This document shows positions 1 to 60,696 of a stretch of 60,696 nt of DNA, in pieces. The stretch is from Bacteroidota bacterium (lineage in GTDB: Bacteria > Bacteroidota > Ignavibacteria > Ignavibacteriales > Ignavibacteriaceae): assembly GCA_023475265.1 (NCBI GenBank), contig JAMCWE010000026.1, positions 1 through 60,696 on the forward strand, in the 5' to 3' direction. Position numbers and translations under genes: made by a program. The notes beneath the pieces were generated by a model. The model had not been told where the DNA came from and did no database searches. It saw only the letters and a list, made by a program, of their open reading frames with translations. Position 1 is the first letter of the stretch; every line of letters begins with the position of its first letter.

Positions 1-1479
1 CTTTCGCAGAGCGACGGGCTTATCGATTGGTGGAACGATTACCATTACGGATACAATCACGCCGATACAACACCGTGGTATCTTAAAGCCATCGGAGATT
101 ATTATCATCAAACCGGCGACATTGAATTTATTAAGAAGAGCTGGAAGTCGATAAAGCAGGCTTACCAGTGGTGCCTGAGCAAAGACAGCGACCACGACGG
201 ACTGATGGATTTGAAAGGCGCAGGGCTCGGCGCGCTTGAGTTCGGAAAGTACGTTCACATTTACGCCGACGCTTACACTTCTGTTATCTGGGTTGCCGGA
301 ATAAAAGAAGTAATCGAGATGGCTGACGCGATGAAGGATGAACAGCTAAAGAAGCAGGCGGAAGAGCAATTGAAGAAAGCTGAGAAAGCCCTTGAAGAAA
401 AATTTTGGGTAAAGGATCTCGGCTATTACTGCTACGGCGCTACAGAGGAAGGCAAGCAGGTAGAAGAAAAAACTCCCTGGCCTGAATTGGGTATGGCGTT
501 TGGAGTTTTGAACGATGCTCATTCGGTTGAATGCTTGAAAAACCTGAACGATGCGGACCTCTGCACTGATTGGGGAATCCGTTCGCTTTCGGTTAAGTCC
601 GAAAATTTCGATCCGCTGAATTATAATTACGGCGCGGTATGGCCTTTCATCGCCTCGTTCTTTAACACGGCGCAGTTTAAATATCATTTTATTCCGGCAG
701 GATTTCAAACTCTGCAGGCGACAGTCAATCATGTTTTTGAATATAATCCAGGTACGGTGCCGGAAGTGTTTTCAGGATTAATGAACCAAAAATTATCCGA
801 AGGCTATCATGACCAGGGATTCTCAACAACCGGATTTATGGAACCGCTGACCCGCGGGCTGCTAAATCTGGATGTCGATGCAGTCCATTATAAAATAAAC
901 TTCGCACCGAATATCCCGGCTGACTGGGACAGCTTGAGAGTTGACAATATAAAAGTCGGTAATGATATTGTCGATTTGAAAATTATGAGTTCAAAAGGAA
1001 AGCTTATTCTGACAGCTAAAAACAAAGGCGCAAACGAGGTTGAAATAAATTTCGCACCTGCTTTTGGTTTGGGAACGAAAGCTGAATCCGTTTTGCTTGA
1101 TAACAGTCCGGTTCATTTTGAAGAAGAAGATGAATCTCAGGCGGTAATCGTTAAAACAGATTTCAAAGTGAAGAACAATTCTTCACTTGAAATTAATTAT
1201 AAGCCGGTGCCGGAAATTTATATTCTGCCATTGAAAACTTCACGAGGAGAAAGCAATCAGTCGTTAAAAATTCTTTCACAAAGTTTCGCTGATGGAAAGC
1301 TGCATATACAGGTTGAAGGATTGAGCGGAAGAGATTATCAAATCGGAGTAACCAACCCGGAAAATATTTCTTCTGTTGAAGGGGCGGAAGTTTCGGGAGA
1401 CAGATTGAGGATTAAAATTAATCCCGGTTCGAAAGATCAGTTTGTGAAGCAGGAAGTAGTAATAGGAGTTAAATCCTAA
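1..1479 (+). CDS. Debranching-type alpha-glycosidase, C-terminal part (5' end outside window)
   Basis: The reading frame is open from the first base, so the start lies upstream; about 490 residues are visible. Residues 1-340 look like an (alpha/alpha)6-barrel glycosidase of the glycogen-debranching (amylo-alpha-1,6-glucosidase) kind: an early GYNHADTTPWYL segment resembles the family's ADATLW motif, and NYGAVWPF followed by GTVPEVFSG resembles the end of the barrel. The last ~150 residues are a beta-rich tail. No T9SS tail is present. A sugar symporter and a secreted alpha-mannosidase follow on the same strand, which suggests a role in breaking down imported or surface-bound alpha-glycans. 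The exact bond cleaved cannot be read from this fragment; GH63-like or trehalase-like activity is possible. Codon use is visibly less AT-rich than in genes after ~8 kb. Confidence 0.75.
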   Translation, partial: LSQSDGLIDWWNDYHYGYNHADTTPWYLKAIGDYYHQTGDIEFIKKSWKSIKQAYQWCLSKDSDHDGLMDLKGAGLGALEFGKYVHIYADAYTSVIWVAGIKEVIEMADAMKDEQLKKQAEEQLKKAEKALEEKFWVKDLGYYCYGATEEGKQVEEKTPWPELGMAFGVLNDAHSVECLKNLNDADLCTDWGIRSLSVKSENFDPLNYNYGAVWPFIASFFNTAQFKYHFIPAGFQTLQATVNHVFEYNPGTVPEVFSGLMNQKLSEGYHDQGFSTTGFMEPLTRGLLNLDVDAVHYKINFAPNIPADWDSLRVDNIKVGNDIVDLKIMSSKGKLILTAKNKGANEVEINFAPAFGLGTKAESVLLDNSPVHFEEEDESQAVIVKTDFKVKNNSSLEINYKPVPEIYILPLKTSRGESNQSLKILSQSFADGKLHIQVEGLSGRDYQIGVTNPENISSVEGAEVSGDRLRIKINPGSKDQFVKQEVVIGVKS

Positions 1480-1570
1480 GAAGTATTTTTTAATAAATCT
1501 ATTTAAACGATATATTTAGCGCCAAAAGTTTTAATTTCTTTTTGGAAGTATAAAAGCAAAGGAACAGCCT

Positions 1571-3232
1571 ATGACCGCAATCGGACTATCGCCAGTTGAT
1601 TGGCTAATCATCGCAATCTATTTCGGCTTCGTTATCGGGATAGGATTTTATCTGAAGAAGTTCACAAAGAGCGAGGAAGATTTTTTTCTTGCTGGCAGAA
1701 AGAACAGCTCATGGGTTGCGGGGCTCGCGTTTCTTTCCGCAAACCTCGGCGCGCTCGAAATTCTTGGAATGACCGGCAATACTTTTAAGTACGGGATGTT
1801 CGTCGCACACTTCTACTGGATTGGTGCAATACCGGCAATGCTCTTTCTCGGAATTTATATGATGCCGTTTTATTACAGCAGCAAAATAAAATCCGTCCCC
1901 GGATATTTGAAGCTCCGTTTCGATGAGAAGACGAGAGTGCTGAACGGAATTGCATTTGCTATTATGACGCTCCTCGTCTCCGGAATAAATCTTTACGCGA
2001 TGGCTTTAGTGCTTCATACTTTCTTCGGATGGTCCTGGCATGTAAGCATGTGGGCTTCGGCACTTACTGTTGCTGTTTATGTAACTCTCAGCGGATTGAT
2101 GTCCGCAATCTTCACAGAAATAATCCAGTTCTTTTTAATCTGGTTCGGGTTGTTCCTTGTTTCGGTTCTCGGATTAATTGAGCTTGGCGGTGTTCATCAA
2201 GTGCTTTCAAGAATTCCGGAATCATTCAATACACTTTGGTCGACATCCAGCAATCCGGCACAGAATGGAATGATGATTACATGGGGAGGCATTGTTCTTG
2301 GCCTTGGTTTCGTTTTGTCTTTCGGTTACTGGACAACAGATTTCTTAGTTGTCCAGCGAGCTTTCTCTGCTAAAAATCTTCATTCAGCAAGGATGACTCC
2401 GATACTTGCATCGTTTTTTAAAATGGCAATTCCATTCATCGTTATTCTTGCGGGACTTATTGCATTGGTACTTGCAAATGATCCTAAAAGCGGATTCCAT
2501 TTATTGATGGATAACGGACATATAAATTATGATTCAGCTTTGCCGCTTTTGATTGCAAGATATTATCCTGAAGGATTAGTCGGCCTGGGTGTTACTGCTT
2601 TGCTCGCCGGTTTTATGGCAGGGCAGGCAGGCAACATAAGCGCATTTAACACGGTTTGGACTTACGATATTTACAAATCGATCATCAACAAAAAAGCCTC
2701 CGATACACATTTGCTCTGGATGGGAAGAGCAGCTACAATTGTTGGAATTATTATAAGCCTAGGAACAGCATACTGGGCAATGAGCTTTCCGAGCATTATG
2801 GATTATATGCAGGCAATATTCTCGTGGGTTAATGCGCCGTTGTTTGCAACAATGCTTCTCGGAATGTTTGTCGTTTGGATTACTCCGGCTGGCGCGTTTT
2901 GGGGATTAATTTCCGGTATGGTCTCGTCCTTTATCATGTATCTCGCGGTAAAGTTCAGTTGGGTTGGCTTAAGCTTAATTACATTATCAAGCCCTTCAAG
3001 CGATATGGCTGCAAACTTCTGGCGAGCTTGGTGGGCGTGGTTGATTTGCTTCGTCGTTACTATTGTAATCAGCTTGTTCACAAAAAAGAAACCTAAGGAA
3101 GAGCTAGTTGGATTGGTAAAAGGCTTGACGAAAGAAAACCTAAATGAAAACGTTCCGTTTATAAAGCGCCCGGAATTTTATGCGATTCTTTCTTTAATAA
3201 TTTTGATTTTATTAAATGTATATTTTTGGTAG
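1571..3232 (+). CDS. Sodium:solute symporter (SSS family), probable sugar importer
   Basis: A 553-residue inner-membrane protein with about 13-14 hydrophobic segments spread over its whole length. The start (DWLIIAIYFGFVIGIGFYL, then EDFFLAGRK) is typical of the SSS/SLC5 family, in which a conserved FFLAGR-type loop follows the first helix. Members couple sodium entry to uptake of sugars, amino acids or vitamins. Its position between a debranching-type glycosidase and a GH38 alpha-mannosidase points to a sugar substrate, but this is inferred from context only. A purine-rich AAAGGAAC lies before the ATG. A 67-residue membrane protein starts 15 bases after its stop, so they are probably co-transcribed. 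Confidence 0.88.
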   Translation: MTAIGLSPVDWLIIAIYFGFVIGIGFYLKKFTKSEEDFFLAGRKNSSWVAGLAFLSANLGALEILGMTGNTFKYGMFVAHFYWIGAIPAMLFLGIYMMPFYYSSKIKSVPGYLKLRFDEKTRVLNGIAFAIMTLLVSGINLYAMALVLHTFFGWSWHVSMWASALTVAVYVTLSGLMSAIFTEIIQFFLIWFGLFLVSVLGLIELGGVHQVLSRIPESFNTLWSTSSNPAQNGMMITWGGIVLGLGFVLSFGYWTTDFLVVQRAFSAKNLHSARMTPILASFFKMAIPFIVILAGLIALVLANDPKSGFHLLMDNGHINYDSALPLLIARYYPEGLVGLGVTALLAGFMAGQAGNISAFNTVWTYDIYKSIINKKASDTHLLWMGRAATIVGIIISLGTAYWAMSFPSIMDYMQAIFSWVNAPLFATMLLGMFVVWITPAGAFWGLISGMVSSFIMYLAVKFSWVGLSLITLSSPSSDMAANFWRAWWAWLICFVVTIVISLFTKKKPKEELVGLVKGLTKENLNENVPFIKRPEFYAILSLIILILLNVYFW

Positions 3233-3247
3233 GAAGGAGAAATTGAA

Positions 3248-3451
3248 ATGAAACCAATCTGGTATTTTGTAGGATTGATTCTATTTATTATGGGAATTAT
3301 AATCGAAGTGAATGGAATTTATTTTTTAATAAATCCGCCGGTTGATAAAAAAGTTTTAGCCAATATTCATCCCGACGTTTGGTGGGGAGGAATTATGATT
3401 ATCGTCGGTATTATTTATATACTGAAGAATAGAAAAGTAAAAATATCTTGA
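3248..3451 (+). CDS. Small two-helix membrane protein
   Basis: A 67-residue protein with two hydrophobic helices (about residues 5-28 and 46-60) separated by a polar loop containing a WWGG turn, and a basic C-terminus. It has a good ribosome site (GGAAGGAG) 8-10 bases before its ATG and starts 15 bases after the symporter stop, so it is very likely translated from the same message. I do not recognise a named family. An accessory role for the symporter is possible but rests only on position. Confidence 0.65.
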   Translation: MKPIWYFVGLILFIMGIIIEVNGIYFLINPPVDKKVLANIHPDVWWGGIMIIVGIIYILKNRKVKIS

Positions 3452-3511
3452 ATTAAATTACAGCATATATAGATAACTTATCCGATTTTCAAACTGCATT
3501 TGAGGTTAGAA

Positions 3512-6500
3512 ATGAAAGTTGTTAAAATATTTTTGTTCGCTTTATTTTTTACTGCTTCTGTTTTAGCTCAGACTGAAGTAGATAAACTTGTTCAACAGCT
3601 AGAATCCTTGAGCAGCTACTCATTCGACAACTGGAAGATAAGCCAAAACCTGAGCGAAAAGAATGTTGTGTTTAAAGGAAATCCTTACGATATAAATTTT
3701 GATGATTCAGCTTGGGGAACTTTGAAGATCGGTGAGAATAATTACGATGATTCTTGCTGGCTGAGAAAAGAAATTATTCTGCCGGATAAAATTTTAGGTG
3801 AGCCTGTTCAAGGGAAGATTATGCTTCTCTTAAGCGTTGATGATTACGGCTACCTATGGATCAACGGAGAGAGCAAAGGCTATTTTCCGTGGGACGGCGA
3901 TTTTGTTCTTACGGAAAACGCGAAGCCTGGCGAGAAATTTATGATTGCAATTAAAGCAATTAATACCGGCGGACCATTAAGACTTCTCCGAGCAGAGATT
4001 CAATCCGACAATGCAAAACCATTTCAGCTAAAGATAAAAGACTTTGCACTGAGTATGAGAGTCGGGCAGAAACTTCTCTCATTCGATACTTACCAAACTA
4101 ACTCGCATGTTAAATACGATCCGCACATTGATAAGTCGACACTTGACAAGAATGAAAAAATAAAACTAAACGCTCTTCTCCAAAAGCTTGCCGGGGAAGT
4201 TGACATTGACGCTTTGAAGACCGGTGATCTTTCAAAGTTCAATCAATCGCTTGAAGCAGTCCGCTCGCAGCTTACGCCGATAAAAGAATTCGCAAAGAAA
4301 TTTACTTTGTACTTTGATTCAAATGCACACATTGATGCAGCTTGGCTGTGGCGTTCAATTGAAACCGAGCTTGTTTGTAGAAATACTTTCGCCTCAGTTC
4401 TTCACATCATGAATGAAAGACCGGCATTTACTTATACACAAAGCGCCGCGCAGTATTTCCAGTGGATGCAGGATTTGTACCCGGATGTTTTTCAGGGAAT
4501 AAAGGACAGAGTTAAAGACGGAAGATGGGAAGTTGTCGGTGGAATGTGGATTGAACCGGATTGCAATTTGCCTGACGGAGTTTCGTGGGACAGGCAGCTT
4601 CTTTACGCTAAAAATTATTTCCAGAAAAATCTTGGCGTTAATGTTACGCTCGGCTGGAACCCGGATTCATTCGGCTACAATTGGAACATGCCGATGTTCT
4701 ACAAGAATGCAGGCATCGATGCTTTCATTACACAAAAGCTTGGATGGAACGACACAAACGTTTTTCCTTACCGGGTGTTTTGGTGGGAATCTCCCGATGG
4801 TTCAAAAATTCTTTCTTACTTTCCGTTCGATTATGTGAACACGATTACTCAGTCTTATGAACTTGTTGATTGGTTAAGACAATTTGAAGCGAATACTGGC
4901 TTTAGAAATTTTATGATCTTGTTTGGAGTTGGCGATCACGGCGGCGGACCGACGATCGGAATGATCGACCGCATCGAGCACTTAAAGACTCTAGACATTT
5001 ATCCGAATATTCAATACGGCACTGCGGGCAAGTATATCGATTGGCTGAAGAGCCAGGATCTTTCAAAACTTCCTGTTTGGAAAGACGAACTTTATCTTGA
5101 ATACCACCGCGGCACTTACACAACACACAGCCAGATTAAAAAGTATAACCGGCTTAGCGAGAATCTTCTTACCGAAACAGAAAAGTTTTCTTCTCTTTCA
5201 ACTTTGTTCGGGAATAAGTACGACGCTTCCGATATCAACGATGCATGGAAGTACACTATGTTCAACCAGTTCCATGATATTCTTCCCGGCAGCGGTATCA
5301 GAGAAATTTATATCGATGCAATGGAAAAATATAAGAAAGTGCAGGAGATAGGAAACTTTGTTTTGAACGGCGCACTCGGCGATATCAATAAAGATATTAA
5401 TACTTCGAAGATAAAAGGCGGAGAGCCTTTGACGGTTTATAATTCTTTAGCGTGGGATAGAACCGACGTCGTTAAGTTTTATCTTCCGCAGGGCGATAAA
5501 AACGAATATGAAATTTTGGATGCAAGCGGAAAAGAAATTCCTTCGCAGATGGTGAAAAAGAATCGCTTTACAAATGAGATTATTTTTGTCGCAGAAAATG
5601 TTCCATCCATCGGATATAAAACTTATATTCTGAAGAAAGGGAAATCTTCTAACAAAGATTCTAATCTAAAGACAAACGTTGTCGAAATTCAAAACCAATT
5701 CTTCGATGTAAAGATAGATACTTCAACCGGCTGGGTAAGCGGCATTCTTGATAAAAGAAATAATAAAGAAGTATTAACCGGCGAAGGCAACAAGCTTCAG
5801 CTTCTTCAGGATGAGCCGAAACAGTGGGACGCATGGAACCTCGGTTTAACCGGTGTTGAATATCCATCGCAATTTAGAAAAGCGGAAGTTGTTGAAACCG
5901 GTCCGGTAAGGTCTGTTATTAGATTGTACCGCGATTATCTAAAACCGGGAGTTAGAAAAGATTATCCGACTGAAAATTTTCCAAATTCCTTCTTTACTCA
6001 AGATGTTATTTTGTATAACGGGATCGACAGAATCGATTTTAAAACGGATGTCGATTGGTGGGAGTCGCATACAATGCTGAAGGTTACTTTTCCGGTTGCA
6101 GTGCAGGACACGGATGCAACTTATGAAATTCCATATGGAACAATTCAGCGTTCCACCCAGCGGATTACAAGCTGGCAGAAGGCGCGTTACGAAGTTCCCG
6201 CTGAGAAATGGGCTGATCTTTCGAACAACGGATACGGAGTTAGTCTTATAAATAATTCCAAATATGGATATGACATAAAGGATAACGTTATGCGGTTGTC
6301 TCTTTTGCGCTCTCCTAAATGGCCCGACCCAACAGCCGACATGGGCAAGCATTCCATCGAGTATTCTCTTTATCCTCACGCAGGCGATTGGAAAGAAGCA
6401 AATACAATCCGCAGAGGATATGAATTTAACCAGCCGCTGATTGCTAAGCTTAATTCAATCATGCCTGCCGGACAGGCAAGTCACAAAGGAAAACTGCCGG

Positions 6501-6766
6501 AAGAAAAATCTTTTATTAAGCTGGAAGGCGATGATGTAGTTTTAACATCTGTAAAACAAGCGCTGGATTCGAATTCATGGGTTATTCAATGGTATGAATC
6601 TAAAGGCAAAAATACTGAAGCAACATTGACTTTGCCTGCTGTCCCAAAGAAAGTCCTAGAGTCGAATTTTATGGAAATCGACGGCAAGCCGGTTAAGTTT
6701 GAAGGGAATATTGTAAAGGTTCCGACTAAGAAATTTTCAGTAATGACGATAAAAATTTATTACTGA
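3512..6766 (+). CDS. Secreted alpha-mannosidase, glycoside hydrolase family 38
   Basis: About 1084 residues. I choose ATG 3512 over the upstream TTG 3500, because GAGG at 3502-3505 then becomes a well-placed ribosome site and the product begins with a clean signal peptide ending in LAQ. A lectin-like beta domain (about 45-165, with the block WLRKEIILP) precedes the GH38 catalytic domain. That domain has HIDAAWLWR near residue 270, matching the zinc/substrate motif HxDxxWLW, and WNPDSFGYN near residue 382, which holds the expected catalytic Asp. C-terminal beta domains follow. The family removes alpha-linked mannose from N-glycans and mannans with retention. With the GH125 enzyme and GH92 remnant nearby, this is a mannose-foraging locus. 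Length is normal for bacterial GH38; no T9SS tail is visible, so it is probably periplasmic. Confidence 0.93.
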   Translation: MKVVKIFLFALFFTASVLAQTEVDKLVQQLESLSSYSFDNWKISQNLSEKNVVFKGNPYDINFDDSAWGTLKIGENNYDDSCWLRKEIILPDKILGEPVQGKIMLLLSVDDYGYLWINGESKGYFPWDGDFVLTENAKPGEKFMIAIKAINTGGPLRLLRAEIQSDNAKPFQLKIKDFALSMRVGQKLLSFDTYQTNSHVKYDPHIDKSTLDKNEKIKLNALLQKLAGEVDIDALKTGDLSKFNQSLEAVRSQLTPIKEFAKKFTLYFDSNAHIDAAWLWRSIETELVCRNTFASVLHIMNERPAFTYTQSAAQYFQWMQDLYPDVFQGIKDRVKDGRWEVVGGMWIEPDCNLPDGVSWDRQLLYAKNYFQKNLGVNVTLGWNPDSFGYNWNMPMFYKNAGIDAFITQKLGWNDTNVFPYRVFWWESPDGSKILSYFPFDYVNTITQSYELVDWLRQFEANTGFRNFMILFGVGDHGGGPTIGMIDRIEHLKTLDIYPNIQYGTAGKYIDWLKSQDLSKLPVWKDELYLEYHRGTYTTHSQIKKYNRLSENLLTETEKFSSLSTLFGNKYDASDINDAWKYTMFNQFHDILPGSGIREIYIDAMEKYKKVQEIGNFVLNGALGDINKDINTSKIKGGEPLTVYNSLAWDRTDVVKFYLPQGDKNEYEILDASGKEIPSQMVKKNRFTNEIIFVAENVPSIGYKTYILKKGKSSNKDSNLKTNVVEIQNQFFDVKIDTSTGWVSGILDKRNNKEVLTGEGNKLQLLQDEPKQWDAWNLGLTGVEYPSQFRKAEVVETGPVRSVIRLYRDYLKPGVRKDYPTENFPNSFFTQDVILYNGIDRIDFKTDVDWWESHTMLKVTFPVAVQDTDATYEIPYGTIQRSTQRITSWQKARYEVPAEKWADLSNNGYGVSLINNSKYGYDIKDNVMRLSLLRSPKWPDPTADMGKHSIEYSLYPHAGDWKEANTIRRGYEFNQPLIAKLNSIMPAGQASHKGKLPEEKSFIKLEGDDVVLTSVKQALDSNSWVIQWYESKGKNTEATLTLPAVPKKVLESNFMEIDGKPVKFEGNIVKVPTKKFSVMTIKIYY

Positions 6767-6783
6767 TTTTAATATTGAAATTT

Positions 6784-6832
6784 AAAATGCCATTGTTTTG
6801 AAATTCAATTCGATGGCATTTTATTTTTCTTC
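6784..6832. terminator. Bidirectional terminator overlapping the permease 3' end
   Basis: AAAATGCCAT at 6784-6793 pairs perfectly with ATGGCATTTT at 6823-6832 around a ~29-base loop, and an extra G-C pair is possible further in. A T-run follows on the plus strand and an A-run precedes it, so it can stop both the GH38 message and the convergent permease message. The right arm lies inside the permease gene and encodes its last residues. Confidence 0.6.
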
Positions 6833-8124
6833 TTCCAATAATAATAAACGGGCAAGCCCAAGCCAAGCATAATTATTCCTGCAATTGCCTGTTCGGGTTT
6901 TTCAATTAAAGTATTGATGACAAACCAAACTGCAACCATAATAAAAAATAAAGGCGTAAATGGATAGCCAAATGTTTTGTAATCCCGCTTTTCATCCGGC
7001 AGCTTTTTTCTAAAGATAAAAATTGTAGCCGCAGTCAGCGCAAAGAAAATCCAATCTGTAAAGACGACATAAGAAATTAGGTTTTCAAATGTTCCCCATA
7101 ACAAAACAAGAATTATCGCCCATGTTGATTGAAATATTATTGCATAATAAGGCGTGCTGTATTTTGGATGAATCAAGCTTACTTGTTTAAAAAATATACC
7201 GTCGGACGCCATTGCAAAATAAATTCTCGGTGCTGTTAAAGTATAAATGCCTGCGGTTCCGAATGTCGAAATAAAAATTGCCAACGCTATTAAGCCGCCG
7301 CCAACCGGACCGATAACCGTCTTTACAGCATCGGCTGCAAGACTTGATGAAGATGCAATTGAATTTACCGGCAGCAAAAACATGTAAGCAATATTTATGG
7401 AAATATAAATTGCGGTTACTGCCGAGGCTGCTATTATCATTGCGATCGGAACATCCCGCTTCGGATTCTTCGCTTCACCTGCAGTATAAGTTGCATGCTG
7501 CCATCCTCCGTAAGACCAAAGTACGCCAACCATTGCTATGGCAATTCCGCTCCAACGAGTTTCGGGATTTAAAATCGAAATTGAAAAATTTGTTATATGG
7601 CTGCTGCCTAATAAAAAGCCGGTTAGAATAACACCGAAGATTCCAAGCAATTTTAAAAGTGTAAATATGTCGCTGAAAATTCCGCCGATCTTTACACCGA
7701 AAACATTTATAACCGTAAGAATAAAAATTCCTGAAACTGCTACGATCTTAATTCCCAACGGATCGAGGTGAACAAAATATCCTAAATAAGTTGCAAAAGC
7801 TACGCTGAGCGCTGCAATACCTCCGGTATTCACAACTAAAAAGTAAGCCCAGCCATAAAGGAAGCCCGCAAGCTTGCCGTATCCCTCAGAAAGAAAAACA
7901 TAAACCCCGCCGGCACCGGGCATAAGCGCACCGAGCTCTGCAAAAGTTAAAGCCCCGCAGAGAGCCTGCAATCCTCCGATAAGCCAAACAAAGATTATTA
8001 GTGATGGAAAAGGAATTGCGCGGGCGATGATTGAAGGAGTTAAAAATATTCCTGATCCGATCATTGATCCGATTGCAATCATAGTAAGATCGAAACGGGT
8101 GAGTTCTTTTTTCAGTTGGGGCAT
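6805..8124 (-). CDS. APC-superfamily amino acid permease
   Basis: A 439-residue inner-membrane protein with about 12 hydrophobic helices. Near its N-terminus IAIGSMIGSGIFLTP is the characteristic first-helix unwound segment of amino acid-polyamine-organocation transporters, where the GSGIF region binds the substrate carboxylate; FAELGALMPGAGGVYVFL is the usual helix 3 block. It resembles the LAT/YfnA-like branch. The substrate cannot be fixed from sequence. It converges with the GH38 gene and shares a terminator with it. A large hairpin-forming repeat lies in its upstream region, and the next gene upstream on the same strand is a Memo-family protein 173 bases away, so co-transcription is uncertain. 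Confidence 0.88.
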   Translation of the reverse strand: MPQLKKELTRFDLTMIAIGSMIGSGIFLTPSIIARAIPFPSLIIFVWLIGGLQALCGALTFAELGALMPGAGGVYVFLSEGYGKLAGFLYGWAYFLVVNTGGIAALSVAFATYLGYFVHLDPLGIKIVAVSGIFILTVINVFGVKIGGIFSDIFTLLKLLGIFGVILTGFLLGSSHITNFSISILNPETRWSGIAIAMVGVLWSYGGWQHATYTAGEAKNPKRDVPIAMIIAASAVTAIYISINIAYMFLLPVNSIASSSSLAADAVKTVIGPVGGGLIALAIFISTFGTAGIYTLTAPRIYFAMASDGIFFKQVSLIHPKYSTPYYAIIFQSTWAIILVLLWGTFENLISYVVFTDWIFFALTAATIFIFRKKLPDEKRDYKTFGYPFTPLFFIMVAVWFVINTLIEKPEQAIAGIIMLGLGLPVYYYWKKKNKMPSN

Positions 8125-8163
8125 AAAAATAAATCAGTCTTTATTTATTTGAATTGCAGAATG

Positions 8164-8243
8164 GCATGGGTGCATGAACGCATGATTGCATGTTTTCAAA
8201 CGTGTTATTAATTTCATGCATCCATGCAAGCATACAGTCATGC
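8164..8243. repeat. Imperfect inverted repeat built from NNNGCATG octamers
   Basis: The left arm 8164-8192 reads as GCATG followed by three 8-base units ending in GCATG. The right arm 8215-8243 is the same pattern on the other strand; 21 of 29 positions match, around a 22-base centre. Differences between arms fall mainly in the three variable bases of each octamer. It sits between two genes on the minus strand, so it could act as an mRNA hairpin or be a dispersed palindromic element. Confidence 0.55.
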
Positions 8244-8297
8244 TTTAATATATTAGAAACATTAATCTAAATTTTAATTTCATGTAATTGGTATAAG

Positions 8298-9377
8298 TTA
8301 TTTTAGATAAAATCCTGCCGAGAACCATCCGCACCAATGCTTTAATGAGAACGGTGCCGTCGTTCCTAGATTTGTATGCTTAATCGGAATTACTCCTTCG
8401 GTCCACGTGTCTGAATGTCTAAAAACTTTACCGGATAATTTTTTACCGCTTACATTTTCGATTATCTTGTTTGTGGTTAACAATCCAAACGGAACCGAAA
8501 ATTTTCCGCACCAAACGGGGCTTGGCGGATTATCGGAAGGAGTTCCCCAAAGTTCTTTAGTTAAGTTTTGAATTTTATCTTTGTCTAAAGTTCCGTCAAA
8601 AATTTCTTTAACAATTCTTCTGTCGTTGCCGGTAGCCTTTTGATGAGCATTCTCATCTTCGCCATATGGAATATTATCAAAGTCTTTTCCGTAATGATCG
8701 GCATCTATTGAAATTAAAAAGAAAATATCTTTTCTTAACTTCAAATTATTTTGTTTGATGTAGTCTGAAATTATTCCAGCTAATTCATCGCTTATCTTTT
8801 CCATTCTATCAAACGGCATTTGAGTAATCATTATCGGAGTAATTTTTATTTCGTGGTTGTAATATTGAAGAAACGGAACAACCGCTTCAATTGAATGCTC
8901 AACATCTTGAGCCTTATCGCTTATCATGAAGTCATTTTTATTCAACTTACTTTTAATAATTTCCCGCAATGGTGAGATTGAAACATTTCCGAAAGGTCCG
9001 TGCCAGTATTTATAATCATCAAAGATTAAAACATTCTGTGGGTCGTTCATTGCTTTGCGGACGGTACCGTGAGTGACACCGAAGATTACAACTTCCTTTG
9101 TTTTGATCAATTTATAAAGCGGGTAATAAACGCTTCCAGCATAAAGATAATCATCGTGCGGCGAGATTGCTGCCACGAGATTTTTCGATGAAAAGTCATC
9201 GGCTTTTGTCGAATGCGTAGAAAGATATTTTATCAACTGGTTCATCTCGGATATTGTCCAGCAAAATCCTACGTTATCACGAATCGGTCTTATTTCCTGC
9301 GCCATAGAATTTCTTATGAATATTATAAAGAAAATAAAATATAAAAGGTTCTTTTGAAAAGATTTTAAAGACTTCAT
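8298..9377 (-). CDS. Secreted Memo-family protein (AmmeMemoRadiSam protein B type)
   Basis: A 359-residue protein with an N-terminal signal peptide ending at MAQ (about residue 27), so it should be exported. The rest matches the Memo family: SPHDDYLYAG corresponds to the PHAGY metal-ligand motif, FGVTHGT to the second histidine block, VEHSIEAVVPFLQ to the conserved EHS-E-PFLQ block, and WCG-x(4)-PFGLL to the cysteine block. Human MEMO1 is a copper-binding redox protein with a dioxygenase-like fold; bacterial members are mostly cytoplasmic and sit in a three-gene system with AMMECR1 and a radical-SAM protein. Neither partner is visible here, and the signal peptide makes this a stand-alone extracytoplasmic variant. 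Function unknown. Confidence 0.85.
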   Translation of the reverse strand: MKSLKSFQKNLLYFIFFIIFIRNSMAQEIRPIRDNVGFCWTISEMNQLIKYLSTHSTKADDFSSKNLVAAISPHDDYLYAGSVYYPLYKLIKTKEVVIFGVTHGTVRKAMNDPQNVLIFDDYKYWHGPFGNVSISPLREIIKSKLNKNDFMISDKAQDVEHSIEAVVPFLQYYNHEIKITPIMITQMPFDRMEKISDELAGIISDYIKQNNLKLRKDIFFLISIDADHYGKDFDNIPYGEDENAHQKATGNDRRIVKEIFDGTLDKDKIQNLTKELWGTPSDNPPSPVWCGKFSVPFGLLTTNKIIENVSGKKLSGKVFRHSDTWTEGVIPIKHTNLGTTAPFSLKHWCGWFSAGFYLK

Positions 9378-9484
9378 AATTACTTACATTATCAGAATTT
9401 TAATAAAAATAAAATGTGATGAGAAATTATATAAAAGTTTTTAGTTATTTTATAAATGCATAATATATTTTATATAATATAACC

Positions 9485-9507
9485 ATTATACAAATATATT
9501 ATACAAA
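9485..9507. promoter_or_regulatory. Direct repeat ATTATACAAA x2 in a divergent promoter region
   Basis: ATTATACAAA occurs at 9485-9494 and again at 9498-9507, 13 bases apart, inside a very AT-rich divergent region between the Memo gene and the sensor kinase gene, 55 bases before the kinase start. It could be a pair of regulator half-sites, for example for the NarL-type regulator encoded downstream. This is inference; AT-rich chance similarity is possible. Confidence 0.28.
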
Positions 9508-9561
9508 AATTTTTATCTGTGAAATAAATATTGTATCAATTAACAGGTTGAAATTGTAATA

Positions 9562-10725
9562 ATGAATCAAGAATTAAATGAGTATCTTCGGTTATTTTTT
9601 AGCGTAAACGATCCTATTTTTTTCTCAATATTTATTACAGTAATTCTATTCGTTTTAATTTATATCATTTTCAGATATGTAATCTTTCCGCTTCAAAGAA
9701 ATTACCAACTTGAAAAAAAGGAACTGGAACTTAAAAACGCACAATTAATGTCTTTATTTGCTGAGCTAGATCCGGATCCGGTATTAAGAATTAATTCGGA
9801 AGGAATAATTATTTTTACAAATGAAGCAGCCCAAAAACTTTCTCAGCAAAATTTATTGGATGGGAAAAATGTGAAGGAGATTCTGCCGCAAATAAAATTT
9901 AATATCAAGAATTATATTGAAGAAAATAAATCAGGATCTTTTTTTCATACAATAAATACTAATTATTATTCGATTTTATTTAGAGGTATATCTGCATTAA
10001 ACATTGCACAAATTTATTTTCATGATTTTACCGACAAAAAAAAATATGAGAGAAAATTATTGCATTATAATAAAAGATTAAAAGAGCTTTCAAATAATTT
10101 ACTAAATAACCTGGAAGAAGAACGGCAGCGAATTGCACGTGAACTACACGATAGCATTGGGCAGAATTTGTTGTTAATGAAAATGAAATTACAAAATTAT
10201 GATAATACATTACACATGGCTAAAAATGGGGAAAAAAATTATAATGAAATAATTGAATCCTTAGAAAAAACTATTGTTGAATTAAAATTTATTATTTTCG
10301 ATCTAAAGCCAAAAATATTAGAGGAAATGGGTTTAGGACCGGCTCTCAAATCTCTCTGCCAAAAAATATCCGCGGAATCTGAAATAAAAGGAAGTATTAA
10401 TATCAGCGGTGTAAATAATAGATTGAATAAAAAGATAGAAATATCTTTATTTAGAATTATTCAAGAAGCATTGAATAACATTGTAAAACATTCTAATGCC
10501 AGCGAATTTAATATCCAGTTGATTCACAGTGAACAAAAGATTCGATTAATGATTTCTGATGACGGCAAGGGAATAAATAAAAAAAATATTAAAAATAATC
10601 GAGGATTGGGATTAGTTAATATGCGGGAAAGGATTGAAAATTTAAAAGGAAATTTCAAAATAGATTCGTCTCCAAATCGTGGAACTTTATTAATATTTGA
10701 AATACCAAAGGAGAAACAAATTTGA
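9562..10725 (+). CDS. Membrane sensor histidine kinase, HisKA_3/NarX-NarL type with PAS domain
   Basis: 387 residues. One membrane helix lies at about 17-43, with almost no periplasmic part, followed by a short coiled segment and a PAS domain (about 65-150). The HisKA_3 dimerisation domain follows, with the phosphorylated His in the segment RIARELHDSIGQ (about residue 196). The HATPase domain has the N-box EALNNIVKHSNAS and the G-box GLGLVNMRERI near the C-terminus. This architecture autophosphorylates and hands phosphate to a LuxR-type regulator. That partner overlaps it by four bases downstream. With no sizeable outside sensor domain, it probably reads a cytoplasmic or membrane signal through PAS. 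It stands within the mannosidase cluster and may regulate it. Confidence 0.92.
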   Translation: MNQELNEYLRLFFSVNDPIFFSIFITVILFVLIYIIFRYVIFPLQRNYQLEKKELELKNAQLMSLFAELDPDPVLRINSEGIIIFTNEAAQKLSQQNLLDGKNVKEILPQIKFNIKNYIEENKSGSFFHTINTNYYSILFRGISALNIAQIYFHDFTDKKKYERKLLHYNKRLKELSNNLLNNLEEERQRIARELHDSIGQNLLLMKMKLQNYDNTLHMAKNGEKNYNEIIESLEKTIVELKFIIFDLKPKILEEMGLGPALKSLCQKISAESEIKGSINISGVNNRLNKKIEISLFRIIQEALNNIVKHSNASEFNIQLIHSEQKIRLMISDDGKGINKKNIKNNRGLGLVNMRERIENLKGNFKIDSSPNRGTLLIFEIPKEKQI

Positions 10726-11423
10726 AAGAAAGCAATTGTATTAAAGTTCTTTTAGCAGATGACCACCAGCTTTTTAGAAGCGGTATAATTAGCCTGTTAA
10801 AAAAGGAAGATGAAATTTATATTGTCGATGAAGCTGAAAATGGAGAGGAACTTATCGCTAAATATTTCGAAAAAACCCCTGATATTATTTTAAGCGATAT
10901 TTCAATGCCCACGCTGTCGGGAACAGAAGCCATAATGAAAATTAGAGAAAGAGATAAATCAGCAAAAGTACTTTTCCTCTCAATGTATGATACCGAGGAA
11001 TATATTTATTATTCGATCAAAGCAGGCGGCCTAGGATTGGTCAGTAAAAATATTTTACGAAAAGAGCTTATTAAAGCAATTAAAATAGTTAATAAAGGCA
11101 GAAGATATTTCGGAAATATGTGGTCGGAAAAAAATCTTTCTGATCTCTTAAATCGATATGATTCAATATTAACACCGCAAATTTATTATAACAACTCTTC
11201 GCTTTCATTAAGAGAAGTGGAAATTTTAAAATTTATAAGTGAAGGTTTCACGAGTAAGGAAATTGCAAACAAATTGAAATTGAGTAAACGGACAATTGAT
11301 ACATACCGGACTAATTTAATGCAAAAACTATTTCTTAAAACTTTGCCGGAACTAATTAGGTTCGCTATCCAATTTACAATGAATAATGGGAATAAAAATT
11401 TTCCAGATTATGTATTGAAATGA
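10722..11423 (+). CDS. NarL/LuxR-family response regulator
   Basis: 233 residues. The start is TTG at 10722, inside the kinase stop (overlap TTGA), with AAAGGAG about 8 bases upstream, so the two are translationally coupled. The receiver domain occupies about residues 7-125 with the DD pair in LLADDHQLFRSG, the phosphorylated Asp in ILSDISMP and the Lys in LVSKN. The C-terminal LuxR helix-turn-helix (about 160-220) contains LSLREVEILKFISEGFTSKE and KRTIDTYRTNLM. It should bind DNA as a dimer after phosphorylation by the adjacent kinase. Likely targets, by position, are the divergent Memo gene or the convergent GH125/GH92 genes; that is inference. Confidence 0.94.
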   Translation: MKESNCIKVLLADDHQLFRSGIISLLKKEDEIYIVDEAENGEELIAKYFEKTPDIILSDISMPTLSGTEAIMKIRERDKSAKVLFLSMYDTEEYIYYSIKAGGLGLVSKNILRKELIKAIKIVNKGRRYFGNMWSEKNLSDLLNRYDSILTPQIYYNNSSLSLREVEILKFISEGFTSKEIANKLKLSKRTIDTYRTNLMQKLFLKTLPELIRFAIQFTMNNGNKNFPDYVLK

Positions 11424-11770
11424 TTTGATTTTGTTATTCGACTGACAATTTTGATTAATACCTCTCTTAAAATATCAGAAATTACTGCCGGCGTTTTCTG
11501 AGTATCTTTATCAATTCTTAAATTTCGGTTAACCTGGATTGAAAAATAATTTGATCATATCTAAATAAATTAATATCTATTTTTTATAAGCTTGCCAAAC
11601 AAAGGAAGATTATTGAATCTACGGATAATGATTTTATCAAATCAGTCTTTCTCAACTATATGATCACAAAATGGAAATAAAAATCACTGTTGAAAAAAAT
11701 AGTATTGAGGTTTTCATTTTATTTTTCTTTCATTGATGGAGGAAAGTCTCTTGAATCTGATCCCCAACTC

Positions 11771-11974
11771 TTATTTGGGGCTGAGCTGAACCATACCGAA
11801 AGGAACAACTGCACCAGGATAAGTGTGCCCATGTCCGCCGGTGCCGATAAAAGGACTTACATAATTATTTGGATCAAATTCATTTTTGGAGTTTTGTGCA
11901 AAGAAAGGTGAAATAAAAATTGTAAATAAAATAAAAGTGAATAAGATTTTTAATATTGATAGTATATTTGGATA
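11771..11974 (-). pseudogene. Remnant of a GH92 alpha-mannosidase N-terminus
   Basis: On the minus strand, six to nine bases after the GH125 stop, a 67-codon frame encodes a signal-peptide-like stretch ending FFAQ, then FDPNNYVSPFIGTGGHGH and PFGMVQLSPK, and then a TAA. The block YVxPFIGTGGHGHTxPGA-PFGMVQLSP is the hallmark N-terminus of glycoside hydrolase family 92 (calcium-dependent exo-alpha-mannosidases of ~750 residues). There is no in-frame ATG, GTG or TTG before the signal peptide. The fragment stops where an Asp usually follows (SPD). Only ~350 bases separate it from the next gene, so most of the enzyme is deleted. It is a dead gene, once co-directional with GH125. Confidence 0.8.
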
Positions 11975-11980
11975 TCATTA

Positions 11981-13408
11981 TTATGCCTTAAGAAGATATG
12001 GTTTTTCTTTGTGGATTTTTAAAATCAATTCACCGAAAAGTGTGTTCGCCCAGGCAAACCACTTCCTTGAGAATTTGGTAGGATTATCTTTATTAAAAGA
12101 TTCATGTATAAAGCCTGTATCAGCATCAGTCTCCATTAATGTTTTTAAGCAAGAAGAAATTTCTTCATCTTTGTCTGAAGTTAGCGCCTGCATTATCAAG
12201 CTAAGCGGCCAAATTTTACCTAATCCGGTATGAGGGCTTCCAATGCCTTCACCAAATTTTCCTTTGAAGAAATAAGGATTACTTTCGCTCAATGCAAATC
12301 TTCTTGTGTTTTGATAAACTGGATTTGTTTGAGACAGACAATCAAAATAGGGAAGAGATAAAAGTCCTGGAAAACTTGGATCATCCATAAAAAGTTGATT
12401 GCCAAAACCATCAACTTCATATGCAATCATCTCACCGAATTTTAGATGATGAGTTAATGAGTAAATCTTCAGCGTTTGTTCGACTTCATCAGCAAGTGCT
12501 GAACATTGATGCGCAAAATCTTTATCGCCAATAATTTTTATGAATATTTCCGATAACTGTCTTAATGAAACAACAGCAAAATAATTTGAAGGGACGTAGA
12601 ATGGAAAAATTGTTGAATCATCGGAAGGTCTGAAAATTGAACAAATCAATCCTACCGGTTTTATTGGATTTCCGTAACCGCCGCCTGCAACAGTATCCGA
12701 TTGTACTGCTGTTCTACGCTGAAATTTATATGGGCCGTGTCCATCTTTCCTTTGCTGCTGTTTAAAAGTTTGCAAGATTAATTTCATTGCAGATTGCCAT
12801 CGATCATCAAAACAAGAAGTATCTCCGGTGGTTTTCCAATAATTGAATGCAAGTCTAATTGGATAACAAAGAGAATCCAATTCCCACTTTCTTTCATGAA
12901 GCTCCGGTTTCATTACTGTAAAATCTTTATCCCATTCACTTCCGGTTGGACCGTAATTAAAAGCATTGGCATAAGGATCAATCAAAATACATTTAGTTTG
13001 CCTGTTGATAACTCCAGCAAGGAGATTTTTTAGCTTGTCGTCATTTTTAGCAAGCGGCAAGTACGGCCAAACTTGCGCAGAAGAATCACGCAGCCACATT
13101 GCATTAATGTCGCCGGTGATAACAAATGTATCAGGCTTTCCATCAACAACTTGAAAGTTAACGGTAGTATCAAGTGTGTTTGGGTAGCAGTTCTCAAACA
13201 TCCACGCTAGCTTTTCGTTCTTAATATCTTTCTTTACTTCGTTGATTTTTTTCTCAACAGCTTCACTTACAAATTTGCGTTCATTCAACGCCGGTCTTTT
13301 CGAGACATAATTATTTCCCTTCATAATAACTGGTAGGTTAAATCCTTGTAAAGATAAACCGGCAATTGCAAGTCCGCTTGTTTTGATGAAGTCTCTTCTG
13401 GTAGGCAT
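11981..13408 (-). CDS. Tat-exported exo-alpha-1,6-mannosidase, glycoside hydrolase family 125
   Basis: 475 residues. The N-terminus MPTRRDFIKTSG followed by a hydrophobic stretch is a twin-arginine signal, so the folded enzyme is exported. AMWLRDSSAQVWPYLP (about residues 103-118) is the GH125 signature. The C-terminal block GFIHESFNKDNPTKF followed by WFAWANTLFGEL is also typical of the family (formerly DUF1237). Known members are metal-independent inverting enzymes that remove terminal alpha-1,6-mannose from N-glycans or yeast mannan. The size is normal. It lies in the same neighbourhood as the GH38 enzyme and just upstream of the GH92 remnant; these three families commonly work together on mannosides. 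Its final three codons are close to the remnant, so the two were probably once an operon. Confidence 0.93.
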   Translation of the reverse strand: MPTRRDFIKTSGLAIAGLSLQGFNLPVIMKGNNYVSKRPALNERKFVSEAVEKKINEVKKDIKNEKLAWMFENCYPNTLDTTVNFQVVDGKPDTFVITGDINAMWLRDSSAQVWPYLPLAKNDDKLKNLLAGVINRQTKCILIDPYANAFNYGPTGSEWDKDFTVMKPELHERKWELDSLCYPIRLAFNYWKTTGDTSCFDDRWQSAMKLILQTFKQQQRKDGHGPYKFQRRTAVQSDTVAGGGYGNPIKPVGLICSIFRPSDDSTIFPFYVPSNYFAVVSLRQLSEIFIKIIGDKDFAHQCSALADEVEQTLKIYSLTHHLKFGEMIAYEVDGFGNQLFMDDPSFPGLLSLPYFDCLSQTNPVYQNTRRFALSESNPYFFKGKFGEGIGSPHTGLGKIWPLSLIMQALTSDKDEEISSCLKTLMETDADTGFIHESFNKDNPTKFSRKWFAWANTLFGELILKIHKEKPYLLKA

Positions 13409-13575
13409 AAGCTTATTTTCTTTATTTGATGAAATTAAATTTAGAAATGAATATTTCGTTGTTGTTCATAGCAGAAAATAATGTTGAAATTTCCTAATTG
13501 AATAAAAGCATCGAAAAACTAATTCATATTTATTTCTTAAGCAATATTGAATAAAAAATTTTGAAGATAAAAAAA

Positions 13576-13600
13576 GAGGAGAATCAATCTGATTCTCCTC
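13576..13600 (-). terminator. Intrinsic terminator for the zinc-ribbon gene
   Basis: A perfect 11-bp stem (13576-13586 with 13590-13600) around a 3-base loop lies 26 bases after the stop of the minus-strand gene at 13627. Read on the minus strand the hairpin is followed by a run of seven or more T, the classic rho-independent arrangement. Confidence 0.8.
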
Positions 13601-13626
13601 TATAATGAATTTAAATCATAAGCCGT

Positions 13627-14112
13627 TTATCTTTCCCAATAAACTCTTATGCTTTTTTCACCTTCACCATATTGGAATGAAAAATTCCCCTGATATGAAC
13701 GTGATAAAGCTTCGCCAATTCTTCGTGCAATATGAATTCCGGTTGTAGTTAGAGTTGCATGGTTTTTATTAAATTTCATATCCATTATTCTTTCGAGAGG
13801 CCGATCCTTTTTTTCTAATTTTTCAGTATTTATAATAAGGTTCGAAATCTCTTTCTCATGGTCGCTGAAAAATCTTCCCTTTAATTCAATAAAACCTGCC
13901 GGATAGTTATCATTTATTCTTTTGCATGCCGGACAAACAGTTTTCTTCATAACTTTCTCTGTCTCTTTCCATGACCATCTACCATGAGCAAATGTTGCAC
14001 CGCAATTTGTACATATACTTTCGGCTGGAAGCGTACCGGCTCCTAAGTATACATCTTTTCTCCTTTCCTGGATCAATCTATCTTTTCTTTTGAGCGAGCT
14101 TCTGATCTTCAT
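13627..14112 (-). CDS. Zinc-ribbon protein of the BCAM0308-like family
   Basis: 161 residues, cytoplasmic, with a basic N-terminus. Two CxxC pairs (CTNCGATF near residue 36 and CPACKRIND near 60) form a treble/zinc-ribbon, followed by DNYPAGFIELKGRFF and later TTGIHIARRIGEALSRSYQG. I recall this arrangement from proteins annotated as BCAM0308 family; the C-terminal part recalls the NMD3-like or ribosome-associated zinc-ribbon proteins, so RNA or ribosome binding is conceivable. No experimental function is known to me. Its start has an exceptionally strong ribosome site (AAGGAGGAGGT directly before ATG), and the gene has its own terminator, so it is a single-gene unit, possibly highly expressed under stress. 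Confidence 0.7.
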   Translation of the reverse strand: MKIRSSLKRKDRLIQERRKDVYLGAGTLPAESICTNCGATFAHGRWSWKETEKVMKKTVCPACKRINDNYPAGFIELKGRFFSDHEKEISNLIINTEKLEKKDRPLERIMDMKFNKNHATLTTTGIHIARRIGEALSRSYQGNFSFQYGEGEKSIRVYWER

Positions 14113-14564
14113 ACCTCCTCCTTCGAGTTGGATTTAGGTTAATGAATTTGATTTTATGAATTGTTTTCATTTTACAATAGAATTATTTATTCCGCAATAA
14201 ATACTAATCACTCTTTTATTCTTACGAATGTTTCCCTCCTTTGTAAATTAAAGTAACAATAATTTATTTCTATCGAATATACTTATTCCTTTCTTATTTT
14301 TATTTTTTGATTTTAAACGAAGTGAAATTATTGTAGATATTAGCAAATTAGAAATCCTTTTTCTGCTGCCGATTATAATGTAATTTTCTTTATCTCAATT
14401 GTCAATCTTATTATTTGGTATATTTTTGATTGAGTGATTATTTCCACAAAAAGATTTTAATTAATAATAATCTTTTTGCCATATTTCCGTTTAATGAAAA
14501 TTCTTATTGCCTTTTGTCTAATATTTGTAGTATTTTCAATATATAAAATTTTATAGGAGGGGAC
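14113..14564. other. Divergent intergenic region, no gene seen
   Basis: A 452-base AT-rich spacer between two divergent genes with strong ribosome sites at both ends (AGGAGG on the plus side at 14555). I see no convincing ORF, repeat or hairpin. It must contain both promoters, but none matches a consensus well enough to mark. Confidence 0.5.
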
Positions 14565-15041
14565 TTGGAACTCGTCATTAAAAGCTCTGAATTTAAAAAC
14601 AATGATTTAATACCGGTTAAATATTCTTGCGACGGCATAAATATTTCTCCTCAATTAAGCTGGACTTGCAAAAATGAAGAGGTAAAATCATTTGTACTTT
14701 TCTTTGAGGATCTTGATGATAAGAATGGAACACCCGTTCATTGGATCCTCTTTAACATTCCTTCATTTATCCATCAACTACATGAGGATATTACAACTGT
14801 TAGAAATATTCCGGATGATATACGTTTTGGTACAAATGATTTTGGTAAAATTGGATATAAAGGACCTTGTCCTCAATCCGGAACTCATCATTACGCATTT
14901 AAGATCTTCGCGCTAAATAAAGGACTTCCGCTTGAATCCGGTTCGTCTAAAAAAGAAATATTAAAGGCAATGGAAGGGCACGTTATAGCTAAAGGCAAGT
15001 TGATAGGGAAGTATAAAAAATCGAATAACAAATTAGGTTGA
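14565..15041 (+). CDS. YbhB/YbcL-type PEBP (Raf-kinase-inhibitor-like) protein
   Basis: 158 residues, no signal peptide. The start is TTG at 14565, chosen because AGGAGG ends five bases before it and the family begins right there. Two signatures of phosphatidylethanolamine-binding proteins are present: FEDLDDKNGTPVHWILFNIP (the D-D-x-PxHW-N-P block) and GYKGPCPQSGTHHYAFKIFA (the GPCPPSG-HxYxF block). These form the anion-binding pocket. The molecular role of bacterial members is not settled. The gene stands alone, 165 bases before recD2. Confidence 0.92.
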   Translation: MELVIKSSEFKNNDLIPVKYSCDGINISPQLSWTCKNEEVKSFVLFFEDLDDKNGTPVHWILFNIPSFIHQLHEDITTVRNIPDDIRFGTNDFGKIGYKGPCPQSGTHHYAFKIFALNKGLPLESGSSKKEILKAMEGHVIAKGKLIGKYKKSNNKLG

Positions 15042-15206
15042 GTTAATATTTCTATCAAAAAATTGTAAATTTGTTAAGCCGCTGCTTTTAAGTAAAAGTT
15101 CTATTAAATATGCTTTCATCCTCTCCAATAATTGCTAATCTTTTTATCAATAAGGTTATATTTAAATGATTAAATCCCAAATAAATTTTTTCAATCATTA
15201 ATTTTT

Positions 15207-17297
15207 ATGACAACAATTCATGGCATTATCGACATCTACGTTTACCATAACAACGAAACTGGCTACAGCGTTGTAAAGCTGGAAGACGGAACTACTATTG
15301 TTGGTATCTTGCCGCACTTCAACGCAGGTGAAGCAGTTGAACTTAGCGGCGAATGGATAAATCATTCTAAGTTCGGCAGGCAATTTAGAGTTGAAAGCTT
15401 TAAGACGCATTTGCCTGCAACCGAAGAAGGTATTATTAAATTTCTCGGTTCAAGAATTATAAAAGGGATCGGAGAGCGAACTGCAAAAAAAATAGTTGAA
15501 AGGTTCGGCGACAAAACTCTCGATATACTTGATAACAACATAGAACGCCTTGGTGAAATTAGAGGCTTCAGCAAAAGGAAGATTGAAGAAGTAAGAAAAG
15601 GTTGGAAAGCTCAACGGGGAATTAAAGATGCGATGATAGCTCTTCAATCCTTCGGCATTACTTCCGGAATTGCAATGAAGATTTACAAAGCATACGGCGA
15701 TCAATCTGTAAAGATTGTTGAGACTAATCCTTATCAATTAACTTATGATGTTTGGGGAATTGGCTTTAAGCTTGCAGATAAGATCGGTCAGGGAGTCGGA
15801 ATTAGCCGCGATCATCCTTTTAGAATAAAAGCCGGAATTATTTTTATTCTAAATGAAGCCGGTAAGAACGGACATGTTTATCTTCCTGAAGATGAACTCA
15901 TTCAACATTGCAGCCAAATGCTTGACTTCGAACTTGCACAGTCCGATCAAATGCTGATTGATCTTGAACGCGATGGACAGATAGTTGTAAAAGATCGTAA
16001 AGTTTATCTTGCAAATCTTTATTATGCTGAAGCCGGCATTGCAAACTCAATTAAGAAACTTATCAGCACAAAATTAGAAACATCCCTTGAATCTGAGAAG
16101 CTCTTGAAATCAATATCGGACAGATTTTCTGATGAACAAGTTGTTGCAATTAAAAGTTCGATTGAAAATAAAATACTTATTCTTAACGGCGGACCAGGCA
16201 CAGGTAAAACTGAAACACTCAAAGGAATCATTAAGCTTTACGATGAAATGAAAAAGAAAATTTTTCTTGCTGCGCCGACTGGAAGAGCCGCCAAGCGGAT
16301 GAGCGAAGTTGTCGGGCGCGAAGCAAAAACAATTCACCGGATGCTTGAATATAATCCTACCGTTGGTATATTTAATTATGATAAGAACAATAAGCTCGAA
16401 GCTGATTTAATAGTTATTGATGAAGTTTCTATGATCGACACTTATTTAATGTATCATCTTCTTGAAGCGATTAATGAAAACACTGCGCTTGTGCTTGTCG
16501 GTGATACAAACCAGCTTCCTTCAGTTGGCCCTGGAAATGTTCTTCACGATCTTATCAATGCTGAAATAATACCGGTTGTTACATTAACAAAAATTTTCCG
16601 GCAGGCAGAACAAAGCCAGATCATCATTGCGGCGCATCAAATTAACAAAGGCACACTTCCTAACTTCTCTAATCAGAAAGAAAGCGATTTCTTCTTTATT
16701 GAAGAAGAAGACAACAGCAAAATACCGGAAATAATATTAGATCTTTGCAAGCGACGCCTTCCATCAAAATATAATTTCGATCCTATGACCGACATACAAG
16801 TTCTAAGCCCGATGCACCGCGGTGAAACGGGCACAATTATCTTAAACAATACTTTGCAGGTAGGCTTAAACAACGGCGAAGCTATATTAAAATACGGCGG
16901 CTTTACTTATAGAATTGGCGATAAGGTAATGCAGCTAAAAAATAATTATGAAAAAGAAATCTTTAACGGTGATCTCGGAATAGTAACCGGAGGAAATACG
17001 GAAAAGAAATCATTGTCATTAGACTTTAACGGGAAAATCTTTAACTACGATGCCGCAGAGCTTGATGAAATAACTTTAGCTTATGCCGCAACTGTGCATA
17101 AAAGTCAGGGCAGCGAATACCCGTGCGTTATACTTGCATTAACCTCATCCCATTATGTAATGCTTCAAAGGAATTTGCTTTACACAGCCGTAACCCGCGC
17201 AATGAAGCTGATGATAATTGTCGGAACAAAGCGTGCAATTTCGATGGCTGTCAGCAACAATAGAATTAGTAAAAGATATACTTCGTTGTTTAAGTGA
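15207..17297 (+). CDS. recD2: RecD2-type ATP-dependent 5'-3' DNA helicase
   Basis: 696 residues. The N-terminal part (residues 1-75) is the OB-like RecD2 N-domain (GIIDIYVYHNNETGYSVV). Helix-hairpin-helix repeats follow (about 80-200; the first contains GIGERTAKKIVE). The superfamily 1 helicase core starts with Walker A LNGGPGTGKTET near residue 330, has the Walker B/motif II IDEVSM near 405, VGDTNQLPSVGPG as motif III, and ends with AATVHKSQGSEYP plus YTAVTRA, the UvrD-C2 region. RecD2 works without RecBC and unwinds DNA in repair and replication-fork restart. The length is typical. The annotated family name as an exonuclease V subunit is historical; no nuclease domain is present. Confidence 0.95.
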   Translation: MTTIHGIIDIYVYHNNETGYSVVKLEDGTTIVGILPHFNAGEAVELSGEWINHSKFGRQFRVESFKTHLPATEEGIIKFLGSRIIKGIGERTAKKIVERFGDKTLDILDNNIERLGEIRGFSKRKIEEVRKGWKAQRGIKDAMIALQSFGITSGIAMKIYKAYGDQSVKIVETNPYQLTYDVWGIGFKLADKIGQGVGISRDHPFRIKAGIIFILNEAGKNGHVYLPEDELIQHCSQMLDFELAQSDQMLIDLERDGQIVVKDRKVYLANLYYAEAGIANSIKKLISTKLETSLESEKLLKSISDRFSDEQVVAIKSSIENKILILNGGPGTGKTETLKGIIKLYDEMKKKIFLAAPTGRAAKRMSEVVGREAKTIHRMLEYNPTVGIFNYDKNNKLEADLIVIDEVSMIDTYLMYHLLEAINENTALVLVGDTNQLPSVGPGNVLHDLINAEIIPVVTLTKIFRQAEQSQIIIAAHQINKGTLPNFSNQKESDFFFIEEEDNSKIPEIILDLCKRRLPSKYNFDPMTDIQVLSPMHRGETGTIILNNTLQVGLNNGEAILKYGGFTYRIGDKVMQLKNNYEKEIFNGDLGIVTGGNTEKKSLSLDFNGKIFNYDAAELDEITLAYAATVHKSQGSEYPCVILALTSSHYVMLQRNLLYTAVTRAMKLMIIVGTKRAISMAVSNNRISKRYTSLFK

Positions 17298-17406
17298 ATT
17301 GATAGATAATGTGAACAAAATTTTATAAAAATATTTTGTACTAAGCATTGATAATGAAAGAATTATAATTTAAGTTTTAATTAAAATTGAAACGAGGAAT
17401 TTTTTG

Positions 17407-17486
17407 TTAGATAAATTTTCCTCATTACCGTAATCGTTTCTTTCCTTTCACGTTGTAATTGAAAAATAGTTCGGGGACTTTTTATG
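17407..17486 (+). promoter_or_regulatory. Leader copy 1 of a duplicated ~80-base leader
   Basis: The 77 bases before this secreted gene share ordered blocks (TTAGATAAA, CATTACCG, AATC-TTTC-TTCC, TTCGGGGA-C) with the leader at 18702-18785, both ending at the start codon of a signal-peptide ORF. This indicates duplication of a promoter/leader with the N-terminus of a gene. The GGGGA segment may serve as ribosome site. Confidence 0.5.
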
Positions 17487-18233
17487 AATAAAGTGAAACA
17501 TCATTTAGTAATATTATTTATCATTCCAATTATTTCCATTTCATTTGATCTATATTCACAAAATATTGTATTTAATAAAAATAAAATAATATTTAAGTAT
17601 GACTCTCTAAGCTCCCGGTTAGCGGATACTGTGATTATTTATAATACAGGAGATAATGAATTAAAAATTGATAGTATTTATTCCTTAAATTATTATGGAT
17701 ATAGGTTAAATATTTTTCTTCATGATACTTCATTCAATTATTATGTTTTTGGAGGACAAGATTCAATAAATATTTCAATAAGTTCTAATGACTCCGCAAA
17801 ATTTATTTTTTCAGATCCTTCCATTTGTCCTATTTGTAAGAGACTTATGAAAATCGCAGCCTTTAAGGATACTATTATTTTTCATAGTAATTCAAAAAAT
17901 TCTAATTACACATTTTTATATGTGGAAGCATTAGGATATGTGCATATAGATGATGAACAATCAATAATTGAAGAATATTTACTTTATCAAAACTATCCCA
18001 ATCCCTTCAATCCTTCAACAACCATCAGCTATCAGCTTCCTCATGCTGGCTTTGTAACATTAAAAGTATTAGATGTCCTTGGAAGAGAAGTAAAAACACT
18101 TGTTAATGAATATAAAGGAATTGGAAATTATTTTGTTAGTTTTGATGCCTCAGATTTACCAAGTGGGATTTATATTTATCAATTAAATGCTAATGGATTT
18201 TTTTCAACTAAGAAGATGTTGCTGATTAAATGA
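17484..18233 (+). CDS. Secreted protein with T9SS type A sorting domain
   Basis: 249 residues. A signal peptide runs to about residue 25 (ends LYSQ). Residues 30-160 are a beta-rich domain whose DTVIIYNTGDNELKID segment resembles the ASH/HYDIN-like Ig domains often found in secreted Bacteroidota proteins (similarity by eye only). The last ~80 residues are a T9SS C-terminal domain: LYQNYPNPFNPSTTISYQLP, then a GREVKTLVNE loop, then DLPSGIYIYQL and KKMLLIK. The domain is removed by the sorting machinery at the outer membrane, leaving the cargo secreted or cell-attached. The cargo's function is unknown. An 85-base leader like its own recurs 1.3 kb downstream in front of a truncated secreted ORF. 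Confidence 0.85.
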   Translation: MNKVKHHLVILFIIPIISISFDLYSQNIVFNKNKIIFKYDSLSSRLADTVIIYNTGDNELKIDSIYSLNYYGYRLNIFLHDTSFNYYVFGGQDSINISISSNDSAKFIFSDPSICPICKRLMKIAAFKDTIIFHSNSKNSNYTFLYVEALGYVHIDDEQSIIEEYLLYQNYPNPFNPSTTISYQLPHAGFVTLKVLDVLGREVKTLVNEYKGIGNYFVSFDASDLPSGIYIYQLNANGFFSTKKMLLIK

Positions 18234-18249
18234 TCCCGCAAAGCGGGAT
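18233..18249 (+). terminator. Hairpin terminator overlapping the stop codon
   Basis: ATCCCGC (18233-18239) pairs with GCGGGAT (18243-18249) around AAA, and the first base is the last base of the TGA stop. A short T-run follows (TTTGAT), so termination may be weak. Confidence 0.55.
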
Positions 18250-18342
18250 TTGATCTTCCCAATCATAGCTGTCCAAAATAATTTTAAAATCAATAAATTG
18301 TTAACAACAAATGAAATGTATTAATCTTCTTTTGGCTTTATG

Positions 18343-18486
18343 GAACTCATCCCAACCCTTCTCTTCCAAAGAGAAGGGCTTATTAATTCTTATGACTTGA
18401 CGTTAATATTCAGTCAGAACATTTTTATTTAACGTTTTATTGTCAATAAGTCTCTCTCTTTTGAAGAGAGAGATTAGAGTGAGTTC
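18343..18486. repeat. Inverted pair of ~43-base repeat elements, each with its own hairpin
   Basis: GAACTCA (18343-18349) is complementary to TGAGTTC (18480-18486). Next to each outer arm is a perfect 10-bp hairpin with a 3-base loop: 18356-18365/18369-18378 and 18451-18460/18464-18473. Aligned in opposite orientation, the two ~43-base units match without gaps at about three positions in four. This is the organisation of a BIME-like pair of REP elements. No REP-associated transposase is seen here. Confidence 0.65.
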
Positions 18487-18549
18487 TTTTTATTTTGAAC
18501 AGAGATCTTCCCGATAAAAACAGGACGATTCATTCGGAGGTTCTATAAA

Positions 18550-18654
18550 ATGGAGAAAAAAAATTTACTTCACTACGTACTTATACTGATGTTTTTTATA
18601 AAAAAGTTTATTACATTCTTTACAAGATTTAAGGCAGTAAAAATTTACCGTTAA
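18550..18654 (+). CDS. Small hydrophobic ORF with a strong ribosome site
   Basis: A 34-codon ORF that starts with ATG nine bases after GGAGG (18536-18540). It encodes MEKKNLLHYVLILMFFIKKF followed by a basic tail, which looks like a signal peptide or a single membrane anchor with no mature domain. It may be a real micropeptide or the truncated start of a lost secreted gene; the second truncated secreted ORF 130 bases later favours the latter. Confidence 0.3.
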   Translation: MEKKNLLHYVLILMFFIKKFITFFTRFKAVKIYR

Positions 18655-18701
18655 TGCTGCCAAAACTTTTATAAGGGATGAGAGAGAGATGAAAAACTTC
18701 A

Positions 18702-18785
18702 TTAAGATAAATTACTGCATTACCGAAATCATTTCCTTCCCATATAAAGTTTAAACTGTTAAAAATATTTCGGGGAACGTTCGTG
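18702..18785 (+). promoter_or_regulatory. Leader copy 2 of a duplicated ~80-base leader
   Basis: This stretch shares with 17407-17486 the blocks TTA-GATAAA, CATTACCG, AATCATTTCCTTCC and TTCGGGGAAC in the same order, and also ends at a start codon (GTG 18783). The two are recognisably copies with small insertions. Confidence 0.5.
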
Positions 18786-18962
18786 AAAAATGCTTATTTA
18801 ATTTCAGTTGTATTCTGTTATATAATTAGTATTCAAGAGATATTCTCTCAATTCTATCCAATTGCAAAAGAAATAATTCATAATCCTTTAGGCGCTGAGT
18901 GCTTTTCTAAAACCGGCTTGAGTAAAGTGAAACTGCACTTAAATAGAATAAAAATTTACTAA
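18783..18962 (+). CDS. Truncated secreted ORF running into the 21-bp repeat array
   Basis: A 59-codon ORF starting GTG directly after a leader like that of the T9SS gene at 17484. It encodes a signal peptide of about 23 residues (ends IFSQ) and a short mature part. Its last ~16 codons are the first two-plus units of a 21-bp tandem repeat (18916 onward), and it stops in the third. It looks like a paralog of the 17484 gene start that lost its body when the repeat region formed or was inserted. It may be a non-functional remnant; it carries no sorting domain. Confidence 0.35.
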   Translation: MKNAYLISVVFCYIISIQEIFSQFYPIAKEIIHNPLGAECFSKTGLSKVKLHLNRIKIY

Positions 18963-19167
18963 CCCAAAGATGGTCTGTACTAAGCCTAAGAAAAATATGA
19001 CATGGCTTAAGAAAATCAGTACTTGGTTTGAGGAAAAATTTACTAGGTAAAAAAATTTTTGCACTAAGCTAAAGAAAGTTTGCACTTGATTAAAGAAAAA
19101 TTGGACTTAGCTTGAGAAAAAATGTACTAAGCAAAAGAATTTTTAAACTTAGCCAGAGTGACTTCGG
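18916..19167. repeat. Twelve-unit diverged 21-bp tandem repeat
   Basis: Counting in exact 21-base steps from 18916 gives twelve units with no indel. Most begin ACTAAGC or ACTTAGC/ACTTGG, continue T/AAAGAAAAA and end with TTTG[CT]; the consensus is approximately ACTTAGCTTAAGAAAAATTGT. The best units are 18979, 19063, 19084 and 19105. The A-rich tract recurs every 21 bases, two turns of B-DNA, so bent DNA is predicted. The array stops ~60 bases before the start of the next gene (19228). Stop codons occur in all frames, so it is not coding beyond 18962. Confidence 0.8.
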
Positions 19168-19227
19168 TATGCGTCATATTGACAGCCACAATTAAATAAA
19201 TAACTTCACTATATAATGGAGGTTCTA

Positions 19228-19959
19228 ATGTCTTCGCAAAAATCTTTTCAGTCAATTTTGGGTAAATTTTCAGATGGGTTAGATATTGTAAAGAAAGTAC
19301 CTTTATATAATCCGAACAAACCGGAATTAAAGGTAACAGCTCTTGAGGCTTTGAAAACTACCGGTGAGACCAAAAATTCTGCTGTTGTAAATGCAGAAAC
19401 CAAATTACATGAATTACGTAATAACCGGAGAGCTATGTCTTTTAAAATAAAAAATGCTGAAGATAATTGTATTGAAAACCGGATTAAATCAATAGCAAGT
19501 TATATTAAAGCTGAAAAAAGCGATAAGCATCCTGCTTATTTAAAGATCACATCTATAATCGATAAAATACATCCTCCTTATGAAAAGAAAACACCTCCGG
19601 CAGAAGGCGAAGAACAAAAAAAATCAATTTCGCAAAGTGAAAAAAGTTATCAATCTCTTGTTGGATTTGGCAATGATGTGAACACAATTATTACAAATCT
19701 GGGTACGGATTATAACCCATCCAACATTAATATCAGCGCTGGAAATTTCAAAGCAAAAGTTGATGAGCTTGCATCATTAAATTCGCAGATAGTTACGGCG
19801 GAAGAAAATTATTCCACAGCAGTAAAAGAACGCAGTGAAGTTTATAAAGGTGAAGCCGGGATTACTTCTATTATTTCATCCATCAAAGATTATCTTGCAA
19901 GCCTTGATGGCGGAAAGAAAAATCCCAGTTATGTTGCGTTTACTAATGCAGTGAAGTAG
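19228..19959 (+). CDS. Helical protein with an internal duplication, unknown function
   Basis: 243 residues. ATG 19228 is preferred over ATG 19216, because GGAGG at 19218-19222 then has correct spacing. There is no signal peptide or membrane segment. The protein consists of two related ~110-residue halves joined by a Pro/Lys/Glu-rich linker (about 112-130). Each half starts K-S-[FY]-Q-S, has a [LD]-YNP turn about 25 residues later, a long helical stretch, then I-x-SI-x-x-Y-[IL] and P-[AS]-Y near its end. I do not recognise the family. The gene follows directly after a 21-bp repeat array and precedes a small membrane protein, which may be a partner. Confidence 0.6.
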   Translation: MSSQKSFQSILGKFSDGLDIVKKVPLYNPNKPELKVTALEALKTTGETKNSAVVNAETKLHELRNNRRAMSFKIKNAEDNCIENRIKSIASYIKAEKSDKHPAYLKITSIIDKIHPPYEKKTPPAEGEEQKKSISQSEKSYQSLVGFGNDVNTIITNLGTDYNPSNINISAGNFKAKVDELASLNSQIVTAEENYSTAVKERSEVYKGEAGITSIISSIKDYLASLDGGKKNPSYVAFTNAVK

Positions 19960-19987
19960 GTATTATCGATGGCTAAACAAACATTAA

Positions 19988-20044
19988 CACCGCAATTCAT
20001 TGCGGTGAAAAGACGACACCCAAAATGAATAGCCGTTTCAACGG
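19988..20044. repeat. Two small hairpins, REP-like element
   Basis: CACCGCAAT (19988-19996) pairs with ATTGCGGTG (19999-20007), and a second small palindrome CCGTTTCAACGG lies at 20033-20044. Paired short hairpins of this type, with a TTC-like tip, resemble dispersed palindromic elements common in Bacteroidota genomes. It could also terminate the 19228 gene, although no T-run follows. Confidence 0.45.
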
Positions 20045-20095
20045 TTTAAATTGTCGACATTGCAAAAATCATAACATTAAATATAGGAGGACAAA

Positions 20096-20338
20096 ATGAG
20101 CAGCGAAGAAAATTCAAGTTCATATGAAAATGAAGAAAATAAAAAAATGCGGCACAGCCATACTGTAAATAAAGACTGCGGCATGATGGGCGGAGTTTAT
20201 GGAATGGCATTCATAGGAGCCGTAGTATATTTTATACAACATGCTGAATCATTTTGGATGGGTGTGCTTGGTTTCTTAAAAGCATTAGTTTGGCCTGCAC
20301 TGTTAATATACAAGCTGCTTGAGTTTTTGAAGATGTAG
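20096..20338 (+). CDS. Small membrane protein, unknown function
   Basis: 80 residues, with an ideal ribosome site (AGGAGG six bases before ATG). Residues 1-25 are acidic and serine-rich, followed by CGMMGG and one or two hydrophobic helices (about 34-50 and 54-76). It carries no export signal beyond these helices. I recognise no family. It lies 136 bases after the internally duplicated helical protein. Confidence 0.55.
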   Translation: MSSEENSSSYENEENKKMRHSHTVNKDCGMMGGVYGMAFIGAVVYFIQHAESFWMGVLGFLKALVWPALLIYKLLEFLKM

Positions 20339-20464
20339 ATATAAGAATGTTACTAAGGTTGGAAAAAAACATGTAGCTTTTATAAAAGAGCAAACCAATT
20401 AAATAATATCATTGAAAAGCCATATAAAAGTATGTATGTTTGTCAATAAAAAGAAGGATTAGCT

Positions 20465-20701
20465 TTGGCTAAGGCGGTCTTTGAATGGGATGAAAATAAG
20501 AATAAAATTAACAAGGAAAAACATAATGTTTCATTTGAGGCTGCTCAGTTAGCTTTTGTTGACCCTAAAAGAATTATAGCATTAGATGCAGGACATAGTA
20601 AAGTTGAAGAAAGATATTATTGTTTTGGCAGAGTTGATGAAGAAATTATGACAGTTAGATTTACTTTTAGAAAAAATAAAATAAGAATAATTGGAGCATG
20701 A
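20465..20701 (+). CDS. brnT: BrnT-type ribonuclease toxin, C-terminus cut by an in-frame TGA
   Basis: 78 residues, starting at TTG 20465 after AGAAGGA. FEWDENKNKINKEKHNVSFE, then DAGHSKVEERYYCFGRV and FTFRKNKIRIIGA are the BrnT family blocks (a small RelE-fold RNase toxin). Normally RIISAR is followed by a basic C-terminal tail. Here a TGA at 20699-20701 sits exactly where that Arg is expected, and the same frame continues for 16 codons (YWRKGKEIYEKENKIH) to a second TGA at 20750. That tail is the expected BrnT ending, so a CGA-to-TGA change is the simplest explanation. With the tail, brnT would overlap brnA by 26 bases. Whether the truncated form is active cannot be judged; the loss of the conserved Arg suggests it may be weakened. 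Confidence 0.85.
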   Translation: MAKAVFEWDENKNKINKEKHNVSFEAAQLAFVDPKRIIALDAGHSKVEERYYCFGRVDEEIMTVRFTFRKNKIRIIGA

Positions 20702-20726
20702 TATTGGAGAAAGGGCAAGGAAATTT

Positions 20727-20960
20727 ATGAAAAAGAAAATAAAATACACTGATGAGAAAATAGGGAAGGTGAAAGTAATTAAGGATTTTTTACCAAAACC
20801 AGATGAACTTATTTTTAAAGAAGAGAATGTAAAAGTTACATTGAATCTTAGTAAATCTAGTGTCGAATTCTTTAAGAAAATTGCACACAAACATGGTAAT
20901 CAATATCAAAAAGTAATTAGAAATTTACTTGATAAATATACATCTCATTATTCTGAATAA
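20727..20960 (+). CDS. brnA: BrnA-type antitoxin
   Basis: 77 residues from ATG 20727 (AAGG lies six bases upstream; an upstream TTG at 20691 in the same frame is less likely). The central FLPKPDELIFKEENVKVTLN and SKSSVEFFKKIAHKHGNQYQ blocks are typical of BrnA, whose C-terminal ribbon-helix-helix binds DNA and whose N-terminal region covers the BrnT toxin. BrnA usually represses its own operon. A short distance after its stop comes a strong hairpin, which closes a two-gene unit. Confidence 0.82.
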   Translation: MKKKIKYTDEKIGKVKVIKDFLPKPDELIFKEENVKVTLNLSKSSVEFFKKIAHKHGNQYQKVIRNLLDKYTSHYSE

Positions 20961-20970
20961 ATTAATTAAA

Positions 20971-21001
20971 GATACCCGGTCTCTCTAAGAAACCGGGTAT
21001 C
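20971..21001 (+). terminator. Hairpin after the brnTA operon
   Basis: GATACCCGGT (20971-20980) and ACCGGGTATC (20992-21001) form a perfect 10-bp stem eleven bases after the brnA stop. No strong T-run follows, so it may be a terminator or an mRNA-stabilising hairpin. Confidence 0.6.
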
Positions 21002-21047
21002 AAAGAAACATTAAATCCTCGCTTACTATTAAGACATTTGTCGCCTT

Positions 21048-21082
21048 AACCTTCGAGGTCTAAATCAGTGACCTAGAAGGTT
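21048..21082 (-). terminator. Hairpin after the M4 protease gene
   Basis: AACCTTCGAGGTC (21048-21060) pairs with GACCTAGAAGGTT (21070-21082), 12 of 13 positions, ten bases after the stop of the minus-strand protease gene. It is the likely end of that operon. Confidence 0.55.
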
Positions 21083-21092
21083 ACTGCTATCA

Positions 21093-24000
21093 CTATTTCA
21101 TCAATACCATCTTCTTCGTTTGAACAGTACTTCCAACTCTCAATTGGTAAAAATAAATTCCGCTTGGCAAGTTATTACCGTCGAACATTATTCTATAATC
21201 TCCAGCAGCTTGTTCTTTATTTACAAGAACCGCAATCTTTTTGCCAAGTATGTTATATACTTTCAAGCTAACAAAGCTGAAGCTTGATAACTGATAATTT
21301 ATGGCTGTAGTCGGATTGAATGGATTAGGATAATTCTGTTCAAGTGCAATTGACTGTGGAATTGTTTCGGGTTCGTTCTTAACATCTGTTATGCGGTTGC
21401 CTATAACAAACCAAACCGGAAATGTAGCATCTACTACATAAGAAGTTGATGTGCCGGTGCCCGTTATTAAATCACTTTGAAGCGTCATTTGCTGTAAGAC
21501 ATCGTGAAGAGCCGATGAAACAGTTTGCTTATCATGATATACAATTGTTTTATCATCACCGGAATATGATGGAAATCCCAACGCAGATGTTGAAGCAACG
21601 AGTGCAGATTTACCAGTATTGAAATCCGCAGCTAATACTTGATACGTATTATTATTTGTATTCCAGTAATCGAATGTAAATCTAGTCTGAGACGTTTTTG
21701 AAAATGATGGATCGCCAACGTCTATTCCTTTAGCTTGAGGCGGGAATACGCTTTCCATATCTCCGGTTTTTACATCAAGTATATTTATGTTCCAATAGCT
21801 TATCGTATCTCCGGTAGAGCTTTGAATCTGGTTGAAAGTATCGAACATAAGATACTGACCGGTAGGATCGAATGACATAGCATCGGCATAAAGCGCTGTC
21901 TTTGTATCCGCAACATCATACGATGGAGTTTTAATTTTGAATGCCTGGTTTGTATTGTTTACAAGATCAAAATAATAAATTGTTGTATCAATATACTTTG
22001 ATGTAAGTGCAAAGCTGCTCAACCCGGGACCAATTGCAACGCTCCACCAATAACTGTTCGTATCCAAAATAGTTTCTTGTGGATTATTTGGATCAGCATA
22101 AACAGCGCGCAACTCGTTGTTTTGATCTACAAAAAGAATTAATCCTGAAGTATCTGTAACTGCCGGTCTAGTTAGAACCTTTGTTTGTGATAATGCGGAA
22201 AAATCAGCACTAGATTGGACAACTGTCTTTGCCATATAGATTGAATTTGGATCGGTATTATAATCTGTATTTACTGCAAGGATCCAATCTTGTCCAACAA
22301 CTTGAGAAGGCGGTGGTGGTGGTGGTGGTGTGTTCTCATATACTCCGACATTATCCCAGGCTTTCTTAACAGCATTTAGTTCATTGCTTGTTGAACCGAA
22401 AAGATCTGTTGCCGCTTTCTCTGTTGCAATTCTAGCGTCAAGGAATTGAGATGAGTGGGTAAGATAAGTTGTTTCAGCTCTATACCATATTTTACCAGCG
22501 GAAGATCTGCCGATGTAAGAAGCTACAAAATAAAATGCATAATTAGGTATGCCGCTGTTTACGTGAACACCGCCGTTATCTTGAGTTGTATTTACATATT
22601 CAGTCATATTAGCAGGCTGCCAGCTAGGATCACCGGAGTTTCCACCGTTATGCGGATTGCTCATATCTCTTAATGCGCCGGAAGGAAATGTTGTTAAATC
22701 TTTAACTACCGTTGCACCAATTTGCCATGAAGTTGTATCAACCAATTTTCCGAATACGTCAGACATTGATTCATTCAATGCGCCTGATTGATCCTGGTAT
22801 TCAAGGTTAGAAGTATGTTGGGTTACTCCATGTGTCATTTCATGAGCCGCAACATCAAGCCCGCCTGCAAGCGGTTTGAAATATGTTCCGCCATCTCCGT
22901 AGCACATTACAGTGCCGGACCAGAAAGCATTCTCCATCGGCTGTCCATTCTCGGTAACATGAATTATCGAATAGATAGTCATACCTTTATCATCAATCGA
23001 ATTTCTATTTTGGATGGTGCGGTAATAATTATAAGTTGTAATAGCATTATAGTTTGCCGATATCGAAGTCGCATCGCTCCATTGATTATTTGTCGAAGTT
23101 ACATAATAATATTGTGCGCTGCTGGATAGATCAGTGTTTCGCAAATCGAGGCATTCAATTGCGCCAACCGGATTGCCAGGTATTTGAGATTGTGAAGAAT
23201 TGAACATTGGCTGCGAAGCGTCTATCATATAATAACCTGAGCCAACCTGGTACGTTCCGAATGTTCTGTTAACCCCATTAAGATCAACGCCGCTGCCGGT
23301 TGTCGCACCATCAAAACAAACATTATTATAGAAATCTAAAATTGAACCATTCTGCGCATCGATAAAATAATACCAGTCCTGCGAAAGTCCTGAACGAACT
23401 TCTGCAAACCAGGCTAAGTGAGGAATTTGCTGCTTATCGTACCAAATAATTTTTCTCGCTGATGGTCCATGATATTTAAGCAAATCCTGAATTTGATTTG
23501 AAAATCCGCTTATCGTCATCCTGCTTTTCAATTCATTTACAGCAATTGAAATAGCATCAGACGAACTTTTTTTTCCGCTGATATCCTGAATTGAAAGAGG
23601 TGTAGGTGCAAATCTACCTGTTAATGATGAAATATTTCCATGATTATCAAAATGTACATAAACTTCCTTTCCCCAAACTTCCAAACCTTTATAAACTTGT
23701 TCATAACGAATATGCGTCATTCCAAGTGCATCTTTTTTTGTGCTCTCTAATTTAAATTCATTTGCAGGATCGGAAATTTTTAGCAGGTCTTTATTAGATA
23801 CCATAAAGTTCATTGCTAATGTGGAAGCGCTTCCGGTTGACTGGATTGTTTTACCTTTTTGAACAACTGGAGCTTGAACATCAATCAATCTTGGTGTTCC
23901 ATATTTGTTATCTAGAATAACTTTTTTAATATCATTGGAATTTAAAAATGCTGGGGAGGGAAGAGTAATCATTCCGTTTGTTTTAGTAGATACAGCCGCT

Positions 24001-24236
24001 GTTAATGTTTTGTTTGCTGTATAAAATTTTGTCGTTGAGGGATTCAATCCCAGTTTATTCATAAAACTTTTCAGTCTTGCTGAAATGTTTGAATAGTTTT
24101 TACTTGAAGAAACAAGAGATTGATTAGCTGCAGGAAGATTAGTTTTCTTAATCTTTTTGCTGTTCTGTTGTGCAGCAAAAGAATTTAAGAAAATAAAAGT
24201 TGATAGTATAAAGATAAAGTATCTTACCATTTTCAT
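21093..24236 (-). CDS. Secreted thermolysin-like M4 metalloprotease with beta-propeller and T9SS tail
   Basis: 1047 residues. ATG 24236 is chosen because AAGGAG lies seven bases upstream; the TTG at 24242 is too close. The order is: signal peptide (ends SFAAQ); FTP and PepSY inhibitory propeptide (about 90-250); peptidase M4 domain with zinc motif AAHEMTHGVTQH near residue 466 and the third ligand in ALNESMSDVFGK about 20-25 residues later; a run of seven prolines near 640; a TolB/WD-like propeller segment (about 650-960); and a T9SS C-terminal domain (YPNPFNPTTAINYQL to KKMVLMK). The enzyme should be secreted as a zymogen, mature outside and stay at or leave the surface. It follows a lipoprotein gene with a 14-base gap. 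Confidence 0.94.
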   Translation of the reverse strand: MKMVRYFIFILSTFIFLNSFAAQQNSKKIKKTNLPAANQSLVSSSKNYSNISARLKSFMNKLGLNPSTTKFYTANKTLTAAVSTKTNGMITLPSPAFLNSNDIKKVILDNKYGTPRLIDVQAPVVQKGKTIQSTGSASTLAMNFMVSNKDLLKISDPANEFKLESTKKDALGMTHIRYEQVYKGLEVWGKEVYVHFDNHGNISSLTGRFAPTPLSIQDISGKKSSSDAISIAVNELKSRMTISGFSNQIQDLLKYHGPSARKIIWYDKQQIPHLAWFAEVRSGLSQDWYYFIDAQNGSILDFYNNVCFDGATTGSGVDLNGVNRTFGTYQVGSGYYMIDASQPMFNSSQSQIPGNPVGAIECLDLRNTDLSSSAQYYYVTSTNNQWSDATSISANYNAITTYNYYRTIQNRNSIDDKGMTIYSIIHVTENGQPMENAFWSGTVMCYGDGGTYFKPLAGGLDVAAHEMTHGVTQHTSNLEYQDQSGALNESMSDVFGKLVDTTSWQIGATVVKDLTTFPSGALRDMSNPHNGGNSGDPSWQPANMTEYVNTTQDNGGVHVNSGIPNYAFYFVASYIGRSSAGKIWYRAETTYLTHSSQFLDARIATEKAATDLFGSTSNELNAVKKAWDNVGVYENTPPPPPPPSQVVGQDWILAVNTDYNTDPNSIYMAKTVVQSSADFSALSQTKVLTRPAVTDTSGLILFVDQNNELRAVYADPNNPQETILDTNSYWWSVAIGPGLSSFALTSKYIDTTIYYFDLVNNTNQAFKIKTPSYDVADTKTALYADAMSFDPTGQYLMFDTFNQIQSSTGDTISYWNINILDVKTGDMESVFPPQAKGIDVGDPSFSKTSQTRFTFDYWNTNNNTYQVLAADFNTGKSALVASTSALGFPSYSGDDKTIVYHDKQTVSSALHDVLQQMTLQSDLITGTGTSTSYVVDATFPVWFVIGNRITDVKNEPETIPQSIALEQNYPNPFNPTTAINYQLSSFSFVSLKVYNILGKKIAVLVNKEQAAGDYRIMFDGNNLPSGIYFYQLRVGSTVQTKKMVLMK

Positions 24237-24250
24237 ATTCAAACTCCTTA

Positions 24251-24691
24251 TTATTTTTTAATTCCTTTGATTTCAGTGATTAGATCTTTCAGTATATCCG
24301 GCATGTTTGCAGGAAGATCAGACTCATTAAAAGTTATTTGATTAAATTGAATATCTTTCATCAAGACTAAGTGGGTAGTATAATTGCCCGCAAATTTATT
24401 ATTGTAAGAAAAGAGTTCAGGATTTTTCATAAGCTCGGAAATTTTTTTCAGCTTATCGCTTGATATGGTTATGCTGTCAGTTGTTTGTCTTAAGGAATTA
24501 AGATTCCTTTTCCAAAATTTTGCCCAACCTTCACACGAAATAGTTATTCCGGATTCAACTCCGGTAAAACCGCCGCCGGAATAATAATCTATCCGGTAAT
24601 TATTATTTGTCGTGCATGAATCGGAAGATGAACAAGACATAAAAGGTAAAAACAGAATAAATAGCATTGCTGATTTAAAATATTTTAACAT
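24251..24691 (-). CDS. Lipoprotein of unknown function, co-transcribed with the M4 protease
   Basis: 146 residues. The N-terminus has a signal peptide with lipobox FMSC near residue 20, followed by CSSSDSC. The mature part is Ser/Thr-rich with ISCEGWAKFWKRNL and a Leu/Ile-rich C-terminal helix. No family recognised. The M4 gene starts only 14 bases after its stop and uses a ribosome site in that gap, so the two are translated from one message. A chaperone or inhibitor role for the protease is an attractive guess without sequence proof. Confidence 0.7.
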   Translation of the reverse strand: MLKYFKSAMLFILFLPFMSCSSSDSCTTNNNYRIDYYSGGGFTGVESGITISCEGWAKFWKRNLNSLRQTTDSITISSDKLKKISELMKNPELFSYNNKFAGNYTTHLVLMKDIQFNQITFNESDLPANMPDILKDLITEIKGIKK

Positions 24692-24902
24692 ACCTGCCCT
24701 TTGAAAATTTTAATTGATTATTTTCGAAATGATCGGTTTAATTATAAGAAAAATACACAATCGCGACAAGTATTAATTTCTACATGTGTGATTTTAAATC
24801 AATAATAGATTAGAATTAAAATAATATCGGCAAGAAAAAATGGTATGGGAAAGATGAATTAAATTAATATAACGAAACAACTCTGGCTTGAATATATTTT
24901 AT

Positions 24903-26153
24903 CTAAATCCCCGTCAGATAATTTTCAATTTGTTTTAGCTCTTGCATGGCGCCAATTTTTGAATAATAATGTTTTGCATTATTAAAGTAATTTCGGCTTT
25001 CTCCTTTTTTATTCATGTGTGAATATAAAACACCTAGCTCAATTTCTGTTTCAGCTTTGTTCAATTCATTTTTTAATTCTTTATTTATGCGAAGGCTTGT
25101 GTGGAGATAATTTTCGGCAAGTGAATACTTCTTAGACCCTCTTTGAATGATTCCTTTAATTTTATAAATGTCTGCAATGGATAATCTATCATTTGTTTTG
25201 TGACAAACTTCCAAAGCCTTGTCGGCAAATGCTTCACCAAGATTATATTCCTTTTGAACGGCATAAATAAAGGCTTTGCTTAGGTAGGAGAATCCTAAAG
25301 TTTGTAAATCGCCATTCTTCATTGAAAGCTTTATGCTGCTGTTAAATTCTCGAAGTGCTAAATTGTATTTATTAGACTTGCTATACAGCATTCCGATGTT
25401 GTGCCTAATTTCAGCAACTCGTCTTGCATCTTTAATAGGATTAAAATTATTAAGCGCATTTTTATAGTTCTTAAGCGCTGATTCAAAGTTTCCTTGTATT
25501 GTGTTTATGATGCCAAGGTTAATTTCAATTTTCCCTTTTAAGTTAGCTTCAAATTTTTTCTTTAAAAGTAATAATGCTTTTTCAAAGTGTACTTTTGATT
25601 TATCTAAGTTTCCGGTTTCCCCGTAAATTGTTCCTAAAAGGTTTTCACAATTTATTAAACCTTTAATATTGTTTAATCGTTTAAAAATTAAATTAGCTTC
25701 TTTAATATAATTGAAACTTATTCCCCAAAGCGCCTGCTTGCTGAAAATTTCGCCTAATGCTAATAAAGACTCTGCAGATATTTTATCTAAATTTTTATTT
25801 CCTTTTGATAAGCCAATAATTTTTTCGTAAATATAAACTGCGGAGGAGAATTCAGTCGTGGTTATAGAAAATCTTCCAAGTTGTGAAAGTAATTCTAAGA
25901 ATTTCCCGGATGGTAAATTATTCTCGGCAAATGTAATTATTAGATCGATCTGGGAAGTGATTTTAAAATAATTATTTATTTCAATTTTTATCTGTTCCTT
26001 ATCGGAAACCGATTCTCCTAAATTTTTTTCTCCTAAGGTTCTTTTTGTTAAAAATTTTAGTCTAAATTCTTCAACAATTGTTTTATTAAAGAATTTGTAT
26101 AATATATTTTCAAGAAGTTTTTCTCTATTCTCGCCAAAAATTTTCAATTTCAT
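24903..26153 (-). CDS. Cytoplasmic TPR protein
   Basis: 416 residues without signal peptide or membrane helix. From about residue 85 on it consists of tetratricopeptide repeats of the TPR_12/LGN spacing (~40 residues): blocks such as LGEIFSKQALWGISFNYIKE, LGTIYGETGNLDKSKVHFEK and IGMLYSKSNKYNLALREFNS are clear, about eight repeats in total. The N-terminal ~80 residues are non-repetitive. In Bacteroidota, related TPR arrays often precede a regulator or adenylate cyclase domain, but this one ends with the repeats. It follows a lipoprotein gene by 38 bases, so they probably share a promoter. It is likely a scaffold; its partners are unknown. Confidence 0.82.
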   Translation of the reverse strand: MKLKIFGENREKLLENILYKFFNKTIVEEFRLKFLTKRTLGEKNLGESVSDKEQIKIEINNYFKITSQIDLIITFAENNLPSGKFLELLSQLGRFSITTTEFSSAVYIYEKIIGLSKGNKNLDKISAESLLALGEIFSKQALWGISFNYIKEANLIFKRLNNIKGLINCENLLGTIYGETGNLDKSKVHFEKALLLLKKKFEANLKGKIEINLGIINTIQGNFESALKNYKNALNNFNPIKDARRVAEIRHNIGMLYSKSNKYNLALREFNSSIKLSMKNGDLQTLGFSYLSKAFIYAVQKEYNLGEAFADKALEVCHKTNDRLSIADIYKIKGIIQRGSKKYSLAENYLHTSLRINKELKNELNKAETEIELGVLYSHMNKKGESRNYFNNAKHYYSKIGAMQELKQIENYLTGI

Positions 26154-26191
26154 CCCATTAAATTATTTTTAATATTTTATAAGAATAAAAA

Positions 26192-26752
26192 TTATTGCGC
26201 GAATGCATACCGTGAAAAATGATTTATCTTTGCATTGATAACCCCTAATGTGCCGGTACTTGCATTGACAAAGATTCCGCTGTTGGCTACCGGAGTAAAA
26301 TTACCTTCGTCATCAACATAATAAAATTCAACATTTCCTTTTGTCAAATCTAAAGACGATAAATCTAAACCAGTAAATTTAAGATCTAAGTTTAATGGGC
26401 GATTAAATATCATATGTGGAGTGAATACTACTGATGCATTTTGTTCATCCATTGTTATTGTAAAGTCTGTGCGCCCTATAAATGCATTCTTTGGAAAGGT
26501 TAAATAAGCAAAAAATGAAATTGGATTATTTTCAGAATGATTTCTTCCGGTATAGATAATTGAACCGCCTAACTCGCCAATAATATTTTTAGATTTTGAA
26601 GTCAGCAATCCAAGATTTAAACCATCCTTTCCAATTATTTTTAATATATGTTTATTGGAAGAAGAAGGTTGATTTACACTTGTTACGTTATCGGTACAGC
26701 CAGCAAAAATTAAAAGTACCACGGAAAATATTGCAAAAATTATTTTTTTCAT
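26192..26752 (-). CDS. Lipoprotein with a beta-sandwich domain
   Basis: 186 residues. The signal peptide ends in lipobox IFAGC (about residue 19), then CTDNVTSVNQPSSSN as a linker. Residues 35-186 are beta-rich; the combination of GGSIIYTG, LTFPKNAFIGRTDFTITMD and HFSRYAFAQ resembles ZU5/GAIN-like sandwich domains seen in secreted Bacteroidota proteins, by eye only. It precedes the TPR gene by 38 bases. Its upstream region contains two inverted repeats shared with the divergent gnd gene. Confidence 0.68.
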   Translation of the reverse strand: MKKIIFAIFSVVLLIFAGCTDNVTSVNQPSSSNKHILKIIGKDGLNLGLLTSKSKNIIGELGGSIIYTGRNHSENNPISFFAYLTFPKNAFIGRTDFTITMDEQNASVVFTPHMIFNRPLNLDLKFTGLDLSSLDLTKGNVEFYYVDDEGNFTPVANSGIFVNASTGTLGVINAKINHFSRYAFAQ

Positions 26753-26846
26753 TTGAGCACCCTAAATAAAATTAAAATTTTGAATTGCTATTTTATAAAG
26801 TTCCTTAATTCTACTTTCCTTGTCGTCCCAATGTTTGTGCCATAAT

Positions 26847-26929
26847 AGGGTAGTAACAATTACCCTTAAAAATTTTGATTAAATGAATATGTAGTAAAAA
26901 TTGCTATACAACATCCAATTTTTTACTAC
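26847..26929. promoter_or_regulatory. Two inverted repeats in the 457-base gnd/lipoprotein divergent region
   Basis: AGGGTA (26847-26852) pairs with TACCCT (26861-26866), and GTAGTAAAAATTG (26891-26903) pairs with CAATTTTTTACTAC (26916-26929) with one bulged base. Both lie in the region between two divergent genes, nearer the lipoprotein gene. They may be operators or leader hairpins; I see no other structure in 26753-27209. Confidence 0.4.
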
Positions 26930-27209
26930 ATCATTTTGAGATTGTGGATTATTTTGTAACAGTTACGAAAAAAAATGAATAAAAATTCCAATTCTAATCA
27001 TTCTTATAAGTCAAATAAGAAATTTTGCAGATAGCTTATTGGGAATTCATTTGAAACAATCAAAATGAGAAATGCAAAAAAAATAAAGAAATACAATTTG
27101 TATATTTGAAATGTTAATTAGAAAATTCAAATAAAATATTAATTGAATTAAATTATGTTTCTCAAAACATATTTACAAAAAATTTAATTATATCAATTGG
27201 AGTTGTTAA

Positions 27210-28661
27210 ATGAGTAAAGCAGACATTGGACTAATTGGTCTTGCCGTGATGGGTGAAAATTTAGTTCTGAATATGGAAAGCAAAGGATTTACAGTTTCTG
27301 TTTTTAATCGGACAGTTGAAAAGGTTGATGCGTTTATAAATGGAAGAGCGAAGAATAAAAATATTATCGGCACACATTCTTTAAAAGAGCTTGTTGATTC
27401 TCTTAAAAGCCCGAGAAAAATTATGTTGATGGTAAAGGCCGGCAAAGCGGTAGATGATTTTATCGATTTGCTTATTCCTTTCTTACAAGAAGGTGATATT
27501 ATTATTGACGGCGGCAATTCTTATTTTCCCGATTCTATTCGGAGAACAAAATATTTAGAAAGTAAAGGATTATTATTTATTGGCACCGGCGTTTCCGGAG
27601 GTGAGGAAGGAGCTTTAAAAGGCCCGTCCATTATGCCAGGAGGAAGTCCGAAAGCTTGGCAATTTGTAAAACCGATTTTTCAATCAATTGCTGCTAAAGT
27701 TGAAGACGGAACTCCATGCTGCGATTGGGTCGGTGAAAATGGTGCCGGGCATTTTGTGAAGATGGTTCATAACGGAATTGAGTATGGTGATATGCAAATG
27801 ATTTCCGAAACTTATCAGATTATGAAAAACCTTCTCGGAATGAATGCAGACGAAATGCATCAAGTATTTAATGAATGGAATAAAGGAGAATTGAACAGCT
27901 ACCTGATTGAAATTACTAGTGATATTCTTGCATATAAAGATAATGATGGCACTCCGCTGGTAGATAAAATTCTTGATACTGCCGGACAAAAAGGAACAGG
28001 TAAGTGGACAAGCATTGCCGCACTTGATTTAGGTGTTCCTTTAACATTGATTGGTGAATCAGTTTTTGGAAGAGCATTATCAGCTTTAAAAGAAGAGAGA
28101 ATAGAAGCTTCAAAAGTTTACAAAACTCCAAAAATTAAGTTCCAAGGCGATAAAAAAGTATTTATTAAAGATTTGGAAAAAGCTCTTTACGCTTCTAAGC
28201 TTGTTTCTTATGCACAAGGTTATGTGTTGATGAAAGCTGCTGCAAAAGAAAATAACTGGAATTTAAATTACGGCGGTATTGCTTTGATGTGGCGCGGCGG
28301 CTGTATAATACGTTCAGTTTTTTTGGGAAAGATTAAAGAAGCATTTGACAAAAATTACAATTTATCAAATCTTCTTCTTGACCCGTTCTTCAAATCCAAA
28401 ATTGAAGAAGCGGAGGAAAGCTGGAGAAAAGTCGTTTCATCTGCAGTACTAAATGGTATCTGGATACCGGCAATGTCAACTGCTTTAGAATATTTTGACG
28501 GATTCCGAAATGATAGATTGCCAGCAAATCTCCTTCAAGCCATGCGGGATTATTTTGGTGCACATATGTATGAAAGAGTTGATACGCCAAGAGGAGAATT
28601 TTTCCATACAAACTGGACAGGAAGAGGAGGGGAAACAGCTTCGTCTACTTATAACGCATAA
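27210..28661 (+). CDS. gnd: 6-phosphogluconate dehydrogenase, decarboxylating
   Basis: 483 residues, cytoplasmic. The N-terminal Rossmann fold starts with IGLIGLAVMGENLVLN and FNRT, typical of this NADP-dependent enzyme, followed by GDIIIDGGNSYFPD and GTGVSGGEEGA (substrate-binding loop). The helical C-terminal domain has GHFVKMVHNGIEYGDMQMI with the catalytic Lys and His, and the tail GGETASSTYNA. The enzyme turns 6-phosphogluconate into ribulose 5-phosphate plus CO2 in the oxidative pentose phosphate pathway. The 470-485 residue length is standard for the long (homodimeric) form. It is a single-gene unit with a hairpin behind it. Confidence 0.97.
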   Translation: MSKADIGLIGLAVMGENLVLNMESKGFTVSVFNRTVEKVDAFINGRAKNKNIIGTHSLKELVDSLKSPRKIMLMVKAGKAVDDFIDLLIPFLQEGDIIIDGGNSYFPDSIRRTKYLESKGLLFIGTGVSGGEEGALKGPSIMPGGSPKAWQFVKPIFQSIAAKVEDGTPCCDWVGENGAGHFVKMVHNGIEYGDMQMISETYQIMKNLLGMNADEMHQVFNEWNKGELNSYLIEITSDILAYKDNDGTPLVDKILDTAGQKGTGKWTSIAALDLGVPLTLIGESVFGRALSALKEERIEASKVYKTPKIKFQGDKKVFIKDLEKALYASKLVSYAQGYVLMKAAAKENNWNLNYGGIALMWRGGCIIRSVFLGKIKEAFDKNYNLSNLLLDPFFKSKIEEAEESWRKVVSSAVLNGIWIPAMSTALEYFDGFRNDRLPANLLQAMRDYFGAHMYERVDTPRGEFFHTNWTGRGGETASSTYNA

Positions 28662-28685
28662 TTTAAAAATTGATTTAAATTCAAA

Positions 28686-28714
28686 ATCGCTCATCACTAA
28701 AAATGGTGAGCGAT
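28686..28714. terminator. Bidirectional terminator between gnd and the symporter
   Basis: ATCGCTCA (28686-28693) pairs with TGAGCGAT (28707-28714) between convergent genes. CTTATTTTAAAA follows on the plus side and an AAAA/TTTT stretch flanks the other side. Confidence 0.6.
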
Positions 28715-28730
28715 CTTATTTTAAAATACT

Positions 28731-30077
28731 TTAATCTGTTGCTGCTTTGTCTAGATTACCGCTCCATAAATATTTTTTTGTTTCTGCTACAATCACGCCA
28801 TTTAAAAAGATTAAAGAAATTAAATTCGGAATAGCCATTAATCCATTTGTTATATCAGCAAATGACCAAACCATATTTAATGAAAGTACCGAACCGATCA
28901 TTACAAAAACAACCCAAAGCCATCTATATGGTTTTATAACTTTTTCACCTAATAAATATTCGGCTGCTTTTTCACCGTAATAAGACCATCCTAAAATAGT
29001 AGAGAATACAAATGTCAGAAGTCCTACTGTTAAAACTATTGGTCCAACAACAGGTAAATCTGAAAATGCCGCTTTAGTTAAGGATGCGCCATTTAATCCT
29101 TTTATCCACTCACCTGAATTTACAACTACTAATCCTGTTAAAGCACAAACAACAACCGTATCCCAAAATGTTCCGGTTGATGAAACAAGGGCTTGTCTTA
29201 TTGGATTTTTAGTTTGTGCTGCTGCTGCAACAATTGGTGCACTTCCCAATCCGGATTCATTTGAAAAAAGTCCTCTTGCAATTCCATATCTGATCGCTTC
29301 ACGCATGCCGGCGCCGATAAATCCGCCTATAACTGCATGACCACTGAATGCGCTGTTAAATATTATTCCGATAGTTGAAGGAACAGAACTGTAATTTATT
29401 GCCAATAGTAGTATGCATCCAAGAATATAAAACACAGCCATAAACGGTACTAATTTTTCGCAAACATTCGCAATTGATTTTATTCCGCCGATAATTACAA
29501 TCCCAGTTAATACCGTCATTATTGAACCGGTAATCCAAGGAGATATTTTAAAAGTTTCATTAACCAAAGAAGAAATAGAATTTGCCTGTACCATATTTCC
29601 AATTCCGAAAGCTGTAATGGCTGTAAAGATTGCAAATGTAACGGCAAGCCATTTATTTTTTAATCCCCGCTCAAGGACGTACATTGGACCGCCAGCCATC
29701 AATCCATTCTTAGTGGTGATCCTGTATTTTACTGAAAGAACCGCTTCAGAATATTTAGTCGCAATTCCAAAAACACCTGTTAACCACATCCATAAAACAG
29801 CACCTGGACCACCGGCAGCAACGGCGGTTGCAACTCCCACAATATTTCCGGTTCCTATTGTTGCTGCTAGTGCTGTTGTTAAAGCACCAAACTGACTTAT
29901 ATCTCCTTCGCCCTCTTTTGAACGAGAGAAAGATATTTTTATCGCCTTTCCTAAATAGCGCTGGATGAACTTTAATCTGAATGTTAAAAAAATATGTGTG
30001 CCGAATAGAAGAACGAGAAGAGGAATTCCCCAAACGAAATCACTGGTCTGCTGCAGTAAATTTTCTATATAATGCAT
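28731..30077 (-). CDS. Alanine or glycine:sodium symporter (AGCS family)
   Basis: 448 residues with about 11 membrane helices. The family-specific stretch GALTTALAATIGTGNIVGVA (about residues 64-83) and GGPGAVLWMW next to it, plus FSNESGLGSAPIVAAAA in the middle and GWSYYGEKAAEYLLG later, identify AGCS proteins (AgcS/DagA-like). It imports alanine or glycine with sodium across the inner membrane. It is convergent with gnd and transcribed alone; the gene upstream on this strand (30210) is a separate ABC permease 132 bases away. Confidence 0.94.
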   Translation of the reverse strand: MHYIENLLQQTSDFVWGIPLLVLLFGTHIFLTFRLKFIQRYLGKAIKISFSRSKEGEGDISQFGALTTALAATIGTGNIVGVATAVAAGGPGAVLWMWLTGVFGIATKYSEAVLSVKYRITTKNGLMAGGPMYVLERGLKNKWLAVTFAIFTAITAFGIGNMVQANSISSLVNETFKISPWITGSIMTVLTGIVIIGGIKSIANVCEKLVPFMAVFYILGCILLLAINYSSVPSTIGIIFNSAFSGHAVIGGFIGAGMREAIRYGIARGLFSNESGLGSAPIVAAAAQTKNPIRQALVSSTGTFWDTVVVCALTGLVVVNSGEWIKGLNGASLTKAAFSDLPVVGPIVLTVGLLTFVFSTILGWSYYGEKAAEYLLGEKVIKPYRWLWVVFVMIGSVLSLNMVWSFADITNGLMAIPNLISLIFLNGVIVAETKKYLWSGNLDKAATD

Positions 30078-30209
30078 TGGACTCCTGATGAATTGTGGAA
30101 GAATAAATATTAAAAGGAGAATTATGCATTAAATATAAATTTCTTTTTGAAACTAAAAAACCTTCTTCGGAAAAATTATTACTAAAAATGTTAAATGTTA
30201 TAATAAATA

Positions 30210-31379
30210 TTATCCGGCTCTCAATGCATTTACAATATTCATTCTTGCTGCTCTAACTGAAGGCAAAAAGCCGCCGACAAATCCCATAACTCCTGCAAAT
30301 ATTAAAGTGGTAATTATTATGGAAGGCGAAACAGCAAATGAAAAAGTTAGTTCCGCAAAGGAGCCGTAATTTAAAGTTGAAACCGTAAAGAATTGGAGAA
30401 ACGATGCTAAGAATAATCCGGTCACTCCGCCCATTAAAGCGATAAATAATGATTCTATTAAGAATGCAGAAAGAATGCTTCGCCTGCTGAATCCTAACGA
30501 GCGCAAAGTTCCTATCTCAACTGTTCTGTTTGCAACCGCCGAATACATTGTAATCATTGCACCGATTATAGCGCCGCAGCTAAAAATTATTGTAATAAAA
30601 ATTCCTAGAATCTTTATAAAAGTTGCCATCACTTCGGATTGCGATTCAAAATAATTTTGTTCTATCTGAGGTTCAAACTGTTGCAGTCTTTTGTCAGATT
30701 CAAAAGCTTTTTTGAAGTTGTCAAAATTAGCCGGGTCATCTAATTTTAATGTAACCGTAGAAACGGTTGTCCCTCGATTGAAAGCATTAAGTAGCTGTAA
30801 AGCATCTCCCCATATTTCTGAATCGAAACCGCTGCCATCCGTTGAAAATACACCAACAATTTTCCAATTGTCACCGGCAAATTTCACGTAACTTCCAACC
30901 TGCGCTCCGGTAAATGTTTTTGCTATTGCTTCACCGACAATCATTTCGCGCATTCCCCAGTTAAACATTCTTCCTTGAATTATTTTCATCTGCGGTCGTA
31001 ATTGATTAATGGTGGGCGAAACTCCCCTAACGGTTATGTTGCTTAATCCTCCGCCAATCTTATTAAGGTTTATAACAACTACCGGTTCAAATGAAATTAT
31101 TGGAGTCCCGTCTGATGCCTTAGCTATATGTGGCATAGTTCTTATAATGTTTTGAACGTCAGGACCGATAATGCTGGATATTTCTGCTGTTGCTGCCTTT
31201 CTGAAAATCATCACATTATCCGGTGAACCGGTAGACTTCATTGTTTTTTGAATTCCGTATGCCATCATTAATACTGCGGCAAAAACGAAAACAACCAAAG
31301 TGATTCCTGAAATAGTAATTCCAGTGGTTAACTTCCTCGTTTTAAAATTTCTTAAGGTATACTTTAAAGGAATTTTCAT
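30210..31379 (-). CDS. MacB/FtsX-type ABC exporter permease, second copy
   Basis: 389 residues. One membrane helix lies at about 20-42, a large periplasmic domain follows (about 50-270, with VRGVSP and EMIVGEAIAKTF of the MacB_PCD type), then three helices (about 275-385), the FtsX fold, with VEIGTLRSLGFSRRSIL before the second. It works in mechanotransmission-type exporters that move substrates from the periplasm to the outside. It is separated from the first permease by a 217-base gap with a long inverted repeat, so its expression may be uncoupled. Confidence 0.88.
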   Translation of the reverse strand: MKIPLKYTLRNFKTRKLTTGITISGITLVVFVFAAVLMMAYGIQKTMKSTGSPDNVMIFRKAATAEISSIIGPDVQNIIRTMPHIAKASDGTPIISFEPVVVINLNKIGGGLSNITVRGVSPTINQLRPQMKIIQGRMFNWGMREMIVGEAIAKTFTGAQVGSYVKFAGDNWKIVGVFSTDGSGFDSEIWGDALQLLNAFNRGTTVSTVTLKLDDPANFDNFKKAFESDKRLQQFEPQIEQNYFESQSEVMATFIKILGIFITIIFSCGAIIGAMITMYSAVANRTVEIGTLRSLGFSRRSILSAFLIESLFIALMGGVTGLFLASFLQFFTVSTLNYGSFAELTFSFAVSPSIIITTLIFAGVMGFVGGFLPSVRAARMNIVNALRAG

Positions 31380-31485
31380 ATACTATCCTTTTACTTAAGT
31401 TATTTTTTATCTTTTATATTTCTTAAATCTAAAACCAAGCTCAAACAGAGTTTAACTTAAATATACTGAGGTTGTTTCAAATGTA

Positions 31486-31561
31486 CTTCAATGTTCTTTA
31501 TTCCTTGTTCGATATTCAAAATTACTTTTGAATTATGAATATTGAATAAAGAATATTGAAG
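31486..31561. repeat. 36-base imperfect inverted repeat with a 4-base loop
   Basis: Arms 31486-31521 and 31526-31561 match at 29 of 36 positions around TTAC. The outer 18 bases of each arm (CTTCAAT-x-TTCTTTATTC) are nearly identical, the inner part is AATATTC-like. It sits between the two permease genes and would form a long RNA hairpin in that message. Similar ATTCGATATTC-type palindromes are, from memory, scattered in related genomes; I cannot confirm copies elsewhere. Confidence 0.7.
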
Positions 31562-31596
31562 TCAGAAATTCTTTCGGGTAAAACTGCTGCATAGTT

Positions 31597-32757
31597 CTAT
31601 CCAACAAATCTAAAACCCTCAACAATTTTAGTATGCAGCGCTCTCTGGATTGGAAAGATTGCTGCAGCAATACCGATAAATAAAGCCGCACTTACTGCAA
31701 GTATAGCTGTAATCGGCTCAACTTCGAACACCGGGAACATGCCTTTGGGAATGAATTGACTGAATCCTTCCACGATGGGATAAGTCATTAACAAACCCAA
31801 GCCTCCGCCTAGGATGGAAATTAAAAGAGATTCTCCCATTATAATGCCCGCTAAATGTTTTTCTCCAAAGCCAAGCGTTTTAAGAACTGCATATTCGCGT
31901 GTTCTTTCGCGGGCAGCCATTATCATTGTGTTACCAAGAACCAGCATGATGATTCCGATTATTACAAAGGAAATAAAATTCATCGAAGTAATTATCGCAC
32001 TCGATGCTTGAATGAATCCCTGCTGGAATGCGCTTTCGGTTTCAGTTTTTGTTTCAGCAGGAGAATTTTTAAATAATGCATCTATTTGCTGTGAAATGAT
32101 TGCAGACTTTGAAGCATCATTTATTTGCACAACATACCAGCCAACATCGCCTTCTCTGCCTGGCATTTCCTGTTTCATTCTCTCATCAATATAAGACCAT
32201 TGAAACAACATTTGAGTCGCATCTGTGGATTTAAATTTAGGAGTATAAATTCCGCGAACAATAAATTCCCAACTGCCAGGATAAATATCGCCTTCAAGAG
32301 TCATTACATCGCCCAATTTAAGATTATATTTCTTTGCGATGTCAGCTCCGATAATACATGAATTCCGTTCTTTCTTAAAAGTATCAAGCTCATCTTTTGG
32401 AACAACAAATTCGCTGTAGACCTTAAAATAAGTATCGGCATCAACTCCGAGCCGCGCAAAGAAATTGCTTCTATCTTTATAAATTCCGCCGAACCAATTT
32501 GCAAAAGTAACTTCCTTTACTCCCGGAACCTGCTTTATCTTTTCAAGGTAAGCGTAGGGGAGTGGGAAGATGAATGAAACAGCTTGCCTTACAATTAATC
32601 TATCTGCGGAAGCAGCTTCAACACCTTGGTACCATGCTGTTACCACAGTCCTGAGCAATCCGAAAGCAATTACTGCAATTGCAATTCCGAAAACTGTTAA
32701 CAGCGATCTCAGCTTATGACGTAATGTATTCTTAAATATTAATTTTAAAATTTTCAT
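31597..32757 (-). CDS. MacB/FtsX-type ABC exporter permease, first copy
   Basis: 386 residues with the same layout as its neighbour: helix at about 17-38, a periplasmic domain, and three C-terminal helices. VLGNTMIMAARERTREYAVL plus KTLGF before the third helix is the conserved FtsX cytoplasmic loop that couples to the ATPase. Its ATG overlaps the stop of the ATPase gene by four bases, so translation is coupled. It should form a pair with the second permease or a homodimer; the two proteins are clearly related but different. Confidence 0.9.
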   Translation of the reverse strand: MKILKLIFKNTLRHKLRSLLTVFGIAIAVIAFGLLRTVVTAWYQGVEAASADRLIVRQAVSFIFPLPYAYLEKIKQVPGVKEVTFANWFGGIYKDRSNFFARLGVDADTYFKVYSEFVVPKDELDTFKKERNSCIIGADIAKKYNLKLGDVMTLEGDIYPGSWEFIVRGIYTPKFKSTDATQMLFQWSYIDERMKQEMPGREGDVGWYVVQINDASKSAIISQQIDALFKNSPAETKTETESAFQQGFIQASSAIITSMNFISFVIIGIIMLVLGNTMIMAARERTREYAVLKTLGFGEKHLAGIIMGESLLISILGGGLGLLMTYPIVEGFSQFIPKGMFPVFEVEPITAILAVSAALFIGIAAAIFPIQRALHTKIVEGFRFVG

Positions 32758-33437
32758 ACTGTCTCCTGAATTAGATCTCCCTTTTCAAGATGACGAACAA
32801 TATGTGCCTTTGATGCTGCATGAGGATCGTGTGTAACCATCAAAATGGTTTTGTTAAATTCTTTATTCAGCCTCTCCATAAGAACCAAAATTTCTCCGGC
32901 AGAATTTTTATCAAGGTCGCCGGTTGGTTCATCGGCTACAAGTATGATCGGATCGGTAACGATGGCTCTTGCTATTGCAACACGCTGTTCTTGACCTCCG
33001 GATAATTGTTTCGGATAATGATCCATCCTATCGCTAAGCCCGACAATATTAAGAGCAGTTTCCACATGCTGCCTTCTTTCGGCTTTGGAAAGCTTTGTAA
33101 GCAAAAGCGGCAGCTCAACATTTTCATAAGCTGTAAGCACCGGGATAAGATTGTAGAATTGAAACACAAATCCAATATTGCTTGATCTCCATTTTGCAAG
33201 TGCAGACTCGCCAAGTTTCGAAATGTCGGTTCCGTTTATAAGCAGCTCTCCTTTTGAAGGTTTGTCAATTCCGGAAATTAAATTCAACAAAGTTGTTTTA
33301 CCGGAACCGGAAGGTCCCATTAAAGCAAGGAATTCTCCATGTTCAATATTTAAGGTTATATTATGCAGAACAGGAATTTCTATGCTGTCCCGCCAATAAG
33401 ATTTATAAACATTTTGAACTTGAATTATATCAGACAT
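32754..33437 (-). CDS. MacB/LolD-type ABC transporter ATPase
   Basis: 227 residues, cytoplasmic. Walker [12 protein letters not shown] is near residue 45, a Q-loop [20 protein letters not shown] follows, then the signature [15 protein letters not shown] and Walker [13 protein letters not shown], and the H-loop MVTHDPH. The whole length and the block LPLLLTKLS fit the lipoprotein/macrolide exporter (LolD/MacB/FtsE) subfamily. It powers the two downstream permeases; its stop overlaps the first permease start. In E. coli MacB the ATPase and permease are fused, but here they are separate proteins. Confidence 0.95.
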
Positions 33438-33512
33438 ATTATCTCCGACTTAATATTTAAAACTTTGGTGATCATTAAAAAATATTCCGCTTGTTTTTGA
33501 GAAATTAAGATT

Positions 33513-34703
33513 TTAATCTTTTATTGTAACACTCACACCGTTTTTAATTTTATCTGTAACATTATCAATCACCTGGTCGCCGTTAGTTAGCCCGGATTTT
33601 ATTTCTATGTATGAATCAAATTGCCTGCCTGTAGTTATGGGAATTTCAACAGCTTTATCGTTCTTAATCAAAAAAACTAATTGTTTGCCGTTTCTATTTA
33701 CAATCGAAGTGTTCGGAACAACTAAAGCCGGTTGCTGATCGTTAGTTGCCGGCTTTGAACCTCTAGATAAGAATATTACTTTTGCGCTCATTTCAGGAAG
33801 TACCCTGTTGTCATAATTTTTAAATCCAACTTTAACCATCACAGTAGCTTTTGTTCTGTCAGCGGTAGGAACAATCTTAGCAACAAAACCTGGATAGCTA
33901 TGAGTTGGATAAGCATCAAGAATTATTTGGCATTCCAGGTTAGGAATAATTTTTTCGATATTTGATTCGGATACGTCTGCTTCAACTTGAAGCGAGCTCA
34001 TATCTGCAATTGTAACCACAGCAGCTCTCGAATTTGCGCCTGCTGCAAGTGGGGCTACAATTTCACCAACATCAGCATTTTTTGTAAGTACAGTTCCATT
34101 AAATGGTGCGCGGATGATAGTGTTTTCCAAAGCAACTTCACCGGATTGAACTTGTGCTTTTGCAACATCAATCGATGCAAGCACTCGTTTGTAATTCGCT
34201 TCCGCCGCATCCAATTCTGCTTGAGTAGCAGAACCGGTTTTGATCAACGCTTTCGTTCGAGCAAAAGTATTTTTAACATCGTTCAAATTTGCCTCTTGAA
34301 GTTCAAGATTTGCTTTAGCTTCGGCTAATTGAGCTTTTACGTCGCTGTCTTCAAGCCTGGCGATAATTTGATTTTTCTTTACCTTGTCGCCTTCAACAAC
34401 ACCTAGATAAATTAATCTTCCTGTTCCTTTGGAAGCGACGGCGGCTTTCCGCTGTGCAACAACATAACCGCTTGCTGTAAAAATAGCATTTGATTGAGAT
34501 GGTGTTTGAAGAACTGCTGTAACAAGCTTTACTTCTATTACAGATCTAAATACAGAGCTTAAGAAACTATAGCCTAAAAATATTATTATCAATATTACAA
34601 TTAATGTAATGATGTAAATTAAATTTTTTCTTGTTCCCGGAGTCGAATGTTTATTTGAACGATCAATTCTTAATGATGAAAGGTCGGTATTTTTTGTTTC
34701 CAT
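33513..34703 (-). CDS. MacA-type periplasmic adaptor (HlyD/RND membrane-fusion family)
   Basis: 396 residues from ATG 34703; an alternative TTG at 34754 would add an improbable 17-residue extension. One membrane helix (about 28-50) anchors it. It has a lipoyl/barrel-sandwich half near 75-110, a coiled-coil hairpin (about 110-190, KANLELQEANLNDVKNTFAR) and the second lipoyl half ENTIIRAPFNGTVLTKNADV, then beta-barrel domains. This is the standard adaptor that joins an inner-membrane pump to an outer-membrane channel. First gene of the four-gene exporter unit (75 bases before the ATPase). No TolC-like gene lies beside it; the TolC-like gene at 47.3 kb or another could serve. Substrate unknown. 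Confidence 0.9.
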   Translation of the reverse strand: METKNTDLSSLRIDRSNKHSTPGTRKNLIYIITLIVILIIIFLGYSFLSSVFRSVIEVKLVTAVLQTPSQSNAIFTASGYVVAQRKAAVASKGTGRLIYLGVVEGDKVKKNQIIARLEDSDVKAQLAEAKANLELQEANLNDVKNTFARTKALIKTGSATQAELDAAEANYKRVLASIDVAKAQVQSGEVALENTIIRAPFNGTVLTKNADVGEIVAPLAAGANSRAAVVTIADMSSLQVEADVSESNIEKIIPNLECQIILDAYPTHSYPGFVAKIVPTADRTKATVMVKVGFKNYDNRVLPEMSAKVIFLSRGSKPATNDQQPALVVPNTSIVNRNGKQLVFLIKNDKAVEIPITTGRQFDSYIEIKSGLTNGDQVIDNVTDKIKNGVSVTIKD

Positions 34704-34754
34704 AATTTTAAAATAGTTTTTGAAGGTAAATAACTTGGCAATGACCTTCTGCAA

Positions 34755-35322
34755 ATTAGTAAATTAAACCAATATCCGAAATAATTACAAAATTATTTAT
34801 GCTCTGTAAAAATAATTTGCTATTAGGAATTGACGAATATAAAATCGGTGAGATTAAGAAAATTACCGGCGAATTTATGTTAGACAATCAATTTGAAATT
34901 TGATTAATATAATTTTATCAATTAAAATGTTGAAAAAAAATTCCGCTTAAAGTTTATAATCTTTTTCTACTTAACAACGCAAATATTTTTTCAACTTTTG
35001 ATTGCTCTGCTCGCCATAAAAATAAAACATAAGTCTCTGAAAAGTATTTGCTTTCCCTAAATTAAATAATTGATTTAATTCCGGCTTCTCAATGTTTTTA
35101 AGTAAATTATTTACGGCTTCAAAAAATCCTTGCTAATTCATAAAAATTAAATTTAGAAATAGATCACAAATTAAAAACAATTCTCTGCATTCTGACGGTC
35201 TAATTTTTAATCTATCATACAATTATTAAACCCTTTTTAATCTATTCATAATTTTTTACTCTGAAATTGGTCAAATAATAAACCCTGATTACGGTATGCT
35301 TTTTGGAATCTGAAAAAGCACA
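34755..35322. other. Intergenic region with a short coding-like remnant
   Basis: No intact gene. On the minus strand 34971-35132 is open for 53 codons after a TAG and encodes GFFEAVNNLLKNIEKPELNQ, then NTFQRLMFYFYG, a plausible protein-like composition, but it has no start codon before an internal ATG and no ribosome site. It may be the decayed end of a small gene. The rest is AT-rich with no repeat I can see. Promoters for the adaptor and CheW-like genes should lie here. Confidence 0.3.
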
Positions 35323-35355
35323 TTGATTTTATCAACTTATTTAAAGACGAATTTT

Positions 35356-35847
35356 ATGTTAGATAACTATTATTCTGAACAAACGAAATTACCCATTGGT
35401 TTTATAGTTTTTAATATTACGGGTAAAACGTTCTGTTTGGATATTGATTATATCTTAACAATCATCAATTCAAAAGAATTAAATCAATCGCAATTTTTCT
35501 TTAATAATAGAACAAGTTCAATACATTTTCATGATGAAGTATTTCCATTGATCGAATTTGATGTAAGTGATGGATCGAAATTTTCGCTCCAAGACGAGCT
35601 GAGATATATAATTCTGATAAGTTTTAAAGGAAATAAAATTGCGCTTTTTGTTGATCAAATTGTCGATTATGTGTCTATAACCAAATCGATTGTAGATTCT
35701 ATAAAATTTTATCCTGCCAAAAAAAAATCTTATTTAACCGGCTTACTACAGTATGAAGATAAAAACTATTTGATGTTGGACCTTGATCAAATTCTGGAAG
35801 AGATGGTTAAACAACATATTACATTTGACACTTGTAGAAGAAATTGA
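35356..35847 (+). CDS. Orphan CheW-like domain protein
   Basis: 163 residues from ATG 35356 (an upstream TTG at 35323 is possible). The whole protein is one CheW-like beta-barrel domain: the pattern GFIVFNITGKTFCLDIDYIL, then FPLIEFDVS and LRYIILISFKGNKIALFVDQ matches the two lobes that in CheW bind CheA and receptors. No CheA, receptor, CheR or CheB is nearby. It lies 63 bases before the giant repeat protein on the same strand. Single-domain CheW homologues can act as scaffolds in chemosensory-like signalling; a role linked to surface protein production is inference. A second, similar protein is at 53253. Confidence 0.75.
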   Translation: MLDNYYSEQTKLPIGFIVFNITGKTFCLDIDYILTIINSKELNQSQFFFNNRTSSIHFHDEVFPLIEFDVSDGSKFSLQDELRYIILISFKGNKIALFVDQIVDYVSITKSIVDSIKFYPAKKKSYLTGLLQYEDKNYLMLDLDQILEEMVKQHITFDTCRRN

Positions 35848-35910
35848 CATGCTAAAAAAAAATTTTAGATATCGTTTTTATTTTTAGAAATTCGATGGCA
35901 GAGGATTAGA

Positions 35911-38900
35911 ATGAAAAGTCTTAAGATTTTAATTTGTTCATTCCTCATTTTATACTGTACTCAAGCGCAAACTGTACAAACTAATTTGCCTATGACAAAT
36001 GGGCAAGTCCGTTCAGTTTTTGTAGATGATGAAGCAAATAAAATTTATATAGGCGGTGATTTTACATTTGTTGGACAATATTCAGGTGACGGTGCCTCTT
36101 TCGATATCTTAACAGGTTCGTCCGATTCTTCATTCCCGATTGTTACAGGAGGTAGAATCAGAAACTTTACTTCTGACGGCTTGGGAGGATGGTTTATCTG
36201 CGGCGATTTTACAACTGTTAATGGGACAGCTCGTAACAAAATTGCACATATAAAAAACGATAACACTTTAGATAACGCTTGGTGTCCTGAAGGTGCAAAT
36301 GGTACTGTTTATTCTACAATTATTTTAGGATCCACGCTTTATGTCGTCGGATTGTTTACAAGTATTGGTGGTGCAGTAAGAAATGGAATAGCTGCATTAA
36401 ATACTGCTGATGGAAATGTAATTCCATCATGGAATCCCAACGCCGGATCAGGCGGTGTGTTTGCTATTGCAGTATTTGGCTCCACATTATTTGTCGGCGG
36501 TTCATTCTCAAACATTGGCGGGCAGTCTAGATATGGTTTGGCTGCACTTGATGCAGCTACCGGCTTAGCAACATCATGGAATCCAAATGCCGGCTCTTCA
36601 GGAGTGTATGCTCTTACAGTGTCGAATTCAACACTTTACGTTGGAGGAGCTTTTACAACTATTGCGGGATTTTCGAGAAACCATGCAGCCGCTTTTGATT
36701 TAACTTCCGGAGAATTATTAGGCTGGAATCCCGATGTTACAGGAACAGGATCTGTTAATATTTATTCTATTGTAAAATCCGGCTCAACTATTTTTCTTGG
36801 CGGAAATTTTTCATCAGTTGGAGGATTAACTAGAAATAATATTGTCTCTGTCGATACCGTTTCAGGACTTGTATCCGGATGGAATCCAAATGCGAATAAT
36901 CTAATTAATACTATTCTAGTTTACGGTTCAACTATTTATATAGGTGGAAGCTTTACCACTCTTAATGGCGGAACATTTGCAAGAAATTATCTCGCGGCTA
37001 TTGATGCTTCAACAGGAGTGCCGACAAGCTGGGATCCGGGAGTAAATTTAAGTGTGTATGCTTTAGCCAGTTGGGGTTCACGAATTTTTGCCGGGGGAGA
37101 CTTTACTTATATCAATGGCAGTATTAGAAATTATATTGCTTCTATTGATGCGGCAACCGGGCATTTAACAACTTGGAATCCAAATACAAACTCTCCTGTT
37201 TATACAATTACAGCATCTGGTTCAACAGTTTACATTGGAGGAAGTTTTAGTTCTCTAAATGGTTCAACAGCCAGAAATCATATTGCAGCAATTGATGCAT
37301 CAAGCGGCTTGGTAACAAGCTGGAATCCAAACGCAAACGATGTTGTAAATAAAATAGCTGTTTCAGGGTCAATAGTTTATGCCGGAGGAAATTTTACAAC
37401 TCTAAACGGCTCAGCAGTCAGAAATCATATTGCGGCTATTGATATTTCAAGCGGCTTAGTTGCAAGCTGGAATCCAAATGCTAACGATTTAGTTTCGGCA
37501 ATTGAAGTTTCCGGTAATGTAATTTACGTCGGTGGAAATTTTACTTCGTTCAATGGATTCACAACAAGAAACCATCTTGCTGCTATTGATGCAGCAAGCG
37601 GGCTTGTTACAAGCTGGGATCCGAATGCTAATAATAACGTTTCGACGCTTTCAAAACTTGGTAATACAATTTATGCTGGAGGATATTTTACAACTATTAA
37701 TGGATTTACAACAAGAAATTTTATTGCAGCTATAGATTCAGCAACCGGAAGCGTAACAAGGTGGAATCCAAATGCCAATAATGCAGTTAATAGTCTTGTC
37801 ATTTCAGGTTCAACAATTTGTATCGGCGGTTTATTCTCAACAATAGGATCATCACTCAGAAATAATATTGCTGCAATAGATATCTCAACAGGAGTTGTAA
37901 CTTCATGGGATGCTAACGCAAGCAGCAATATTAATTCACTTTCACTTTCGATTGCGCGCCAAAAAATTTATGCGGGCGGTTTATTTACTATGATGATGGG
38001 ATCGGCTTGCTTTTATTTAGCCGAGATTACTAATCCGGGTTTTCCGAATGAAGTTACGCTTTTACTTCCTGCTAATCTTGTAACTGAAGTTTCTACTTTG
38101 CCTGCTTTAACGTGGAGTAAATCAAATGCGACTTCTTATAATTTACAAGTATCCACTGATCTAAATTTCTCCACGACAGTTATAAATGTTACCCAATCTT
38201 CTACAACATATTTGATAGCTGATCCGCTAAATTATAACACTCAATATTATTGGAGAGTTAATGCTTCTAATTCACTTGGGACATGCAGTTGGTCGGTTGT
38301 TAAAAGTTTTAGAACTACTTCGAATAGCAGTATTCAAACTCCTTCATTAAATGGCGCCAATGCACAAGTACGTACGGTTTTTGTTGATGATGCATCGGAT
38401 AAAATTTATATCGGCGGCGAATTTACTTATGTAGGTCATTATTCGGGAACCGGAACTGCTTTTGATATGACTAATGGCTATGCGGATGCTTCATTACCAA
38501 AAGTAAGCGGAACGATTAGAGCAGTTACACCTGATGGTATTGGCGGATGGTATATAGGTGGAGATTTTACTACTATTAATGGAGTTTCCCGTTACAGAAT
38601 AGCTCATTTTAATTCTGATAAGAGTTTCGATATTTTGTGGTGCCAATCCGGAGCTAATGGAACTGTTTACTCAATTGCAGTTTTTGGAGCTACAGTTTAT
38701 GTAGGAGGGAATTTCACTTCTATTGGAGGCGTTGCTAGAAATTATATTGCAGCTCTTAATGCTGTTGATGGAAGTGTAATTTCAACATGGAATCCAAATT
38801 CAAACAATTGTATTTACACTTTAGCAGTTTCCGGTTCAATAGTATATGCCGGCGGAAATTTTAAAGCCAATACTCCTGGTGAATTAACAATTGGAAATGC

Positions 38901-41334
38901 ATCGATAGATTATCTAGCAGCACTTGATGCAGAATCCGGGAATGCTGCTGCCTGGAATCCGGGAGTAAATAATTGTGTTTATGCCGTTTATGTTTCAGGT
39001 GCTAACGTTTATATTGGTGGAATTTTTACCTATGCCGGAGGGCAACCAAGAAATCGTATTGCAGCTATTGATGCAGCTTCAGGCAATGTAACCGGTTGGG
39101 ATCCTAATGCAAACGGGCAAGTCTCAACAATAATTTCATTAGGAACTTCTGTTTTTATTGGTGGAAGCTTTACTCAAATAAACGGCTCTACAACAAGAAA
39201 TTATTTAGCTGGAATTGATGTTTCAACCGGACTTGTTACCAGTTGGAATCCAAATGCTAATAATTCTGTTTCTGCACTTTCAGTTTCCGGTTCTACAATT
39301 TATGCTGCCGGTATTTTTACAACACTAGACGGAGGAAGCACTAAAAGAAATTATATCGCCGCTATAGATGCTTCCACAGGAACAGCTACTAGCTGGAATC
39401 CGGGTGCTAATCTAAATGTTTGTACAATTGCAATCTCAGGCCCGGTAATTTATGCCGGCGGAAATTTTACTTATGTTAATGGTGATTCCAGGAATTACAT
39501 AGCGGCATTAGATGCAAGAACAGGCCAATTAACAAATTGGAATCCTTCAGCAAATGCTTATGTAAGTTCCATCCTTTTATCAGGTTCAAATGTAATTGCA
39601 GGAGGAAATTTCACTTCAATAAACGGAACAACTAGGAATCATATTGCCGCAATTGATACTGCCTCTGGTAATTTAACAAGCTGGAATCCTAATGCAAATG
39701 GAGTTGTAAATACTCTTGCATCGTCCGGCTCAATAATTTATGCAGGCGGAAGCTTTACTTATTTCAATGGATCAACTTTAAGAAATAATCTTGCCGCTAT
39801 TGATGCTGCTACCGGAAGCGTAACATCCTGGAATCCCAATGCAAACAGTACGGTATCTATTCTAAAATTATCCGGCTCAATAATTTATGCGGGCGGAAGT
39901 TTTACAAACATAAATGGCCTGGTTAACAGAAATCGTATTGCCGCAATTGATGTTTTGACCGGTGAAGTAACTTCCTGGAATCCTAATGTAAATGGTTCTG
40001 TTTATGCTATCGCTGTTTCGGAATCAACAATTTATATCGGTGGAAATTTTACTATGCTTGGAAGTGCCGTAAGAAACCGCATCGGGGCTGTTGATGTTTT
40101 AACGGGAGCTGTAACTAGCTGGGATCCTAATTTTAATAATACTGTTAACTCTATTCTTGCCTATGGATCGAACATTTATGCCGGCGGCAATTTTACATCT
40201 ATCGGCGGTTCAACTGTAAGAAATTATTTTGCTGCGATAGATATAGTAACCGGATTACCAACATCGTGGAATTTGAATGCGAATAACTTAGTTAATTCAA
40301 TTTCATTATCTTCTAAACAACAGAAAATTTATTTAGGCGGTTCATTTACAAGTATTTTGAATTTGTCTTATAATTATCTGGCAGGAATTGCAATTCCGGG
40401 AATCCCATTACCTGTTTCGCTGATATCTCCGGCAAATTCTTCAAGTAATGTTTCGACCACTCCCAGTTTTTCATGGAATAGTTCTGTCGGGGCAGCTTCT
40501 TATAATCTTCAGGTCACAACGGATATAACTTTTTCAACTATTATTTTAAATATCAATCAAACTACTGCATCATATATTTTAACGGTTCCATTAGAAAATT
40601 CCACACAATATTATTGGAGAGTAAATGCTTCCAATTCTAATGGAACAAGCGATTGGACTGAATGGAGCTTTACCACAAAACCAATTAATGCTAATCTAAA
40701 AGTATTTCTTCAAGGCCCGTTTAATGCTGGTTCGATGTCAACTGATTTAAATATCAAAGGCGTCATTCCTTTAACTTCCGATAGCGCTTATCCAGCATCA
40801 GCTTATAACTATTCTGTTCGAACTGTGGCTAACATTCCTAATGCAAATATTGTCGATTGGATATTAATTGAATTAAGATCTGGAACAGCTGATTCGACAA
40901 AGATTTCAACACAAGCCGGGTTTGTAAAAAATGATGGAAACGTTGTAGATGTTGATGGCACTAGTCCTTTGAGTTTTAGTAATGTATTATCCGGCAGTTA
41001 TTATATAGTAGTAAGACATCGAAATCACCTTGCCATAATGAGCTCAGCGCCGGTTGTTTTAAATTCTACAAGCAGCTTATATGATTTTACGACAGCTCAA
41101 ACTCAAGCATATGGGAATAATCCTATGGAAACTTTATCCGGCGGTGTTTTTGGAATGATTGCAGGCAATAGCGATGGTAACAAAGTAATCTCTTCAAGCG
41201 ACTACAATGCTGTCGGTTTAAATTTATTCAGAATAGGTTACATTCCTTGTGATCACAATTTAAGCGGAGTTGTGTCTACCTCTGATTATAATTTTGTCGG
41301 CTTAAATCTCTTCAAAACTACAAAGGTGCCTTAA
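35911..41334 (+). CDS. Giant secreted repeat protein with two large duplicated blocks and a dockerin-like end
   Basis: 1807 residues; signal peptide ends TQAQ; GAGG precedes the ATG. Two blocks of about 790 residues (about 28-810 and 815-1600) start the same way (VRSVFVDD versus VRTVFVDD), and each contains twelve units of ~50 residues with the pattern YxGGxFT..NG..RNxIAAIDxxTGxVTSWNPNANxxV. The units resemble delta-60/beta-propeller-type repeats. Each block ends with an fn3-like domain (YNLQVSTD-YYWRVNASN). After a beta domain, residues 1753-1807 hold two EF-hand-like loops, NSDGNKVISSSD and DHNLSGVVSTSD, each followed by YN-x-VGLNLF, which look like a dockerin pair. There is no T9SS YPNPFNP tail. 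Probably an adhesin or binding protein shown on the surface through the neighbour's cohesin-like domain (inference). Ligand unknown. Confidence 0.85.
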   Translation: MKSLKILICSFLILYCTQAQTVQTNLPMTNGQVRSVFVDDEANKIYIGGDFTFVGQYSGDGASFDILTGSSDSSFPIVTGGRIRNFTSDGLGGWFICGDFTTVNGTARNKIAHIKNDNTLDNAWCPEGANGTVYSTIILGSTLYVVGLFTSIGGAVRNGIAALNTADGNVIPSWNPNAGSGGVFAIAVFGSTLFVGGSFSNIGGQSRYGLAALDAATGLATSWNPNAGSSGVYALTVSNSTLYVGGAFTTIAGFSRNHAAAFDLTSGELLGWNPDVTGTGSVNIYSIVKSGSTIFLGGNFSSVGGLTRNNIVSVDTVSGLVSGWNPNANNLINTILVYGSTIYIGGSFTTLNGGTFARNYLAAIDASTGVPTSWDPGVNLSVYALASWGSRIFAGGDFTYINGSIRNYIASIDAATGHLTTWNPNTNSPVYTITASGSTVYIGGSFSSLNGSTARNHIAAIDASSGLVTSWNPNANDVVNKIAVSGSIVYAGGNFTTLNGSAVRNHIAAIDISSGLVASWNPNANDLVSAIEVSGNVIYVGGNFTSFNGFTTRNHLAAIDAASGLVTSWDPNANNNVSTLSKLGNTIYAGGYFTTINGFTTRNFIAAIDSATGSVTRWNPNANNAVNSLVISGSTICIGGLFSTIGSSLRNNIAAIDISTGVVTSWDANASSNINSLSLSIARQKIYAGGLFTMMMGSACFYLAEITNPGFPNEVTLLLPANLVTEVSTLPALTWSKSNATSYNLQVSTDLNFSTTVINVTQSSTTYLIADPLNYNTQYYWRVNASNSLGTCSWSVVKSFRTTSNSSIQTPSLNGANAQVRTVFVDDASDKIYIGGEFTYVGHYSGTGTAFDMTNGYADASLPKVSGTIRAVTPDGIGGWYIGGDFTTINGVSRYRIAHFNSDKSFDILWCQSGANGTVYSIAVFGATVYVGGNFTSIGGVARNYIAALNAVDGSVISTWNPNSNNCIYTLAVSGSIVYAGGNFKANTPGELTIGNASIDYLAALDAESGNAAAWNPGVNNCVYAVYVSGANVYIGGIFTYAGGQPRNRIAAIDAASGNVTGWDPNANGQVSTIISLGTSVFIGGSFTQINGSTTRNYLAGIDVSTGLVTSWNPNANNSVSALSVSGSTIYAAGIFTTLDGGSTKRNYIAAIDASTGTATSWNPGANLNVCTIAISGPVIYAGGNFTYVNGDSRNYIAALDARTGQLTNWNPSANAYVSSILLSGSNVIAGGNFTSINGTTRNHIAAIDTASGNLTSWNPNANGVVNTLASSGSIIYAGGSFTYFNGSTLRNNLAAIDAATGSVTSWNPNANSTVSILKLSGSIIYAGGSFTNINGLVNRNRIAAIDVLTGEVTSWNPNVNGSVYAIAVSESTIYIGGNFTMLGSAVRNRIGAVDVLTGAVTSWDPNFNNTVNSILAYGSNIYAGGNFTSIGGSTVRNYFAAIDIVTGLPTSWNLNANNLVNSISLSSKQQKIYLGGSFTSILNLSYNYLAGIAIPGIPLPVSLISPANSSSNVSTTPSFSWNSSVGAASYNLQVTTDITFSTIILNINQTTASYILTVPLENSTQYYWRVNASNSNGTSDWTEWSFTTKPINANLKVFLQGPFNAGSMSTDLNIKGVIPLTSDSAYPASAYNYSVRTVANIPNANIVDWILIELRSGTADSTKISTQAGFVKNDGNVVDVDGTSPLSFSNVLSGSYYIVVRHRNHLAIMSSAPVVLNSTSSLYDFTTAQTQAYGNNPMETLSGGVFGMIAGNSDGNKVISSSDYNAVGLNLFRIGYIPCDHNLSGVVSTSDYNFVGLNLFKTTKVP

Positions 41335-41416
41335 TGAAAAATAATCCAAAATTAATTTTCGAAATATCAACATTCAATTATAATATTTATTTAATTATTA
41401 AAGGAGGAATAGAGTC

Positions 41417-42529
41417 ATGAAATTATTGAAACAACTAATTATATTTTCGTTATTAATGATAAGTATCCCAACTGCAAATGCTCAGTATCAAATGATTTTG
41501 CAGAATGATACTGAAATAAATGGCAACGAATATGAGTTTGATGTCTTTATTGTTAGTACATCAGGAAGTTTCAATTTAACTTCCTATCAGGTTTGTTTTA
41601 CTTTTAACAATGCTATAATAAACGGCGGAAGTTTATCTTTCAATTATATTGATGGAAGTACAGCTTTATCTTCATGTCTTCCTTTATCAACTCAAATAAT
41701 TGATGACAGTGGAATTCTAAATTTAATATGCGGATCGAACTTTGGAAGCCAAACTGTTACAACAACTCAATTGAAAATTGGAAGATTCCGAATTTCAAAT
41801 AGTGCAGCATTTACTCATACTACCGCTGATATTGTTTGGGATTTTTCCGGAGACTTAGTGACAGAAGTGAATATTAGCAATATAAATGTTACGTCACCGT
41901 CTAATCATATTAACTTACTCGGAAATAATCCGCTTCCGGTTGAGCTGGTTGAATTTATCGGAAATTCAATTGGTTCTGATGTTGAACTTAAATGGAAGAC
42001 GGCAACTGAAATTAATAATTTCGGTTTTGATGTAGAGAGATCAGTTCAAGCTGATCAGTCATTTGCAGGAAATAAAAAATCAAAACCAGAAAGCTGGACT
42101 AAGATTGGCTTTGTTATGGGAAGTGGTAATAGTAATTCAGTTAAAGAATATTCGTTTAAAGATCAAAATCCGGAAGGCGGAAATAAATTTAATTACAGAC
42201 TTAAGCAGATTGATATCAACGGTAATTACAAATATTCTTCTATTGCAACCGTAGAAGTTTTACCTAAGGAATTTTCTTTATTGCAGAATTATCCTAATCC
42301 GTTTAATCCAACTACTTTTATCAGGTACGAATTACCAAGAAGTGAATTTGTTTCGCTAAAAATTTATGATGTGCTTGGCAAAGAAGTAAAGATATTAATT
42401 AACGAAAACCAAAACGCCGGAAGATATGAGGTAATGCTGAATGCAGGAAATTTGGCTAGTGGAATTTATGTTTATCAGATTGCAGCCGGAAAATTTACCA
42501 GTGTAAAGAAGATGTTGTTGATTAAATAA
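41417..42529 (+). CDS. Secreted protein with cohesin-like sandwich and T9SS sorting domain
   Basis: 370 residues, with an ideal ribosome site (AAAGGAGG). Signal peptide ends NANAQ (about residue 22). Residues 23-170 (NEYEFDVFIVSTSGSFNLTS, then FNNAIINGGSLSF and GRFRISNSAAF) form a beta-sandwich with the strand order and hydrophobic pattern of cohesin-type domains; this assignment is by pattern only. A linker LPVELVEF leads to an fn3-like segment (about 178-265), and the last ~85 residues are a T9SS C-terminal domain (LLQNYPNPFNPTTFIRYELP to KKMLLIK). It starts 82 bases after the dockerin-like giant protein on the same strand, so the two may form a display pair. T9SS would secrete this one to the surface. 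Confidence 0.82.
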   Translation: MKLLKQLIIFSLLMISIPTANAQYQMILQNDTEINGNEYEFDVFIVSTSGSFNLTSYQVCFTFNNAIINGGSLSFNYIDGSTALSSCLPLSTQIIDDSGILNLICGSNFGSQTVTTTQLKIGRFRISNSAAFTHTTADIVWDFSGDLVTEVNISNINVTSPSNHINLLGNNPLPVELVEFIGNSIGSDVELKWKTATEINNFGFDVERSVQADQSFAGNKKSKPESWTKIGFVMGSGNSNSVKEYSFKDQNPEGGNKFNYRLKQIDINGNYKYSSIATVEVLPKEFSLLQNYPNPFNPTTFIRYELPRSEFVSLKIYDVLGKEVKILINENQNAGRYEVMLNAGNLASGIYVYQIAAGKFTSVKKMLLIK

Positions 42530-42855
42530 TTCCAAATGTTCTAAGGAAAAGAAAAAGTGTCGTCTTAATACACATTAACAGATACTAGAATGTTGGTATA
42601 ATTAGTATTGTGTTAATTTTGTCCAAAATTTTAGAGATTTATTTTATCTGTAAGGATTTTTTAATTCCTATTGAAGATTTATACCCGGCTTATAATACTT
42701 AAGCAACGAGCCTGTAAATCCAAGGAAATAATTAGTAGATGAAGTTTTTCTTTTATTAAAATGGCCGGTAGTTAATTTTATATTTAAGCTTGATTCGATA
42801 TAAATTTAACAATTCAATCGCATATAACTACCTCCATCAAACATCTTCCATCTTT
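42530..42855. other. Convergent intergenic region
   Basis: 326 bases between the T9SS gene and the convergent RND pump gene. I see no clear terminator hairpin. A 43-codon open stretch on the minus strand (42668-42805) is protein-like at its end but has no start; I do not call it a gene. Confidence 0.4.
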
Positions 42856-45800
42856 TCAGATCTCTGGTGCAGTTTCTTTACCTTGTAATCCTTTTGCTTC
42901 AAGCTCGTCTAATTTTTCTTTGCCGTATGCAAACCTGGTAATAGTAACGAACATTACAGGCACAATAAAAATAGCTAACAATGTTGCTGCAAGCATTCCG
43001 CCTAATACCGTCCAGCCAATTGTAGACCTAGCCTGAGCACCTGCACCGGAAGCGAAAGCTAGTGGTGAAACTCCAAAAATAAATGCCATCGAAGTCATAA
43101 GAATTGGTCGAAGACGGAGTTTAACTGCTGCTATTGTCCCTTCAATAAGTGGTACACCTCTGTCAACTCGTTCCTTTGCAAACTCCACGATGAGGATTGC
43201 ATTTTTAGCTGCTAATCCAATCAATGCAATAAGACCGATTTGTGCATAAATATTATCACTTAAGCTTGGCAGAAATGTTAACGCTATTATTGCACCGAAC
43301 GCCGCAATCGGAACGGCAAACAGTATTGAAAACGGAACCGACCAGCTTTCGTACAAGGCAGACAAAAACAGGAAAACAAATAATATTGACAAAGCAAAAA
43401 TTGCAATTGAACCGTTGCCCGCATTTATTTCTTCTCTGCTTAACCCGGAAAATTCATAACCATAGCCGGAAGGTAATACTTGTGCGGCAACATCTTTCAA
43501 TGCTTCAATTGCTTGGCCGCTGCTGTAGCCTTCTGCAGCATTGCCGTCGATTTCTGCCGAACGGAATAAATTATAGTGAGAAATCATTGGCGCGCTTTCA
43601 GTAACCTTGTAGCTTATCAAATTGCTTAATGGAATCATGCTGCCCGATAAATTTTTAACAAAGTATTTTCCCAATGCTTGAATATCCGCACGGTAATCAG
43701 TATCGGCTTGTTCAACTACATGAAAGTTTCTTCCATAAATTGTGAAGTCGTTTACGTACCTGCTTCCAAGATATGTTTGAATTGTATTATACACATCTGC
43801 AATTGAAACACCAAGCTTCTCACATTTTTCTCTATCAACATTTACTTGATAACCCGGAGTGCTTGCAGTGAAGAATGAAAAGACGTGGCTTAACTCCGGC
43901 CGTTTGTTTGCCGCTATTAAAAAGCTGTGCACAACATTTTCAAACTGTTTAATATTATCTGTACTTTCCTGCTGCTCAAGTTCGAATGTAAATCCGCCAG
44001 TTTGACCTAGACCTGGTATAGCCGGCGGCGGAATTACAACTATATTCGCGCCTTCAATCGATGCGAACTTTCTTCTTAGTGTTGCAATAATAGCGTTTAG
44101 CTGAAGCGCTTTGCTTGTTCTTTCATCCCAAGGCGTTAATTGAGTAAAGATTGTTCCGCTGTTTGACTTTGTTGCAAATGTCACTACGTTCAATCCGCTT
44201 ATAGCTGCAAAATGACCAATACCGGGAGTCTGTTTTAGGATATTCATCATTTTGTCTAACACTTCAACAGTCCTTGTTGTTGAAGATGCTTCAGGCAATT
44301 CAAAAGTTATATACAATCTTCCCACATCTTCGGTTGGAATAAAACCAGTTGGTTTAGCATTGAACAATAATGCCGTACCTGCATAAATAAAAATTAAAAC
44401 GATGATGAAGTAAGGTGCAATCTTTATACATTTTCTTACACCCTTTGAATATTTTTCTGTTGTTTTCTTAAACCATTCATTGAATCGATAAAATAATTTA
44501 TTGATTCCGTGTGAACCTTTATCTAAGTGCGATGGTTTAAGAAATAATGAACATAATGCCGGAGTTAGAGAAAGCGCAACGAATGCAGAAATCAATACTG
44601 AAATGGCAATAGTAATAGCGAATTGTTGGTAAAGCTTTCCAACTATTCCCGGTATAAAGCCGACCGGAATAAATACAGATGCCAGTATTAGAGCAATTGC
44701 AACAACCGGTCCGGAAATATCGTTCATTGCTCTCTTAGTAGCTTCTTTAGGCGAAAGCTTTTCGTTATCAATATAATGCTGAACAGCTTCTACTACTATT
44801 ATTGCGTCATCAACTACAATTCCAATCGCAAGGACAAATCCAAACATTGTTAGAGTATTAATTGTAAATCCAAGAGGGATGAAAAATGCAAATGTACCTA
44901 TGATAGAAACTGGTATTGCAAGCACCGGTATAAGTGTAGCCCGCCAATTTTGGAGAAAAAGAAAAACAACAAGTACAACTAATCCTAAAGCTTCCAGCAA
45001 TGTTACTACAACATCATCAATAGAAACTTTAACCACAGAAACTGCTTCAAAAGGAACTGAATAGTCTACATCTTTAGGAAGTGATTTTTTTAAGTTTTCC
45101 ATTTCTTTGTATATACCGTTTGCAACTTCCAATGCATTGCTTCCGGGAGCTTGAAAGACTAATAGAAATGAAGCTCTTCTTCCATCAACAAAAGAATCGG
45201 TTGAATAACTAAATCTCCCAAGCTGAACTCTTGCTACATCTTTAAGGTGTACTTCGGAGCCATCTTGAGGATTTACACGAACTACTATTTCGCCGAATTG
45301 CTTTTCAGTGCTTAATCTGCTGTTCGTAAAAACGGTGTACTCAAATGCCTGCCCTATATTTTGCGGCGGCGCTCCAATTGTACCTGCGGCTATCTGAAGG
45401 TTCTGTTCTGAAAGCGCATTAGTAACATCATTAACTGTAAGGCCAAGTTGTGCTAATTTGAAAGGGTCTAACCAGATGCGCATGCTGAAATCATCAGCTC
45501 GTGTAAAAATATCCCCCACACCGTTTACCCGAAGAAGATCATTCTTAATAAAAATATTTGTGTAATTATCTAGGAAAGAAATGTTGTGGGTTTTGCCGGG
45601 TGAATAAATTGCAACAACCATTAATATACTTGAATTTCTTTTTCTGGTTGTTATTCCAAGACGCTTTACCTCATCAGGAAGCTGTGGCGAAGCTATACCG
45701 ACTCTGTTCTGTATATCCAATGCTGCAATATCCGGATCTGTGCCGACATTTAATGTAACATTTATTGAAGACCTTCCATCGCTTGTACTTGTACTAGTCA

Positions 45801-46035
45801 TATATGCTATCCCTGGCGTTCCGTTCACTTGGGATTCGATCGGTGTAGTAACTGTTTGCTCAACAGTTGTTGCATCAGCCCCGTTAAAAATTCCGCTTAT
45901 TTGAACTGTCGGAGGAGTAATGTCCGGATACTGGCTTATAGGTAAATTGAAAATAGCCAGCACACCAATAAGTACAATTACAATTGAAATTACAATTGCA
46001 GTTACAGGTCTTTTAATAAAAGTATTTGCAATCAT
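42856..46035 (-). CDS. RND multidrug efflux pump (HAE1/AcrB type)
   Basis: 1059 residues, an inner-membrane trimer with 12 helices and two large periplasmic loops. The N-terminus (IANTFIKRPVTAIVISIVIV, then LPISQYPDITPP) and GFVLAIGIVVDDAIIVVEAV, which carries the two Asp residues of the proton relay in helix 4, are hallmarks of the hydrophobe/amphiphile efflux family 1. GAGAQARSTIGWTVLGGM appears near the C-terminus. It exports drugs, detergents or lipids using the proton gradient. Third gene of a tolC-like/adaptor/pump unit, 19 bases after the adaptor. Confidence 0.97.
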   Translation of the reverse strand: MIANTFIKRPVTAIVISIVIVLIGVLAIFNLPISQYPDITPPTVQISGIFNGADATTVEQTVTTPIESQVNGTPGIAYMTSTSTSDGRSSINVTLNVGTDPDIAALDIQNRVGIASPQLPDEVKRLGITTRKRNSSILMVVAIYSPGKTHNISFLDNYTNIFIKNDLLRVNGVGDIFTRADDFSMRIWLDPFKLAQLGLTVNDVTNALSEQNLQIAAGTIGAPPQNIGQAFEYTVFTNSRLSTEKQFGEIVVRVNPQDGSEVHLKDVARVQLGRFSYSTDSFVDGRRASFLLVFQAPGSNALEVANGIYKEMENLKKSLPKDVDYSVPFEAVSVVKVSIDDVVVTLLEALGLVVLVVFLFLQNWRATLIPVLAIPVSIIGTFAFFIPLGFTINTLTMFGFVLAIGIVVDDAIIVVEAVQHYIDNEKLSPKEATKRAMNDISGPVVAIALILASVFIPVGFIPGIVGKLYQQFAITIAISVLISAFVALSLTPALCSLFLKPSHLDKGSHGINKLFYRFNEWFKKTTEKYSKGVRKCIKIAPYFIIVLIFIYAGTALLFNAKPTGFIPTEDVGRLYITFELPEASSTTRTVEVLDKMMNILKQTPGIGHFAAISGLNVVTFATKSNSGTIFTQLTPWDERTSKALQLNAIIATLRRKFASIEGANIVVIPPPAIPGLGQTGGFTFELEQQESTDNIKQFENVVHSFLIAANKRPELSHVFSFFTASTPGYQVNVDREKCEKLGVSIADVYNTIQTYLGSRYVNDFTIYGRNFHVVEQADTDYRADIQALGKYFVKNLSGSMIPLSNLISYKVTESAPMISHYNLFRSAEIDGNAAEGYSSGQAIEALKDVAAQVLPSGYGYEFSGLSREEINAGNGSIAIFALSILFVFLFLSALYESWSVPFSILFAVPIAAFGAIIALTFLPSLSDNIYAQIGLIALIGLAAKNAILIVEFAKERVDRGVPLIEGTIAAVKLRLRPILMTSMAFIFGVSPLAFASGAGAQARSTIGWTVLGGMLAATLLAIFIVPVMFVTITRFAYGKEKLDELEAKGLQGKETAPEI

Positions 46036-46054
46036 TTAATATCCTGTTTGAAAA

Positions 46055-47203
46055 TTATTTCATCGCAGTCTTGGGAGTTGACTTTGATCCGGCAGGTATA
46101 ATAACAACCGGTGAATTATCTTTTAATTTCTGCACGCCTTCAGTTACAATCAGATCACCAACATTCAAACCATCTTTCACAATTACATTACCGAAAATAT
46201 TCATACCAATATTGATCCTTTGCTGAGAAACTTTTCCATTCTTTATAACATAGACAAAATATTCCCCCATCTGTTCTATAACTGCTTTAAATGGGATTAT
46301 AATACTATTTGCCTGAGTTGTATTAAGTACTCGCACATTACAAGTCAATCCTGGCTTTAATAAATTATTCGGATTTGGGAATACCAATCTTACTCTTAAT
46401 GTACCGGTTTGCGGATCAACGGCACGATCTAGTAAAATTAGTTTACCGTAGTATGGATAAATAGAAAGGTCAGGCAATTGTAATGTGAATGTAGAATCTT
46501 TATCATTTGTTTTTTTATTTTGAAGTTTATTGAAGCGTGCAATCTGGCTTTCATCGATTTCAAAATCCACAGCCATTGGGTTGTTAGAAGAAATTGTGTT
46601 CATTAAAGTTTGCCCGGCAGTTACAGCCGAGCCTAATTTCACTTGAGAAATTCCAATTGTTCCATTGAAGGGTGCATAAATAGTTGAATTCCGAAAATTA
46701 GTTTGAACAAAATTCACATTCGCTTGAGCAGCTGCTACCTGGTTCTTTGCAGCATCGAGATCAGCCTGTGCATGTTGAAGAACTTGTTTTGCAATTGCAT
46801 CGTTCTTAGCAAGCTCATTGTACCTATCATTATCTTGTTGAGCTTTTAAAAGATTTGCCTTAGCAGCATTAAGATTTGCAACTGCCTGCTCATATGCAGC
46901 CTTGTATTGCTGCTGATCAATTGAATAAAGCTTAGATCCTTTGGAGATTTGTTGACCATCATTAAAATAAATATCAGTTATATAACCTGATACTTCCGGT
47001 CTTATTTCAACTTGATTTAATGCAGTAACCGTCGCAGGATATTCATCATAATAAAATGCCTTCTCCGGTTTTATCTGATAGGCAACAACCGGGGTTGGTG
47101 GAAATTTTTGTTGTGCGCCTTTATTGTTACTGCAAGATATAATCGAAATTGAAATTCCAATAGCCGCTGTTATCAAACCAATTAATTTCATATACTTTTT
47201 CAT
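46055..47203 (-). CDS. RND efflux adaptor lipoprotein (AcrA type)
   Basis: 382 residues. The signal peptide ends in lipobox IISC near residue 24, so it is lipid-anchored in the periplasm. The barrel-sandwich halves flank a coiled-coil hairpin (about 90-160: AAYEQAVANLNAAKANLLKA) and NFRNSTIYAPFNGTIGISQV marks the second lipoyl half. It bridges the downstream AcrB-type pump to the TolC-like channel encoded upstream. The gap to the pump gene is 19 bases, which fits one transcript. Confidence 0.95.
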   Translation of the reverse strand: MKKYMKLIGLITAAIGISISIISCSNNKGAQQKFPPTPVVAYQIKPEKAFYYDEYPATVTALNQVEIRPEVSGYITDIYFNDGQQISKGSKLYSIDQQQYKAAYEQAVANLNAAKANLLKAQQDNDRYNELAKNDAIAKQVLQHAQADLDAAKNQVAAAQANVNFVQTNFRNSTIYAPFNGTIGISQVKLGSAVTAGQTLMNTISSNNPMAVDFEIDESQIARFNKLQNKKTNDKDSTFTLQLPDLSIYPYYGKLILLDRAVDPQTGTLRVRLVFPNPNNLLKPGLTCNVRVLNTTQANSIIIPFKAVIEQMGEYFVYVIKNGKVSQQRINIGMNIFGNVIVKDGLNVGDLIVTEGVQKLKDNSPVVIIPAGSKSTPKTAMK

Positions 47204-47295
47204 TTCTTTAATTTCTTTGTTGTTATTCTATCTAAAAATTAATAACCAAATTATTACAAATTTTTATTTTAGGTGCTTTGTTTATAATTGAATAA

Positions 47296-48618
47296 TTAAA
47301 ATTTAATTTCACCTAAAGCTTTCTGTACATCAATCTTGCTGCTTAGAACTCTATAAAGTGCATTTATATAATTTACTTCAGTGGTTCTTAAATCTGTTTC
47401 TGCTGTTATAACATCCAGGTAAGTTCTAATTCCGGATTTATATTGAAGTTGTATCGTATTATAAACTTCCTTTGCAAGCTGTTGATTATCCTTTTGTGCA
47501 TAATAATTATCTAAGCTGCTTTTATAATTTGATAAAGCCTGAATGTATTCAGTATTTATTGAATTAGCTAAGGATGCAATATCATAGTCCATGCGTTTCA
47601 ATTCTAATTTTGCTTGATCAATTTCTTGAATACGTTTGCCGCCCTGAAAAATAGGGAGTGATAGCTGCAAGCCGATATAAGAATTAGGATAACCCTGATT
47701 ATACAGCTTTGGCAGGTTGTTGTTCATAAAGTTAAGATTATATTCTCCGAAAGCGCTTAAAGTCGGAATAAAACTCCATTCGTAATAGCTAAGGTTAGCA
47801 TGTTGAAGCCGCTTTTGTGTTTCAAGCAATTGAAACTCTAGTCTATTTTGGATATTAATAATTTGAGTGGTGTCAACAAAAATATCATTTTCCATTTGCG
47901 ATCTGTCAAAATCTAATTTTAATTTATCTTCTAATGGATAGCCCATTAATTCTTTTAAATATGCAAAGCTCGTCTTTAAATTTTCTACATCTAATTTTTG
48001 TTCTGCTTCAGCATTATTGAGAGCTACCGTTGCACGCATATAATCGGTTTTATCAACAACACCGCTTTTATACTGATTGTAGGTATCTTTTTTACTTTGT
48101 CTCAAACGTGCAACATCTTCATTAATTAAATCAATTTGGTCTTGAGCAAGCAGTACACCATAATAAGCTTTGCTGACATTGACGACAATATTAATTTTAT
48201 CTATAACAGTTAATTGTTTTGATTGTTCGCGAACGTCATGTGCAGTACTGGCAGCAAGAAGGACGTCTCTACTAAAAAGTGTTTGGGTCAATGAGAACTG
48301 TCCGCTTGAAGTATTTATTAAACCAAACTTAATTGCATTACCTTGAAATATAGATGTAGGTAATTCATATGCATGTTGAAGGCTAAAATTAAAATTCAGC
48401 TGCGGGAACCAATCGGAAAGCTTTGTTCTTATTTTTGCACTTGCAATCTCCTCATCGATCGATGATTGCTGTATTGACGGCTGGTGTATTAATGCATAAT
48501 TAATGCAGTTCTTCAAAGTCCCTTGCTGCAGAGGAGAACCGGTTTGATTATTTAGCTGGGGAAAAATAAATCCTCTTGCTAGAATGAATATTGTTAACGT
48601 AAGAAGTTTTTTTTGCAT
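47296..48618 (-). CDS. TolC-type outer-membrane efflux protein
   Basis: 440 residues with a signal peptide (about 1-20). Two related halves of long helices and beta hairpins: LKNCINYALIHQPSIQQSSI at the start, QFSLTQTLFSRDVLLAA in the first half, and GLQLSLPIFQGGKRIQEIDQA in the second are the repeated OEP signature. Trimers form the outer-membrane channel. First gene of the efflux operon, 92 bases before the adaptor. An independent 434-base region precedes it, shared with the divergent sensor kinase, so the promoter lies there. Confidence 0.95.
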   Translation of the reverse strand: MQKKLLTLTIFILARGFIFPQLNNQTGSPLQQGTLKNCINYALIHQPSIQQSSIDEEIASAKIRTKLSDWFPQLNFNFSLQHAYELPTSIFQGNAIKFGLINTSSGQFSLTQTLFSRDVLLAASTAHDVREQSKQLTVIDKINIVVNVSKAYYGVLLAQDQIDLINEDVARLRQSKKDTYNQYKSGVVDKTDYMRATVALNNAEAEQKLDVENLKTSFAYLKELMGYPLEDKLKLDFDRSQMENDIFVDTTQIINIQNRLEFQLLETQKRLQHANLSYYEWSFIPTLSAFGEYNLNFMNNNLPKLYNQGYPNSYIGLQLSLPIFQGGKRIQEIDQAKLELKRMDYDIASLANSINTEYIQALSNYKSSLDNYYAQKDNQQLAKEVYNTIQLQYKSGIRTYLDVITAETDLRTTEVNYINALYRVLSSKIDVQKALGEIKF

Positions 48619-49052
48619 TTAGAAAATGTGGTTAAAAGTAAGTTAAAATTAATGCATATATAAAGATTTAAAACTAATATTATTATAACTGATTGCATTT
48701 GATATATATCATCTAGATCAGGATATTATTAAAAATTTTGTTTCAGCCTATATAAACAAGAAAAGTAAAATTAGTTTAATAATTCAAAAAAATATCTCGA
48801 TGGTTTCTAAGAAAGAATAATAAGCAAAGATCATTTTAAAAATTAAACTCAGCCCCGCGAAATATTTATTAAACCATGACGTATAAATTTTATACTTTAA
48901 TTTTAATAGAGAGTACAATTATTTGTTTAATTTATAATTTTTTGTACACAGATATTGTTTTTTAATATTATTTTTATATATTAGGGGTGCCGCCGATATC
49001 ATACCATTGTTAAATATTATTAAATACCTTAAATAATAAGTGGTAAAAGATT
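48619..49052. other. Divergent promoter region, efflux operon and sensor kinase
   Basis: 434 AT-rich bases between the divergent tolC-like and kinase genes. I see no ORF, and no hairpin or repeat strong enough to report. Confidence 0.5.
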
Positions 49053-51701
49053 ATGTTACCGAGTGGGGAGTTTTCACTAAAAAATAATTATCATAAGACT
49101 AACAAATCGAATCATAACTATAGTGAATTAGTTGAGCTGATAAAAAGCATTGAATCTGATCATAATCCATCAACCGATTTAATATTCGTAACTGATTGTG
49201 ATAATAAATTCTTATATGCTAATAATACTTTTCTAAAAACTTATCAATACACAATTGCTGAGTTATTAAATATTGATTTTAACAGAATATTTTTTAGTTT
49301 TAATCATCATTCAAAGAATAAGAATGAAGCAGATTCATATCAATATCCCCTTTCTAAGCGAACTTTAAGTCTAAAAAAAGATAATACAATTGTTGATATA
49401 AATATTAAAATTTCACCAGTTATTGATGGTAATGGAGAAATTTGCGGCTATAAGAATATAATATCTCAACATGAAGAAGATATAACACTCGAAGAAAAAT
49501 TTCTTATGATCTTAAAAGAATTAAAACATTCTTTTAAAAATTTTCCGGATATATACATTAAGATTGATAAAGACGGTAATATTTATGATTTTAAATATAT
49601 CGATTTGCGAGATGAAAATTATACAAGAAGTATTGTAATAAAAGGTAACATCAACACTTTATTTCAACAGGCTACGATAAAAAAAATATTTAAATCTTTT
49701 AAGAATTCAAAGTCGAATGAAGAAATCGTTTCAATTGAGGTACCATTATTTATTGATGGTATAAAAAAGATATTTAAGATAAACATTTCCTTGACGGGGT
49801 CTAAATTCTTTTTGCTGATTTTAAGAGATATTACAAAAATTATAGATACTGAAAATGCAATAAAAAAAACTATGTCGAGGTTTTATGCATTATGGAATTA
49901 TAGTGCAGATGGAATGCGTCTATTGAATAAATCAGGAATTATTATAGCGGTAAATCCGGCATTTTGTAAATTAGTTGAGATGCACCCAAAAGACTTACTG
50001 GGGAAACCATTTTATTCAATTTATTCTGAATCAGATCCCGGCAAATTTGATAGTACATTTGAAAAAATTAACAATGCTTTTAATAATAGAAATTTTAAAT
50101 CTCATTTTGAAGGAGAATTTAGTTTAAAGTGTAATAAGAAAAAATATTTTGATGTTATAAGCACAGTCATAGAATCTCAAACAGGCAATCCCCTTTTTGA
50201 AAGAGACACATTTTTGTTATCGATATTTAGAGATATAACAGAGCGAAAAAAAACGGAAGAAAATATAATAATATTAAAACATGCAGTTGAATCTTCAGGA
50301 GAAGTTATTCTTTTAACTGATAAAGAAGGAATCATAACTTATGTTAATTCGGCATTTACTAAAATTTATGGTTATGAAAAAGATGAGGTTGTCGGCAAAG
50401 TTACACCAAGGATTTTAAAAAGTGGAAAAGTTCCTTCGGAACAATATGAAGAATTTTGGGAAACTCTGTTTTCTAAAAAAAGTATGAAGGGTGAACTAAT
50501 CAATAAAACAAAAGATGGTCAGGAACTTTATATTGAGGGTACGTCAGATCCAATAATAAACGAAAGAGATGAAATTACTGGATTTCTTGCCGTTCAGAGA
50601 AATATTACCGATCGAAAAAAATCAGAAGATGCACTGCGAAATTCCGAATTATTGTTTAGGTCAATTTGGGAAAAGTCTCATGATGGCATGCGATTATCCG
50701 ATGCCAACGGGAATATTGTTTCAGTAAACAAGGCATTTTGCAAATTAGTTGGAATGAGCGAAAATAAATTAATGGGTAAGCCTTTCTATGACATTTATAA
50801 ACAGAACAGAAACGAAGAGATAGAAAGTTTAAATAACTACAAGAAATTTTTCTCGGAGAGGAAATTCGGTAGTAACCGTTGGGAACATAAAATTTTGCAT
50901 AATGGAAAATCAGTATTTCTTGATGTTAGTTTTTCTTTAATTGAATTAAACGATAAAGAACCACTAATGCTTTCAGTTTTTAGGGATGATACTAAATACA
51001 AAAAAATTGAAGAGGAATTACATAAATCCGAAAGGCTGGTGGCAATAGGGACAATGTCAGCTTTTTTGTCTCATGAAATAAAAAAACCGGCTTCTGCAAT
51101 AAAGGGTTATGTTGAAATGTTATATGACAATAATAATTTATCCAATGATGTGAGGAATACCCTTGGTTTGCTTTATGATGCTGTCGGTCATCTTAATAAA
51201 CTTTTAGCTGACGTTTTATTGTTTTCACAAAATAAAGAATTAATTAAAATCAAAATAAATCTTAAAAATTTAGTAGATAAGGTTTATGAATTGCTTAGTA
51301 AAAAAATAAATGAACGGAATATTAAATTTATAAATGCTGTTCAAGACATATTTATCAATGGGGATTACTTTAACTTGATTTCAATTTTTACAAATTTAAT
51401 TGAAAATTCTATGGATGCCGTCTCATTGAATGGAGAAATAAACATATTTTCTGAATTAAATGATAATAGCTGCTCAGTTTATATTAAGGATAATGGTTGT
51501 GGGATTATTAAAAAAGAAAAAATCTTTGACCCATTCTATACAACCAAATCAAATGGTACCGGATTAGGTCTCAGTATTGTAAAGAAAATATTAGAGTATC
51601 ACAACGGTTCCATAAATTTAATATCCTCAGAGCCAGGGGCGACTATTTTTGAAATAAAATTCAAAAGAAAAGGAATTGATGGAGAAGATACTTATAATTG
51701 A
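49053..51701 (+). CDS. Cytoplasmic sensor histidine kinase with about five PAS domains
   Basis: 882 residues with no membrane helix. PAS domains cover about 38-150, 155-262, 270-400, 403-520 and 525-650. The third and fifth are clearly related (both have DGMRL, N-x-AFCKLV and GKPFY-IY), which suggests a duplication. The HisKA domain has the phosphorylated His in SAFLSHEIKKPASAIKGYVE (about residue 675), and the HATPase domain has N-box ENSMDAVS and the G-boxes DNGCGI and GTGLGLSIVKK. It should pass phosphate to the NtrC-type regulator encoded next, whose start lies 23 bases inside this gene. A soluble multi-PAS kinase usually reads redox, oxygen or metabolite signals; the ligand is unknown. 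Confidence 0.94.
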   Translation: MLPSGEFSLKNNYHKTNKSNHNYSELVELIKSIESDHNPSTDLIFVTDCDNKFLYANNTFLKTYQYTIAELLNIDFNRIFFSFNHHSKNKNEADSYQYPLSKRTLSLKKDNTIVDINIKISPVIDGNGEICGYKNIISQHEEDITLEEKFLMILKELKHSFKNFPDIYIKIDKDGNIYDFKYIDLRDENYTRSIVIKGNINTLFQQATIKKIFKSFKNSKSNEEIVSIEVPLFIDGIKKIFKINISLTGSKFFLLILRDITKIIDTENAIKKTMSRFYALWNYSADGMRLLNKSGIIIAVNPAFCKLVEMHPKDLLGKPFYSIYSESDPGKFDSTFEKINNAFNNRNFKSHFEGEFSLKCNKKKYFDVISTVIESQTGNPLFERDTFLLSIFRDITERKKTEENIIILKHAVESSGEVILLTDKEGIITYVNSAFTKIYGYEKDEVVGKVTPRILKSGKVPSEQYEEFWETLFSKKSMKGELINKTKDGQELYIEGTSDPIINERDEITGFLAVQRNITDRKKSEDALRNSELLFRSIWEKSHDGMRLSDANGNIVSVNKAFCKLVGMSENKLMGKPFYDIYKQNRNEEIESLNNYKKFFSERKFGSNRWEHKILHNGKSVFLDVSFSLIELNDKEPLMLSVFRDDTKYKKIEEELHKSERLVAIGTMSAFLSHEIKKPASAIKGYVEMLYDNNNLSNDVRNTLGLLYDAVGHLNKLLADVLLFSQNKELIKIKINLKNLVDKVYELLSKKINERNIKFINAVQDIFINGDYFNLISIFTNLIENSMDAVSLNGEINIFSELNDNSCSVYIKDNGCGIIKKEKIFDPFYTTKSNGTGLGLSIVKKILEYHNGSINLISSEPGATIFEIKFKRKGIDGEDTYN

Positions 51702-53031
51702 CGATGATAGAGCATTCGCTCAAACTTTGAAGATTTTCCTCTCAGATACTTTCCCTTTAGTTCATTATGTAACTAGCGGAGAAGAAGGGATAGAATATGT
51801 TAAAAAAGAAATTCCTGACGTTGTGCTTACCGATTTAAAAATGCCCAACATGGGTGGCTTGGATGTCCTTAAACAAATAAAAGAAATTGATGGTAGTATA
51901 GCGGTTATTATAATCACTGCTTTTGATGAAACCGATTCAATTATTAAAGCCATGCAATTAGGTGCATTCGATTTTTTTGAAAAATCCCTCGACTTAAAAA
52001 GAATTAAAATAATCGTAAAAAAGACGCTTGAAAATAAGAAAAAAATCGACCAAATGATTATACCATTGCCGGATGAAAGCGAAAAGTTCTTGATGAAAAA
52101 CTTCATGGTCGGCGGTTTGACTGAACAAATGAAAGATATTTTTAAAAAAATAGGTAAGGTTTCAGGAACAAGAGTAAATGTTTTAATTCAGGGAGAAAGT
52201 GGTACGGGTAAAGAATTAATAACTCGGATGATTCATTATAGCGGTATTACAAAAAACGAGCCTTTTGTTGCTGTAAATTGTTCTGCATTACCGGAGTCAC
52301 TTTTGGAAAGTGAATTATTTGGACATGTCCAAGGAGCATTTACCGGAGCTACGAAAAACAAAAAAGGCAAATTTGAATTGGCAGGAAAAGGATCGATTTT
52401 TTTAGATGAGATTTCGGAATTTTCTCCTAACCTTCAAGTAAAGTTATTAAGAGTTATTCAGGAAAAAGAATTCGAACGAGTTGGTGGTGAAGAAATTATT
52501 CAGATGCAGGCGAGGATTGTTGCGGCAACGAATAAAAATTTAATTGACTTAGTGGAAAAAGGATTATTTAGAGAAGATCTTTTTTATCGATTAAATATCT
52601 TTACAATTACAGTACCACCGCTGCGAGAAAGAAAAGAAGAAATTCCTAAATTAGTCGTCCATCTTTTAGGAAAAATTAATTTAGAGGTTCATAAAAAAGT
52701 AAATACAATCCCATTTGAAGTAATGGAAATGCTTAAAAATCATGTGTGGTTTGGAAATATAAGAGAATTAGAAAATACATTAATGAATGCAGTTTTATTG
52801 GCGAAAGATAATGTATTGGAAAAAGAATATTTTAATTTTGTTCAACACAGTAATCATCAAGATCAATCTCATAACATAATGTCGCTTGCTGAATCTGAAA
52901 AAATACACATACAATTTATTTTAGATCATGTTAAATGGAATAAAAGTCAAGCAAGTAAAATATTGGGAATTACTAAAACAACTTTATATAATAAGATATC
53001 TCAATACAATTTAAAAGAATCCAAATCTTAA
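51679..53031 (+). CDS. NtrC-family sigma-54-dependent response regulator
   Basis: 450 residues; ATG 51679 after AGGA, overlapping the kinase gene by 23 bases. Receiver domain (1-125) with Asp in VLTDLKMPNMGG. The AAA+ domain has Walker A GESGTGKELITR, the GAFTGA loop that touches sigma-54 in HVQGAFTGATKNKKGK, and FLDEISEF. The C-terminal Fis-type helix-turn-helix (NKSQASKILGITKTTLYNKI) binds enhancer sites. It must activate promoters read by sigma-54 RNA polymerase. The nearest candidates are the CheW-like gene at 53253 and the exopolysaccharide operon at 53993, in front of which I note weak -24/-12-like elements. Confidence 0.96.
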   Translation: MEKILIIDDDRAFAQTLKIFLSDTFPLVHYVTSGEEGIEYVKKEIPDVVLTDLKMPNMGGLDVLKQIKEIDGSIAVIIITAFDETDSIIKAMQLGAFDFFEKSLDLKRIKIIVKKTLENKKKIDQMIIPLPDESEKFLMKNFMVGGLTEQMKDIFKKIGKVSGTRVNVLIQGESGTGKELITRMIHYSGITKNEPFVAVNCSALPESLLESELFGHVQGAFTGATKNKKGKFELAGKGSIFLDEISEFSPNLQVKLLRVIQEKEFERVGGEEIIQMQARIVAATNKNLIDLVEKGLFREDLFYRLNIFTITVPPLRERKEEIPKLVVHLLGKINLEVHKKVNTIPFEVMEMLKNHVWFGNIRELENTLMNAVLLAKDNVLEKEYFNFVQHSNHQDQSHNIMSLAESEKIHIQFILDHVKWNKSQASKILGITKTTLYNKISQYNLKESKS

Positions 53032-53209
53032 CTTCATTTCTTCTATTAAAAACAAATTTAAATAATGTTCCCAATCTAAAATTGTTTCTTCATTTTTAGT
53101 TCTTCATTAATAACACTGGCGTCTAATAATTATATAGTAGGTGTAAAAATATTAGACCCATCCTTTTTAAAAGCAACTCTAAATCTCTGCAATAGCATAA
53201 AAATTTTTT

Positions 53210-53224
53210 TGGTCTGCTTTTTGT
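53210..53224 (+). promoter_or_regulatory. Weak sigma-54-like element before the CheW-like gene
   Basis: TGG at 53210-53212 and TTGT at 53221-53224 have the spacing of the sigma-54 consensus (TGG-N8-TTGC), with T in place of the conserved C. It lies 29 bases before the start of the gene that follows the sigma-54 activator. Confidence 0.25.
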
Positions 53225-53252
53225 CGTACCAAACCAAAGGAGTAAAAATTGC

Positions 53253-53705
53253 ATGGATGAAAAAAATCAATCTTTATTAGACAGTTGTAATGGCCTTTTG
53301 ACTTTTAAGATAGCAGGACTAGATTTTTGTACCGATATGGCAAACATCGTGGAAATTATAAATCCGATTGAGCTAGATCAGGAAGAAAATATCAACTCAG
53401 AAAATCCTCATGTTAATTTAGGAGTCTTAAAGATTTCTATTATTGATTTATATAATTTGTTTGGTTTCGCTCCCAGGTTGCGAAATAAAGATGATCGTAT
53501 AATTATTATAGAAACTGAAAACCAATTCTTTGGTTTTATTGTTGAAAAGATCAGTAATATTTATAGTCTGGATAAAGAGTTGAAAAGTGAAATTGAGTTC
53601 ATTTCATGTAAGGGATTAATTCATTTGGCAGGAATATTAAAATTTAGAAAGAAAGATTTATTTTATTTAGATTTTTTAAGTGTTGTCTCTGATAGATTAA
53701 AATAG
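53253..53705 (+). CDS. Orphan CheW-like domain protein, second copy
   Basis: 150 residues; AAAGGAG lies ten bases before ATG. LLTFKIAGLDFCTDMANIVE, then ISIIDLYNLFGF and RIIIIETENQFFGFIVEKIS give the CheW two-lobe pattern, and the whole protein is that domain. It is a distant relative of the protein at 35356. As there, no CheA, receptor or other chemotaxis gene is in sight. It stands between a sigma-54 activator and an exopolysaccharide operon, so a signalling scaffold for surface polysaccharide control is plausible but unproven. Confidence 0.72.
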   Translation: MDEKNQSLLDSCNGLLTFKIAGLDFCTDMANIVEIINPIELDQEENINSENPHVNLGVLKISIIDLYNLFGFAPRLRNKDDRIIIIETENQFFGFIVEKISNIYSLDKELKSEIEFISCKGLIHLAGILKFRKKDLFYLDFLSVVSDRLK

Positions 53706-53825
53706 TTTGATAAAAAATGTAATGATTGATTTGAACATTATTTTCAATTAAAAATTAATCATTTAATCATAGTAGAGAATTTGGAACAATAAAATATTCA
53801 GAAGAAACCTTTTTTATTATGCTCA

Positions 53826-53840
53826 TGGTTTTGCACTTGT
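53826..53840 (+). promoter_or_regulatory. Weak sigma-54-like element before the exopolysaccharide operon
   Basis: TGG at 53826-53828 and TTGT at 53837-53840 repeat the spacing and the same C-to-T deviation as the element at 53210, about 150 bases before the first operon gene. A small palindrome GTAAGT-N6-ACTTAC (53910-53927) follows in the leader. Confidence 0.22.
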
Positions 53841-53992
53841 ATAATTCAAGGGAAAACTCAAATCATCAATTAATAAAAATCGTATTCTAATTAAAAAAAT
53901 TGTTTAAGAGTAAGTGATGTGACTTACGAAGCGAAGCATTGTTTTAGATCTGAATTAGTTTGAAAAAAATTAAGAGCAAAAGGAGTGAATAA

Positions 53993-55171
53993 ATGCAAAT
54001 ACCATTTTTGGATTTGAAATCCCAATACTTATCAATTAAAACCGAAATCAATTCAGCTATTCAAAATATTCTTGATAATTCAGCTTTTGTTCTTGGCAAA
54101 GCTGTAAATGATTTTGAAGTTGAATTTGCAAAAGCTCATAATGTGAAATTTTGTGTAGCCTTAAACTCAGGTACGGCTGGAAATCATGTTGCATTATGGT
54201 CGCTTGGAATTAAACCTGGCGACGAGATTATCGTTCCGGCAAATACTTTTATCGCTACAGCTTGGGGCGCAACGTTGTGCGGCGCAAAGCCTGTATTTGT
54301 TGATTGTGAACCTGATAGTTATAATATCGATCCTTCAAAAGTAGAAGGAGCAATCACTAATAAAACAAAAGCAATTGTTGCGGTTCATTTATATGGGCAG
54401 CCCGCTGATATGGATCCGTTAAAAAAAATTGCACAAAAGTATAACTTATTTTTGGTGGAAGATTCAGCACAATCTCATTTAGCTGAATATAAAGGAGAAA
54501 AAATTGGAAGTTTTGGGGAAGCAACTTCATTTAGTTTTTATCCGGGCAAGAATCTTGGAGCTTATGGTGAAGGTGGAGCAGTAGTTACAAATAATTCTGA
54601 GATTGCAAAAAAAGCAAGAATGATTCGAGATCATGGAACCTTGCAAAAATATCAACATGAAATTTTTGGTCATAATTATAGAATGGAAGGAATTCAGGGA
54701 GCGGTACTTGGTGTCAAGTTAAAACATCTTTCTAACTGGACTTTTGCTAGAAGAAAAGTTGCAAATAAATATAAAGAGCTTCTTTCCGGAATAAATAATA
54801 TAAAATTACCAAAAGAAATGTCTTACGCGAAGCATGTATATCATTTATTCGTTATCCAAGTAAATGGTAATGCAAAAAGTAATAACGCTGAACTAAGGAA
54901 TGCATTAGCAAATTATTTAAATGAAAAAGGAATATCCGTCGGATATCATTATCCAATCCCATTGCATTTGCAAGAGTGTTTTAAATATTTAGGTTATAAA
55001 AAAGGAGACTTTCCAAATACCGAATTATTAGCTGATAGCTGTATTTCATTACCAATATACCCGGAATTAAATGATAATCAAATTGAATATGTCTGTTCAA
55101 ACATTCAAGATTTTTTTAATCATAGTGAAGAAAATGATCATGTATTATTAAGTAATGTTAAGAGTAATTAA
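53993..55171 (+). CDS. DegT/DnrJ/EryC1/StrS-family sugar aminotransferase
   Basis: 392 residues, PLP-dependent. The family signs are IPFLDLKSQYLSIK at the start, ALNSGTAGNHVALW and IVPANTFIATAWGA (phosphate/PLP-binding), EDSAQSHLAEYKGEKIGSFG, and the active-site Lys in SFYPGKNLGAYGEGGA (about residue 184). It transfers an amino group to a keto-sugar nucleotide, giving an amino sugar for surface polysaccharide. With the Gfo/Idh dehydrogenase and hexapeptide acetyltransferase downstream it makes the oxidation-amination-acetylation set known for N-acetylated amino-sugars (WbpB/WbpE/WbpD-like). It is the first gene of the operon; AAAGGAG precedes it. Confidence 0.93.
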   Translation: MQIPFLDLKSQYLSIKTEINSAIQNILDNSAFVLGKAVNDFEVEFAKAHNVKFCVALNSGTAGNHVALWSLGIKPGDEIIVPANTFIATAWGATLCGAKPVFVDCEPDSYNIDPSKVEGAITNKTKAIVAVHLYGQPADMDPLKKIAQKYNLFLVEDSAQSHLAEYKGEKIGSFGEATSFSFYPGKNLGAYGEGGAVVTNNSEIAKKARMIRDHGTLQKYQHEIFGHNYRMEGIQGAVLGVKLKHLSNWTFARRKVANKYKELLSGINNIKLPKEMSYAKHVYHLFVIQVNGNAKSNNAELRNALANYLNEKGISVGYHYPIPLHLQECFKYLGYKKGDFPNTELLADSCISLPIYPELNDNQIEYVCSNIQDFFNHSEENDHVLLSNVKSN

Positions 55172-55205
55172 TCAAGTGAATTGATGACACAATTTTAAAT
55201 TGAAT

Positions 55206-55847
55206 ATGAAAAAAAATAATAGAATAGAATTATATGATATTGATAAAGACTTTGGAAAAGCAATTAACGCTATAAAAAGAATGTACTATGTTGGTGGAGT
55301 CTTTATATATCCTACCGACACTGTATACTGCGTTGGTGCCAATCCTTTAAATTTATTAGCAATTGACAGACTTAAAAAAATTTCCAAACCTGATTTTTTC
55401 CCTGAAGCAACCTTATTGATTGACAGTGTATCAAATTTAATTAATTATATAGACATTGCCTCGGAAAAGCACTTTGAATTTTTAATATCGATTTGGCCTA
55501 ATCCAGTCAATGTAATTTTCAAACTCAATAAACAGTTCAGAAATTTATTTGGAATGGATCAAGCTATCTTCAAAATTCCTAACAACAGATTCTGCTTAAA
55601 ATTACTAACTGAAATTGGAAATCCATTGATATGTATTAAACTAAATAATAATCATACAACCTGTAAAGGATATGAAATATTGAAAGAAGAGTATTCGGAA
55701 TTAGTTGATGCAATTTTTTATACTAATAAGGAATCATTTAATGAAGATTCTGCATTGGTCGATTTAACGAATTACAAACCAATAATTATCAAGGAAAATA
55801 AATTTAAGCTGAAAGGCTTCATTGATGATTATCGATATGTATCTTAA
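55206..55847 (+). CDS. Divergent YrdC/Sua5-like protein in the exopolysaccharide operon
   Basis: 213 residues from ATG 55206 (a TTG at 55200 is less likely). The pattern FIYPTDTVYCVGANPLNLLA, then WPNPVNVIFK and IFKIPN follows the YrdC/Sua5/TsaC fold that makes threonylcarbamoyl-AMP for tRNA modification, but key features are changed: KISK replaces the usual K-x-R, WPNPVNV replaces the usual WPGP-T, and PLICIKLNNN replaces the conserved PL-STSAN. The catalytic signature is thus eroded. It is probably a recruited paralog with another job rather than the housekeeping enzyme. It sits 34 bases after the aminotransferase. Confidence 0.7.
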   Translation: MKKNNRIELYDIDKDFGKAINAIKRMYYVGGVFIYPTDTVYCVGANPLNLLAIDRLKKISKPDFFPEATLLIDSVSNLINYIDIASEKHFEFLISIWPNPVNVIFKLNKQFRNLFGMDQAIFKIPNNRFCLKLLTEIGNPLICIKLNNNHTTCKGYEILKEEYSELVDAIFYTNKESFNEDSALVDLTNYKPIIIKENKFKLKGFIDDYRYVS

Positions 55848-55928
55848 GCTGTTCGTCATTTAATATCATTTGAGTTAAAAAATTTTACCAGATTATAATT
55901 TTGTGAAAATAAGGCTCTGTACTTAAGG

Positions 55929-57362
55929 ATGAAAATTGCAAAATATAAATTCTTTTTTGCTATATCGGATTTAGTAATTTTATTTTTTATTCTAATAATA
56001 ACTTCAATTACTATAAATAAAATTTTAGATATAGAAATTCAAAATGTAAACGGAAACATTTGGGTAATGCTGCTAACTATTGCCTTACTATTGCTATCCC
56101 TTTTAATTTTTAGCTTGAATAATCTTTATAAAATTTCATTAATCCTTGTCCGCTCAGCACATATAACCGCGGTTATTAAGTCTCTTTTTTACTTAATGAT
56201 AATTACAATCCCCACCTCATTTGCACTTTTTGAAATTGAATTTCTAAAAATGCTGATAATAATTTTTAGCTTCGTTTTAACATTCGTCTTAGTTTCTTAT
56301 ACTGTAAGAGTTGAACTTTTACGTAGGATATATTCAATTCTTAAAAGAAAAGGATTTAGAAAAAAAATAATTATTGTAGGAGACGGGAAGCCGGGTAAGC
56401 TGCTTGCAACAAAACTTGCTTTTGAAAACCCAATTGGAATTAATATTATAGGTTTCATTGATGAGCAAAAAAATATTGGCGAAGAAATTATTAATGGGAA
56501 AAGAGTTTTAGGTAAGTATAATGATATTCAAAATGTAGTTAAAGATTTTAATGTTGACGAACTTTTAATTGCATATGATACCAAAGACTATGAAAAATTA
56601 TTGTGCATAATAGATTATTGCAGTGACGCTAAAATAAATATAAAAATAACTTCCGATTTATTTAAAATAATTCCGCAAAAAGTTTATACTGAGAAATATG
56701 CAAACATTCCCGTAATTGATGTTTCGAATTCTTATCATAATTGGTTATCAATAAAATCAAAAAGATTATTTGACTTACTAATTGCAAGTCTAGGATTTTT
56801 ATTTCTTACTCCAATCTTATTGACAATTGGTTTACTGATAAAATTCAATTCGAAGGGACCGATTTTATTTAGTCAAATTAGAATTGGCAAAGATGGAAAG
56901 CAATTTAAGTTTTATAAGTTCAGAACAATGTTTTTGCAAAAGGCAGATGACACAGATAGAAAAGAAAAAATGTTAAAGTTTATGAAAGAGGATAGACATA
57001 CCGGAAATAGTACAAAAATAATTTCTGATTCTCGAATAACTAAAGTTGGTAGAATTTTACGAAAGACTTCAATTGATGAATTACCCCAACTCCTTAATGT
57101 TATAAAAGGTGATATGAGTTTAGTGGGGCCAAGACCCTGTTTACAATATGAGTTTGAGAATTATGATAATTGGCAAAAAAGAAGATTAACTGTTACTCCT
57201 GGCTGTACGGGTATGTGGCAAGTTGTTGGAAGGAGTTCAGTTTCGTTTAGGGATTCAATTGTCTTAGATCTTTATTATATCAATAACATGTCTCCTTGGT
57301 TGGATTTGCAAATATTAATTAAAACTATACCTGTTATGCTGTTTGGTACAGGCGGCAAATGA
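55929..57362 (+). CDS. Polyprenyl-phosphate sugar-1-phosphate transferase (WbaP/WcaJ type)
   Basis: 477 residues. Four or five N-terminal membrane helices (about 8-130) precede a Rossmann-like cytoplasmic segment (GDGKPGKLLATKLA, near 155). The C-terminal catalytic domain (about 280-477) has KRLFDLLIASLGFLFLTP as membrane entry, then FSQIRIGKDGKQFKFYKFRT and the SIDELPQLLNVIKGDMSLVG and PRPC block that holds the acidic and PRP motifs. It starts repeat-unit synthesis by moving a hexose-1-phosphate to undecaprenyl phosphate on the inner membrane. The specific sugar is not readable. Confidence 0.95.
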   Translation: MKIAKYKFFFAISDLVILFFILIITSITINKILDIEIQNVNGNIWVMLLTIALLLLSLLIFSLNNLYKISLILVRSAHITAVIKSLFYLMIITIPTSFALFEIEFLKMLIIIFSFVLTFVLVSYTVRVELLRRIYSILKRKGFRKKIIIVGDGKPGKLLATKLAFENPIGINIIGFIDEQKNIGEEIINGKRVLGKYNDIQNVVKDFNVDELLIAYDTKDYEKLLCIIDYCSDAKINIKITSDLFKIIPQKVYTEKYANIPVIDVSNSYHNWLSIKSKRLFDLLIASLGFLFLTPILLTIGLLIKFNSKGPILFSQIRIGKDGKQFKFYKFRTMFLQKADDTDRKEKMLKFMKEDRHTGNSTKIISDSRITKVGRILRKTSIDELPQLLNVIKGDMSLVGPRPCLQYEFENYDNWQKRRLTVTPGCTGMWQVVGRSSVSFRDSIVLDLYYINNMSPWLDLQILIKTIPVMLFGTGGK

Positions 57363-57406
57363 TGCTTAGGTTTGAAGAAATTATGATTTTATAAATGGAG
57401 GAAAAA

Positions 57407-58465
57407 ATGAAAATTGGAATAATCGGACTTGGATATTGGGGACCAAATTTAGTAAGAAATTTTTTAGCTCAGAAGTCAGTAGACAAAGTTGTCGCATGTG
57501 ATATCAAAGAAGATAGAATTGAAATGCTAAGATTAAAATTTCCGGAGGTACAATTCGTTAAAGACTATAAAAGTTTACTGACTTCTGACTTTGATGCTAT
57601 TGTTATTGCAACGCCGGTAAATTCTCATCACAAACTTGCCAAAGAGGCGTTAGAATCCGGCAAACATATTTGGGTTGAAAAACCTTTTACAAGTTCAACC
57701 AGACAGGCTGATGAATTAATAAATCTTGCAAGTTCAAAAAATTTAAAAATATTTGTTGATCATACTTTTCTATACACCGGTGCGGTTAAAAAGATAAAAG
57801 AGCTTATTGTAAAAGGAGAACTTGGAGAAATTATTTATTTCGACTCTGTCAGAATAAATCTTGGTTTGTTTCAGCATGATGTAAATGTAATTTGGGATCT
57901 TGCGCCGCATGATTTGTCCATCATGAAATATGTTCTTAAAGATAAACAAGCTACCGGAGTTACTGCTTGCGGAATTTCAAATTATTATGAACTTGAGAAT
58001 CTGGCTCAAATGTCAATTCACTTTCAGGACAATTTATGTTTTGCTCATTTCCATGTTAATTGGACATCGCCTGTTAAAATTCGCAGAATAATTATTGCCG
58101 GCAAGAAAAAAATGCTTGTATTTGATGATCTAGAAAATTCTGAAAAAATTAAAATATATGATTGCGGTGTTGATATCTCTTCCACTGAAAGCCTTCATAA
58201 TGCCTTGGTACAATATCGAACCGGCGATATGTATTCACCTAAAATTGAGCAAACCGAAGCGCTAAATTGTGCTGCAAAGGAATTTATAAATTGTATTAAA
58301 GAAAATAGGGAACCGCTAACAAATGGAATTGATGGTTTGGAGATTGTGCGAATTTTAGAAGCTTCAGATAAATCAATTAAGAATAATGGGATGTTAGTCA
58401 ATTTAAATAATTATTCTGAAGATGAAATATATAAGCCCGGCGAAGTACTTCATGAATATGCTTAA
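57407..58465 (+). CDS. Gfo/Idh/MocA-family sugar dehydrogenase
   Basis: 352 residues. I prefer ATG 57407 over 57395 because GGAGG (57397-57401) then becomes the ribosome site and the product starts with MKIGIIGLGYWGPNLVRNF, the NAD-binding start of the family. The catalytic Lys lies in HIWVEKPFTSS (about residue 90), and the C-terminal domain holds the acceptor site. It oxidises or epimerises a sugar nucleotide; with the aminotransferase and acetyltransferase it fits a WbpB/WlbA-like 3-keto step. Confidence 0.93.
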   Translation: MKIGIIGLGYWGPNLVRNFLAQKSVDKVVACDIKEDRIEMLRLKFPEVQFVKDYKSLLTSDFDAIVIATPVNSHHKLAKEALESGKHIWVEKPFTSSTRQADELINLASSKNLKIFVDHTFLYTGAVKKIKELIVKGELGEIIYFDSVRINLGLFQHDVNVIWDLAPHDLSIMKYVLKDKQATGVTACGISNYYELENLAQMSIHFQDNLCFAHFHVNWTSPVKIRRIIIAGKKKMLVFDDLENSEKIKIYDCGVDISSTESLHNALVQYRTGDMYSPKIEQTEALNCAAKEFINCIKENREPLTNGIDGLEIVRILEASDKSIKNNGMLVNLNNYSEDEIYKPGEVLHEYA

Positions 58466-58532
58466 TAAAAAATTCTATTATTAAAATTAAAATCTCAAGA
58501 AGAAAAAAAATGTATAGCACAGGTGAATTGAA

Positions 58533-59009
58533 ATGAATAATCAAGTTGTCTCTAACGTTGAAATGGGGAAAAATGTAATGATATTTAATTTTGTAAATCT
58601 TTATGGTTGTAAAATCGGGGATAATACTAAGATTGGTTCATTTGTTGAAATTCAGAAGAATGCAACCATTGGAAAAAATTGTAAAATATCTTCCCATACA
58701 TTTATCTGTGAAGGTGTTCATATTGAAGATAATGTTTTTATTGGACACAATGTAACTTTTATTAATGACAAATATCCTCGCTCTACTTCTAACAAAGGGC
58801 AGCTCCAAACCGAAGCTGATTGGAAAGTGGTTGAAACATTTGTTAAAGAAGGTGCATCAATTGGTTCGTCAGTAACAATTCTTTGCGGAGTAACTATTGG
58901 GGAAAATTCAATTGTTGGTGCCGGTGCAGTAGTTACCAAAGATGTTGCGCCGGGAACAATTGTAGCCGGCGTTCCATCACGTGTTTTGAAATTAGAAACT
59001 GTAATCTAA
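58533..59009 (+). CDS. Left-handed-helix acetyltransferase (hexapeptide repeat, WbpD/WlbB type)
   Basis: 158 residues. The [LIV]-G-x4 hexapeptide pattern runs from about residue 10 to 145 (IGDNTKIGSFVEIQKNATIG, then IGENSIVGAGAVVTKDVAPG, then AGVPSRVL). This is a trimeric beta-helix enzyme that acetylates amino groups of sugar nucleotides with acetyl-CoA. It closes the three-enzyme amino-sugar set with the dehydrogenase 68 bases upstream and the aminotransferase at 53993. Confidence 0.92.
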   Translation: MNNQVVSNVEMGKNVMIFNFVNLYGCKIGDNTKIGSFVEIQKNATIGKNCKISSHTFICEGVHIEDNVFIGHNVTFINDKYPRSTSNKGQLQTEADWKVVETFVKEGASIGSSVTILCGVTIGENSIVGAGAVVTKDVAPGTIVAGVPSRVLKLETVI

Positions 59010-59078
59010 AATTCTCTTACCTTCCTAATATTTAAATAATAAAATAGACTTTATTAAAAGTCATGTTCGAGGTTTGAA

Positions 59079-59690
59079 ATGAAAAACAGGCTCTATCTAA
59101 TTTTTTTTCAAATTATAATAATTAGCTCTATTCAATTTGCTCAAACATTGTTGCCTGGGGATGGTATCCGCATATTATTTTATAATATATCCGATCCAAT
59201 TTCAGGCGATTATTTTGTCCAAAAGGACGAAAGTTTAATGCTACCATACCTTGGAAAGATTAATATTTTAAACATGGGTTTTGATAGTGTTAAAAAAGAA
59301 ATTATCACAAAATATAGTTCCTTATATAGAAACCCGGAGATATCAATTTTACCGCTGTTGAAAGTAAATATTCTTGGAGAAGTTAGAACACCTGGATTTT
59401 ATTATGTAACAGGAATCGAAAAGCTGCCCGATCTTATTGCAAAAGCCGGTGGCACTACGCCTGATGCGGATTTAGAAGATATTTATATAACTCGCAATAA
59501 TCAAAAAATTGAAATTGATGGTCAGAAAATAATAGAGAGCAACAGCAAAATTAATGACATCGGTTTGCAATCCGGGGATGGAATTTATATTACTCGTAGA
59601 TGGTTTACCGGTAGCACATCAACTATTATCATATCAGCAATCGCAGCAGTTACATCAATAATTGCTGCAATTATCTATACCCAGCGATAA
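59079..59690 (+). CDS. Wza-like polysaccharide export protein
   Basis: 203 residues. Signal peptide (about 1-20, ends QFAQ) without a lipobox. A Poly_export domain (LLPGDGIRILFYNISDPISG, then VQKDESLMLPYLGKINI) and one SLBB domain (VNILGEVRTPGFYYVTG) follow. It ends with a hydrophobic helix (about 182-200, IIISAIAAVTSIIAAIIY) and a short basic tail. The family forms the outer-membrane exit for capsule or exopolysaccharide. This is a short member with a terminal membrane anchor, a form I associate with Bacteroidota; it should pair with the Wzz-like protein 19 bases downstream. Confidence 0.92.
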   Translation: MKNRLYLIFFQIIIISSIQFAQTLLPGDGIRILFYNISDPISGDYFVQKDESLMLPYLGKINILNMGFDSVKKEIITKYSSLYRNPEISILPLLKVNILGEVRTPGFYYVTGIEKLPDLIAKAGGTTPDADLEDIYITRNNQKIEIDGQKIIESNSKINDIGLQSGDGIYITRRWFTGSTSTIIISAIAAVTSIIAAIIYTQR

Positions 59691-59708
59691 ATAATTAAAG
59701 GCAAAAAC

Positions 59709-60696
59709 ATGAACTATGATCAATTGAATGAATTATTAAAATCTCAATCTGCTGCTAATAAAAGAAATTTTGACGATCTTCTCCAAGCATTAAATAAAAG
59801 AAAATTATTTATAATATTCTCTTTTGCAATGATTTTTCTATGTGGCTTTATTTATATGAGATATACACCTCCAACTTATGAATCTTCTGTTCTACTTAAA
59901 AAAGAAGCGATAAAAGCAGAAACATACAGAGATGATCCTTACCGAAGATTTGTTGCATTACAATCTCAAGACGACATTAGTACGGATATCTTTCTTGTTA
60001 CTACTAAAAATGTTTTGGATAAGGTGGTTAATAATTTAGAAATGAATTTTAAAATTGACAGGTTAGTTACTTCAAATAATGAAAACGAGAAAATTGAAAA
60101 AATGTTACCATCCTATAATTTGTGGCTGGAAAATAATTATCAAAATAATGGAAGGTATCCGATGATCTTAAATGCTAATATAGATTCCCTTTCTAAGACG
60201 ACACGATACTTTATTAAATCTAAAGTCAATGGTCAGTTTGACTTATATAAAACAAATGAAAAAACTAATACATATGTTAGCTCATTTCCCGCGTCATCCC
60301 TAATGGAAATTAATACAGGTGATTTTCAAATAAATTTTTATTGGCCTAATGTTCAAGCCGGAACAAAATTGTATTTTACTGTGTACGATGGATTGACTTC
60401 ATTTAATCTTTTGAAACAGAGGATTTCCGTATCTCAAAAGGAAACTACAAATCTTATAGAAATTACTGTTAAAGATGCCAATCCTAAAACAGCACAACTA
60501 ATTGCACGGACATTAGTAAATAAGTTTAACGAAGCAAGAACGGAACAGCAAAGAGAAAATATTCAATCATCATTTGTTTTAATAGATACGCAATTGAATG
60601 AAATTTCTAAAAAGCTAAAAAAAGCAGAAGATAATTTGAGTGCATACCAATCAATAAATGGGATAACAAAATTAGATAGAAGTTCGGATGAGATAG
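59709..60696 (+). CDS. Wzz/GumC-type chain-length protein, partial (3' end outside window)
   Basis: 329 residues are visible from ATG 59709. A first membrane helix (about 35-54, LFIIFSFAMIFLCGFIYMRY) is followed by the Wzz motif YTPPTYESSVLLKKE, a large periplasmic part, and a coiled coil (about 285-329) with the GNVR-like segment LIARTLVNKFNEARTEQQ. This is the N-terminal half of a co-polymerase that sets polysaccharide chain length, often fused to a tyrosine kinase at its C-terminus; that part is not visible. It starts 19 bases after the export protein. Confidence 0.92.
   Translation, partial: MNYDQLNELLKSQSAANKRNFDDLLQALNKRKLFIIFSFAMIFLCGFIYMRYTPPTYESSVLLKKEAIKAETYRDDPYRRFVALQSQDDISTDIFLVTTKNVLDKVVNNLEMNFKIDRLVTSNNENEKIEKMLPSYNLWLENNYQNNGRYPMILNANIDSLSKTTRYFIKSKVNGQFDLYKTNEKTNTYVSSFPASSLMEINTGDFQINFYWPNVQAGTKLYFTVYDGLTSFNLLKQRISVSQKETTNLIEITVKDANPKTAQLIARTLVNKFNEARTEQQRENIQSSFVLIDTQLNEISKKLKKAEDNLSAYQSINGITKLDRSSDEI

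Follow-up and report, generated by a model that had tools for sequence, protein, structure and literature searches.

How might a very large secreted protein be held at the cell surface when it has no recognised sorting tag for the outer membrane? This question is raised by two adjoining genes in a stretch of 60,696 nucleotides of DNA (hereafter called “the window”) from a member of the Ignavibacteriaceae. The first encodes an 1807-residue protein that lacks the C-terminal domain (CTD) of type IX secretion system (T9SS) substrates, and the second encodes a much shorter protein that has one. On balance, we consider it probable that CTD-less proteins of this kind are displayed on T9SS carriers by a dockerin–cohesin interaction, and we set out below the domain, gene-neighbourhood and covariation evidence on which this reading rests, together with the alternatives.

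Architecture of the two-gene locus

The cargo gene occupies positions 35,911–41,334 of the forward strand, on which all of the features described here lie. According to the open reading frame (ORF) list and the Pfam and NCBIfam scans, the 1807-residue cargo consists of a signal peptide (assigned by eye), two blocks of DUF5122-type propeller repeats, Ig/fn3-like domains and a terminal X-dockerin module. This C-terminal unit comprises the last 209 residues. Its initial 147 residues or so form the X module (40,705–41,145), and the following 62 residues form a dockerin-like segment that contains two calcium loops and ends in TTKVP (41,146–41,331). The loop-pattern scan places the first calcium-loop motif, NSDGNKVISSSD, at 41,167–41,202 and the second, DHNLSGVVSTSD, at 41,251–41,286; they are followed by YNAVGLNLF and YNFVGLNLF, respectively. 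Neither a type A or B T9SS domain nor an enzyme domain was found in the cargo with Pfam and NCBIfam.

After an intergenic gap of 82 bases (41,335–41,416), the carrier gene (41,417–42,529) encodes 370 residues: a signal peptide (again by eye), a cohesin-like beta-sandwich (41,483–41,932; AlphaFold2 model and VIA fold comparison), a linker domain and a T9SS type A sorting domain (TIGR04183/PF18962; 42,290–42,517; Pfam and NCBIfam). The tail matches TIGR04183 (Por_Secre_tail) with 44 bits, against an NCBIfam cut-off of 23. No terminator-like site was reported in the gap by a promoter/terminator scan that overall performed at the chance level. An earlier, sequence-only reading of this DNA had described a giant protein with two terminal calcium loops and no T9SS tail, followed 82 bases on by a gene for a sandwich protein with such a tail; the ORF and Pfam/NCBIfam scans agree with the former description, and the TIGR04183 match bears out the latter.

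The C-terminal module of the cargo

Is the loop segment a dockerin? For the window pair, whole-protein Pfam and NCBIfam scans, PHROGs and single-sequence PDB searches gave no dockerin or cohesin match, the dockerin segment alone had no Pfam match, and across the whole genome Pfam Cohesin and Dockerin_1 gave sub-cut-off matches only. We therefore turn to the family. A pattern scan of public contigs found at least 552 relatives, the best 80 of which were kept (79 loci, labelled mostly Ignavibacteria, Bacteroidota and Calditrichota). From these loci, together with this genome and 40 regions fetched in addition, we took the 137 distinct module proteins scoring above 130 against the profile, a threshold that leaves most of the divergent module proteins (L116–L124 and others) outside the set. 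At E≤1e-20, the module occurs in 34 of 116 genomes of the order, including five of nine of the genus.

Using a loop pattern composed for this test and scored as two occurrences within the last 80 residues, we found the double loop in 98 of the 137 proteins, that of the window included, while 200 shuffles of all 137 gave a mean of 0.155 and a maximum of 2. The best PDB match of the dockerin family profile is a dockerin (2vn5_B, 5.4e-4), and its 27 PDB matches are mostly dockerins or cellulosomal proteins bearing them. Dockerin_1 is matched at E≤0.1 by 18 of 54 module members, and three relatives (L015, L019 and L020) meet or exceed the Pfam dockerin cut-off. These profiles suggest that the loop segment is a divergent dockerin. 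As for the X module, it matches no Pfam family above the cut-off, and no Pfam family covers the whole module. In the relative L009, AlphaFold2 models the X module with a pLDDT of about 77–93 (residues 11–120), and this part is barely covered among the structure matches listed.

The position of the module suggests another reading: the X-dockerin could be an undescribed outer-membrane sorting signal, the carrier being another substrate of the same process. The module lies at or near the C-terminus, and in 107 of the 137 modules the terminus consists of a hydrophobic residue, a proline and 0–2 further residues (VP plus 0–2 residues in 80). T9SS tails are absent from all 137 module proteins (HMM built from carriers) and from 54 modules searched with NCBIfam at E≤0.1, in which no other sorting tag was found either. 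However, 17–60 residues follow the module in some relatives, mostly Calditrichota by database label, and a general signal would not be expected to switch subtype with the sandwich of the neighbouring protein, as the dockerin does (see below). We regard this reading as very unlikely.

Fold of the carrier sandwich

Structural evidence comes from the partner domain of L009, which is 69% identical to a carrier domain encoded on another contig of this genome, C48. Its AlphaFold2 model has a pLDDT mostly of 89–98. All 50 VIA entries listed are cohesins, the best being 6kgf_C (Z 14.8, 2.4 Å over 139 residues), and the first 25 Foldseek matches are all cohesin entries. The modelled L009 partner domain thus has the cohesin fold.

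The window domain itself is modelled with a pLDDT of 80.9 and a pTM of 0.79. In the VIA comparison, its first 24 matches are cohesins (Z 10.1–9.0; 3.0 Å over 125 residues for 1aoh_A), and CBM3 entries follow from Z 8.9, about one unit under the cohesins; by Foldseek alone, a chitinase and CBM3s stand on top and the first cohesin is at rank 12. Such matches would suit a CBM3-like sugar binder, with the two proteins of the pair sharing one substrate and making no mutual contact. Against this stand the L009 counterpart, with cohesins alone among its 50 listed matches, and the covariation of the sandwich with the dockerin described below, and we judge a sugar-binding role of this kind to be highly improbable. 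On its model, the window domain is best called cohesin-like, the stronger label of cohesin depending for the most part on its position in the pair. The fold comparison favours the sequence-only guess of a cohesin-like domain: the partner domain of the relative folds as a cohesin, and that of the window resembles cohesins, although CBM3 scores only a little lower.

Sequence profiles are less telling. The window sandwich alone does not match Pfam Cohesin, which at E≤1 is matched by four of 45 carrier domains (best 4.9e-4). Profile comparison did not join the window type to the proven cohesin cluster (probability 5.5%). Against the PDB, the profile of the 45 carrier domains matches mostly antibody chains and one cohesin (10ux_A, 0.0083), and the window-type profile matches one antibody chain. 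A single-chain prediction of L009, read through from module to partner, gave no complex (pTM 0.44); the dockerin part of that chain has a pLDDT of about 32–54, i.e., it is not folded in the model.

Recurrence of the gene pair

Does the pairing extend beyond the window? The module was found three times in this genome, once in the window and twice on C48. Behind each copy lies a gene for a secreted sandwich protein with a T9SS tail, after gaps of 82, 62 and 35 bases. For the wider family, next genes were counted, from simple ORF picks, for the 123 module proteins with at least 1.3 kb of downstream sequence (14 of the 137 had less). The next gene is on the same strand and T9SS-tailed for 54 of the 123, as compared to 15 of 322 other genes at the same loci. 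For 30 it encodes another module protein on the same strand, for 27 it is some other same-strand gene, and for 12 it lies on the opposite strand. TIGR04183 is matched at E≤0.001 by 47 of the 48 carriers tested. In genome G068, which has at least 22 module matches, the genes are arranged in tandem runs, one of which is followed by a carrier (L105–L107).

The reverse comparison begins from the cohesins of the same 116 genomes. Looking for same-strand module genes no more than 1 kb upstream, we found one for 15 of 25 matches of the C48-carrier cohesin type (E≤1e-8) and for nine of 35 window-type matches (E≤1e-5), each against a chance level near 1e-4 that was calculated from rounded totals; 32 of the 112 listed module positions, those on the contigs of interest, were used. 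The remaining 26 of the 35 window-type matches count against the display reading. Their partners may be encoded elsewhere, or these proteins may have other roles. The module is present in 27 of the 32 genomes with either cohesin type, as compared to seven of the 84 without.

The sequence-only reading had itself offered an alternative, in which a C-terminal module widespread among T9SS bacteria lacks any cohesin partner and its tailed neighbour is merely co-transcribed. The 27 other same-strand and 12 opposite-strand next genes fit it, and together they make 39 of 123 module genes whose next gene encodes neither another module protein nor a T9SS-tailed one, which we count against display. The failure of the L009 prediction to yield a complex also fits. 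Nevertheless, the pairing lies above the control, the modelled L009 partner is a cohesin, and the survey of relatives, which the sequence-only reading had proposed as a check, finds that the pairing recurs and that both halves covary.

Covariation of the dockerin with the carrier sandwich

What distinguishes binding partners from mere neighbours? Matched binding partners would be expected to show covariation of the dockerin with the sandwich, and mere co-transcription would not. We compared the distances among the dockerin segments, X modules, carrier sandwiches and carrier tails of 49 pairs; partners outside 240–620 residues were excluded, and L046, which has a shorter flank, was included. 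With X held constant, the dockerin distances agree with the sandwich distances (partial Mantel 0.425; 0 of 2000 permutations as high), although relatedness among the loci means that the Fisher and Mantel figures cannot be read as exact probabilities. With the dockerin held constant, the agreement of X with the sandwich is weak (0.16; 52 of 2000 permutations), and the dockerin does not agree with the carrier tail when X is constant (−0.06; 382 of 500). The raw correlations with the tail are 0.38 for the cohesin and 0.26 for X, and X still agrees with the tail when the dockerin is constant (0.26; 4 of 500); therefore, shared lineage does contribute.

The dockerin–sandwich value rises to 0.561 (0 of 1000) in the 44 pairs left when five odd partners (L017, L042, L052, L072 and L080) were removed after the clusters were known, and it is 0.459 (0 of 1000) in the 22 pairs left when X near-duplicates were also removed. 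In plain counts, the cohesin cluster of a pair is predicted correctly from its nearest dockerin in 39 of the 44 pairs and from its nearest X in 12. Two genomes with two pairs each illustrate the pattern. In BIN5, the dockerins are 0.07 and the sandwiches 0.20 apart, with the X modules at 0.49. In SJ300, the X modules are 0.42 apart, while the dockerins (0.94) and sandwiches (1.03) are wholly different.

Some pairs depart from it. The five failures of the nearest dockerin include the window's own pair, whose dockerin has its closest counterpart in a pair from a different cohesin cluster, and both pairs of L034, where similar dockerins (distance 0.32) stand beside unlike sandwiches (1.01); we count both cases against display. 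Five of the 49 partners lie outside any shared cohesin cluster, as would suit neighbours that are merely co-transcribed. On the other hand, what covaries specifically is the dockerin segment with the sandwich, and not X or the tail. Because, within one protein, the dockerin tracks the sandwich of the partner and the X module does not, the co-transcription alternative is disfavoured, and we consider it unlikely, even with the 39 module genes noted above.

A model for display

The fold, the pairing and the covariation all support what the sequence-only reading had surmised, that the T9SS-sorted partner holds the giant protein, with binding as the step deduced from them. The probable dockerin–cohesin display would proceed as follows.

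Carrier export: The 370-residue carrier, to judge from its tail, would pass through the outer membrane like any other T9SS type A substrate and present one cohesin outside. The T9SS translocon was looked for in the genome via SprA, and SprA_N is matched over the cut-off (1.4e-47).

Cargo export: The 1807-residue cargo, to judge from its signal peptide, would enter the periplasm via Sec, with no recognised tag for sorting to the outer membrane. As for a type II route, a search of the genome for GspD gave one partial match, below the cut-off. A tentative possibility, which we hold with less confidence than display itself, is that binding of the CTD-less dockerin protein to its carrier takes place already in the periplasm and that the bound protein leaves the cell through the translocon as a T9SS passenger. 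One tag would then serve two polypeptides, and distinct dockerin–cohesin codes would keep the pairs of one cell separate.

Cargo binding: At the surface, the terminal X-dockerin would hold the cargo on the cohesin of the carrier, with calcium probably sitting in the two dockerin loops.

The recurring matched pairs in relatives point to a little-described route for the display of proteins on the outer surface. If the model is correct, T9SS-linked dockerin–cohesin pairs would explain the display of many tail-less secreted proteins and would raise the question of how the tail-less partners cross the outer membrane. Distinct natural pairs of this type would also be usable for protein assembly in Gram-negative bacteria.

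Cellulosomes and layered assemblies

Is the locus a cellulosome? We rejected this identification, as the window pair consists of one sandwich domain and a propeller cargo, with no multi-cohesin scaffoldin. Of the “cellulosome-like display” of the sequence-only reading, the display part is supported; the likeness to a cellulosome is not, with one sandwich per carrier and a window cargo lacking an enzyme domain. Of the 30 Pfam families matched by 29 further module proteins whose neighbours are T9SS-tailed, the 25 listed include lipases and one polysaccharide deacetylase, and no glycoside hydrolase.

Pfam Cohesin is matched at E≤0.001 by five of 29 sampled module proteins (best 4.8e-13). Four of these five could be named: L031 and L034:886-2016 are above the cut-off, and L034:3145-4269 and L056 are below it. 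With a cohesin and an X-dockerin at opposite ends, the L031, L034 and L056 proteins resemble adaptor scaffoldins. In a divergent branch (L116), three consecutive module-like proteins precede a protein of at least 1192 residues that has an N-terminal window-type sandwich and a T9SS tail beginning where the fetched stretch ends.

Comparison with known systems

Clostridial type II anchoring is of the Gram-positive surface type. Its cohesin–X-dockerin complexes (PDB 2b59, 5g5d and 4u3s) resemble the present pair in that an X module and a two-loop dockerin belong to one protein and the cohesin belongs to a surface-bound partner. Unlike the clostridial system, the cohesin protein here is T9SS-tailed, each carrier has one cohesin in the pairs examined, and the two genes adjoin. 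Non-cellulosomal cohesins (2xdh of Archaeoglobus and 2vo8 of Clostridium perfringens) share the fold outside cellulosomes, but without T9SS.

In the literature searched, which covered few subscription papers, we found no account of a two-gene system of this kind with matched subtypes. The terms “type IX” and “Ignavibacter” are absent from the main text of a cellulosome review (PMC12484212). Genome papers describe such parts as lacking in relatives. For Melioribacter roseus, the consulted sections of the genome report describe cellulase genes without dockerin or scaffoldin domains and infer the absence of a cellulosome (PMC3534657), whereas Pfam dockerins are listed for a few Bacteroidota single-cell genomes in the part of PMC10266427 available to us.

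The nearest published idea that we found is the scaffoldin of the Cloacimonadota “Ca. Stygibacter”, for which a cellulosome-like cohesin–dockerin assembly has been proposed (PMC8542988, available in part, here and below). As in our pairs, dockerin proteins are proposed to act there, in a Gram-negative lineage, with a cohesin protein that has a C-terminal domain for surface attachment. In contrast to our pairs, that cohesin protein is one 3,755-residue scaffoldin with tandem cohesins and CBMs, serving glycoside hydrolase and peptidase enzymes, and matched-subtype gene pairs are not mentioned in the available text (PMC8542988).

With respect to T9SS, as far as the available portion of PMC10994853 describes its type A and B substrates, the carrier shares the type A C-terminal domain, while the dockerin protein has none. 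The carriers known there are outer-membrane proteins, such as PorV, that bind the CTD, whereas the carrier proposed here would itself be a substrate (PMC10994853). By analogy, the pair would work in the manner of type II cohesin–X-dockerin anchoring, except that its cohesin protein is T9SS-tailed.

Results and Discussion

Both other copies of the C-terminal module in this genome, comprising the X module and the two-loop dockerin-like segment (X-dockerin), lie on contig C48. The two proteins encoded there (L005:6771-8714 and L005:10636-12627) have N-terminal beta-helix-like parts of about 390 residues that are nearly identical by eye, their X-dockerin modules differ, and each gene is followed by its own carrier. 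Judged from these sequences, two different dockerins seem to serve one and the same cargo on this contig.

In the window, the cargo–carrier pair (35911-42529, forward strand) is flanked on the opposite strand by a periplasmic adaptor gene of the RND type upstream (33513-34754), and by genes for an RND permease, an adaptor, and a TolC-like protein downstream (42856-48618).

Among the relatives at other loci, the proteins of L017, L020, L030, L033, L041, and L070, mostly Calditrichota according to the record titles, extend 21-59 residues beyond the module and have no VP end there; polar residues are often abundant in this stretch. In a divergent branch (L116:1-9001, L118, L119, L123, and L137-L140), a row of proteins with weak module matches precedes a protein of >1000 residues with the window-type sandwich at its N-terminus. 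The module is also present in records titled Thermoplasmatota archaeon and Deltaproteobacteria (L054, L022, L041, and L057), and we suspect that these labels reflect wrong binning.

Finally, four module proteins (L034:886-2016, L034:3145-4269, L031:2869-4092, and L056:5494-6651) match Pfam Cohesin at the N-terminus, with scores that pass the cut-off in two of them and fall short of it in the other two, and carry the X-dockerin at the C-terminus; in this they resemble adaptor scaffoldins.
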